Below, one piece after another: positions 1-40,358 of a stretch of DNA of 40,358 nucleotides. Position 1 is the stretch's first letter. Each line of letters begins with the position of its first letter. The notes below the pieces were generated by a model. The model had not been told where the DNA came from. It was given only the letters and a program-made list of their open reading frames with translations, and made no database searches. Origin of the DNA: an uncultured Lachnospiraceae bacterium (GTDB taxonomy: Bacteria; Bacillota; Clostridia; Lachnospirales; Lachnospiraceae); NCBI GenBank assembly GCA_947624025.1, contig CANQIJ010000003.1, forward strand, positions 1-40,358, written 5' to 3'. The position numbers and the translations under genes were made by a program.

Positions 1-99
1 GTCGTTTCTTTTCCGTTCTCTGAATCTTCTCTTGAATTTTCAGGGTTGCATTACTGTTCGTCTGTCAAGGTGCTGGAAAGCCGGCCCGCAAAGCGGCCG

Positions 100-207
100 C
101 CTCCCGTAAGGAGCCTGCCCCGCAGTCTCCCGTCCATTGCCTCTTACCCGTGTGGACGGATAAACACGCAACGTTAGTATGCTATCACAACCGCCGCCGC
201 CCGTCAA
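100..207 (-). promoter_or_regulatory. Strong sigma70-type promoter and leader, probably of an rRNA operon lying off the left edge
   Basis: Minus strand TTGACG (202-207), 17 nt, TAGCAT (179-184). It is followed by GC-rich stem-loops and a leader reading GCACCTTGACAGACGAACAGTAATGCAACCCTGAAAATTC...GAGAACGGAAAAGAAACGAC, which resembles Lachnospiraceae 16S leaders. The 16S gene itself is not in the window. Confidence 0.5.
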
Positions 208-267
208 GCCTTTTTTCTGCTTTTTTTAGAAATATTTTCCGGGCCTTCCTTTTCCGGCGGTGGAATT

Positions 268-1590
268 TTATTTTATCACCAGTTTTTCCTGTTTGTCAAT
301 ATGGGAATCGCATTTGTTTGATCGACCATCCGGCGGCGCGCCTCCGCAGGCCGTCCAGATATCCGCCGCCATCATCCCTGCAGAAAGAACCGTAACGCTC
401 AACGCTCTATAGCCATACCAATAGTTGAGATAAGTATGGTTCATCATAACACCCAACCAGATCAGGGGCAGCAATGCTACTATTATATATAGTCCATAAT
501 CAGGCAGCGCCCTTATGACGGTTCCGATCAGGCGGCCGCCCGTTTTTTGTCTCCGCCTGACCAATGCGGCAGCAAAGATACCCAGAGACAGGATAAACCA
601 CATCAGATAAACCTTATTTGACACCACAGACAGCGCCTTGCAGACGGATGTCCACGGCGTAGTCGCTGCCGGAGACCATTTTGTTTTCATCGAATCGCGT
701 TCCGCCAGAACATTTCGAAAGATACCCTTATCACAGCATACATAAGTCAGCACCCATTTGCTGCACCACATGGCCACATATCCGGCCAGCCAGGCCATAC
801 AGACGGCCGCAGTCCGCAATATCCTTTTGATCCGCAGACTTTTTCTGTTTTCCAGCAGATACAGCACCAATGGGAAGCCAAGCGTGATCAATGGATACGT
901 CAACAGATCGAAATAGCTGGTCAGCATACCCAGCGCCATAAAAAAATAAAGATACCATTCACTTTCCGGATCCCGTTTTACCGTCAGCAGAATAATACTG
1001 CCCGCCAGGGCAATGTAATATACCCACGAAAACTGAAGGGAAAGCGGCATTACCACCGGATTTAACAGCAGCACAGCCATCAATACAGGTATGGTGTAGA
1101 TTATCCCGTATTTTTGCATGATCAAAAACAAAAGCCATGTGACAAGGAAGGTCTGGGTAAGCAGAAAAAACAGTCTGATCTCGCTGACGTTCAGAAAAAA
1201 CAGCAGCGGCTTCAGGACAATGAGATAGCCGTGCCAGTAACGGGCATAACTGCATTCATAACGCAGAGACTCTTTAGATACTACATCGTTGGCATAATCA
1301 TTGAGTGACTGGGCCATATTGTCAGTTTGATACTCATACCGTTTATTATAAAGCGCATCCCGCAGCGCATTTCCGCTGCCCGGATGGATCGCCGTCGCGT
1401 ACATCAGCGTATCCGTATAATTATCCAGCTGACTGCTTTTCAGCCCATTCATCACCTGCGGATAGATCCCTTCATAATTGAAGACATCATCCGATTCGGC
1501 GACATGACTTTTCATTCTCGCAGTCGGAAGCATATACGCAAAAACCATGAGCATGAGGCATAAGGCCAATAGAGCCCCCCCCCACCACAA
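268..1590 (-). CDS. Polytopic membrane protein (possible GT-C/GtrII-like glycosyltransferase); 5' end frameshifted at a G9 tract, native start probably ATG at 1633
   Basis: 440-aa ORF with many hydrophobic segments. The annotated start is a TTG with weak RBS directly after an in-frame TAA. An upstream ATG (1633) with RBS GGGAGAAGG is one nucleotide out of frame across the G tract. Confidence 0.7.
   Translation of the reverse strand: MWWGGALLALCLMLMVFAYMLPTARMKSHVAESDDVFNYEGIYPQVMNGLKSSQLDNYTDTLMYATAIHPGSGNALRDALYNKRYEYQTDNMAQSLNDYANDVVSKESLRYECSYARYWHGYLIVLKPLLFFLNVSEIRLFFLLTQTFLVTWLLFLIMQKYGIIYTIPVLMAVLLLNPVVMPLSLQFSWVYYIALAGSIILLTVKRDPESEWYLYFFMALGMLTSYFDLLTYPLITLGFPLVLYLLENRKSLRIKRILRTAAVCMAWLAGYVAMWCSKWVLTYVCCDKGIFRNVLAERDSMKTKWSPAATTPWTSVCKALSVVSNKVYLMWFILSLGIFAAALVRRRQKTGGRLIGTVIRALPDYGLYIIVALLPLIWLGVMMNHTYLNYWYGYRALSVTVLSAGMMAADIWTACGGAPPDGRSNKCDSHIDKQEKLVIK
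1575..1583 (-). repeat. Homopolymer tract C9 (G9 on the coding strand) near the 5' end of the membrane protein gene
   Basis: agagCCCCCCCCCaccac read directly. Confidence 0.95.
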
Positions 1591-1900
1591 ATGCTCTTAC
1601 AAGCAGTCTCATTCCCTGTTTCCCTTTTTGCATGATACCTTCTCCCTTCTGACAGCGTTATCCCGGATCACGTTCCTAATATAGCACAATCCGATCATCT
1701 TGCCTAGAAGAAACCTTTTTTCCGCTTCCATGACAGTCCGCCCACGGCCGGACCCAAACGGCAGGACACAAAATATTCTTATTTCAAACACAATTTGCAC
1801 TTAAATGACAGATATGATGTACGTCAGGTGCGCAGCCGCGAACCGACCGTACGCGCACAGCGCCCTGACTCTGATACTGAAAGGAGGAGAGCATGGAGAT

Positions 1901-2572
1901 ATGACTTACCGTCATGAATGGAAGCATGAGATCAGCCTGTCGGATATGATCACGCTCCGGCACAGGCTCCAGGCTGTTGCACAGGCCGACGAGCATACGA
2001 CAGGCGGCACATACAAAATACGCAGCCTGTATTTTGACGATCCGTCCGACCGGGTCCTGCGCGAGAAGTTAGACGGTATCAGCAGACGCGAAAAATTCCG
2101 CATCAGATACTATAACGATGATACCTCTCTGATCCATTTGGAAAAGAAAAGCAAATTCGGGAGCTTAAGCGCCAAGGAAAGCGCTCTGATCACCGCCGGG
2201 GAGGCGCAGGCGATCCTCGACAATGATCTGCCCTGGATGGCTGGTTCCCGCGAACCTCTTGTGCGGGAGCTTTATTATAAGATGACAGTCCGGCAGCTTC
2301 GGCCGAAGACGATCGTAGATTATATCAGGGAGCCTTACATATTTCCGGCGGGCAATGTCCGTGTCACCATAGATCACGATATACGCACGGGTCTTTTGTG
2401 CACCGATCTTCTGGATCCCGAATGCGTTACCGTGCCCGCCGCCGGCCCCACGATCATCCTGGAAGTAAAATGGGATGATTATCTGCCCGACATCATCCGG
2501 TCCGCCGTACAGCTGGACGGCATACGGGCATCTGCCTTTTCCAAGTATGCGGCATGCCGCAGATACGGATGA
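1901..2572 (+). CDS. VTC domain-containing (polyphosphate polymerase-like) protein
   Basis: RHEWKHEISLSDM...KIRSLYFDD...REKFRIRYYND...IHLEKKSK...VRVTIDHDIRTG...ILEVKWDDYLPD matches the CYTH/VTC pattern. Start chosen at ATG 1901 after AAAGGAGGAGAGC. Confidence 0.85.
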   Translation: MTYRHEWKHEISLSDMITLRHRLQAVAQADEHTTGGTYKIRSLYFDDPSDRVLREKLDGISRREKFRIRYYNDDTSLIHLEKKSKFGSLSAKESALITAGEAQAILDNDLPWMAGSREPLVRELYYKMTVRQLRPKTIVDYIREPYIFPAGNVRVTIDHDIRTGLLCTDLLDPECVTVPAAGPTIILEVKWDDYLPDIIRSAVQLDGIRASAFSKYAACRRYG

Positions 2573-2678
2573 CGGCCCTTTGAACAAGTATAAAATAAAG
2601 CCCCCGGTTTCATAGGAAGAAAGCGGTGTGTTTATAAAAAATCACTGTAAAACAGATCAATAGTAAAGGAGAGAGCCC

Positions 2679-3350
2679 ATGACTTTCAATGACATCTTTA
2701 AATCCAGTTTCTTAGAAAACGTTACAAGCGTCAGTATTTTTGATATGCTGCTCGCGCTGATACTCGCTTTTGCGATCGGCATGTTCATTTTTCTTGTCTA
2801 CAAGAAAACTTACTCGGGCGTGATGTACTCTTCCAGCTTCGGCGTAACGCTTGTGGCGCTTACCATGATCACGACGCTCGTTATCCTGGCCGTTACATCC
2901 AATGTCGTTCTTTCCCTGGGTATGGTCGGCGCGCTGTCCATCGTCCGTTTCCGCGCCGCGATCAAGGAACCGCTTGAGATCGCCTATCTGTTCTGGTCTA
3001 TCGCCGTTGGCATCGTACTGGCCGCCGGACTGATACCTCTGGCTGTGATCGGCAGCGTACTGATCGGCGTATTTCTGCTTATCTTTGTCAACCGCAGATC
3101 CCATGTCAATCCCTACATCGTCGTGATCGGCTGCACGGATCATGACAGTGAACAGCGCGCGGTGGAGTATGTGGAGAAGCAGGTAAACCGTTTTGTCATT
3201 AAGAGCAAAACGGTCAGGAAGGATCTGATCGAGCTGAATGCAGAGATCAGGATGAAGGACGACAATACTGATTTTATCAATACGCTCGCCGGTATGGATG
3301 GAATCAAAAACGCGGTTTTGGTCAGCTACAACGGCGATTATATGGGGTGA
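2679..3350 (+). CDS. DUF4956-type membrane protein
   Basis: Four hydrophobic segments, core GMVGALSIVRFRAAIKEPLEIAYLFWSIAVGI; RBS AAAGGAGAGAG; in operon with VTC and CotH. Confidence 0.8.
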   Translation: MTFNDIFKSSFLENVTSVSIFDMLLALILAFAIGMFIFLVYKKTYSGVMYSSSFGVTLVALTMITTLVILAVTSNVVLSLGMVGALSIVRFRAAIKEPLEIAYLFWSIAVGIVLAAGLIPLAVIGSVLIGVFLLIFVNRRSHVNPYIVVIGCTDHDSEQRAVEYVEKQVNRFVIKSKTVRKDLIELNAEIRMKDDNTDFINTLAGMDGIKNAVLVSYNGDYMG

Positions 3351-3356
3351 TCTGTT

Positions 3357-5162
3357 ATGTCTGCGAGTAAATATATCGACCGTATCTGCTGTGTTGTCAT
3401 GGCGGCGGCGCTGATCCTGACCGTTATCTTTATGAACGGAGGGCTGCCCGGCATCCGGGCCGTAAGCTCGTCTGCCGGATATGCTTCCCGGCTGTTTGAT
3501 ACTTCCTGCGTACATACGATCAATATCGTAATGGACGACTGGGATTCTTTTATCGAAAGCTGCACCGATGAGGAATATGCCGACTGCACGGTGATCATTG
3601 ACAATGAAGCCTACCGCAATGTGGCTGTCCGCGCAAAGGGAAATACATCGCTCACCTCTGTGGAAGCCTATGGGAACAACCGCTACAGCTTTAAGATAGA
3701 ATTTGATCACTATGACGACGGCGGCAGCTACTACGGACTGGATAAGCTGTGCCTGAACAACATCATTCAGGACAATACTTATATGAAGGATTACCTCACC
3801 TATCAGCTCATGCGAAGCTTCGGCGCCGACGCGCCGTTATGCAGCTACAGCTATGTCACCGTAAACGGCGAGGACTGGGGATTATACCTTGCGGTCGAGG
3901 GCGTTGAGGAATCCTTTTTACAGAGAAGCTATGGCAGTAATTACGGGCAGCTCTACAAACCGGACAGCATGGATCTGGGCGGCGGCAGAGGCAACGGCCG
4001 CGATTTTGCCATGGAGGATCAGGCCGGAAACGTTTCCGGTCAGACCGGCGCAGAAGTCAAGGAGCCTGCTGCGCCGCCGGACGGCAGACCGGGCTGGGAC
4101 GATCAAAGCAGAGGCAAAGGAAGCAGCGATGTGTCGTTAATCTATACGGATGACGATTTTGACAGCTACTCCAACATATTTGACAACGCCAAGACCGACC
4201 TGTCGGATGCGGATAAAACCCGTCTGATCGAGGCCCTGAAGAAGCTGAATAACATGCAGGACATCGAGAATACCGTGGACGTAGAGGAAGTGCTCCGATA
4301 CTTCGTAGTGCATAACTTTGTACTGAACTTCGACAGCTATACCGGCAATATGATCCACAACTATTATCTGTATGAGAATGATGGGAAGCTCTCCATGATC
4401 CCCTGGGATTATAATCTCGCATTCGGGAGCTTTAACGGCCGGTCCGACGCGACAAGTCTTGTCAACTACCCCGTCGATACGCCTGTATCCGGCGGGACGA
4501 TAGAGTCCAGACCGATGCTCGCATGGATCTTTGCCGATGAAAAATATACCCGGCTGTATCACCGGTATTTTACCGAATTTATCAGCGAGTACTTCGACAG
4601 CGGCCGTGTCTCGGACATGATCGACTCCGTGAGGGATATGATAGCGCCTTATGTGGAGAGCGATCCAACCGCATTCTGCACTTATGAGGAATTTGAAAAC
4701 GGCGTATCCGCACTGAAAGAGTTCTGTGAACGCCGCGCCCAAAGCGTAAGCGGACAGCTTAGCGGCACGATCCCCTCCACCGCAGACGGACAGGCAGAAG
4801 ATCCCTCCTCGCTGGTAGACGGCGCCGATATTGCCGTCACCGACATGGGAAGCATGAACAAGGGTAATATGAGAGGCGGGGAATTCTCAGGGCCGAATGA
4901 ACAGCCCCGTGGTCAGGATATGGGAAAAATGGGCAGAAGGCCTCAAATGACCGAGCTGGTCAACGGAGGGGACGGGGCCCGGTGGCCCGGCGGACCGGGT
5001 GATCGGCAGGCGCAGGAGCCTGTGACCGGCTTTTCGGCTGCCAAAATACTGCTGCTCGGAGTATCCTGCGTCATTCTGGCGGCAGGCATCGCGGCCGCTC
5101 TGATCTTTAGCAGGAAAAAGCGTCTGCGCCACGCAGCCGGGTCTCACTCGTTCGGGCGGTAA
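3357..5162 (+). CDS. CotH kinase family protein, membrane-anchored
   Basis: N-terminal TM; VRAKGNTSL, YSFKIEFDHYDDG, YGLDKLCLNN, YVTVNGEDWGLYLAVEGV, NFDSYTGNMIHNYYLYE, IPWDYNLAFG motifs; Gly/Pro-rich linkers; C-terminal TM followed by basic residues. Confidence 0.85.
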   Translation: MSASKYIDRICCVVMAAALILTVIFMNGGLPGIRAVSSSAGYASRLFDTSCVHTINIVMDDWDSFIESCTDEEYADCTVIIDNEAYRNVAVRAKGNTSLTSVEAYGNNRYSFKIEFDHYDDGGSYYGLDKLCLNNIIQDNTYMKDYLTYQLMRSFGADAPLCSYSYVTVNGEDWGLYLAVEGVEESFLQRSYGSNYGQLYKPDSMDLGGGRGNGRDFAMEDQAGNVSGQTGAEVKEPAAPPDGRPGWDDQSRGKGSSDVSLIYTDDDFDSYSNIFDNAKTDLSDADKTRLIEALKKLNNMQDIENTVDVEEVLRYFVVHNFVLNFDSYTGNMIHNYYLYENDGKLSMIPWDYNLAFGSFNGRSDATSLVNYPVDTPVSGGTIESRPMLAWIFADEKYTRLYHRYFTEFISEYFDSGRVSDMIDSVRDMIAPYVESDPTAFCTYEEFENGVSALKEFCERRAQSVSGQLSGTIPSTADGQAEDPSSLVDGADIAVTDMGSMNKGNMRGGEFSGPNEQPRGQDMGKMGRRPQMTELVNGGDGARWPGGPGDRQAQEPVTGFSAAKILLLGVSCVILAAGIAAALIFSRKKRLRHAAGSHSFGR

Positions 5163-6004
5163 TAGAACCGCCCGGACAGCTCGTCCGTCCTGATCGCATT
5201 CACAAACGCATCCGCATCCGCCGCCCGGACGGCATTGATCACGGTCTTGCATTCCTGCCGGGAGACAACGGAATATACCATTTCCCTTTTATGCCGCTCA
5301 TAAGAGCCCTCGCCGTTCAAGATCGTAGCGCCGTGGCGGCTTACCCGGTTGATCACTTCACAGACCGCATCCGCATGATCCGTCACGATAAAAAGCGTCT
5401 GTTTCTGATATCTCGTGTAGAGCATATGAAGCATCTGGGTGGATGTATACTGAAAAATAATAGAATACAGCGCTTTGTCGAAGCCGAACAGCAGCCCCGC
5501 GATCATGATGATGACGATATTAAAAGCGAGGATAAAGTTCCAGGCATCCACGCCTTTTTTCTCAGACAAAAAGATAGAGATAAAATCCGTGCCGCCGGTG
5601 GTAGCGTTCATAGACAGGCACAGACTCGTTACAAACCCGTTAATGATGCCGCCGAAAATACTGATCAGAAGAATATCATAAGTGACCGCGATCTTGGGGA
5701 TCGCATCCGTCAGCACACTGGTCAGCACGATCATAAGGCAGGAATAGAGCGTAAATTTTTTACCGATAAAACGAAAACCGATATGTATGGGTACAATATT
5801 TAACAGCAGATTGATGAGCGTAAACGGGAACGTGATCTGCAGAAAGCTTTCAAAAACGCTCTGAATGAGTATCGTCAGACCTGTAACCCCTCCCGGATAC
5901 AGCCCGCCCGTGTTGACAAAGGTTTTGATATTCAGCGCCATCATCACGGATGCCAGGCAGATAACCAGGATCCGTTTTCCGTCCTTTTTCAGATCAAATG
6001 TCAT
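5144..6004 (-). CDS. YitT family membrane protein (DUF2179 C-terminal domain)
   Basis: NTGGLYPGGVTGLTILIQ, NATTGGTDFISIFLSEKKG, C-terminal TIVTDHADAVCEVINRVSRHGATILNGEGSY. Start chosen at MTFDLKKDGKR. Converges on cotH with a 19-nt overlap. Confidence 0.85.
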   Translation of the reverse strand: MTFDLKKDGKRILVICLASVMMALNIKTFVNTGGLYPGGVTGLTILIQSVFESFLQITFPFTLINLLLNIVPIHIGFRFIGKKFTLYSCLMIVLTSVLTDAIPKIAVTYDILLISIFGGIINGFVTSLCLSMNATTGGTDFISIFLSEKKGVDAWNFILAFNIVIIMIAGLLFGFDKALYSIIFQYTSTQMLHMLYTRYQKQTLFIVTDHADAVCEVINRVSRHGATILNGEGSYERHKREMVYSVVSRQECKTVINAVRAADADAFVNAIRTDELSGRFYYRPNE

Positions 6005-6069
6005 CGCGAGCCCTCCCTTTTGCATGGTTCCCGATCCGCGCCTTCTTTGTCGGACCGATGTATCCCCAT

Positions 6070-6110
6070 AAAAACTTTCAGATGGGAAATCTTGCGAGCC
6101 CCATCTGAAT
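6070..6110 (-). terminator. Rho-independent terminator of the DHH phosphoesterase transcript
   Basis: Minus strand TTCAGATGGG...CCCATCTGAA followed by AGTTTTT. Confidence 0.8.
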
Positions 6111-6139
6111 ATGCCGGTCATCTGCGTCTGTATTTTAAC

Positions 6140-7060
6140 TTATGCATTGGCGAGCGCACAGAGTTCGTCTAACATCTTCGGAAGCTCTGTCGCCATATTT
6201 TCATCGGTAAACTGGCATGTGCCGACCTTCTTATGTCCGCCGCCGCCGTACTTGAGCATCAGACTGCCCACATTGACGTCACTGGTCTTATTCAGGACGC
6301 TGTAGCCTACCGCCGCAGAACAGCCCAGACCGCCCTTGCCGTTGACGATCCATGCGGATATGTTCTGTTCGGGGTACATACTGTAGATCATGAAACGGTT
6401 GCCGGTATAGATAATATCCACGCCGCGCAGATCGGTTATGATCACGTTGCCTCTTATTTCCGTATGGGCCGTCACCATCTCTTTGAATTTTTCGGTCTGC
6501 TCATTGTATACCTCAATACGCTCCTTGACGTCGGGCAGATTTAAGATCTCCTCCGTTGTCATGGTGCGGCATGCGTCGATCAGCTTCTCCATAAGCTGAT
6601 AATTGGAAATGGTAAAATTGCGGAAACGTCCGAGCCCCGTTCTTGGGTCCATCAAAAAGCCTACCAGGATCCAGCCCTGCGGGTTCTGGATCTCATCTAT
6701 CGTAAGATTACCCGAATCCACCTTATCAACCGCTTCCATCATATCGTCAAACTGCGGGAATCTTTCTCTGCCGCCATAATATTCATAGATAATTCTGGCG
6801 CATGACGGGGTAATACGGCTCTCGCCCTTATATTTCCCCTGCAGCTGCAGTCTCTCATGCTCGCTGGAATGATGGTCAAACCAAAGTCCGCACCCTTCCA
6901 CATAAGGAACATTTGCCAGACAATCGTCTTCCGTGATCTCTATCAATCCGTCCTGCAGGTCCTTGGGATGCGCAAATTTCCAGTGATCAATAATTCCTGC
7001 CTCTTTTAACAGCGCTCCGCAGGCGAGTCCGTCAAAATCCGAACGTGTCACTAATCTCAT
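6140..7060 (-). CDS. DHH family phosphoesterase
   Basis: TRSDFDGLACGALL, WFDHHSSE, ...GGLGCSAAVGYSV...YGGGGHKKVGTCQF (DHH/DHHA1 motifs). Confidence 0.85.
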   Translation of the reverse strand: MRLVTRSDFDGLACGALLKEAGIIDHWKFAHPKDLQDGLIEITEDDCLANVPYVEGCGLWFDHHSSEHERLQLQGKYKGESRITPSCARIIYEYYGGRERFPQFDDMMEAVDKVDSGNLTIDEIQNPQGWILVGFLMDPRTGLGRFRNFTISNYQLMEKLIDACRTMTTEEILNLPDVKERIEVYNEQTEKFKEMVTAHTEIRGNVIITDLRGVDIIYTGNRFMIYSMYPEQNISAWIVNGKGGLGCSAAVGYSVLNKTSDVNVGSLMLKYGGGGHKKVGTCQFTDENMATELPKMLDELCALANA

Positions 7061-7085
7061 AACAATCCTCCATCTCTATAGCCGA

Positions 7086-7202
7086 TCAATCGTCTTCCCC
7101 GATATCCTGCGATGCCGCAATCGCGGAAACAACAGAGGACACCACCGCTATCACAACGGGAATAATAACAACGATCAATCCGCCGGCTAATAATAAAAAC
7201 AT
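7086..7202 (-). CDS. 38-aa hydrophobic peptide (single TM), not in the supplied ORF track
   Basis: ATG...TGA encodes MFLLLAGGLIVVIIPVVIAVVSSVVSAIAASQDIGEDD; RBS GGAGGGAG 5-6 nt upstream; sits 25 nt upstream of the DHH gene on the same strand. Confidence 0.65.
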   Translation of the reverse strand: MFLLLAGGLIVVIIPVVIAVVSSVVSAIAASQDIGEDD

Positions 7203-7283
7203 AATCTCCCTCCGTCCTTATAACCTAATATGTATATAAAACAAGATATATTCTATGAAATCATCCGGTTTCGGCTGATATTT

Positions 7284-7312
7284 ATTTTACACGCAAATCA
7301 GCCATATTGCAA
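7284..7312 (-). promoter_or_regulatory. Promoter for the 38-aa peptide / DHH transcript
   Basis: Minus strand TTGCAA (7307-7312), 17 nt, TAAAAT (7284-7289). Confidence 0.55.
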
Positions 7313-7353
7313 CAGATTCTCGTTTTCGGGCGAAAACAGCATGGATATGTATG

Positions 7354-7382
7354 AAAAAGAAGTGTCGGTCAACAACACTTCC
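7354..7382 (-). terminator. Terminator downstream of tRNA-Ser
   Basis: Minus strand AAGTGTTGTTGACCGACACTTCTTTTT. Confidence 0.7.
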
Positions 7383-7401
7383 TTTAGCGGGCAAATAAAA
7401 A

Positions 7402-7489
7402 CGGAGAAGGAGGGATTTGAACCCTCGCGCCGCGCAAGCGACCTACACCCTTAGCAGGGGCGCCTCTTCAGCCTCTTGAGTACTTCTCC
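7402..7489 (-). tRNA. tRNA-Ser(GCT)
   Basis: GGAGAAGTACTCAAGAGGCTGAAGAGGCGCCCCTGCTAAGGG...GAGGGTTCAAATCCCTCCTTCTCCG; long variable arm; GCT anticodon; CCA not encoded. Confidence 0.95.
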
Positions 7490-7641
7490 ACAGTCTGAAC
7501 CTATCCTCTACCAATATGAAACTTTATGCTTTACAACAACGCAAATGCTATTATACCGAAGCTCTTGTCATTTGTCAATGTCTTACCCGCAATTTCTCCG
7601 GCCGTTTCCCGCCAATTTTCGCGCTTATACGGCGCGGCGGA

Positions 7642-8193
7642 TCATTCGGTGCAATATTCCCGGATCGCCGTTTCATACAGATCGCTGCCCTCACAGTCGA
7701 TCACCACGATCACCGGAAAGTCCTTTACTTCCAGACGGCGGATCGCCTCCGTTCCCAGATCTTCATACGCCACGACCTCCGACTTGACAACAGCCTTGGA
7801 AAGAAGCGCTCCCGCGCCGCCCACCGCCGCAAAATAGACCGCGCCGTTCCTGACAATGGCGTCCTTTACCGCCGCAGAACGTCTGCCTTTTCCGATCATA
7901 CCGGTCAGTCCCATATCCAGAAGCCCCGGAGCATATCTATCCATACGGCTTGCGGTCGTGGGCCCGGCGGAGCCGATGGGTCTGCCCTCTCTCGCCGGGG
8001 AAGGACCCATATAATAAATAATATTATTTTTCATGGAGACCGGCAGTTCTCCGCCCTGATCCAACGTCTCCTGCATCCTCTTATGCGCCGCGTCTCTGGC
8101 GGTATAGATCGTTCCCGTCAGATATACATAATCTCCTGCGCGAAGTCCCGCTGCGATCTCCCCGGTCAGCGGCGTATGTATATGCTTTTCCAT
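7642..8193 (-). CDS. Fe-S-dependent (class I) fumarate hydratase, C-terminal/beta subunit
   Basis: HTPLTGEIAAGLRAGDYVYLTGTIYTARDAAHKRM, YMGPSPAREGRPIGSAGPTTASRMD. Confidence 0.93.
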   Translation of the reverse strand: MEKHIHTPLTGEIAAGLRAGDYVYLTGTIYTARDAAHKRMQETLDQGGELPVSMKNNIIYYMGPSPAREGRPIGSAGPTTASRMDRYAPGLLDMGLTGMIGKGRRSAAVKDAIVRNGAVYFAAVGGAGALLSKAVVKSEVVAYEDLGTEAIRRLEVKDFPVIVVIDCEGSDLYETAIREYCTE

Positions 8194-8246
8194 CGTAAGG
8201 AAATACTCCTTTCGCCTATGTCTTCACATCTTCGCAGGATCCCTGC

Positions 8247-9092
8247 TCATCCTATCGTCCGCGTTACATGCCTGTTCACATGGCAGCACAGATTGACCGC
8301 CACGGGAAGCCCCGCGATATGCGTCGGATAGGTATTGATATTGACGGCCAGCGCCGTTGTCGTGCCGCCCAGACCGCCCGGACCGATCCCAGTCCTGTTG
8401 ATACGGGACAGCAGCTCTTCCTCCAATTCTTTCACATAGGGAATGTCGGAACGCATATTGACCGGTCTGGTCAACGCCTTCTTGGCTATCAGCGCGCATT
8501 TCTCAAAGGTGCCGCCTATGCCCACGCCGACCACCAGCGGCGGACAGGCATTCGGGCCCGCCTCCTTCACCGCCGTAAGGATCGCATTCTTAACGCCCTC
8601 GATACCGTCCGCAGGCTTCAGCATAAAGATCCTGCTCATGTTCTCGCTGCCAAAGCCCTTCGGCGCCACGGTGATCTTAAGCCCGTCGCCGGCAACGATT
8701 TCATAATGTATGACCGCCGGCGTATTATCCTTTGTATTTTCCCGGATCAGCGGATCGCCGACCACGGACTTCCTGAGATAGCCTTCCGTATATCCCTGTC
8801 TGACTCCTTCGTTGACGGCATCCTCCAGCGAGCCGCCCGTGATATGCACATCCTGCCCGATCTCAAGAAAGATCACCGCCATACCGGTATCCTGGCAGAT
8901 CGGTATCATATCCTCTCCCGCTATCTTAAGATTATCCTGCAGCTGCCCCAGGATCTGTCTTCCCAAAGGCGATTCCTCCCGGCTGACGGCATTCCTCATG
9001 GCCGTCTCCATATCCTTTGCCAGAAAATGATTCGCCTCGATGCACATTTCCTTAATGTTACGCGTGATGTCCGCCGCTTCTATCGTCCGCAT
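8247..9092 (-). CDS. Fe-S-dependent (class I) fumarate hydratase, alpha subunit
   Basis: PICQDTGMAVIFLEIGQDV, APKGFGSENMSRIFMLKPADG, ACPPLVVGVGIGGTFEKCALIAKKAL. Confidence 0.93.
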   Translation of the reverse strand: MRTIEAADITRNIKEMCIEANHFLAKDMETAMRNAVSREESPLGRQILGQLQDNLKIAGEDMIPICQDTGMAVIFLEIGQDVHITGGSLEDAVNEGVRQGYTEGYLRKSVVGDPLIRENTKDNTPAVIHYEIVAGDGLKITVAPKGFGSENMSRIFMLKPADGIEGVKNAILTAVKEAGPNACPPLVVGVGIGGTFEKCALIAKKALTRPVNMRSDIPYVKELEEELLSRINRTGIGPGGLGGTTTALAVNINTYPTHIAGLPVAVNLCCHVNRHVTRTIG

Positions 9093-9148
9093 CTGTCCGT
9101 TTATCCTTTCCGGGCAGCCCCTCCTGTACCGTCTGCCATCGATCAGCC

Positions 9149-9562
9149 TCAGCCCGTGATCTTATTTTTGATATCCTCCAGCTCTTCCTGTGAGACCTCT
9201 CTGGGCTTCCACCCTATTTTCTGCCCGTCCGCCGGATACCGGGGAATAATATGCATATGAAAATGGAAAACCGTCTGCCCCGCCAGCTCTCCGTTATTCT
9301 GTACAAGGTTCAGCCCCTCACAGCCGAGCCGGTCTTTCATCAGTCCCGCCATCCTTTGGGCCAGCTGCATGACTTCGCCAGCCGTCTCCTTAGGAAGCTC
9401 GAACAGATCCGCATAGTGCTCCTTGGGAAGGATCAGCGCATGTCCGTTCGTGGCCGGTCCCAGGTCCAGAATCACACGGAACTTTTCGTCTTCATAAAGT
9501 GTCTTGGAGGGAATCTCCCCGTTTGCGATCCTGCAAAAAATACAATTTTCTTCTCTCATCAT
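9149..9562 (-). CDS. HIT family protein
   Basis: CIFCRIANGEIPSKTLYEDEKF...GHALILPKEHYADLFEL...GQTVFHFHMHIIPRY (HxHxH motif). Confidence 0.95.
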   Translation of the reverse strand: MMREENCIFCRIANGEIPSKTLYEDEKFRVILDLGPATNGHALILPKEHYADLFELPKETAGEVMQLAQRMAGLMKDRLGCEGLNLVQNNGELAGQTVFHFHMHIIPRYPADGQKIGWKPREVSQEELEDIKNKITG

Positions 9563-9598
9563 TATCTCTCCGATCTCCATATTGATAAAAAAACAACA

Positions 9599-10585
9599 TC
9601 ACGCCAATACCTGATCCAGGACACGGAGCGCCTTGAAATCACCCTTCAGCTTCATATCGCCCGCCATAAATGCCGCCTGGAATGTCGTCCTCCCGGCGAT
9701 AATGCCCTGCAGGATCTCTCTCGTTGTCTGCATTTCCACATCGATACGGCTGCCTTCTCCGTAATAGCACTGCAGGTCGCCCCCGTTGACCTCTATGATA
9801 AGCGGGGTCTTTTTCTCTTCCATCACGATCTTATAGTTTCCCGCAAGTCCGGGCTGCGGCTTAAAATGATCGCGGATCTCCTTGATGAACTCGGTGGTAT
9901 CTTCCTTCTCACTGCTGCCCATCATGTCACGGAACATACTTGCCAGCTCCTGGATATCGGCCTTCTGCCTCTGCACATAGGTGTCGTCAGACACATACTG
10001 GGACAGCTGTTCCGACTCCTGCGGCGTAAAATTGATATTTTTGGTGATAGCGATCTTCTGCTTGACCGCCTGGTTACTTGTCGGAAGACAGGCCGTTTTC
10101 TGATTGATCGAGCGGTACAGGTTCTCCGCCTTTTTTTCTATGATGCGGATATATTCCTCGTTTTCCTCCAGGATCGCCGTATCCGCTATATAACCGCAAA
10201 TACCCTCACAGGGAAGCCCACCCAGTATTTCCCACGCCGTTGTCAGATTCAGCTTGCCGTCACGCTCGCCGTATGTGGTTGACATAACAACCGGGAGCAT
10301 ATAGATCTGACTGATCCTCTCTTTATCTCCATACAGCCAGCAGGAGTCAAGAAACTGCTGCATATACCCGCCGATCCCGTACCACTCTACCGTAGTCGCA
10401 AGGATAACGCCGTCAGCGCTTTTAAGGCTCTGCGGCAGCGTTGTGATACTGCTTTTGAGTTCATACAGCTGAAACTGCTCGACCGTGACTCGAAGCTCCT
10501 CCAGCACTTCCTTCATCTTATTGATGACAAAAAGTGTCGGATCGTCCATCAATCCTCTTCCGCCGTAATAGATGTTGATCTTCAT
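9599..10585 (-). CDS. Flavodoxin-like/FMN reductase domain fused to an SCP2 sterol-transfer-like domain
   Basis: N-terminus INIYYGGRGLMDDPTLFVINKMKEVLEE...ADGVILATTVEWYGIGGYMQQFLDSCW; C-terminus GNYKIVMEEKKTPLIIEVNGGDLQCYYGEG...AGRTTFQAAFMAGDMKLKGDFKAL (SCP2-like). Confidence 0.75.
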   Translation of the reverse strand: MKINIYYGGRGLMDDPTLFVINKMKEVLEELRVTVEQFQLYELKSSITTLPQSLKSADGVILATTVEWYGIGGYMQQFLDSCWLYGDKERISQIYMLPVVMSTTYGERDGKLNLTTAWEILGGLPCEGICGYIADTAILEENEEYIRIIEKKAENLYRSINQKTACLPTSNQAVKQKIAITKNINFTPQESEQLSQYVSDDTYVQRQKADIQELASMFRDMMGSSEKEDTTEFIKEIRDHFKPQPGLAGNYKIVMEEKKTPLIIEVNGGDLQCYYGEGSRIDVEMQTTREILQGIIAGRTTFQAAFMAGDMKLKGDFKALRVLDQVLA

Positions 10586-10593
10586 CGCTGCGT

Positions 10594-11691
10594 CTATCCT
10601 TTCTTAATCTTGAGCCGGGGCTTAAGAAGCATCAGGAGCGCCGTCACGGCAAACCCCGTAAGAACGCCTCCAATATGCGCCGCATTGTTTATATTGGTGG
10701 ACGTCAGTCCGCAATAAAGGGAGAAAACGATCACAAATGCAAGCCTTCCCGCCGTTATATATTCCGCTTTCCCACGATTTATGAGCGCCAGGAGAAACAA
10801 CGCGCCCTCTATGCCAAAAACCGCCCCGCTGGCGCCGAGGCTGTAAACCCCGCTGCCGGACTGCGGATACCTGTTGAGATCTTCAAGCAGAAGATCATAT
10901 CCCAGGGAAAAGACATTTCCCATGAAACCTGAGCAAAAATAAATCACGGCATACGAAATGTGCCCGGCTTTCTTCTCCACGATCTCACCGATATAGTACA
11001 AAACGATCATATTGCTGAAAAGATGCTGCACGTCCGCATGTAAGAACATGGACGTGATCATACGGTAGTATGCCCTGTGCTCTGTGATCTCAGACAATCC
11101 AAGCATACCTTTATTATATAACAATTCCCCCGTAAATGTACATATCAGAAATATCACCACATTTACCGCCACAAGACTGATGTTGACCCACGGCATTCTG
11201 AGAAGCCGCTCCTTATCCCATCTGCGCTGCCCGGATACCGCCCGGTCTGCGGACTGCGCCTGCGCATCATCCTCATATAGCGGCAGCTGAGTCAGAAAAT
11301 CTTCCAGAACAGCCTTCCACCCATAAAAATCCGGCACCTGATTCTCATACACGACAAGCCTGTCATTGTCCGTATCGATCACCCAGCAAAAGGCGTCACC
11401 GGCGCACAATATCCTGCCCGTCTGCCCGTCGGCACCCAGGACCAGGGAAAGCATATGGATATTCTCCGCTCCCCTTGCGCTAAAAAACTCTCTGCCCTTC
11501 TCTTTCATGTGCGCATACTGATCCTCCGAAATATAGATCCCCTTTCGGCAGTCAATGACAAACAGGACCGTAACGGCCTGACTCTCATTACGAAAGTAAA
11601 ACGCATATTCCGGAAGATTTGTAGCGATCTTATCATATCCGGCCGTGTAAAACAACCGCTCCAGCTGCCCCAGTTCCATGATCGACTCCAA
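10594..11691 (-). CDS. Rhomboid family intramembrane serine protease with N-terminal soluble domain
   Basis: MITSMFLHADVQHLFSNMIVLYYIGEIVE, SLGASGAVFGIEGALF (catalytic GxSG), NNAAHIGGVLTGF (catalytic His). Confidence 0.92.
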   Translation of the reverse strand: MESIMELGQLERLFYTAGYDKIATNLPEYAFYFRNESQAVTVLFVIDCRKGIYISEDQYAHMKEKGREFFSARGAENIHMLSLVLGADGQTGRILCAGDAFCWVIDTDNDRLVVYENQVPDFYGWKAVLEDFLTQLPLYEDDAQAQSADRAVSGQRRWDKERLLRMPWVNISLVAVNVVIFLICTFTGELLYNKGMLGLSEITEHRAYYRMITSMFLHADVQHLFSNMIVLYYIGEIVEKKAGHISYAVIYFCSGFMGNVFSLGYDLLLEDLNRYPQSGSGVYSLGASGAVFGIEGALFLLALINRGKAEYITAGRLAFVIVFSLYCGLTSTNINNAAHIGGVLTGFAVTALLMLLKPRLKIKKG

Positions 11692-11733
11692 ATAGCATTC
11701 ACCAAATCATCTATTTGAGGTTATCATATTTCG

Positions 11734-13143
11734 CTAGCGATAGCAATAATTAAGGCTCCCAAATCTGATCTCGTCGCCCGGCTCTATCTCAACCGTCTCC
11801 TGCGGCTGCATACGCAGTCCGTTTTTATAGGTGCCGTTCGTGGAATTCATGTCCGTAAGCAGGAGTTTATCGCCCTCCTTGTCGAATCTGGCGTGAATCC
11901 GGCTTACCGATGCATCCGAAAGAACAAAATCAACGCAGCCGGCCATCTTGCCGACCGTACACGGAAACGTCTGCAGATCGATATGTTTTTTGTTCTTTCT
12001 GTCCATGGCATACAGCTTATATTCTACTATATCTCTTCCGTCAAAAAATACCGTATTGCCGTAAGGCGCCGGCTCACGTTCCGCCCTCTTTAACACCGGC
12101 GGGTTTTTGTCGATCACCCGGTCAAGCGGCGGCAGAGCCTCATACTCCGTATAGGCAGGAGCCTGCACCTTCCCCGGTTCTCTGTACGGCTCCCGGTCAA
12201 AATAACGCTGGGGATCCCATTCACCGGGCCGGGCGGACACCGCCGATGCGTCCCCCTCCTGTGCCGCAGCCTTTTTTCGCCTGCCGCCCGCAAAAATTCC
12301 CACCAGACAGAACAAAAGACAGGCGCCCATCGCCGCTGCCGCTCCGTACAGCACGAGCCTCTCCTGCTGCGTCAGCTCATACAGGGTACAAACCGCCGCC
12401 GCGCCCGCTATCCCCAGAACCGACAGGATCGCAAATATCGGGTAAAACAGATTCCTGCCGGAGGAATGCCCGGCCTTGGGCGGATCGGCATCCGGCTGCT
12501 CCTGCATGACATCAAAAAACTCCGCCGTATCCGCCGCAGGCATCTTTCGCTCCACCGGGTCAAAGGACGCCACAGGAGCCTCAACGACGGCTTCCTCTTC
12601 GTCTTCTTCAAGGATCCTGAGCGCTTCCTCTAAAGAAAAGAATCTTTCCTCCGCGATCTCACAGATCCGATATATGTTGTCCGCAAGCTTCCGGTCTTCG
12701 GTATCGATATGCTCCAGGAGAAATTCTACCAACGGTTTGTAAAGACCCGTATCGGCGGCATCATAGTCAGGATAATACAGCCCGATGTATTTTCTGTTCG
12801 TCAGATCGTAATAGATATGCTCCGGCAAAAGAAGCAGCCCCGCTTCATCCATAAAATATCCCGACAGGGTTTCGCGGATCCTGCAAAGTCCCAGCAGCAC
12901 ATCCTTTACCTCCCCGTAGGACATCTTTTTACTCCGATACATATTCGCAAGCGTGGTGCGTGAGCTGATATCGTAATAGTAATATGCCGCACCGTTGATA
13001 TGCCGCACGGAGCATGCCAGGATATCCGGGATCTTACCGGATGTCAGGATCTTATACCCATAGCTGTCCGCACTCTCCCGGCGTTCGCACCGCAGTATCA
13101 TATAATTATGTCCGTAGTCTCTGTAATATTTTATCTCCAGCAT
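11734..13143 (-). CDS. DUF6382-like N-terminal domain, TM pair, and C-terminal FHA domain
   Basis: FHA core CVDFVLSDASVSRIHARFDKEGDKLLLTDMNSTNGTYKNGLRMQPQETVEIEPGDEIRFGSLNYCY. Confidence 0.88.
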   Translation of the reverse strand: MLEIKYYRDYGHNYMILRCERRESADSYGYKILTSGKIPDILACSVRHINGAAYYYYDISSRTTLANMYRSKKMSYGEVKDVLLGLCRIRETLSGYFMDEAGLLLLPEHIYYDLTNRKYIGLYYPDYDAADTGLYKPLVEFLLEHIDTEDRKLADNIYRICEIAEERFFSLEEALRILEEDEEEAVVEAPVASFDPVERKMPAADTAEFFDVMQEQPDADPPKAGHSSGRNLFYPIFAILSVLGIAGAAAVCTLYELTQQERLVLYGAAAAMGACLLFCLVGIFAGGRRKKAAAQEGDASAVSARPGEWDPQRYFDREPYREPGKVQAPAYTEYEALPPLDRVIDKNPPVLKRAEREPAPYGNTVFFDGRDIVEYKLYAMDRKNKKHIDLQTFPCTVGKMAGCVDFVLSDASVSRIHARFDKEGDKLLLTDMNSTNGTYKNGLRMQPQETVEIEPGDEIRFGSLNYCYR

Positions 13144-13159
13144 ATCCCTGTCCTTCCCT

Positions 13160-13603
13160 TCAATTCACAATGTTTCCCAGCCATCTGCTCTTACGTATCA
13201 CACGCGTCGGATTGATGATCTGCGCCCTCGCCCTCGTACGGATAAGCCAGCCTTTTTTGTCGTGCATCGTAAACAGCGACCGTATCGGTACCTTCACCTG
13301 GCATTCTCCCGTGACGTCGGTGGTATTTCCATGCCTGTCCACACTGCCGTGAACCTCGCCCGCAGCGAAATATTTGCTTCCGAATTGTTCCTTCATATGA
13401 GCATTGATATAAGGAACGACGTTATCCTCGTTCTTTTGGATGCTGCCCCGGAAACACACTGCATAAGCATCCTGAAACAGGATACATTTATCATACGAAT
13501 AGAATGACAGATAGATCAGGAACACAAAAATAAAAACCGTCCATGTGATGATAAAGGTGGCTTCCACCGTCATATAGCCCCCTGATTTTTTCTTTACAAG
13601 AAT
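13160..13603 (-). CDS. TadE-like pseudopilin; probable AUU start at 13603
   Basis: Predicted (M)LVKKKSGG|YMTVEATFIITWTVFIFVFLIYLSFYSYDKC; type IV prepilin G|xxxxE motif. The longer ORF to 14041 is an artefact overlapping the peptidase gene. Confidence 0.75.
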   Translation of the reverse strand: MLVKKKSGGYMTVEATFIITWTVFIFVFLIYLSFYSYDKCILFQDAYAVCFRGSIQKNEDNVVPYINAHMKEQFGSKYFAAGEVHGSVDRHGNTTDVTGECQVKVPIRSLFTMHDKKGWLIRTRARAQIINPTRVIRKSRWLGNIVN

Positions 13604-14016
13604 ACGATCACCCCCATACCCAATAATAGAAACGGTGCAAAAGGCACCTGCCTGTCTTTTGATATTTTCCTTGCCGCCAGCAGCACCAGCGCAGCAACCG
13701 ACTCTGAGAACAGTCCGGCCAGCAGGATCAAAAAGCACCTCCAAAGATCCGTATACAGCCCTATCATGATCAGCATCCATCCATCGCCATAGCCGACCTT
13801 TTCGCCCGTGACAAGGCTGATGAGCCAAAACACCAGACCGGGGATCACCGACAGACCTACAGACAATACAGACCATTCCCCGTATGCGCCCTGCACACGC
13901 AACAGAACCGCCAGCGCCATTCCGACCCATACTACGACAAGCGGGATCTTCTTCTCCCTCACATCGTATCCCGCGCAGACTGCCAGAAAAAGCAGCGGAA
14001 GCAGATCTAGCCACAT
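13594..14016 (-). CDS. A24-family prepilin peptidase (TadV/CpaA-like), second copy in the operon
   Basis: CAGYDVREKKIPLVVVW and KVGYGDGWMLIMIGLY (two catalytic Asp motifs); RBS GGGGGAGGTGCTCTAA before the ATG. Confidence 0.85.
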   Translation of the reverse strand: MWLDLLPLLFLAVCAGYDVREKKIPLVVVWVGMALAVLLRVQGAYGEWSVLSVGLSVIPGLVFWLISLVTGEKVGYGDGWMLIMIGLYTDLWRCFLILLAGLFSESVAALVLLAARKISKDRQVPFAPFLLLGMGVIVFL

Positions 14017-14954
14017 TTAGAGCACCTCCCCCTTGCGCCAACCTGCGACAGCGGCACCGTATAGATCGTCCGCTTCAGGCCCGGACAACTGATGCTGTTA
14101 TGATAGCGGCTGCCTTCCCCTGTAATATAGACCTGGCCTGATCCTATCCCCGCGCCGCATATCTCACAGGCGTAATATCTTCCGCCCGAGCCGTTCCGTC
14201 TGTCCTCCACGATGATCGCCGGCACGGATTCCACAGAAGGGTTCAGATAGGTACAGTTGCGGTCGGTATGATATACCGTTCCCGTCTCGGTGATGTACAC
14301 CATCGGGTCCTCCATCTGCGGATCGCTGACATACTGCGTCACATCGTATCCCGTCCACGCCCTGCCGTAATAGCGCTGTGACATGGTAAATCCGCCAAAA
14401 CTCATGATATCGACAAAGGGTCTGACCTTATAAGTAATATTCAGGTCGATAACGTCTCCGTCGCCCATAACGGAGGAACCTGCAAACGATAAGCCTGATG
14501 TGCCGCCCGAAACGCAGGACTGCTCCAGATAATCTCTTCCCACATACTCTAAGATCTGTCCTCTCGCATACAGCTCGGTCATTGCCACACCCGCAAGAGA
14601 GTCCGGCAGAACACTTCCCGCCGTATGCTCGTATACATATCCCGCAAAAGCCATCTTATTGCCTGTCTGGTGCAAAGCCGAGTTGATCCTGCTCTGCGTA
14701 CCGATGATACTGACTGAATAGAGAATGTTAATGACGGCAAACAGGAAAAAAGGGAGAACAAACGCGGCCTCCAGGGTCATAGAGCCCTTCGTGCGCACCG
14801 AGCATATGCCTCGCAAGATGCTATAAGATACCCTCTTTATCGATCTGCAGGAAAAAAGAATTGATTGACTACCTTGAATGGTATCAAGATATGCCCGGAG
14901 AGAATGTGCTGTCGATTTTCTAGGATAAAGCCGTACCGATCGTAAAAAGGGCAT
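14007..14954 (-). CDS. TadE-like pseudopilin with two C-terminal His/Cys modules
   Basis: RTKG|SMTLEAAFVLPFFLFAVINILYSV prepilin motif; RBS GGGAGGTGATACAAG before ATG 14954; C-terminal tandem YH..C..L...CxxCG modules. Confidence 0.8.
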   Translation of the reverse strand: MPFLRSVRLYPRKSTAHSLRAYLDTIQGSQSILFSCRSIKRVSYSILRGICSVRTKGSMTLEAAFVLPFFLFAVINILYSVSIIGTQSRINSALHQTGNKMAFAGYVYEHTAGSVLPDSLAGVAMTELYARGQILEYVGRDYLEQSCVSGGTSGLSFAGSSVMGDGDVIDLNITYKVRPFVDIMSFGGFTMSQRYYGRAWTGYDVTQYVSDPQMEDPMVYITETGTVYHTDRNCTYLNPSVESVPAIIVEDRRNGSGGRYYACEICGAGIGSGQVYITGEGSRYHNSISCPGLKRTIYTVPLSQVGARGRCSKCG

Positions 14955-14972
14955 CTTGTATCACCTCCCAAC

Positions 14973-16409
14973 TTAATAATATCCATAACATCTGCTCAGC
15001 TCACAGGAATAACCGAAACCGCTTGCCACGGACAGGTCAGCCGTATAAGTGTCAAAGCACGCATCCATTCGGAATCTGGCATTACCCGCCGTCCTGCGGA
15101 TGTCCATCTCCATGATGTCCATCGCGCGAAACGTCCTGACGTTCGGGTCTTCAAGAAACAGCATGATCCCGAGATACTCCTGATAATTCAGTCCTCTGCC
15201 TCCCCCGTCCTGGGAAAGGCTTCCTCTGACATTTTCAATACTGTGGATCCCTGTCTTCCAATCCGCCGAAGTTTTGATGATCGGCACCCTTCCTCCCGAA
15301 AGGAGCGTCTTAACATCCTGAAGGCTCTCTACATACGCCCACGCAAACAGTATGGTGTACTTTACGGGTTCTGCCAGCTCAGGGCAAAGGCATACCGCCG
15401 TCAGTGCCAGCGCCATAGCCTGTGCCTCGGCGATCTTGGCGCTGTCCGTCAGAATATAGAGTACATTTGCCGCCTCACGCCACCTGAGCAGCCTTTTGGC
15501 GACATATTCCAGATTTTTCCAGTCCGTGTCTTCTCCCGCCACAATATATTCCATCTGATACTGCAGCAGAGATTCCTCTTTTTCTTTGCCGTAATATCCG
15601 CATTTCTCGAACAGATACGCCTGAAACACCAGCTCGTTCGGCTCTGCCGATACCTCCACAGCTTCCCGGCATATGCCTGTTCCCCGCTGAAGCAGGCGAT
15701 GTGAAATATAGTCTGACGGCGATATCTTTACCGCGGATACCTGCGAGGGATCATCCAGCACCAGGTTTAGCACACCGCTGCTTCGCGTAGCATTCGCGGC
15801 ATCTGCCGGATTATTTAGCGGCACTTCCTCAAATACTCCCTCCTCCACTTCCTGCTGCGGTAAACCGATCTCTTCGATCTGTGCCTCATAACCCCGGCGT
15901 TGTGCCTGAACATCTCTCGTCTCCAGTCCGTAGCTTGCCAACTCCGAAGCTCCCAGCCCGGCTTTTTCTATAACGGCCCCGAGCGGATAATCCGCCATGT
16001 AGTCCGCGACCTGTCTCTTAAGCACACTGCCGCCGTCGTCCGATGCAACAGAATACTGATCGATATGTACGCGGCCCGTATTCATCGCCAGAAAATCTTT
16101 GACCCTGCCGTATCCTGATCCCTTATTTTGTGGCTGCAGATTTTTCTGCATATAGCTTTTCAAGTGCGCTTCTGTGTTACCGATATCCGCAGTATTTCCT
16201 CCGTACGACATATCTACGAACAGCAGATCATACTGTCTGAGCAGTTCTCTGTGATACTCCGCCAGAACGGAATTCATGCTGATATCGGCAACACATTCAA
16301 ATTTCATGCGCACCGCACTGATCCGCGCCCCTTCTATCAGCGTAAAGACAAGTGACAGGATCAGTGTAAGGGATAAGGTCAGGAATACGGTGATATAACC
16401 TTTCCTCAT
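14973..16409 (-). CDS. DUF5702-like Tad-associated pseudopilin (TadG-like)
   Basis: MRKGYITVFLTLSLTLILSLVFTLIEGARISAVRMKFECVADISMNSVLAEYHRELLRQYDLLFVDMSYGG; ATGA overlap with flp. Confidence 0.78.
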   Translation of the reverse strand: MRKGYITVFLTLSLTLILSLVFTLIEGARISAVRMKFECVADISMNSVLAEYHRELLRQYDLLFVDMSYGGNTADIGNTEAHLKSYMQKNLQPQNKGSGYGRVKDFLAMNTGRVHIDQYSVASDDGGSVLKRQVADYMADYPLGAVIEKAGLGASELASYGLETRDVQAQRRGYEAQIEEIGLPQQEVEEGVFEEVPLNNPADAANATRSSGVLNLVLDDPSQVSAVKISPSDYISHRLLQRGTGICREAVEVSAEPNELVFQAYLFEKCGYYGKEKEESLLQYQMEYIVAGEDTDWKNLEYVAKRLLRWREAANVLYILTDSAKIAEAQAMALALTAVCLCPELAEPVKYTILFAWAYVESLQDVKTLLSGGRVPIIKTSADWKTGIHSIENVRGSLSQDGGGRGLNYQEYLGIMLFLEDPNVRTFRAMDIMEMDIRRTAGNARFRMDACFDTYTADLSVASGFGYSCELSRCYGYY

Positions 16410-16642
16410 GACATAACCGTGTTGCTGTCTTTGGTTATCTTTTCAAAAACAGTTTCCACGAGACTGCGGAGCTGTGTCTTGAATATAATGACCAGGCCGA
16501 TCAGTACCACGATGATCAGGATGATCTCGACCGTACCCATGCCCTCTTCTTCCGTCAGAAAAGCATCGAATCCTTTTAAATTCCCCGGTTCTGCTTTTCT
16601 CCCCTTTTCTGTTCTTTTAAAATATTGACTGATCTTATTCAT
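16406..16642 (-). CDS. Flp-type IVb pilin (Flp1-like)
   Basis: LTEEEG|MGTVEIILIIVVLIGLVIIFKTQLRSLVETVFEKI; short, single TM, G|xxxxE processing site. Confidence 0.88.
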   Translation of the reverse strand: MNKISQYFKRTEKGRKAEPGNLKGFDAFLTEEEGMGTVEIILIIVVLIGLVIIFKTQLRSLVETVFEKITKDSNTVMS

Positions 16643-16672
16643 CGTTTTTCCTCCTTTTTCGATAAAATATAG

Positions 16673-18139
16673 TTACGCCGTAAACGAAAAATACGCGGGT
16701 ATCATAATGATCACCATAACAATGCACAGCAGCAGCATCATTGGCAGCAGCAGCTTCGTGCCTGCCTCCTCGCCAAGCTTTTTAGCCAGGCTTTTTCTCT
16801 CCGCAAATGCGTTGTCCGCCTCGCGCCGCAGCATATTCAACAGATCGTTGCTTCCCTTTCTGATATTTTGGGACAACAATGTGCTCAGCTTCATGTAAGC
16901 AGGCAGCTGGCAGCGCTTTCCGAAATGGTCGTAGGCTTCGTTTTCGGATCTCCCGCTCTGCAATTCGTTGCACGTTATCAGTATTTCTTCATAGACATAC
17001 CGCCTCCTTTCTTTTTGCTGCTTCCGGTAATCCTCTCCCATCTTGATGAAGGAATTTCTCACCGTCATGCCCGCGCCCATATAGAGCGCCAGTTTGTTGA
17101 CGATCTCGGGATAATCCAGCAGCAGCTCGCGTTTTCTATGTTCAAGCCTTCTGTCCAGGTCTCTGCCGCTCCCCAGATACATACACCCTGCAGCCAGCAG
17201 AATGACCAGCAGGAGATACCCGCTGCTGTCTTCGACGATCTCCCGCCACACGATAGACTCGGATTCTATATTGCCGGGCAGAACCATAACATCAGAGCTT
17301 TCCGTGCGTTCATCCTGTGCATGCAGTAATTCTTCAATACGGTTCCGCAGCATCTCCCGGCGGGTATACACTACAGGATTGACCTGCACATACAGCTGAT
17401 GCTCCCACGACTGTTTCTCATATTGAAAACAAGCAGTCAACGCCACTACCGCGCCTTCCTCAAGGTCTTCATTATTTACCGTTCCGTCTGTACTGACTAT
17501 GGCATAGCTGCCGCTCTCCCAGGACAGGGTAAAGGGATATCCGTCCATTTGCGTCACAAGGTTCAGATCATACCTTACATCCTCCAGGCTGTCATTCTGT
17601 CCGCGTATAACCTCCGGCAGCTTATTGACGGCCTCCTGATACATCGCTTCCGCTTCCTCCCCGGTATACTTCTGTTCCTCCACGACATACTCAAAGATCT
17701 CTTCCTCCTCCCCGTCGATCTGTGCCGCCAGTTCGATCGGAATGTCCCCCTGTCCATATGCATTTCTTCGGATATAGCCGCCTTCCTGCAAAAGCGGACT
17801 GCTGTGTGCGCTGCACCATACAGCCAGGCAGATAACCACTCCCGCAAATACCACCGTCAGCAGCATACGGTATTGCGACATGCGGTACTCGTCCAGCTGA
17901 ACGGATGCAGGCTTCACCGGCTGCAGGGTTTTCAGCTTTTCCTCCAGCTGCCTCCTGGAAAGATCCTTTGTCCAGCTTTGTCTGCCTCCCGCCGCTTTCT
18001 GCGACATTATTTTTTGCTTTCGCAGGATATAGGCCGCCATCTTTCCGAACGGATCCTTCCCCTTTTCCCTGACCGATAAGATAAAAAGCAGCACATATAC
18101 GGCCAGTATAACGATATATAGATAAATCATCGGCAGCAT
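16673..18139 (-). CDS. tadC: TadC-like type II secretion F-domain protein
   Basis: LALYMGAGMTVRNSFIKMGEDYRKQ...YEEILITCNELQSGRSENEAYDHFGKRCQLPAYMKLSTLLSQNIRKGSNDLLNMLRREADNAFAERKSLAKKLGEEAGTKLLLPMMLLL. Confidence 0.88.
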   Translation of the reverse strand: MLPMIYLYIVILAVYVLLFILSVREKGKDPFGKMAAYILRKQKIMSQKAAGGRQSWTKDLSRRQLEEKLKTLQPVKPASVQLDEYRMSQYRMLLTVVFAGVVICLAVWCSAHSSPLLQEGGYIRRNAYGQGDIPIELAAQIDGEEEEIFEYVVEEQKYTGEEAEAMYQEAVNKLPEVIRGQNDSLEDVRYDLNLVTQMDGYPFTLSWESGSYAIVSTDGTVNNEDLEEGAVVALTACFQYEKQSWEHQLYVQVNPVVYTRREMLRNRIEELLHAQDERTESSDVMVLPGNIESESIVWREIVEDSSGYLLLVILLAAGCMYLGSGRDLDRRLEHRKRELLLDYPEIVNKLALYMGAGMTVRNSFIKMGEDYRKQQKERRRYVYEEILITCNELQSGRSENEAYDHFGKRCQLPAYMKLSTLLSQNIRKGSNDLLNMLRREADNAFAERKSLAKKLGEEAGTKLLLPMMLLLCIVMVIIMIPAYFSFTA

Positions 18140-18145
18140 CCCCCT

Positions 18146-18904
18146 CTACACTTCGATATCTACGATACGCTTCGACATCACGCAGGCCGCCGCATAGAAT
18201 GCCAGGCACACCGACATGATCACCACGCCGATCAGATTATGGTACAGTACATCAAAAAATCCTTTTGATGTGCTTCCTATATACAGAATGATAAGAAACG
18301 GCACCATGCTCATGATCTTTTGTTCCAGCTTCTTGGCGCTTATCATAAGCTGTATCTCCTTATCCGTCTCTATCTTCTGCCCGATCACCTCTGCGGTCTT
18401 AGACAGGACCTCCGTCATGCTTCCCCCGCTTCGTTTGGCTATCAGAAAAACATCCGCAAACTGCACGATATCCGGCAGTCCGCTGCGCATACCGAGATCA
18501 TACAACAGCTTCTCAAGAACCATATTGTTATTCAGGCCCGCAATGATATATCTGATCTCTGCGCAGATGATCCCGGCTTCACCGTACAGCATCACCATGT
18601 CCCGGTAGGATTCCCGGAAGGCATTTTCAACAGAATACCCGGCCTTCTGGTTGGCGGATACGGCGAGGATCAGATCTTTAAACTGCACACTGAGCTCCTG
18701 CTTCTGTTTTTTGGCGAGCTCTCTCTTTTTTTCTTTAAGAAAAAGATACAGGATCGGCAGAAGGATCACGCACGCTATTAGGGAACGGTAAAAAAAGTAT
18801 CCGGCCATCGCTGTTATAAACAGCCCCTCCGCCATATACCAAAGCCTTTCCTTTGGTCCAAAACGGTAATTATTGTAATCCGGCGGTCCGTAGTTTTTCG
18901 ACAT
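18146..18904 (-). CDS. tadB: TadB-like type II secretion F-domain protein
   Basis: QFKDLILAVSANQKAGYSVENAFRESYRDM...GLPDIVQFADVFLIAKRSGGSMTEVLSKTAEVIGQKIETDKEIQLMISAKKLEQKIMSMVPFLIILYI. Confidence 0.88.
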   Translation of the reverse strand: MSKNYGPPDYNNYRFGPKERLWYMAEGLFITAMAGYFFYRSLIACVILLPILYLFLKEKKRELAKKQKQELSVQFKDLILAVSANQKAGYSVENAFRESYRDMVMLYGEAGIICAEIRYIIAGLNNNMVLEKLLYDLGMRSGLPDIVQFADVFLIAKRSGGSMTEVLSKTAEVIGQKIETDKEIQLMISAKKLEQKIMSMVPFLIILYIGSTSKGFFDVLYHNLIGVVIMSVCLAFYAAACVMSKRIVDIEV

Positions 18905-20090
18905 AAGTCAACTCTCCTTTTTTCTGCAGATTTCCAAGTACTCTTCCTTCCCCGTCCTCGCCCGTCTCCACGAATTCATATAGCGGCTTCAATTCGATCT
19001 CATCCCCCGTAAAGCCACGTACCTCCGTGATCTCCAGCACCTTCCTGGTCCTGTCGCGCAGCCTTCCCAGATGAACGATAATGTCGATCCCTGATGCGAT
19101 CTGCTGTCTGATCGCTGTAAGCGGTATGTCCACGCCCATCAGGATCATGTTTTCCAGACGACTCAGCATATCTTTGGAACTGTTGGCATGACCCGTTGAC
19201 ATAGAACCGTCATGCCCGGTATTAAGACACTGCATCATATCAAACGCCTCTCCCCCTCTGACCTCGCCGACAATGATGCGGTCAGGCCGCATACGCAGCG
19301 AGGTCCTGATCAGGTCTCTTATCGTGATCTCCTTACAGCCCTCCACATTGGCATTTCGTGTCTCCATGCGCACCAGATTCGGGATCCCGAGGATCTGCAG
19401 CTCCGCGCTGTCCTCAATGGTAATGATCCGTTCTTCCTTCGGGATATAATAGGACAGGGCATTCAGAAATGTGGTTTTGCCCGAACCCGTGCCGCCGCTG
19501 ATCATGATATTGTATTTTGCGCGCACCAGCATACTAAGCCAGTCGCATACCTCCTTTGTAACAGAACCAAAGGAGATCAGATCCTCCATCATGATCGGCT
19601 TGTCCGGAAATCGCCGTATCGTTACGATCGGCCCGTTTAAAGCTACCGGACTGAGTACCACGTTGACGCGCGCGCCGCCCTGCAGTCTGGCGTCCACGAT
19701 CGGCGACGCCTCGTTGACGACTCTGTTACAATCCGCTACGATCTGTTGTATAACATTCTGCAGCTTTTCACTGCTCTCAAACCGCATATCACTCCGAAAC
19801 AGGCGGCCGTCGCGTTCGATAAAGATACAATCCGGCCCATTGATCATGATCTCCGTTATGTGCGGATCATCCACCAGCTCCTGCAGCACATCCAGCTTGC
19901 GGATGGCGTGAAACAGTTCTCTTCGCAGCTGCCTTCGTTCCGAAAGCGTCATCGGTGTTTTCTTGCTCTCCCTGACCAGCATTTCATCGATCAGTTCCTG
20001 CATCTCTTCGTCAGACCGCTCCACGGAATAATCGATGCTTTCGGATAATTTTTCCTGGAGCCGGTGCTTTTGAAGCTCTTTACTTTCCAT
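18870..20090 (-). CDS. tadA: TadA/CpaF secretion ATPase
   Basis: DDPHITEIMINGPDCIFIERDGR, Walker A MISGGTGSGKTTFLNALS, RIITIEDSAELQI, RPDRIIVGEVRGGEAFDMMQCLNTGHDGSMSTGHANS. Confidence 0.97.
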   Translation of the reverse strand: MESKELQKHRLQEKLSESIDYSVERSDEEMQELIDEMLVRESKKTPMTLSERRQLRRELFHAIRKLDVLQELVDDPHITEIMINGPDCIFIERDGRLFRSDMRFESSEKLQNVIQQIVADCNRVVNEASPIVDARLQGGARVNVVLSPVALNGPIVTIRRFPDKPIMMEDLISFGSVTKEVCDWLSMLVRAKYNIMISGGTGSGKTTFLNALSYYIPKEERIITIEDSAELQILGIPNLVRMETRNANVEGCKEITIRDLIRTSLRMRPDRIIVGEVRGGEAFDMMQCLNTGHDGSMSTGHANSSKDMLSRLENMILMGVDIPLTAIRQQIASGIDIIVHLGRLRDRTRKVLEITEVRGFTGDEIELKPLYEFVETGEDGEGRVLGNLQKKGELTYVEKLRTAGLQ

Positions 20091-21114
20091 ATAAGTCCTC
20101 TTTCACAATTGCCTTGACATAACCCGCCATTTCTCCGTGCGTCATCAGCTCCAGATCTACGGGAACCTCCCTGAATGCCGGGAAGCTGCACCTTACGGTT
20201 TTATCCATGATCTCGTCCAGCTCATTAAACTTCAGAATCTGCTCGTACTGGTTCAGCTTCGCCACCGCAAAGCTGTCGTCCCTGGTGATCGTATAGATCC
20301 GGAAACAGCACCGCAGCAGATCAAACAGCCCGTCCATGCCATCGTCAAGATCAAGTATGATATACTCGTACTGCCCGATCCCCGATATATAATGGCACAG
20401 CTCCAGCCACTGGCTCCCGGTCGCCTCACGCACTCCGGCCTGCGACTGCACGGGCGGTATATAGTCCAGCCCATTGATATTCTGGATGATAGAAGTCAGC
20501 CGCAATGACAGTTTTTCTTTTGCGCAGCGGTAGTAGTACATCAGATCGGCCATATCCATCGGAAAATCTCTCTTAAGCATCTGCCCGAATCCCGAATAAT
20601 TTTCAAAATTGATGTACAGTGTCTTTTTTTCTCTGGCCAGGATCTGTCCGAGGGTAAGGGCAAACGTTGTCTGCAGGCACCTTTTGACAGGGGAATAAAT
20701 GCCGATCAGCTTCATCGCCGCGTTCTCCGTCACACTTCCGTATATCCATCCCGGCACTTCCGCGATCGTCTCGGTCAGCGCCTCCACGATCTTATCCGGA
20801 CTCTGGAATTTATCGATGAAGTGCATATTATCGCCCTGCGGCTTGTCCTGCTCTTCACGCTGCCCGTCGCCTTCCCTGAGAATAAAGATCTGCGCCGCCT
20901 GCTGTCTTATGTATTCCTCCTTCAACAGCTTCCACGCGCTCTCCGCGATCAACAGGACCTCTATCTTCTTGCGCGATACAAATTCCTCTAATCTGTCCGC
21001 CTGCGTAAAAAGATGCAGCGCATAGGGAAGTCTTATCTTCTCAAGCATATATTCCATAAGTCTGAGGGCATATGGCTCCTCCGTATCGCAGATCGCAAAA
21101 ATCTTTTGTGTCAA
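20080..21114 (-). CDS. CpaE/TadZ-like protein with degenerate Walker A
   Basis: MKLIGIYSPVKRCLQTTFALTLGQILAREKKTLYINFE...YIILDLDDGMDGLFDLLRCCFRIYTITRDD; position next to tadA. Confidence 0.82.
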   Translation of the reverse strand: MTQKIFAICDTEEPYALRLMEYMLEKIRLPYALHLFTQADRLEEFVSRKKIEVLLIAESAWKLLKEEYIRQQAAQIFILREGDGQREEQDKPQGDNMHFIDKFQSPDKIVEALTETIAEVPGWIYGSVTENAAMKLIGIYSPVKRCLQTTFALTLGQILAREKKTLYINFENYSGFGQMLKRDFPMDMADLMYYYRCAKEKLSLRLTSIIQNINGLDYIPPVQSQAGVREATGSQWLELCHYISGIGQYEYIILDLDDGMDGLFDLLRCCFRIYTITRDDSFAVAKLNQYEQILKFNELDEIMDKTVRCSFPAFREVPVDLELMTHGEMAGYVKAIVKEDLYGK

Positions 21115-21635
21115 ATCATCCCTCCTATCCGCAGCGCTACGCTGAATAAAACAGGAATCGTAAAATGGATCTTATTCCTGCGATACCGCTCATAATCCTG
21201 CGCCATGTTCTCTCCATAGATCTTCCACTGCCGCGTTCGCACCACCTCCATAATATAAGACAGAAAATAAAGCATTCTTTCCTTACCGTTGTGCTCCGCC
21301 AGAAGCTTGACGAGAGAGCAGACCGCGCCGATCATAAAAGCCAGTACCAAAACGGCCAGCAGCTCCTTTACTCCCAGAAAGCTTCCGATCATCATAAACA
21401 CCTTTACATCTCCGGCGCCCAGCGCACCGATCCTGAACAGGGGATACAAAAGCAGAAACGCAAGAAGCAGAGAAACAACCGAACGGACAGGACTCAAACC
21501 CTGCCACAGACTGCCGGCCATTCCGGCCGCGATGCCTGTTATAAGAAATCCGTTAGGTATCCGATCTGTCTTAAGATCCGCCAATGCCGCCAACAGCAGC
21601 AACAGCAGCAGTACATAATAATAACTCAGTCCAAT
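21111..21635 (-). CDS. A24-family prepilin peptidase, first gene of the Tad operon; probable AUU start at 21635
   Basis: AALADLKTDRIPNGF and GALGAGDVKVFMMIGSFLG catalytic motifs; RBS AGGAGG 7 nt before AUU; no ATG/GTG in frame nearby. Confidence 0.85.
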   Translation of the reverse strand: MGLSYYYVLLLLLLLAALADLKTDRIPNGFLITGIAAGMAGSLWQGLSPVRSVVSLLLAFLLLYPLFRIGALGAGDVKVFMMIGSFLGVKELLAVLVLAFMIGAVCSLVKLLAEHNGKERMLYFLSYIMEVVRTRQWKIYGENMAQDYERYRRNKIHFTIPVLFSVALRIGGMI

Positions 21636-21660
21636 AAAACCACCTCCTGTAAAAATAAAA

Positions 21661-21766
21661 CTGACTCAACGAAATAATTAGGATGATATTCCCGACGCCG
21701 TGTGGCAGCAGAGTGAAGCTTCAGGCGAATGCCTGTCATGTTTCACATAGAATTTCTTGAGTTGTG
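21661..21766 (-). ncRNA. Candidate structured 5' UTR RNA (cis-regulatory) of the Tad operon
   Basis: Closing stem ACUCAAGAAAU / AUUUC(G)UUGAGU (11 bp, one bulge). It encloses GUGAA...UUCAC around CAGGC-auuc-GCCUG, plus a third GC-rich hairpin region. It begins just after the predicted TSS. Confidence 0.45.
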
Positions 21767-21772
21767 AATTGA

Positions 21773-21801
21773 ATTATAAACACATTATCCTGTCTTGTCC
21801 A
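21773..21801 (-). promoter_or_regulatory. Tad operon promoter
   Basis: Minus strand TGGACA (21796-21801), 17 nt, TATAAT (21773-21778). Confidence 0.65.
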
Positions 21802-21837
21802 GAGGTATTTTGTGAAAAAATAATTTTTGTAAATAAT

Positions 21838-22101
21838 CTACAACATTTTAAAAAAATGGATCCCGTAAAGTACGGCAATCCCAGGAAAACCAAGGATCCC
21901 GGATGTCAAAATCGTAAGCGGATTGATTCCCACCGCAATCGATATCTGCTTCGCGGCAAGCAGATAATTCATAAAATAGATTCCCACCGTTCCCATGACC
22001 GCGCGCAGGATAAAATTGACCACCCATTCTACCTTTCTTCCCATCGCCCCGATCAGCAGAACGATCAGGCAGACCCCTATGATCGCCAGCATACCGCCCA
22101 T
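21838..22101 (-). CDS. bofA: BofA family protein (pro-sigmaK processing inhibitor-like)
   Basis: MGGMLAIIGVCLIVLLIGAMGRKVEWVVNFILRAVMGTVGIYFMNYLLAAKQISIAVGINPLTILTSGILGFPGIAVLYGIHFF; RBS GGAGGTCTTGGAT. Confidence 0.82.
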   Translation of the reverse strand: MGGMLAIIGVCLIVLLIGAMGRKVEWVVNFILRAVMGTVGIYFMNYLLAAKQISIAVGINPLTILTSGILGFPGIAVLYGIHFFKML

Positions 22102-22289
22102 ATCCAAGACCTCCAACCCTTGTCTGCTATATGATATGTCGCCGCGTTTTTGAATATTACATGAATATTTATCCAAATTTTACCTATAATTTAGTAAGAC
22201 ATATTTTATCAGATACGGTGAAGGCATACGACCGCTTTCAGACAAGCATTTTCATATTTTCCAGACAAGCAGAAAGGTGGGGTAACCAT

Positions 22290-22583
22290 ATGAAGGTCTT
22301 TTTTCATCAGAGTCCCGGCAATACCGAAGATACGGACGTTATCGTGGAATTTCAGAAAATGTCGATACACGAGGAACTGGCGCAGACGAGATATGCCCTT
22401 GAGATCGCCTACTCCAATTTTGACAACGTAGTAGACCCTGATCTGATCGACTGCTATATCTATGAAGTGAATGCTCTGCTGAAACGCTACAAATACCTGA
22501 CGCAACAGGCAGCAGACAAAGATCTGCTGCCCGGGAATGATCCGATGAAAGAAAATCTCATAAAAGAAGACCTGCTGCTGTAA
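22290..22583 (+). CDS. YaaL/DUF2508-like small protein
   Basis: EELAQTRYALEIAYSNFDNVVDPDLIDCYIYEVNALLKRYKYLTQQA; next to bofA; RBS AAAGGTGGGGT. Confidence 0.7.
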   Translation: MKVFFHQSPGNTEDTDVIVEFQKMSIHEELAQTRYALEIAYSNFDNVVDPDLIDCYIYEVNALLKRYKYLTQQAADKDLLPGNDPMKENLIKEDLLL

Positions 22584-22595
22584 AACAAATGCAGG

Positions 22596-23078
22596 CTATA
22601 CGCAGAAGCCCCTGTTGGCCGCGGAATCCGCAAGGTTCTCCGTCAGGTTGTTTCTGCCGTAGGTCAGTCCGGCATAAACCGTCTGTGTATTGGCCATGAC
22701 AGGCGCCGATCTGTCCTGTCCCTCGATCTGCGCGTAGGCTTTATGAAGCTGTCCGATGATCATGCGGACATGCTCCAGATTGTCCTTATCATAGTGCGTG
22801 GACGCCTTGACAAGCTCACTGTTGATATAGAGATAAAGCTGCAGCAGGTTATGCGCAAGTTCATAATCGAAATTCAAGGATGCCGTAAGCTCATCCATGC
22901 AGCTGCGGATCTTGCGGATGGCCGCTTTGTACTCCATCCTTTTATCCGCTTCCAGCGCCTCTTTCGCTTCGTCTGTATAGAGCAGAACCAGCTCATACAG
23001 GATCGTAATCAGCTGCGTTTTATTTGCCTGCGTGATACGCAGGGTATATTCCTGCTTTAATTCTGTGGTCATCTGCAT
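22596..23078 (-). CDS. fliS: Flagellar export chaperone FliS-like
   Basis: YTLRITQANKTQLITILYELVLLYTDEAKEAL...IRSCMDELTASLNFDYELAHNLLQLYLYINSELVKA; directly downstream of flagellin. Confidence 0.82.
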   Translation of the reverse strand: MQMTTELKQEYTLRITQANKTQLITILYELVLLYTDEAKEALEADKRMEYKAAIRKIRSCMDELTASLNFDYELAHNLLQLYLYINSELVKASTHYDKDNLEHVRMIIGQLHKAYAQIEGQDRSAPVMANTQTVYAGLTYGRNNLTENLADSAANRGFCV

Positions 23079-23095
23079 CTCTCCTTATCCTTTTC

Positions 23096-24517
23096 CTACT
23101 GCAGCAGCTGAAGCACCTGGGAAGGTCTTTCATTCGCCTGCACCAGCATGGACGTCGCCGCCTGGGAAATAACCTGCTGCGTCGTATACGCTGTCATCTC
23201 CTCCGCCATATCCACATCCATGATCCTCGAGTAGGCAGACGTCATATTCTCGGTCGTTACGTCGAGATTGCTTACCGTATGCTCCAGACGGTTCTGGTAG
23301 GCGCCCAGACGGCTCCTCGTATCCGAAACGTACTGGATCGCGCCTTTGATGGCATCGATCGCATCGGTGCTGGACGCCTCGGTCTTCACATCCGCATTTT
23401 CGATACCCAGTCTGCGCAATGAGATGGTAGGGATCCTGATCGCCAGCTGCTGTCCCTCGTTGGCACCCGTCTGGATATCCATAGAGCCGATCCCCGTCAG
23501 ATCGATCTCCAGATCCCTCAGAGTAGGGTAATTCTCGATCGTAAAATTCTCCACTTTAAACGTTTCGCCGGGATTCCTTTCCGGCAGACGCAGCATCAGG
23601 CAGAAATCCGGCATGGAATTTCTCGTGATAGTAAGTACCCCGTCCGGGGAAAGCGACGTCTGATAATCGGGAGAATTGCCGTCGCCGGACTGAAACCTTG
23701 TAGCCCGGATGTTCCCGTCAGGGCCATATTCCGCCTGAATAAGGCGTATTTGAAAATTGTCGACCGTGATGCGGGAACCCGGCAGCACCTCGATGTCCGT
23801 ATTTTCCGGCAGGATGCGCATACCGCCTCTCGCCGCCAGCTCCCCCGTGATATCCAGGGTCAGCTCAAAATCGTCCTTATCGGTGATGGTAATACTGTTC
23901 TCCCCTACGGATGTCACCTGCACTCCGGGCGGGAATCCGTCTCCCGGTACAAAGGATGCATTCACCGCATCCAGATCGATCTTGCCGTCCGCTCCGTAGA
24001 AGAGCTGCAGACTGTCAACCGTATATTTCTTGGCCAGCACATCATCGCCGTAATATCCCACCTTAACGCTGTCGTTATTGGTATATCCCCGCAGATCGAA
24101 CGTGCCGTCCAAGAGCGTCTGCCCGTTGAACTCCGTATCCTGCGCGATCCTTGTCACTTCTTCCTTTAACTGCTGTAATTCCGCATCGAGCATCGCGCGG
24201 TCGTCTTCCGTCAGTACGCCGTGCGCTCCCTTGACCGCCAGCTCGTTCATTCTCTGCAGCATTTCGTGTACTTCCGTCAGGGCGCCGTCAGCCGTCTCGA
24301 TAATGGAGATACCCCTGTTGGAATTCTGTGTCGCCACAGCCACGCCGCCGATCTGCGCATCCATCCTGCGTCCGATGGCATAGCCGGACGGATTCTCCTT
24401 CGCCGCCGTAACCTTAAGACCTGACGACAGCCTTCTTAACGACTGAGCCACTTTGTTGTCGGATAGGTTCAATGCATTGTTCGCATGCATTGCCGCTGCG
24501 TTATAACTGATCTTCAT
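23096..24517 (-). CDS. Flagellin with inserted variable domain
   Basis: N-terminus MKISYNAAAMHANNALNLSDNKVAQSLRRLSSGLKVTAAKENPSGYAIGRRMDAQI; C-terminus SRLGAYQNRLEHTVSNLDVTTENMTSAYSRIMDVDMAEEMTAYTTQQVISQAATSMLVQANERPSQVLQLLQ. Confidence 0.98.
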   Translation of the reverse strand: MKISYNAAAMHANNALNLSDNKVAQSLRRLSSGLKVTAAKENPSGYAIGRRMDAQIGGVAVATQNSNRGISIIETADGALTEVHEMLQRMNELAVKGAHGVLTEDDRAMLDAELQQLKEEVTRIAQDTEFNGQTLLDGTFDLRGYTNNDSVKVGYYGDDVLAKKYTVDSLQLFYGADGKIDLDAVNASFVPGDGFPPGVQVTSVGENSITITDKDDFELTLDITGELAARGGMRILPENTDIEVLPGSRITVDNFQIRLIQAEYGPDGNIRATRFQSGDGNSPDYQTSLSPDGVLTITRNSMPDFCLMLRLPERNPGETFKVENFTIENYPTLRDLEIDLTGIGSMDIQTGANEGQQLAIRIPTISLRRLGIENADVKTEASSTDAIDAIKGAIQYVSDTRSRLGAYQNRLEHTVSNLDVTTENMTSAYSRIMDVDMAEEMTAYTTQQVISQAATSMLVQANERPSQVLQLLQ

Positions 24518-24530
24518 GTTTTTTCCTCCT

Positions 24531-27500
24531 TTATGACGCTACAGAAGTGATAAAAGCTTTCGCAAGCCTGTACAGATCGGCTGTTGCGATCTTCGTACCG
24601 CCGGCCTGCTCTTCCCCCGCCAAATCTTCCGTTATGCTTTCCCTGCCGTATAGGATCCCTATACTGCCTGTCTTAAGGCCTGCCCCGTCTGCTTCCGCTC
24701 CGGCGCCGAGCGCATCCCTTAAGGCCTGCTCTTTATCCTGCAGCCGGTGCGCTCCCTCTTTTGTATCGCAGACTATATAGCCGGATACCGTACGATCCCT
24801 GACCTGAAGCTGCGCGTTGACCTGTCCGTAAGCTTTACTGTACAGGCTCGCGCTGACTTTACCGCCCTCTGTGCCGTCATGGACGATCCTCAGATTGACG
24901 GCCGTCCACTCCCCGTCCACTTCCACCGGGATGCGGTAATTCTCTTCTCCTGCAAACTGTGCCGCCAGAGACAACTGCTTACGGCAGCTCTGCAGGGATC
25001 TCAAGTCGAGGTAGGATACACAGTCCTCCCGCGCTTCCCCGAGCATCTGCCCAAGGTCGGTATGCATATCCTCATATGCTTCGGCCGCGCTGTCCCGGTC
25101 ATTGAGATTCTCTATCAGATGGGCGGCAGCATCCCTTACTCTATGCTTATCGGCAGATCTGTCGATTTCATTAAGCTTCTTAAACAGCGCTCCCGGTTGT
25201 TTCCGAAGCTGCATGGCCGCCATGACATTGTCTGCCGTAACGGGCTGCTTACAGTTCAGCAGCTCCCTGATCACCGCATCCTCTGCGTCCCCCAGATCGG
25301 CGTATGTCCTCATCTGTTCCCTGAGAAACTCCGCCTCTGCCTGCTCGTCCGGCGCTGTCCGGTATAACCCGTCCGCGAACTGCTCCATCGTCATATCCGG
25401 CCTAAGCTCCAATCCGTCAAGCATCTCCGGCTCTATGGTGTCGGCGATCTCCCCGGCCAGGCGGCTGTAATATTCCGTCCTGCCCTGCGTATCCTTCCCG
25501 TCCTGACGTCCGCCTGCATCCTGCGCATCTGATCCGCCTGTGTCCTCCAGATCGGGAAAACCGCTTAAGATCTGCTCCGTGATCGTCTTGTTGAGAGAAA
25601 CACCGTCCACCCCGTTAAAGGAATCGTCCACGGTGTAATCCATTCCCTGCTTCTTCGTACTGCGCATGGCGGTGAGCAGATTACTGAAGGTAAGCGGAGC
25701 GCCCTCACGCAGAAGGCTTCCTATCGCCGCGTCATCCGTCTTCTCCAGCTGTCTGAACATACGGTAGATACCGATGTACGCTTCCCTCTCCTGCTCGCTG
25801 ATATCATGATTTTTTTCCAGTTTATACAGATATTTGCTGAACTTCTCTTCCCCGGAGGTATCCTGCGCCGGGCTCTCATCCAGGTATCTGTTCAGCTCCT
25901 CCACCGTCATCTTTAAGGGATTGCGGCCTTCCCGGATCGCCCGGAGCGCCGCTGACGGCGTCATCCTGCGCATCGCGTACCGCAGCTCCATATCATATTT
26001 CTTCACGGCGTCGATATTGTCATCGGTGATATCCATACTGTTATATCCGAGAATACGGACCGCTCTCCGATTCTCCCCGCTGGTCTCAAGCCCCATGTCC
26101 GTAAGGATATCGTCCACATTGCGGAAGGCCTTGCGGATCGAATCGCCCATATCCGCTCTCGGAGCCGTCATCAGCGTCTCATAGGATTCCCTGGCGGCCT
26201 CGTAAGCATTCTTAAGCGCCGTACCGTCCGTATGTACGTTGTCTAACGTAAACGGTTCTTCTCCCGAGATAAACCCGGCCAGAACCGCCGCCGGCAGAGA
26301 CGGGATCTGCGCTGTCTTCTGCTGTGTTTCCAGATATAACGCCGCCTTATCGGCTGCGGATGCGGCGTCGCTCTCCGCGAACAGTGCCTTATTCTGCTCT
26401 TCCTCTATGCGCTTCAGCGCCTCTACCAGATCCTCCAGCTGTGTTGTGTCAATGGAATATCCGCTCTCCAGAAGCTTCCGGTTCGCCTCAATGGTCATCA
26501 TCAGCCTGACCTCTTCCAGCTGCCGCCTTGCGCTGATCTGCTCCGGCGTTCCTTCCGTCAGGCCGTTTCGGTCGATCTCCTCCTGCGCCTTCTGCAGATT
26601 GCGCAGATTCAATATTTTGCCGTCGGCTGCCGCCTGATCTACGGCTTCCCCGCTGATCTGCTCATACGCCTGCACATAGTTTGCGGCTTTTTCCAGATTG
26701 CTTCTGCCGTCTGCCAGATTTGCGCTGCCCGCTCCCTTACCGTCAGAGATGGCCGCCGCTACGGCCGACAGCACCTGTTCCATGCTCTGCGGCAGTTCAA
26801 CCTGACGGATCTCGTGCAGTCTGTTCACGGAATCCTCCGTCAGCGGAATACCGGCCTCTATGAGCCATTTTGCCTCTTCGAGATTCTCCTGCGTCGCCTC
26901 AAGGCCCGCTTTCTCGAGCACCTTCTCCATCTGCGGTTTCAGCTGTTCCCAGTCGTACTCTTCCGCCTTCCTTGCGTAATAGCCGCCGGTCTCCGTGGCA
27001 TAATAGCCGTGGCTCTGCCGGTTGTCCGCCGTGGAGCTGTAGTCTGCCAGATACAGCCCGTCTATGGTCGGTTCCGTATCGTTTTCTACCATGTATCCTG
27101 CGGCACCGTCCGTGGGCGTCTGCAGCTGACCGGCTTTATCATACGCGCGCTTTGCATCCGCAACATTTTCCGCAGTAACGGGGATGTCATGCATTTTAAA
27201 CTGCTTATAAAGCTCTCTCGCAAAAGCTTCGCTCCCCGTGATCTGCCTGAGCGTCTCCGCATCCAGATCATCCGTGTAGCCCGCCACCTGTGTTCCGCTC
27301 TTAACCAGCTCCGCTTTGATCTTATCGACAATGGTGACAACCTCTTTGATATCCATGTCGCCGGGATGATAGCCGTCTCTCTGCAGCCGGCCGAAATCTT
27401 CCTCTGACATAGTATTAGACATCACTGTCATATAGTCTCTCTGCGCGGCCACATCAATAAGCCCCGCATCCTGCATAACCTCTTCTGCGGTCTTTCCGTG

Positions 27501-27653
27501 ACCTGCGTAAGCGTTGTTATCCATAACTTTGCCAGAAATGTCTAATGCGTAACCGCCCGGCCACTGTGTTTCCTGCGGACGAGCATTTCTATATGCGGTT
27601 GTCGCCCTGTCTACATTCTGATTCGTAGTGTTATGATCGAAAGTAATCTTCAT
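24531..27653 (-). CDS. DUF6240-like large helical-repeat protein in the flagellin operon
   Basis: Start chosen at MKITFDHNTTNQNVDRATTAYRN (RBS TTGGAGATTGGT); repeated 'PhT/ITxxNhxxAh' helical units; EANRKLLESGYSIDTTQLEDLVEALKRIEEEQN. The DUF number is from memory. Confidence 0.65.
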   Translation of the reverse strand: MKITFDHNTTNQNVDRATTAYRNARPQETQWPGGYALDISGKVMDNNAYAGHGKTAEEVMQDAGLIDVAAQRDYMTVMSNTMSEEDFGRLQRDGYHPGDMDIKEVVTIVDKIKAELVKSGTQVAGYTDDLDAETLRQITGSEAFARELYKQFKMHDIPVTAENVADAKRAYDKAGQLQTPTDGAAGYMVENDTEPTIDGLYLADYSSTADNRQSHGYYATETGGYYARKAEEYDWEQLKPQMEKVLEKAGLEATQENLEEAKWLIEAGIPLTEDSVNRLHEIRQVELPQSMEQVLSAVAAAISDGKGAGSANLADGRSNLEKAANYVQAYEQISGEAVDQAAADGKILNLRNLQKAQEEIDRNGLTEGTPEQISARRQLEEVRLMMTIEANRKLLESGYSIDTTQLEDLVEALKRIEEEQNKALFAESDAASAADKAALYLETQQKTAQIPSLPAAVLAGFISGEEPFTLDNVHTDGTALKNAYEAARESYETLMTAPRADMGDSIRKAFRNVDDILTDMGLETSGENRRAVRILGYNSMDITDDNIDAVKKYDMELRYAMRRMTPSAALRAIREGRNPLKMTVEELNRYLDESPAQDTSGEEKFSKYLYKLEKNHDISEQEREAYIGIYRMFRQLEKTDDAAIGSLLREGAPLTFSNLLTAMRSTKKQGMDYTVDDSFNGVDGVSLNKTITEQILSGFPDLEDTGGSDAQDAGGRQDGKDTQGRTEYYSRLAGEIADTIEPEMLDGLELRPDMTMEQFADGLYRTAPDEQAEAEFLREQMRTYADLGDAEDAVIRELLNCKQPVTADNVMAAMQLRKQPGALFKKLNEIDRSADKHRVRDAAAHLIENLNDRDSAAEAYEDMHTDLGQMLGEAREDCVSYLDLRSLQSCRKQLSLAAQFAGEENYRIPVEVDGEWTAVNLRIVHDGTEGGKVSASLYSKAYGQVNAQLQVRDRTVSGYIVCDTKEGAHRLQDKEQALRDALGAGAEADGAGLKTGSIGILYGRESITEDLAGEEQAGGTKIATADLYRLAKAFITSVAS

Positions 27654-27679
27654 ACCAATCTCCAATGTAGCTTTATAAA

Positions 27680-27712
27680 ATAAAAAAGGGCAAATGTTTT
27701 TCACATTCACCC
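27680..27712 (-). terminator. glgB terminator
   Basis: Minus strand AAAGGGTGAATGTGaaaaaCATTTGCCCTTTTTTATTTTAT. Confidence 0.75.
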
Positions 27713-27715
27713 TTT

Positions 27716-27742
27716 ATTTCGGCAAAGTTATGCACTTTCTTA
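27716..27742 (-). promoter_or_regulatory. Candidate sigma28 (FliA/SigD) promoter for the DUF6240-flagellin-fliS operon
   Basis: Minus strand TAAG (27739-27742), 15 nt, GCCGAAAT (27716-27723); compare TAAA-N15-GCCGATAT. Confidence 0.55.
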
Positions 27743-27762
27743 ACCTTTGATCCTCACATTCG

Positions 27763-29712
27763 CTAGAAAATAAAGATGGCAGCCGTAAACGGAGGCAGGT
27801 CAAAAGAAATATGGTAATCCTTGTAATTGCAGACTCCCTTGACCGCCGTAAGCTCTGCCGGTATCTCATGTCCGTTGCCGCCGAACCGTTTGTCATCGCT
27901 GTTTAACAGCAGCCTGTATTTCTTTTTCTTCGGTACGCCGATCATATAATTCTCCCACATCATGGGCGTCATATTGATCACAAACATAATGTTGTTCTTC
28001 CCTGTTTCGTCCTTCCTGTAGAAGCTGTATACGCTGTGGTCGGAATCGTCGGCGTTGAGCCACTCGAAGCCGCCCCAGTCGTTATCGATGCGGTACATCG
28101 CCGGATATTTATGGTACAGATTCAGCAACTCTTTTACATACTCATGCATACCCCGGTTCAGATCTTCTCCGAGCAGATACCAGTCCAGCTCCCGCTCCTC
28201 GCTCCACTCTCTCTCCTGGCCGAAGTCCTGACCCATGAAAAGCAGCTTCTTGCCGGCATGGCCGAACATATAAGTATAACCCAGACGCAGGTTCGCGTAT
28301 TTGTCAACCGGATATCCCGGCATCTTATTGACCATGGAGCATTTCAGGTGCACCACCTCGTCATGGGACAACGGCAGGATATAATTCTCGCTGCTGTTGT
28401 AGGACATCGCGAACGTCATGCCGTAATGGTCGTTTTTACGGAAATAGGGGTCTAGCTTCATGTAATCGCAGAAGTCGTGCATCCAGCCCATATTCCACTT
28501 AAAGCTGAATCCGAGTCCGTCGTCCTCCACCCTGCCCGTCACCTTCGGCCACGCGGTAGACTCTTCGGCGATCGTCAGAAAACCCGGATAGGTTCCGAGC
28601 ACCACGGAATTTAAGTGCTTGAAGAACTCGATCGCCTCCAGATTCTCATGGCCGCCATATTTATTCGGCACCCACTGGCCGGCCTGTTTGCCGTAATCCA
28701 GATAGAGCATGGACGCCACCGCATCGACGCGGATACCGTCTATGTGATACTCCTTGATCCAGAACAGCGCATTGGCGATCAGGAAATTCTTTACCTCGTT
28801 CTTGCCGTAATTAAAGATCTTGGTGCCCCAGTCGGGATGCTCGCCGATCCTCGGATCGGGATGCTCGAAGATGCACTGTCCGTCGAATCTGCCAAGTCCG
28901 TGCGCATCCGTTGCAAAATGCGCCGGAACCCAGTCTAAGATAACGCCGATCTTATTGCGGTGCAGCGTATTGACCAGATACATAAAATCGTCCGGTGTGC
29001 CGTGGCGCGATGTAGGCGCATAGTAACCCGTCACCTGATAGCCCCAGGAACCGTCGAAGGGATACTCGGCGATACCCATCAGCTCGATATGGGTATACTT
29101 CATCTCCTTAAGATACTCCACGATCCTGTCGGCAAACTCCCTGTAATTATAAAATCCGTCCGGCGTACCGTCGGGATGCTTCATCCAGGAACCGATATGG
29201 CATTCATAGATCGCCATCGGCTCTTTATTGTAATCCTTGCCGTTTCGGCTCTCCATCCATGCGCTGTCAGTCCATTTGAATTTGCTGATATCGTACGTCC
29301 TGGAGGCGTTGCCCGGACGCATCTCCGCATAGTTGGCAAAGGGATCCGCCTTGTACAGCTTCTCTCCGGATGGTGTCCGGATCAGGAATTTGTACAGCTC
29401 GTTCTCTCCGACGCCCGGAATAAATATCGTATAGATGCCCGACGGTCCGAGCTTCTCCATCCGATGGATGTCCTCGTTCCAGTCATTAAATGTTCCGATC
29501 ACATTCACACTCGCGGCGTTGGGCGCCCACACGGCAAAAAACATGCCCTTTTCGCCGTTTTCCACGGAAGGGTGCGCTCCCAGCTTCTTGTAGATATCGT
29601 AGTGAGCCCCCTGACCGAATAGATACTGGTCGTCCTGTGAGATAAATATCTGCTGCGTTTTAGGTGTCTGTTCTCTTCTTTCTTTTTTTGCTGCCATAAT
29701 GTCCCCCATCAT
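27763..29712 (-). CDS. glgB: 1,4-alpha-glucan branching enzyme
   Basis: FAVWAPNAASVNVIGTFNDWN, YTHIELMGIAEYPFDGSWGYQVTGYYAPTSRHGTPDDFMYLV, DGIRVDAVASMLYLDYG, LPLSHDEVVHLKCSM. Confidence 0.97.
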   Translation of the reverse strand: MMGDIMAAKKERREQTPKTQQIFISQDDQYLFGQGAHYDIYKKLGAHPSVENGEKGMFFAVWAPNAASVNVIGTFNDWNEDIHRMEKLGPSGIYTIFIPGVGENELYKFLIRTPSGEKLYKADPFANYAEMRPGNASRTYDISKFKWTDSAWMESRNGKDYNKEPMAIYECHIGSWMKHPDGTPDGFYNYREFADRIVEYLKEMKYTHIELMGIAEYPFDGSWGYQVTGYYAPTSRHGTPDDFMYLVNTLHRNKIGVILDWVPAHFATDAHGLGRFDGQCIFEHPDPRIGEHPDWGTKIFNYGKNEVKNFLIANALFWIKEYHIDGIRVDAVASMLYLDYGKQAGQWVPNKYGGHENLEAIEFFKHLNSVVLGTYPGFLTIAEESTAWPKVTGRVEDDGLGFSFKWNMGWMHDFCDYMKLDPYFRKNDHYGMTFAMSYNSSENYILPLSHDEVVHLKCSMVNKMPGYPVDKYANLRLGYTYMFGHAGKKLLFMGQDFGQEREWSEERELDWYLLGEDLNRGMHEYVKELLNLYHKYPAMYRIDNDWGGFEWLNADDSDHSVYSFYRKDETGKNNIMFVINMTPMMWENYMIGVPKKKKYRLLLNSDDKRFGGNGHEIPAELTAVKGVCNYKDYHISFDLPPFTAAIFIF

Positions 29713-29749
29713 TTTTGATTATCTGATCGCCGGGCGCATATGCGTCCGG

Positions 29750-32446
29750 TTAATAATGCATGAAATCCTTCTCGCGCAGTATGATCATATCTTCCTCATC
29801 ATACCGCTTTGCCAGCAATATATCCATAAAATGCTTCGGCGTCTTCTTATTGGCATAGTGGATCGCCTCATCGACTAACTCCCTGACCTCCGCCATACTC
29901 ACCTCATGATCGGATGTCTGCATATCCGCGATCCGCGTATGCAGCGCCAGGGTACCGAACTCGTCGATGGAATACTCCATCTCCTCCGCATACTGCTTCG
30001 CATAAGCTACAAGCGCCTCGTCGTTCAGCGGCTCGATATCGATGCGCAGATTGAAGCTGTTTATCAGCGCCGCATGATCCGCAAGCATCTGATTGACCGC
30101 ATCCTTTTTGTCTATCATGATCAGGAAAAGTCCCATGTTGTCCTTCTCCAGGACCCGGGTCATCCTTGTTACCGTCTCCGGCTTCAGCTTCGACGCCTTC
30201 TCTATGATCAGCGCCCCGTTGTCCAGTCTTGCAAAGGTCTCCGCCACATCCTTCCTGTTAAGGACATTTGCGGATATCTTGGCGACTTTGCCCGAAAAAT
30301 TGCTGTCGTTGTCCTGCATCTCTTTGATCAGCGCCTTCGCCAGCGTCAGCGAGGTGATCTCTTCCTCTCCAGTAATGATCACGTTGCCCGTACACGACGC
30401 AAGGCTCATATTGTCCAGGGTCTGTACCAGCTGTCTTCTCGATCTGCGGTGATGAGCAAACTGTCCGAACAGCTCTGCCTCCTCCGGCGTCAGATCACGT
30501 TCCATGGCGCCGTTTTGGGTACTGTCGTCCGCGCCCGGTTCCGCATCAGAGACTCCGTCGCTCCCGGACAATGCTTCCGATGTATCTGCCGCCGAAGCGC
30601 CTGCCCCGGCCGCATCCGTCTCTTCGATCTCTTCCAGCTCCTCAACGCCGTCGTCTCCGGCGTCATCTTCCGAAAGCTCCCGCCCCGGTCTGCCGGACGC
30701 CACGTTTGCCGCCAGCTGCTCCGCTTCGGCCTTAACCGCATCCAGTGCGGAATTGATCTTCTCCTCATCATCCGGCAGAATCACCTTCTTAATGGCCGGC
30801 TTCTTATCGGAATCCTTCAAAATGGCGGCTAACAGCGTCCGCTCCAGCTCTTCCAGAAGGCCGTTCTTGGTCGCCTCGTCAAAATCCGCCAGAAGATTTC
30901 CCGTATGAGCCAGGATGCGCTGTCTGACCTGCTCCGTGCGGCGCTGCTCATCGGTCTTCTTCATCTCTTCCCACTCGGCCATGATGTCTTCGATACTCAG
31001 CTGCCCCGTGATCTGTTTCTCCACACGCGCCTCGTCCGGCACTACAAGACTGATCTGTCCGTCATACTCCTGTGACAGAAAATTATCATATTTGGTCGGC
31101 TTGACATTTAACGGCGTCAGCACCTCGCCCTTTGCCGCGATCTCCTGCCTGGCTTTCTCCCGCATCTTCTCTACGATCTGCTGTGCGTCAAAGGAAACGG
31201 TATCCTCATTGGCGATCTGTTCCCCGATCTCGCGAAGCTCGTCCGTATCCATGGACTTAGACGCCTGCGGCTGCCGGTCCGTCTCTGCAGGCTCCTGTTC
31301 CCGGTCAAGCTCGGGAAGCTTACCCGTCTCCTGAAACAGCGGGGCCAGTATCGCTTCCGTTATGGAGGCGCGCGCTTCCTCAGGAGCTTCCTGTTCTGCG
31401 GACTCTATCCCCTGATCCTTATCTGTGTCTTCGTCCGCTTCTGCCGCTGCCTCCGGCTCCGTCTCTTTTGTATCCGGCAGCCCGGCTTCATCGGTCTGGT
31501 CCCCTGCATCGCCGCCGTCATTGTCGGTCTGCTCCGGTGCCGCTTCTGCCGCCGGCTCGTCTTCCGGCTTTTCGTCCACGATACCCTTCATACCCTCGAT
31601 CACGATCTTCTGCAGATTGATCGTATTATACTGCCCCACATCAACGGGCTTTACTTCCGGCAGCTCCTGCGTGGGCGCTTCCGAAACATCCGCCTGCTCA
31701 TCCGTCTCTTCTCCGCTCGAATGCCTGATCTGCTCCGCGGTCCGCGTATCGCCGGACACAAAATCCGCTTCCTCTTCTTCCCCGTCCGGTTCCGTCTCCG
31801 AAGTTTTTTTCTCCGCATCCCTGTCGTTGATCCAGGTATCGTACCACGCCTGCTGATCCTCATTCAGAGGTTCATGCAGCGCCTTTAATTCCAGCGCTTT
31901 AATGACATACTTGCCTTCTCCGAACCAGAGGAACATCTCATCGCATTCCTCCACACATTTCGTGGCAAGACCCACCCTGTGATACAGGTATGCGAGCTCA
32001 TATGCCCATTTCTCCCTGTAGTCGCGCTTCTTGAATTCCTCCAGAACCGCGATCCTCTCTTCCAGGCTGACATCCAGCGCCTCGCACAGGCGGTACTGAA
32101 GAACATAGCGTCCCGTATCCTTCGGTGCGATCTGCACGAACTTTTTATAATACTCTCGCGCCTGCACATATTCTTCCATTTTAATGGAAAGCTCGCACAG
32201 CGAGTATACGATCAGTCTTCCGGTCGGATGCTTCTCGTAAGCCATCAGCAGGATATCCTTGCTCTCCTGATATCTTCTGTTTGCCTTATACAGATCGCTG
32301 ATGATGCAGAGCATCATAACGCTCTTGACCCTGCGCCAGTCGATCGTATCCGCTATGCTGACGGCCTCAGCATATTCCCCCTCTGCGATTAACGCTTTGA
32401 TCTCTTCGGCACGTACTTTATATTCATACTTATCCAAGGCAGCCAC
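29750..32446 (-). CDS. TPR-like N-terminus, long acidic disordered linker, C-terminal degenerate AAA+-like domain
   Basis: N-terminus EYAEAVSIADTIDWRRVKSVMMLCIISDLYKANRRYQESKDILLMAYEKHP; central Glu/Asp-rich stretch; C-terminus NVIITGEEEITSLTLAKALIKEM...GALIIEKASKLKPETVTRMTRVLEKDNMGLFLIMIDKKDAVNQMLADHAALINSF. Confidence 0.7.
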   Translation of the reverse strand: MAALDKYEYKVRAEEIKALIAEGEYAEAVSIADTIDWRRVKSVMMLCIISDLYKANRRYQESKDILLMAYEKHPTGRLIVYSLCELSIKMEEYVQAREYYKKFVQIAPKDTGRYVLQYRLCEALDVSLEERIAVLEEFKKRDYREKWAYELAYLYHRVGLATKCVEECDEMFLWFGEGKYVIKALELKALHEPLNEDQQAWYDTWINDRDAEKKTSETEPDGEEEEADFVSGDTRTAEQIRHSSGEETDEQADVSEAPTQELPEVKPVDVGQYNTINLQKIVIEGMKGIVDEKPEDEPAAEAAPEQTDNDGGDAGDQTDEAGLPDTKETEPEAAAEADEDTDKDQGIESAEQEAPEEARASITEAILAPLFQETGKLPELDREQEPAETDRQPQASKSMDTDELREIGEQIANEDTVSFDAQQIVEKMREKARQEIAAKGEVLTPLNVKPTKYDNFLSQEYDGQISLVVPDEARVEKQITGQLSIEDIMAEWEEMKKTDEQRRTEQVRQRILAHTGNLLADFDEATKNGLLEELERTLLAAILKDSDKKPAIKKVILPDDEEKINSALDAVKAEAEQLAANVASGRPGRELSEDDAGDDGVEELEEIEETDAAGAGASAADTSEALSGSDGVSDAEPGADDSTQNGAMERDLTPEEAELFGQFAHHRRSRRQLVQTLDNMSLASCTGNVIITGEEEITSLTLAKALIKEMQDNDSNFSGKVAKISANVLNRKDVAETFARLDNGALIIEKASKLKPETVTRMTRVLEKDNMGLFLIMIDKKDAVNQMLADHAALINSFNLRIDIEPLNDEALVAYAKQYAEEMEYSIDEFGTLALHTRIADMQTSDHEVSMAEVRELVDEAIHYANKKTPKHFMDILLAKRYDEEDMIILREKDFMHY

Positions 32447-32526
32447 CTCATCGTCGTATTCCTGCGGCCGTCAAACAATTCCTTTTGCCGCACCTTTACA
32501 CATAGTAACCCTATTTTCACTGTTTT

Positions 32527-32555
32527 AGTTTACCATAGCTGCCTGTTATTGTAAA
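32527..32555 (-). promoter_or_regulatory. Promoter for the TPR/AAA-like gene
   Basis: Minus strand TTTACA (32550-32555), 17 nt, TAAACT (32527-32532). Confidence 0.5.
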
Positions 32556-32673
32556 TAAAATATGCGTAAAAATAGCTTCTCTGTTTTGGAAACTTTCTGT
32601 TAATAAATACCAACATATAGGGATGAGGTGACGAATCATAACTTTATATTGTACCTGCAGACCGTAAGCCGCC

Positions 32674-33540
32674 CTACTGCCTCAGCTCGTACAGGCGGTT
32701 TGAAAGTTCGGCAAACTGTTCTAATGTTAACGCTTCTCCGCGCACCGCCGCAGACAGCCCCATCTGCAGCAAAGCTTCCTCCACCTGCCCTCTGCCGATC
32801 CCTTTGATTCCGGCGTTTGCTATCCCGTTTGCCAGCGTCTTCCTTCTCTGGTTAAAGGACGCCCGTATCAGTGTAAAAAGCCACTTTTCATCCTCGATAC
32901 TGACCGGCGGCGCGTCATACCGGGTCAGGCGTATCACGGCGCTGTCCACATTGGGCCTCGGCACGAAGCAGGACGCCGGAACTTCTGTGATGATCTCCGG
33001 TTTCGTATAATACTGTACGGCAAGAGACAGTGCGCCATAATCCTTCGTTCCCGGGCCCACGCACATCCGGTCGGCCACCTCCTTCTGCACCATGACGGTA
33101 ATGCTCTGCAGCGGCACATGATTTTCAAAAAGCGCCATGATAATAGGCGTGGTGATATAATAGGGCAGATTCGCCACCACCTTCATCGGCCTGCTGCCAT
33201 GCTGCGCGGCAAGCGCCGGCAGATCCACCTTCAGGATATCGTCGTTGATGATCGTTACGTTGTCAAGGTCCGCCAGCGTCTCATTCAGGATAGGGATCAG
33301 GTTCCTGTCGATCTCCACCGCCACTACCTCGGCCGCCTCCCGCGCCAGGCGCTGCGTCATCGTCCCGATGCCCGGCCCGATCTCCAGGACAAAGTCGTTT
33401 CGCGTGATGTCCGCCGCCTCCACGATCTTGTCCAGGATATGCGTATCCACCAGAAAATTCTGTCCGTATTTCTTGCGGAGATCAAACCCGTATTTCTGTA
33501 TGATCTCTACTGTAGCCCTTCTGTTTCCCAAGGTTCCCAT
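32674..33540 (-). CDS. rsmA: 16S rRNA (adenine1518/1519-N6) dimethyltransferase
   Basis: KKYGQNFLVDTHILDKIVEAADITRNDFVLEIGPGIGTMTQRLAREAAEVVAVEID...VVANLPYYITTPIIMALFE...VQKEVADRM. Confidence 0.97.
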   Translation of the reverse strand: MGTLGNRRATVEIIQKYGFDLRKKYGQNFLVDTHILDKIVEAADITRNDFVLEIGPGIGTMTQRLAREAAEVVAVEIDRNLIPILNETLADLDNVTIINDDILKVDLPALAAQHGSRPMKVVANLPYYITTPIIMALFENHVPLQSITVMVQKEVADRMCVGPGTKDYGALSLAVQYYTKPEIITEVPASCFVPRPNVDSAVIRLTRYDAPPVSIEDEKWLFTLIRASFNQRRKTLANGIANAGIKGIGRGQVEEALLQMGLSAAVRGEALTLEQFAELSNRLYELRQ

Positions 33541-33629
33541 ACAAGCTTCTCCCCTCTGCTCACGCTTCCGCTCCGGCAGGGCATCCTGCGAAGACCGCAC
33601 GGATACGCGGTCCTTCACGCAGCGTCCGT

Positions 33630-34397
33630 TCAGGCGATGCCGAAAAGCCGCGCGGCGTTATCGTATGTGACAGTCTCCGTTTCTTCGCAGGAAATGCCCT
33701 TGATCTCGGCAATCCTCTGTATGATGCAGGGCAGGTTCAAAGAGGAATTGCGCCTGCCGCGAACGGGCTCCGGCGCCAGATACGGACTGTCCGTCTCCAC
33801 CAGGATCCTGTCTGTGGGAATGTACTCCACAGCTTCCTTAAGCTTCTTCGCATTGGAAAAAGTGATCACGCCGCCGATCCCGAAATAAAACCCCATCTCC
33901 AGGTATTCCCTGGCGATCTCCTTCGTATACGAAAAACAGTGGATCACGCCGCCGATCTCCTCCGCATGCAGCGCCTTCATCATGTCAAGCGTATCCTTTG
34001 CCGCATCGCGGGAATGGATGATCACGGGGAGCTTACACTCCCTCGCAAGCTCCAGCTGCCTTTCAAACCACATCTTCTGCACGGAAGGCTCCGGCTCCGG
34101 CCAGTGATAATCCAGCCCGATCTCACCTACCGCCACCACCTTATCCGTCCCGCACTGCTGGCGCAGCCATGCAAGCTTTTCCTCATTCAGCTCCGCCGTC
34201 TCGCCCGGATGCACCCCCAGCGCCCCATAAAGAAACGGATACCGCTTCATCAGCTCAAGTGTGAGCCTGCACCCCTCAAGGCTGGCCCCCACGTTGACCA
34301 CCGGGCCGATACCGTGCTCCTTCAGGGAAGCAAGCAGCGCATCCCTGTCCTCATCGAACGCTTCGTCATCATAATGCGCATGACTTTCAAAGATCAT
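33630..34397 (-). CDS. TatD family metal-dependent hydrolase
   Basis: MIFESHAHYDDEAFDEDRDALL, GALGVHPGETAEL, VAVGEIGLDYHW, PVIIHSRDA, GVIHCFSY, RILVETDSPYLAPEPVRGRRN. Confidence 0.95.
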   Translation of the reverse strand: MIFESHAHYDDEAFDEDRDALLASLKEHGIGPVVNVGASLEGCRLTLELMKRYPFLYGALGVHPGETAELNEEKLAWLRQQCGTDKVVAVGEIGLDYHWPEPEPSVQKMWFERQLELARECKLPVIIHSRDAAKDTLDMMKALHAEEIGGVIHCFSYTKEIAREYLEMGFYFGIGGVITFSNAKKLKEAVEYIPTDRILVETDSPYLAPEPVRGRRNSSLNLPCIIQRIAEIKGISCEETETVTYDNAARLFGIA

Positions 34398-34568
34398 AAC
34401 CTTCATCTCCTCCTGCGGCTTACAGCCTTCCCGTCTTTTCATTCAAGTAACATAAAAAACTTAGCTAAAATAAAAAAATATCAAAAAATACTTGCAATGC
34501 CCAAAACATTATACTATAATAACTCTTGCGTGTTGAAAACCACGTATTTATGAGCTTTTATCGGATAC

Positions 34569-34641
34569 GCACCGCTAGCTCAGCTGGTAGAGCACCTGAC
34601 TCTTAATCAGGGTGTCCAGGGTTCGAGCCCCTGGCGGTGCA
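34569..34641 (+). tRNA. tRNA-Lys(CTT)
   Basis: GCACCGCTAGCTCAGCTGGTAGAGCACCTGACTCTTAATCAGGGTGTCCAGGGTTCGAGCCCCTGGCGGTGCA; anticodon CTT; CCA not encoded. Confidence 0.97.
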
Positions 34642-34644
34642 TGC

Positions 34645-34694
34645 GGGAACTGATTTTGGAGCGAATACGCTCTGGGGTCGGTTCTTTTTTTGTG
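34645..34694 (+). terminator. Terminator downstream of tRNA-Lys
   Basis: GGAACTGATTTTGGAGCGaataCGCTCTGGGGTCGGTTCTTTTTTT. Confidence 0.75.
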
Positions 34695-34704
34695 CCGCTC
34701 TATC

Positions 34705-35550
34705 CTAAAACGACACCCCGGCAAGCTCCAGCACGATCCCGGCCAGAACGCCCGCTGCGTACAATATTCCCGCGATCCCCAGATTCTCTCTCCGGTGGCT
34801 GTTGACGTGCAGCAGAACCAGAAAGCCCACTCCCGTTCCCGTCAAAAGGCCCGCGATCAACGATCCGGTGCCAAGCATTCCTTCCAGATACAGCTGCGTG
34901 ATGATCACGGACGCCGCACAGTTGGGAATAAATCCGATCAGTCCCGCAACCAGCGGTCCCAAGATCGGGCGGTCAAGAATCAGACTGCTCAGCGCATCTT
35001 CCCCGACCCAGGCAATCAGCCCGTTCAATACCAGAGAGATCAGCAGGATAAAGACAAATATCTCCAGCGTATGGCGAAGCGCGGACTTCCCTATACCGTC
35101 TTCGCAATGGCAGTGATGCTGCTCGCATAAATGCCCGATCTGCATATCTTCCTTATCCCTATGGCAGATACCGTCAACCGCATATCCTACGGCAGCGGCA
35201 ACGACCGCCTTTACCGCAAGGATCTTAACGATCGAAGGCAAGGCGGCATTGGATGATATCATAATAGGAAGCATCTCATCCGACGTGGACAGATAGACCG
35301 CTATGAGCGTACCCACCGTAATGATCCGGCCCGCATACAGATTGGAGGCCGCCGTCGAAAAACCGCATTGCGGGAAAATGCCGAGGATGCTTCCGATCAG
35401 AGGTCCGCCCTTGCCCGCGCGGCGGATAACCGCCTGCATTGACTCCCCTGCCTTATGCTCCAGAAATTCCATGGCAAGATAGGTGAGGAACAAAAACGGC
35501 AGCAGCCGTATGCTGTCTATGAAACTGTCTGCTATCATATCGATCATCAT
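34705..35550 (-). CDS. ArsP_2-type permease (putative manganese/arsenic efflux family)
   Basis: LLPFLFLTYLAMEFLEH...GSILGIFPQCGFSTAASNLYAGRIITVGTLIAVYLSTSDEMLPIMI...IGFIPNCAASVIITQLYLEG; His/Cys-rich central loop. Confidence 0.75.
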   Translation of the reverse strand: MMIDMIADSFIDSIRLLPFLFLTYLAMEFLEHKAGESMQAVIRRAGKGGPLIGSILGIFPQCGFSTAASNLYAGRIITVGTLIAVYLSTSDEMLPIMISSNAALPSIVKILAVKAVVAAAVGYAVDGICHRDKEDMQIGHLCEQHHCHCEDGIGKSALRHTLEIFVFILLISLVLNGLIAWVGEDALSSLILDRPILGPLVAGLIGFIPNCAASVIITQLYLEGMLGTGSLIAGLLTGTGVGFLVLLHVNSHRRENLGIAGILYAAGVLAGIVLELAGVSF

Positions 35551-35690
35551 TTCTTCTCACCCGCACAGCAAAATTACTTTACTCACTAGAATAACGTGTC
35601 TCCTCTCAAAATGCAAGGTCAAACACGGAAAAGAAGTTGCTGCGGATACCCGGATAAGGATATCCGGCAAAAGATATTTCGTAAAAAAGA

Positions 35691-35719
35691 TTGATTATTG
35701 CGCGAAAATATACTAATAT
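35691..35719 (+). promoter_or_regulatory. Promoter for the comFB-like gene
   Basis: TTGATT (35691-35696), 17 nt, TAATAT (35714-35719), AT-rich. Confidence 0.5.
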
Positions 35720-35766
35720 AATAGTTGTGGATATTTGTCGATTTCAAGACAAATAAGGGGGTTCAA

Positions 35767-36039
35767 ATGGAAGGTTTAAAAAATATACGGGAAGACGCCG
35801 TTGAATATCAGCTCCGCAAGATACTGCCTACGATGCCCGGCGTGTGTTCCTGTGAAAAATGCCGCCTGGATATGGCGTCTTTTGCCCTGAACAGACTGTC
35901 GCCCCAGTACGTCAGAACGGACGCCGGGGCTTTGTATCAAAAGCTCAACAACTCTTCGCAGCAGGCCGAGGTGGAAGTACTGAAAACCGTTATCGACGCT
36001 ATCGATACCATCAGCGCGCATCCCAAGCATGACGCATAG
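35767..36039 (+). CDS. ComFB family protein
   Basis: LPTMPGVCSCEKCRLDMASFALNRLSPQYVRTDAGALYQKL; start ATG 35767 after AAGGGGGTTCAA. Confidence 0.85.
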   Translation: MEGLKNIREDAVEYQLRKILPTMPGVCSCEKCRLDMASFALNRLSPQYVRTDAGALYQKLNNSSQQAEVEVLKTVIDAIDTISAHPKHDA

Positions 36040-36096
36040 AATGCTTTTGTAAGATAAAGATCGGAAAACAGAGCATGATGACCAGATGATGAGAGC

Positions 36097-36123
36097 CGGA
36101 TCCTGCGATCCGGCCCTTTTATC
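36097..36123 (+). terminator. Terminator of the comFB-like gene
   Basis: GCCGGATCctgcGATCCGGCcCTTTTA. Confidence 0.8.
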
Positions 36124-36169
36124 ATTGTCCTGTCATATTTCCTGCAGCACCTGCCTCTGCGGGCCTCTC

Positions 36170-36691
36170 TCAGCCCGAGACCATATTCTCCTGACGGTGG
36201 ACGGCTTCCTTAATATACCCCTCCACATCCTCCCTGGGAATGGAAAGCGCCAGAGACATCTCACTATAGAGAAGCTCCTCCGCCTTGCGAAGATACTGCT
36301 CATCCGAAGAAAGAACCTTCTTGCCCTCCCTCAGACGATCCTGCTTGCGCAGATACAGCGTCTTAATGATCTGGACGAGACTGCGGCAGTCATAGGTGCG
36401 TATCGCTTCCTTATACATCTGCTCCCTGCCCTTTTCCTCCTGGATCCAGACCGTCTCGATCTGCGTGATCCGGTCCACCAGATCCTGCGCCTCTTTCCTG
36501 CTCATGATCCTGCGCATAACGACCTTGTCGTTATCGACCGGCGTGTAGACTGTGCTCCCTTTCTCAAAAACCGGCTCCAGCACATAATACTTGCGTACCT
36601 TATCCCGTTTATCAAACGGATTGTCCGTAACGTTGACAACACGGCAGACACCATGTCCGCCGCACATGATCAATTCATCCTTTTCAAACAT
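36170..36691 (-). CDS. CarD family transcriptional regulator
   Basis: MFEKDELIMCGGHGVCRVVNVTDN...RKYYVLEPVFEKGSTVYTPVDNDKVVMRRIMSRKEAQDLVDRI (CarD/CdnL RNAP-interacting domain). Confidence 0.88.
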   Translation of the reverse strand: MFEKDELIMCGGHGVCRVVNVTDNPFDKRDKVRKYYVLEPVFEKGSTVYTPVDNDKVVMRRIMSRKEAQDLVDRITQIETVWIQEEKGREQMYKEAIRTYDCRSLVQIIKTLYLRKQDRLREGKKVLSSDEQYLRKAEELLYSEMSLALSIPREDVEGYIKEAVHRQENMVSG

Positions 36692-36887
36692 GACACCCTC
36701 CATTTCCTGACCCAGATATATGCCAACAATTACCCCTTTATAATATTAGTTTACCACGAAAACACAGCTTTAGTAAATGTTTTCCGAATTCTGCTGAAAA
36801 TTTCGGCATATTTCTGACAAAACGGAGAGCCGTTTTTGTACAAAAGTTCTATAAAAATCCGCGCGGCAGCAGGCTCCGGCAGCCGCC

Positions 36888-38135
36888 TTACACCGTATAA
36901 CTGTTTAAATACCGCTCCTGCTCCGGCGTCAGCACGTCGATCTCTTTGCCGAGGAATGCCAGCTTACGCTTCGCAACGTCCCTGTCCACTTCCTCCGGCA
37001 CATCGATCAGACGCTCGGTCAGCTCGCTGCCGTGCTCTACCAGATATTTGGCGGAGAGCGCCTGGATCGCAAAGCTCATATCCATGATCTCCGCCGGATG
37101 TCCGTCGCCAGCAGCCAGATTCACCAGACGGCCTTCCGCCAGCACGAAGATCCACTGCCCGGTCGGCAGCTTGTATCCCATGATATTCTTGCGCTGCTCC
37201 CTCGTCTCGACGGCGTTTGCCTTAAGCCACGCCATATCGATCTCGCAGTCGAAATGTCCCGCATTACAGAGGATCGCTCCCTCTTTCATTTCCGCGAAAT
37301 CTTCCTGATCGATCACGCCGTTACAGCCCGTCACGGTAATAAAGAAATCGCCGACCTTCGCCGCTTCCTTCATCGGCATAACGTCGAATCCGTCCATCAC
37401 CGCCTCGATCGCCTTGATGGGATCGATCTCCGTCACGATCACCCGCGCGCCGAGCCCTTTGGCTCTCATGGCAGTGCCTTTACCGCACCAGCCGTAACCG
37501 GCTACGACAACGATCTTACCCGCGACGATCAGATTCGTGGTCCTGTTGATGCCGTCCCACACGGACTGACCTGTGCCGTATCTGTTATCAAAGAAATGCT
37601 TGCAGGATGCGTTGTTGACACGAACCATCGGGAATTTCAGCTCGCCCGCCTTATTCATAGCCTCCAGACGGATGATGCCTGTCGTCGTCTCCTCGCACCC
37701 GCCGATGATGTTCGGGATCAGCTGCGGCATTTCCTTATGCACCATCGTCACAAGGTCACCCCCATCGTCGATGATGATATTCGGCCCCGCCTCCAATACG
37801 TGACGGATATGCATCTCATACTCTTCCTGGGTCGCGCTGTACCATGCGTGAACCTCCAGGCCCGCCTTGACAAGCGCCGCCGCCACATCGTCCTGGGTGG
37901 ACAGCGGATTGGAGCCCGTCACATACATATCCGCACCGCCGGCGGCAAGCACCAGGCACAGATAGGCGGTCTTCGCCTCCAGATGTACGGACAGGGCGAT
38001 CTTTTTCCCGGCAAAGGGCTTACTCCGGGTAAACTCCTTCTCCAAAGTGCGCAGCAGATCGCAGTTTCTCTTGACCCACTCGATCTTTCTCTCACCGGAA
38101 CCGGCGAGCGAAGCATCTCTGATTTCACTGTTCAT
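36888..38135 (-). CDS. ahcY: Adenosylhomocysteinase
   Basis: GGADMYVTGSNPLSTQDDVAAAL, IIDDGGDLV, GGCEETTTGIIRL, DNRYGTGQSVWDGINRTTNLIVAGKIVVVAGYGWCGKGTAMRAKGLGARVIVTEIDPIKAIEAVMDGF, ILCNAGHFDCEIDM. Confidence 0.97.
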   Translation of the reverse strand: MNSEIRDASLAGSGERKIEWVKRNCDLLRTLEKEFTRSKPFAGKKIALSVHLEAKTAYLCLVLAAGGADMYVTGSNPLSTQDDVAAALVKAGLEVHAWYSATQEEYEMHIRHVLEAGPNIIIDDGGDLVTMVHKEMPQLIPNIIGGCEETTTGIIRLEAMNKAGELKFPMVRVNNASCKHFFDNRYGTGQSVWDGINRTTNLIVAGKIVVVAGYGWCGKGTAMRAKGLGARVIVTEIDPIKAIEAVMDGFDVMPMKEAAKVGDFFITVTGCNGVIDQEDFAEMKEGAILCNAGHFDCEIDMAWLKANAVETREQRKNIMGYKLPTGQWIFVLAEGRLVNLAAGDGHPAEIMDMSFAIQALSAKYLVEHGSELTERLIDVPEEVDRDVAKRKLAFLGKEIDVLTPEQERYLNSYTV

Positions 38136-38156
38136 TGCTCGTTTCCTCCTGCAGAT

Positions 38157-38211
38157 TGATCAGCCGAATTTTTATTAGAGTGATGGTCGTCTGTCCTGTC
38201 ATCACTGATCA
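38157..38211 (-). promoter_or_regulatory. Nested inverted repeat in the ahcY leader
   Basis: TGATCA (38206-38211) / TGATCA (38157-38162) outer arms; GTGATG / CATCAC inner arms (38180-38185, 38200-38205). Lies between the HDOD-gene stop codon and the ahcY RBS. Confidence 0.4.
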
Positions 38212-38221
38212 TGTTCTATTT

Positions 38222-39442
38222 TTAAAAAAACATATCCTTGTACCAGCATACCGCATCGGTGTATGCCTGATAAACCGTATCGATCGTGATATCCTTCACG
38301 ATCAGTAACCGGCACACCTCCTGCCAGTCCGCGCTCTCGTAGGCAAGGAGAAAATCGTATACGTCCGCCAGTTCGCCCTTATGGTTTAACAGTGCTTCCC
38401 CGATATCCTTGGATACATTGACCTTCTTAAGCGCTTCACCAAGCGGCACGTTTAAGATGATGTCCAGCACCGAGAACAGACCCATCAGGAATAATTCCGA
38501 AGCCTTCATCGCCAGCCCGAAGGCAGGCGCCAGGCACTCAGCGAATTTAGCTCTCAGCAGGGATACCCTGGCGATCTCATTGGGTCTGTCGGCGCACAGC
38601 TCCTTGGTAATGACCGTATTGATCCATTTCTTTAATTCCTTCTGTCCCAGGATGGCCGCCGCATGACGGATGGACGTGACCTCAGAATTGACGGCAATGC
38701 GGTTGACCATCTCAAGCAGCGACAGCACCAGCGCCGTATCCCGCCCGATGATATCCGCGGCTTTCGTCAGTTCGTAATCCGCATCGTTCACAATATTCAT
38801 AAGCTCCAGATAATTGACCTTAAGCGGCTCGATCACCGTCTCGCCCTTGGTAACGGGAATACGGTAAAAATTACCTTCAAACAGATAAAATGCCTCATCG
38901 TCCTTCACATGATCGAACATCTCCTGATTCTCTATGTTGCCAACACAGATCCTGATATTCGGATACAGGTGTGAAAAATAGATCTTGGCCTTATTTACCT
39001 CCACCCTCTTACAGTCCAGAATAATATAATCCATCAGGGAGAGGATCTCTTTATAATGCTCAAAATCCGAAACAGGAAGCTTCATGATCGCCAGCTCATA
39101 ACCGCTGTCCTTCAGCTGCTTCAGGCGGTTCTGATACGCTTCAGTGTTTGCAATCGAATTGTCGCACAGAAGGACCAGTCTGTCTTTCATCGACGCCGAC
39201 TGTTCCTCTATATCCGTAAATACATTGACAGGTCCTACCGGAAGAAAAACCTTGGAGTCAGGCGACAGCGTATCTATGCCGACATTCTGTATGATCTCCA
39301 GACCGGCCACTCTGCCTGATCCGTCAAGTACGGCAGAACCCTGCAGCTCCGGATTAAGCAGATAATTCTCTTTCTGTGAAAAAAGAGAATAAGCGCATAC
39401 CTTCATGTTCTTATCAAAAAACGGTACCAGTGTTGCAAGCAT
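38222..39442 (-). CDS. Degenerate EAL plus HDOD (YuxH-like) protein
   Basis: N-terminal EAL-like fold without catalytic residues (KVCAYSLFSQ, YIILDCKRVEVNKAKIYFSHLYPNIRICVGNIENQEMFDHVKDDEAFYLFEGNFYR); HDOD LMNIVNDADYELTKAADIIGRDTALVLSLLEMVNRIA. Start at ATG 39442 after AGGAGATCGTGAT. Confidence 0.8.
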   Translation of the reverse strand: MLATLVPFFDKNMKVCAYSLFSQKENYLLNPELQGSAVLDGSGRVAGLEIIQNVGIDTLSPDSKVFLPVGPVNVFTDIEEQSASMKDRLVLLCDNSIANTEAYQNRLKQLKDSGYELAIMKLPVSDFEHYKEILSLMDYIILDCKRVEVNKAKIYFSHLYPNIRICVGNIENQEMFDHVKDDEAFYLFEGNFYRIPVTKGETVIEPLKVNYLELMNIVNDADYELTKAADIIGRDTALVLSLLEMVNRIAVNSEVTSIRHAAAILGQKELKKWINTVITKELCADRPNEIARVSLLRAKFAECLAPAFGLAMKASELFLMGLFSVLDIILNVPLGEALKKVNVSKDIGEALLNHKGELADVYDFLLAYESADWQEVCRLLIVKDITIDTVYQAYTDAVCWYKDMFF

Positions 39443-39634
39443 ATCACGATCTCCTTTCGGAATATTTAAACCTGATAATAAGTATATCATACCGCACTGT
39501 TCTTGACAAATATCCTCTAGGAAAAAAATTTACGCTATGATACAATAAATAAAAATCAGACTTCAACGGCGGCACACGCATAGATTCGGAATGCAGGGCT
39601 GTCTGCTGACACAAAACGCGGAGGGATCATATAT

Positions 39635-40358
39635 ATGAAAATCGTTGTACTGGAAAGAAACAGCGCGGGGACTGATATCGACGTTTCCTGCTATGAGCAG
39701 TTCGGTGAGGTGACCTACTATCCGAATACGGTGGCGGAAAACACCGCCGAACGGATCAAAGACGCGGATATTATTATTGCCAACAAAGCGCCTTTAAACG
39801 AGACGACCATGAAGGACGCCCCGAACGTCAAGCTGATCTGCCTGTTTGCCACGGGATACGACAACGTGGACATCGCATACTGTAAAAGCCGCGGCATCAA
39901 AGTCGCCAACGTCGTCAACTACTGCACCCCGGCCGTAGCGCAGCACACGCTCCTGTTAGCGCTGATGCTCACCGAGAAGATCGCCTTCTACGACCAGTAT
40001 GTCAAATCGGGCACCTACAGCGCCCAGGACCGTTTTTCCAATTTTGACAGAGCCTTTTACGACCTGAACGGCAAGACGTGGGGCATCGTCGGCATGGGCA
40101 ACATCGGCCGCAGAGTCGCCGGTCTGGCGCAGGCGTTCGGCTGCAGGGTCATCTTTTATTCCGCTTCCGGCAAAAGCACCTGCACCGACTATGAGCGCGT
40201 GGAGCTGGACGCATTGCTTTCGCAGTCCGATATCCTCTCCCTTCACTGTCCGCTCAGCGACAGGACAAGAGGACTTCTCAATAAAGACGCCTTTGACAAG
40301 ATGAAAGAGACGGCGATCCTGATCAATGTCGCCCGCGGGCCTGTCGTAGACACGCAGG
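39635..40358 (+). CDS. D-2-hydroxyacid dehydrogenase, truncated by the window edge
   Basis: ATG 39635 with RBS GGAGGG; FATGYDNVDIAYCKSRGIKVANVVNYCTPAVAQHTLLLAL, TWGIVGMGNIGRRVAGLAQAFGCRVIFYSASG, ILINVARGPVVDT. Open to the end of the window. Confidence 0.95.
   Translation, partial: MKIVVLERNSAGTDIDVSCYEQFGEVTYYPNTVAENTAERIKDADIIIANKAPLNETTMKDAPNVKLICLFATGYDNVDIAYCKSRGIKVANVVNYCTPAVAQHTLLLALMLTEKIAFYDQYVKSGTYSAQDRFSNFDRAFYDLNGKTWGIVGMGNIGRRVAGLAQAFGCRVIFYSASGKSTCTDYERVELDALLSQSDILSLHCPLSDRTRGLLNKDAFDKMKETAILINVARGPVVDTQ

Follow-up and report, generated by a model that had tools for sequence, protein, structure and literature searches.

In Campylobacter jejuni, most poly-G/C tracts lie in genes whose products alter surface structures; strain NCTC11168 carries 29 loci of at least seven repeats, and strains range from 12 to 29 (PMC4965091). 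Another example is the sortase-pilus system of Bifidobacterium breve, in which an intragenic G-tract turns expression ON or OFF by replication slippage, as proven by deep sequencing (PMC9187656). Phase-variable expression of the phage-type gtr operons of Salmonella, on the other hand, is dependent on DNA methylation (PMC2909390). The locus described here lies in a window of 40,358 nucleotides (the whole stretch of DNA that was analysed, which is also the whole of contig C3 of its genome). As in C. jejuni, poly-G tracts are located in surface-modification genes, among others, and 42 G/C tracts of eight or more are present in the window genome; however, the organism is a commensal Gram-positive Lachnospiraceae of mid-GC content in which mutS1 is present, and the switching that has been shown experimentally in C. 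jejuni is inferred here. The likeness to B. breve is that of a Gram-positive gut commensal with a G-tract joining two ORFs into one gene, although the latter involves two pilus loci in an actinobacterium, whereas the window lineage belongs to the Clostridia and its tracts run to dozens, spread over many classes of gene. With Salmonella the likeness would lie in the phase variation of GtrA-GtrB-Gtr surface-glycan modification genes, which is achieved there by methylation and would be achieved here by a poly-G within the coding sequence of a gene whose gtrA and gtrB neighbours are unseen. No earlier reports for Lachnospiraceae or Acetatifactor were found in the open-access literature searched; the mechanism is of a known kind, while the lineage and the genome-wide scale in commensal Clostridia appear to be new within that literature. 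We consider it very likely that the G9 of the window is a hypermutable simple-sequence contingency tract, switched by slippage, in a gene that probably encodes a surface-glycan transferase, and that about 40 tracts of this kind exist in the genome, this one included. In vivo switching, reversibility and enzyme activity are inferred only and have not been observed.

The G9 is read directly on the minus strand (C9 on the plus strand), and with its own flanks it gave a single match in the genome by pattern search. It is more than chance, the G/C runs of the window comprising 23 of length five, none of six, seven or eight, and one of nine. The start codon ATG (1633-1631) is well formed, with its ribosome-binding site at 1646-1638, and from it the frame as assembled is translated as MQKGKQGMRLLVRAFVVGG followed by GSIGLMPHAHG..., a stop being reached after 48 codons. 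The 440-aa ORF begins with TTG at 1590-1588 and continues GGALLALCLMLMVFAYMLP; the TAA just ahead of this TTG indicates that the listed ORF start is not the natural one. A homopolymer of hypermutable length sits inside the reading frame, between the ATG 1633 leader and the 440-aa body, which are one base out of frame at this point. A tract of 8 or 11 Gs puts both in one continuous frame, so that a one-repeat change flips the product between full-length and truncated forms, and the assembled state of the gene is OFF. These observations bear out what an earlier note had read from the letters alone, namely the G9 at 1575-1583, an ATG at 1633 with a ribosome-binding site, the loss of its frame at the tract, the joining of the two parts by 8 or 11 Gs, and a TTG start with a poor ribosome-binding site behind an in-frame TAA. 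Its proposal of phase-variable poly-G switching is supported by homologue starts, by tracts and breaks within the family, by one length difference and by the peak in tract lengths across genome and genus, the switching itself being inferred.

Features of the window and G tracts in homologues of the window gene (window coordinates; cells are empty where nothing applies)
Feature	Position	Strand	Role or state	Basis
G9 homopolymer	1575..1583	minus	start of TM helix 1, proposed slippage switch	read directly
Ribosome-binding site GGGAGAAGG	1638..1646	minus	4 nt before ATG 1633	read directly
48-codon product of ATG 1633 frame	1487..1633	minus	OFF state, frame lost at G9	translation
440-aa ORF, TTG start, poor start context	268..1590	minus	polytopic membrane protein body, RYWHGY / GT-C-like family	alignment A1 with 20 homologues; AlphaFold2 model
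In-frame TAA	1597..1599	minus	two codons before TTG 1590	read directly
VTC - DUF4956 - CotH gene set	1805..5162	plus	divergent, adjoins proposed switch gene	Pfam, tblastn
L006/L090, G8	same first helix		off-frame	
L088 (COE1, named-strain draft genome), G10	same first helix		ATG MFKKVSDILKAVTTGGG, then off-frame; also OFF	
L163, G10	same first helix		in frame	
L008, G7	same first helix		in frame	
L027, G9	further into gene		gene broken in two exactly at tract	
L148/L202, G10	further into gene		gene broken in two exactly at tract	
L201, G10	further into gene		gene broken in two exactly at tract	
L013, G11	further into gene		in frame	
L024, G9	further into gene		in frame	
L204, G10	further into gene		in frame	

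In the mechanism that we propose, slipped-strand mispairing during replication would add or remove one G at the tract. With 8 or 11 Gs, translation from ATG 1633 would read into the 440-aa body and yield a complete polytopic membrane enzyme (ON), and with 9 or 10 Gs it would meet an early stop (OFF), which at 9, the assembled state, comes after those 48 codons. The enzyme would most likely move a lipid-linked sugar onto a glycan of the cell surface, as the third protein of a GtrA-GtrB-Gtr system does, and with about 40 such tracts a cell population might display many combinations of surface structures. Should the genome-wide spread of lengths (six at 8, 28 at 9, eight at 10) mirror the equilibrium, the window gene would be expected to be ON in about 15% of cells, as against about two thirds for genes whose ON length is 9. 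The length of a tract in a draft assembly can err at any single site; what carries the argument is that tracts recur at many sites, in several genes and in different genomes.

The window genome (2.55 Mb, 275 contigs, 97% complete) contains 1, 6, 28 and 8 exact G/C runs of lengths 7, 8, 9 and 10, respectively, and none longer, as derived from pattern searches (one of the 28 G9 runs is at a contig end). A first-order Markov model with the composition of the window expects about 238, 65, 19 and 8. The observed lengths thus peak at 9, with 7 and 8 nearly absent, where the base-composition model expects a steep decay, and the G9 excess is a second mode rather than a tail. The comparison was extended to 61 genomes, the window genome included, drawn from its genus and its order. 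Summed G7, G9 and G10 counts are 262, 533 and 154 in 37 same-genus genomes versus 558, 35 and 41 in 24 order-level controls, and G9 plus G10 exceed G7 in 24/37 of the former versus 2/24 of the latter (p-values for this contrast are not to be taken literally, as the genomes are phylogenetically related). Some species peak at G9 (81 in G005, 63 in G014, 60 in G010) and others at G10 (17 in G033, 16 in G032, 11 in G024). The draft genomes of 1XD21-87, 1XD21-29 and COE1 have an excess of G9/G10 beside an ordinary G7 count and, as these are named strains, metagenome-assembled genomes are not the only ones to show the pattern. Many tracts per genome that are over-represented relative to shorter runs meet the criterion of a Campylobacter-like phasome. 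It is rather probable, in our estimation, that the genus runs a genome-wide poly-G phasome of about 20-80 loci, beyond the 12-29 of C. jejuni, with G9 or G10 as a species-specific equilibrium length. A modal G10 over G9, often flanked as A/T-G10-T, was noted in G024, G032, G033, G036 and G002. Outside the genus a second case stands alone, that of G053, from another family, with 29 exact G10, 29 exact G7 and few G9. Loss of mismatch repair, in its mutS1 version, was considered as a cause and rejected, mutS1 being present and complete in the window genome; mutL was not covered.

Tracts also recur within the gene family. Matches to the window protein are present in 20 of the 61 genomes, and an alignment-based scan of genome contigs brought up over 570 related loci, the majority from gut Clostridia, where a single-protein scan of the same contigs had given no match. 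The named relatives among these put the window genome with the gut Lachnospiraceae. Several homologues carry a tract in the same first helix and others further into the gene, which is in some cases broken in two at that very point (see table). The 80 homologue loci from genome contigs hold 13 distinct tracts with a length of 8 or more, of which 7 are inside the homologue, itself about 19% of the sequence (binomial p 0.005; the test is rough, the loci having been picked by means of this very gene). Clusters of tracts have been observed as well. For example, contig KE159628.1 of COE1, which holds L088, has four G/C tracts of 8-10 in 5 kb (at 343, 2018, 3007 and 5218), in or beside GtrA, a sulfatase, the window-gene homologue and a GT2-GtrA gene, and 5 of the 11 G9/G10 tracts of this strain are inside 8.7 kb. 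On contig C47 of the window genome (G000), two G9 tracts (9346 and 10576; L060) occur in one Acyl_transf_3 ORF, and a paralogue with 33% identity to the window gene and no tract of its own (12328-13497; L023) is situated less than 3 kb from this pair.

A difference in tract length has been seen at a single homologue. The loci L091 (from a metagenome-assembled genome) and L093 (from strain 1XD21-87) have 99.16% identity across 7160 bp and differ by two indels, one of which is the tract itself, G9 in L091 and G10 in L093; both homologues are off-frame, each in a different frame. Elsewhere in the two genomes, only 2 of 19 tract flanks have a counterpart, at 81-86% identity, both being G9 in both genomes. 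This poor match means that L091 and L093 represent a near-identical locus (a local island or a shared contig) and not a strain pair, and their treatment as such a pair was rejected, only two orthologous tracts existing between the genomes. In this one instance an error of sequencing at the tract remains possible. The window locus has no further copy among the genome contigs searched, nor did a scan of viral contigs for its tract flanks reveal one. Beyond the G10 of L093, the C-terminal part of the homologue shares an ORF with a DUF6056 domain (2950-3891 and 3939-5756), so that in the ON state the two would be fused into one protein of about 930 residues.

Taken on sequence data alone, the recurrence, the length difference and the genome-wide peak favour a putative contingency tract over a chance assembly or sequencing indel. 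Under the latter explanation the true tract would have 8 Gs and the gene would be intact, without any switching. The frames do differ by a single base, and the assembly is that of an uncultured organism in 275 contigs, where homopolymer lengths are least reliable. However, an error at one site does not account for why lengths peak at 9 across the genome while 7s are nearly missing, a peak that 22 of the 24 order-level control genomes lack, or for why several homologues from independent assemblies, that of COE1 among them, are broken at their tracts; moreover, even G8 is of hypermutable length. We regard such an indel as unlikely. Polymerase slippage on long homopolymers is known, and if the frame were regained at the G run by transcriptional slippage or programmed frameshifting, without any change in DNA, a fixed fraction of full-length product would be made from one sequence. 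The G9/G10 difference in near-identical DNA and the different ON lengths of different genes fit DNA-level variation better, although both arguments are indirect, and this possibility is judged to be decidedly improbable. A slightly poorer candidate still is a recent frameshift in an ordinary pseudogene whose G run lengthened by chance, with no selected switching. It accords with the assembled OFF state and with the absence of the tract from close homologues (the nearest, L003, L004 and L086, lack it, which makes the window tract lineage-specific). Against it, the remaining 434 codons beyond the frameshift contain no stop and can be aligned with homologues over their whole length, so that decay has not begun, and the family tracts recur, often in the same helix, at a density above that of the flanks. 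Returning to the contingency tract, the starts of the closest homologues are informative. Both L003 (57% identical) and L004 (51% identical) have an ATG about 20-30 residues ahead of the same helix (MKKTGRMISFLLRAAMLAGGVLL versus MQKGKQGMRLLVRAFVV-GGALL), and the N-terminus read from ATG 1633 is equivalent to the MKKTGRMISFLLRAAMLAGGVLL of L003. The expectation that homologues begin at the equivalent of ATG 1633 was met in position and register, the leader sequence being only loosely conserved, and since they begin at this place the intact gene spans the tract. That TTG 1590 is the genuine start of a constitutive product, with the G9 having no effect, can be practically dismissed, for although the ORF is open from this codon, there is a stop two codons upstream and no good ribosome-binding site, the beginning of the helix would be cut short, and homologues open with an ATG about 20 or more residues earlier.

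The identity of the protein is less firmly established. The AlphaFold2 model is confident (pLDDT 82.5, pTM 0.86), whereas no family was found in Pfam, NCBIfam or PDB sequence searches, and Foldseek against the PDB gave no significant match, the best credible bacterial one being ArnT, a GT-C enzyme, with an E value of 0.28. GT-C transferases (ArnT 5ezm; DUF6056; TIGR03766) are polytopic membrane proteins of similar plan, and one member of alignment A1 matches TIGR03766 (XrtG-associated glycosyltransferase) at 1e-4. A GtrB-like GT2 gene lies less than 3 kb away in 28 of 80 homologue loci. GtrA is present in 5 of the 80, the order in L092 being GtrA-GtrB-homologue. The window contig stops 267 bases past the stop codon of the gene, so that a neighbouring GtrB would not be visible. 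With moderate confidence, we infer a GT-C/Gtr-type surface-glycan glycosyltransferase, partly from a non-significant fold match and without direct evidence of activity. Of the surface-type membrane protein announced by the earlier note, the membrane part is retained, and the surface protein is better replaced by a polytopic GT-C/Gtr-like enzyme that modifies the surface. On the other side of the gene, the VTC-DUF4956-CotH set also precedes the homologue in L091 and L093; its orientation is divergent in the window, and in L093 it is upstream in the same direction. We know of no functional link between this set and the window gene.

Tract genes in the window genome are of surface-modification and regulatory types, a statement that relies on a list of Pfam matches without a formal enrichment test against all genes. 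At or beside tracts there are matches to glycosyltransferase 2, MBOAT, FkbM methyltransferase, YfhO, BspA-type LRR and Acyl_transf_3 (three genes with four tracts), to subtilase, transglutaminase-like, GDSL and solute-binding proteins, and to regulators (AraC, response regulators and GGDEF-EAL). At least four more genes are one base off frame at a G10 (L040, an MBOAT; L043; L063; and the acyltransferase L078), and several other tract genes are in frame as assembled. In L078, the G10 splits one Acyl_transf_3 gene into halves that match profile positions 2-105 and 106-323. Further example sites among the 42 are L057, L060, L062, L064 and L066. A different arrangement was noted at L082 (contig C257, 1562-1570), an intergenic G9 upstream of a response regulator and about where a promoter spacer might lie (TTGCAT upstream, TTTAAT downstream), where a promoter-type switch is possible.

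These results suggest that a harmless gut commensal switches genes on and off at random, a practice familiar above all from pathogens. The lineage is abundant and has sequenced cultured relatives, and its G9/G10 tracts, dozens in number, occupy genes for surface glycans, acyltransferases, adhesin-like proteins and regulators. If the proposal is true, multi-locus simple-repeat phase variation is not limited to pathogens, and many "frameshifted" genes in gut metagenome assemblies would be OFF alleles rather than pseudogenes or errors. Strain-level diversity of the surface, with its targets for phages and antibodies, would then arise inside one population.
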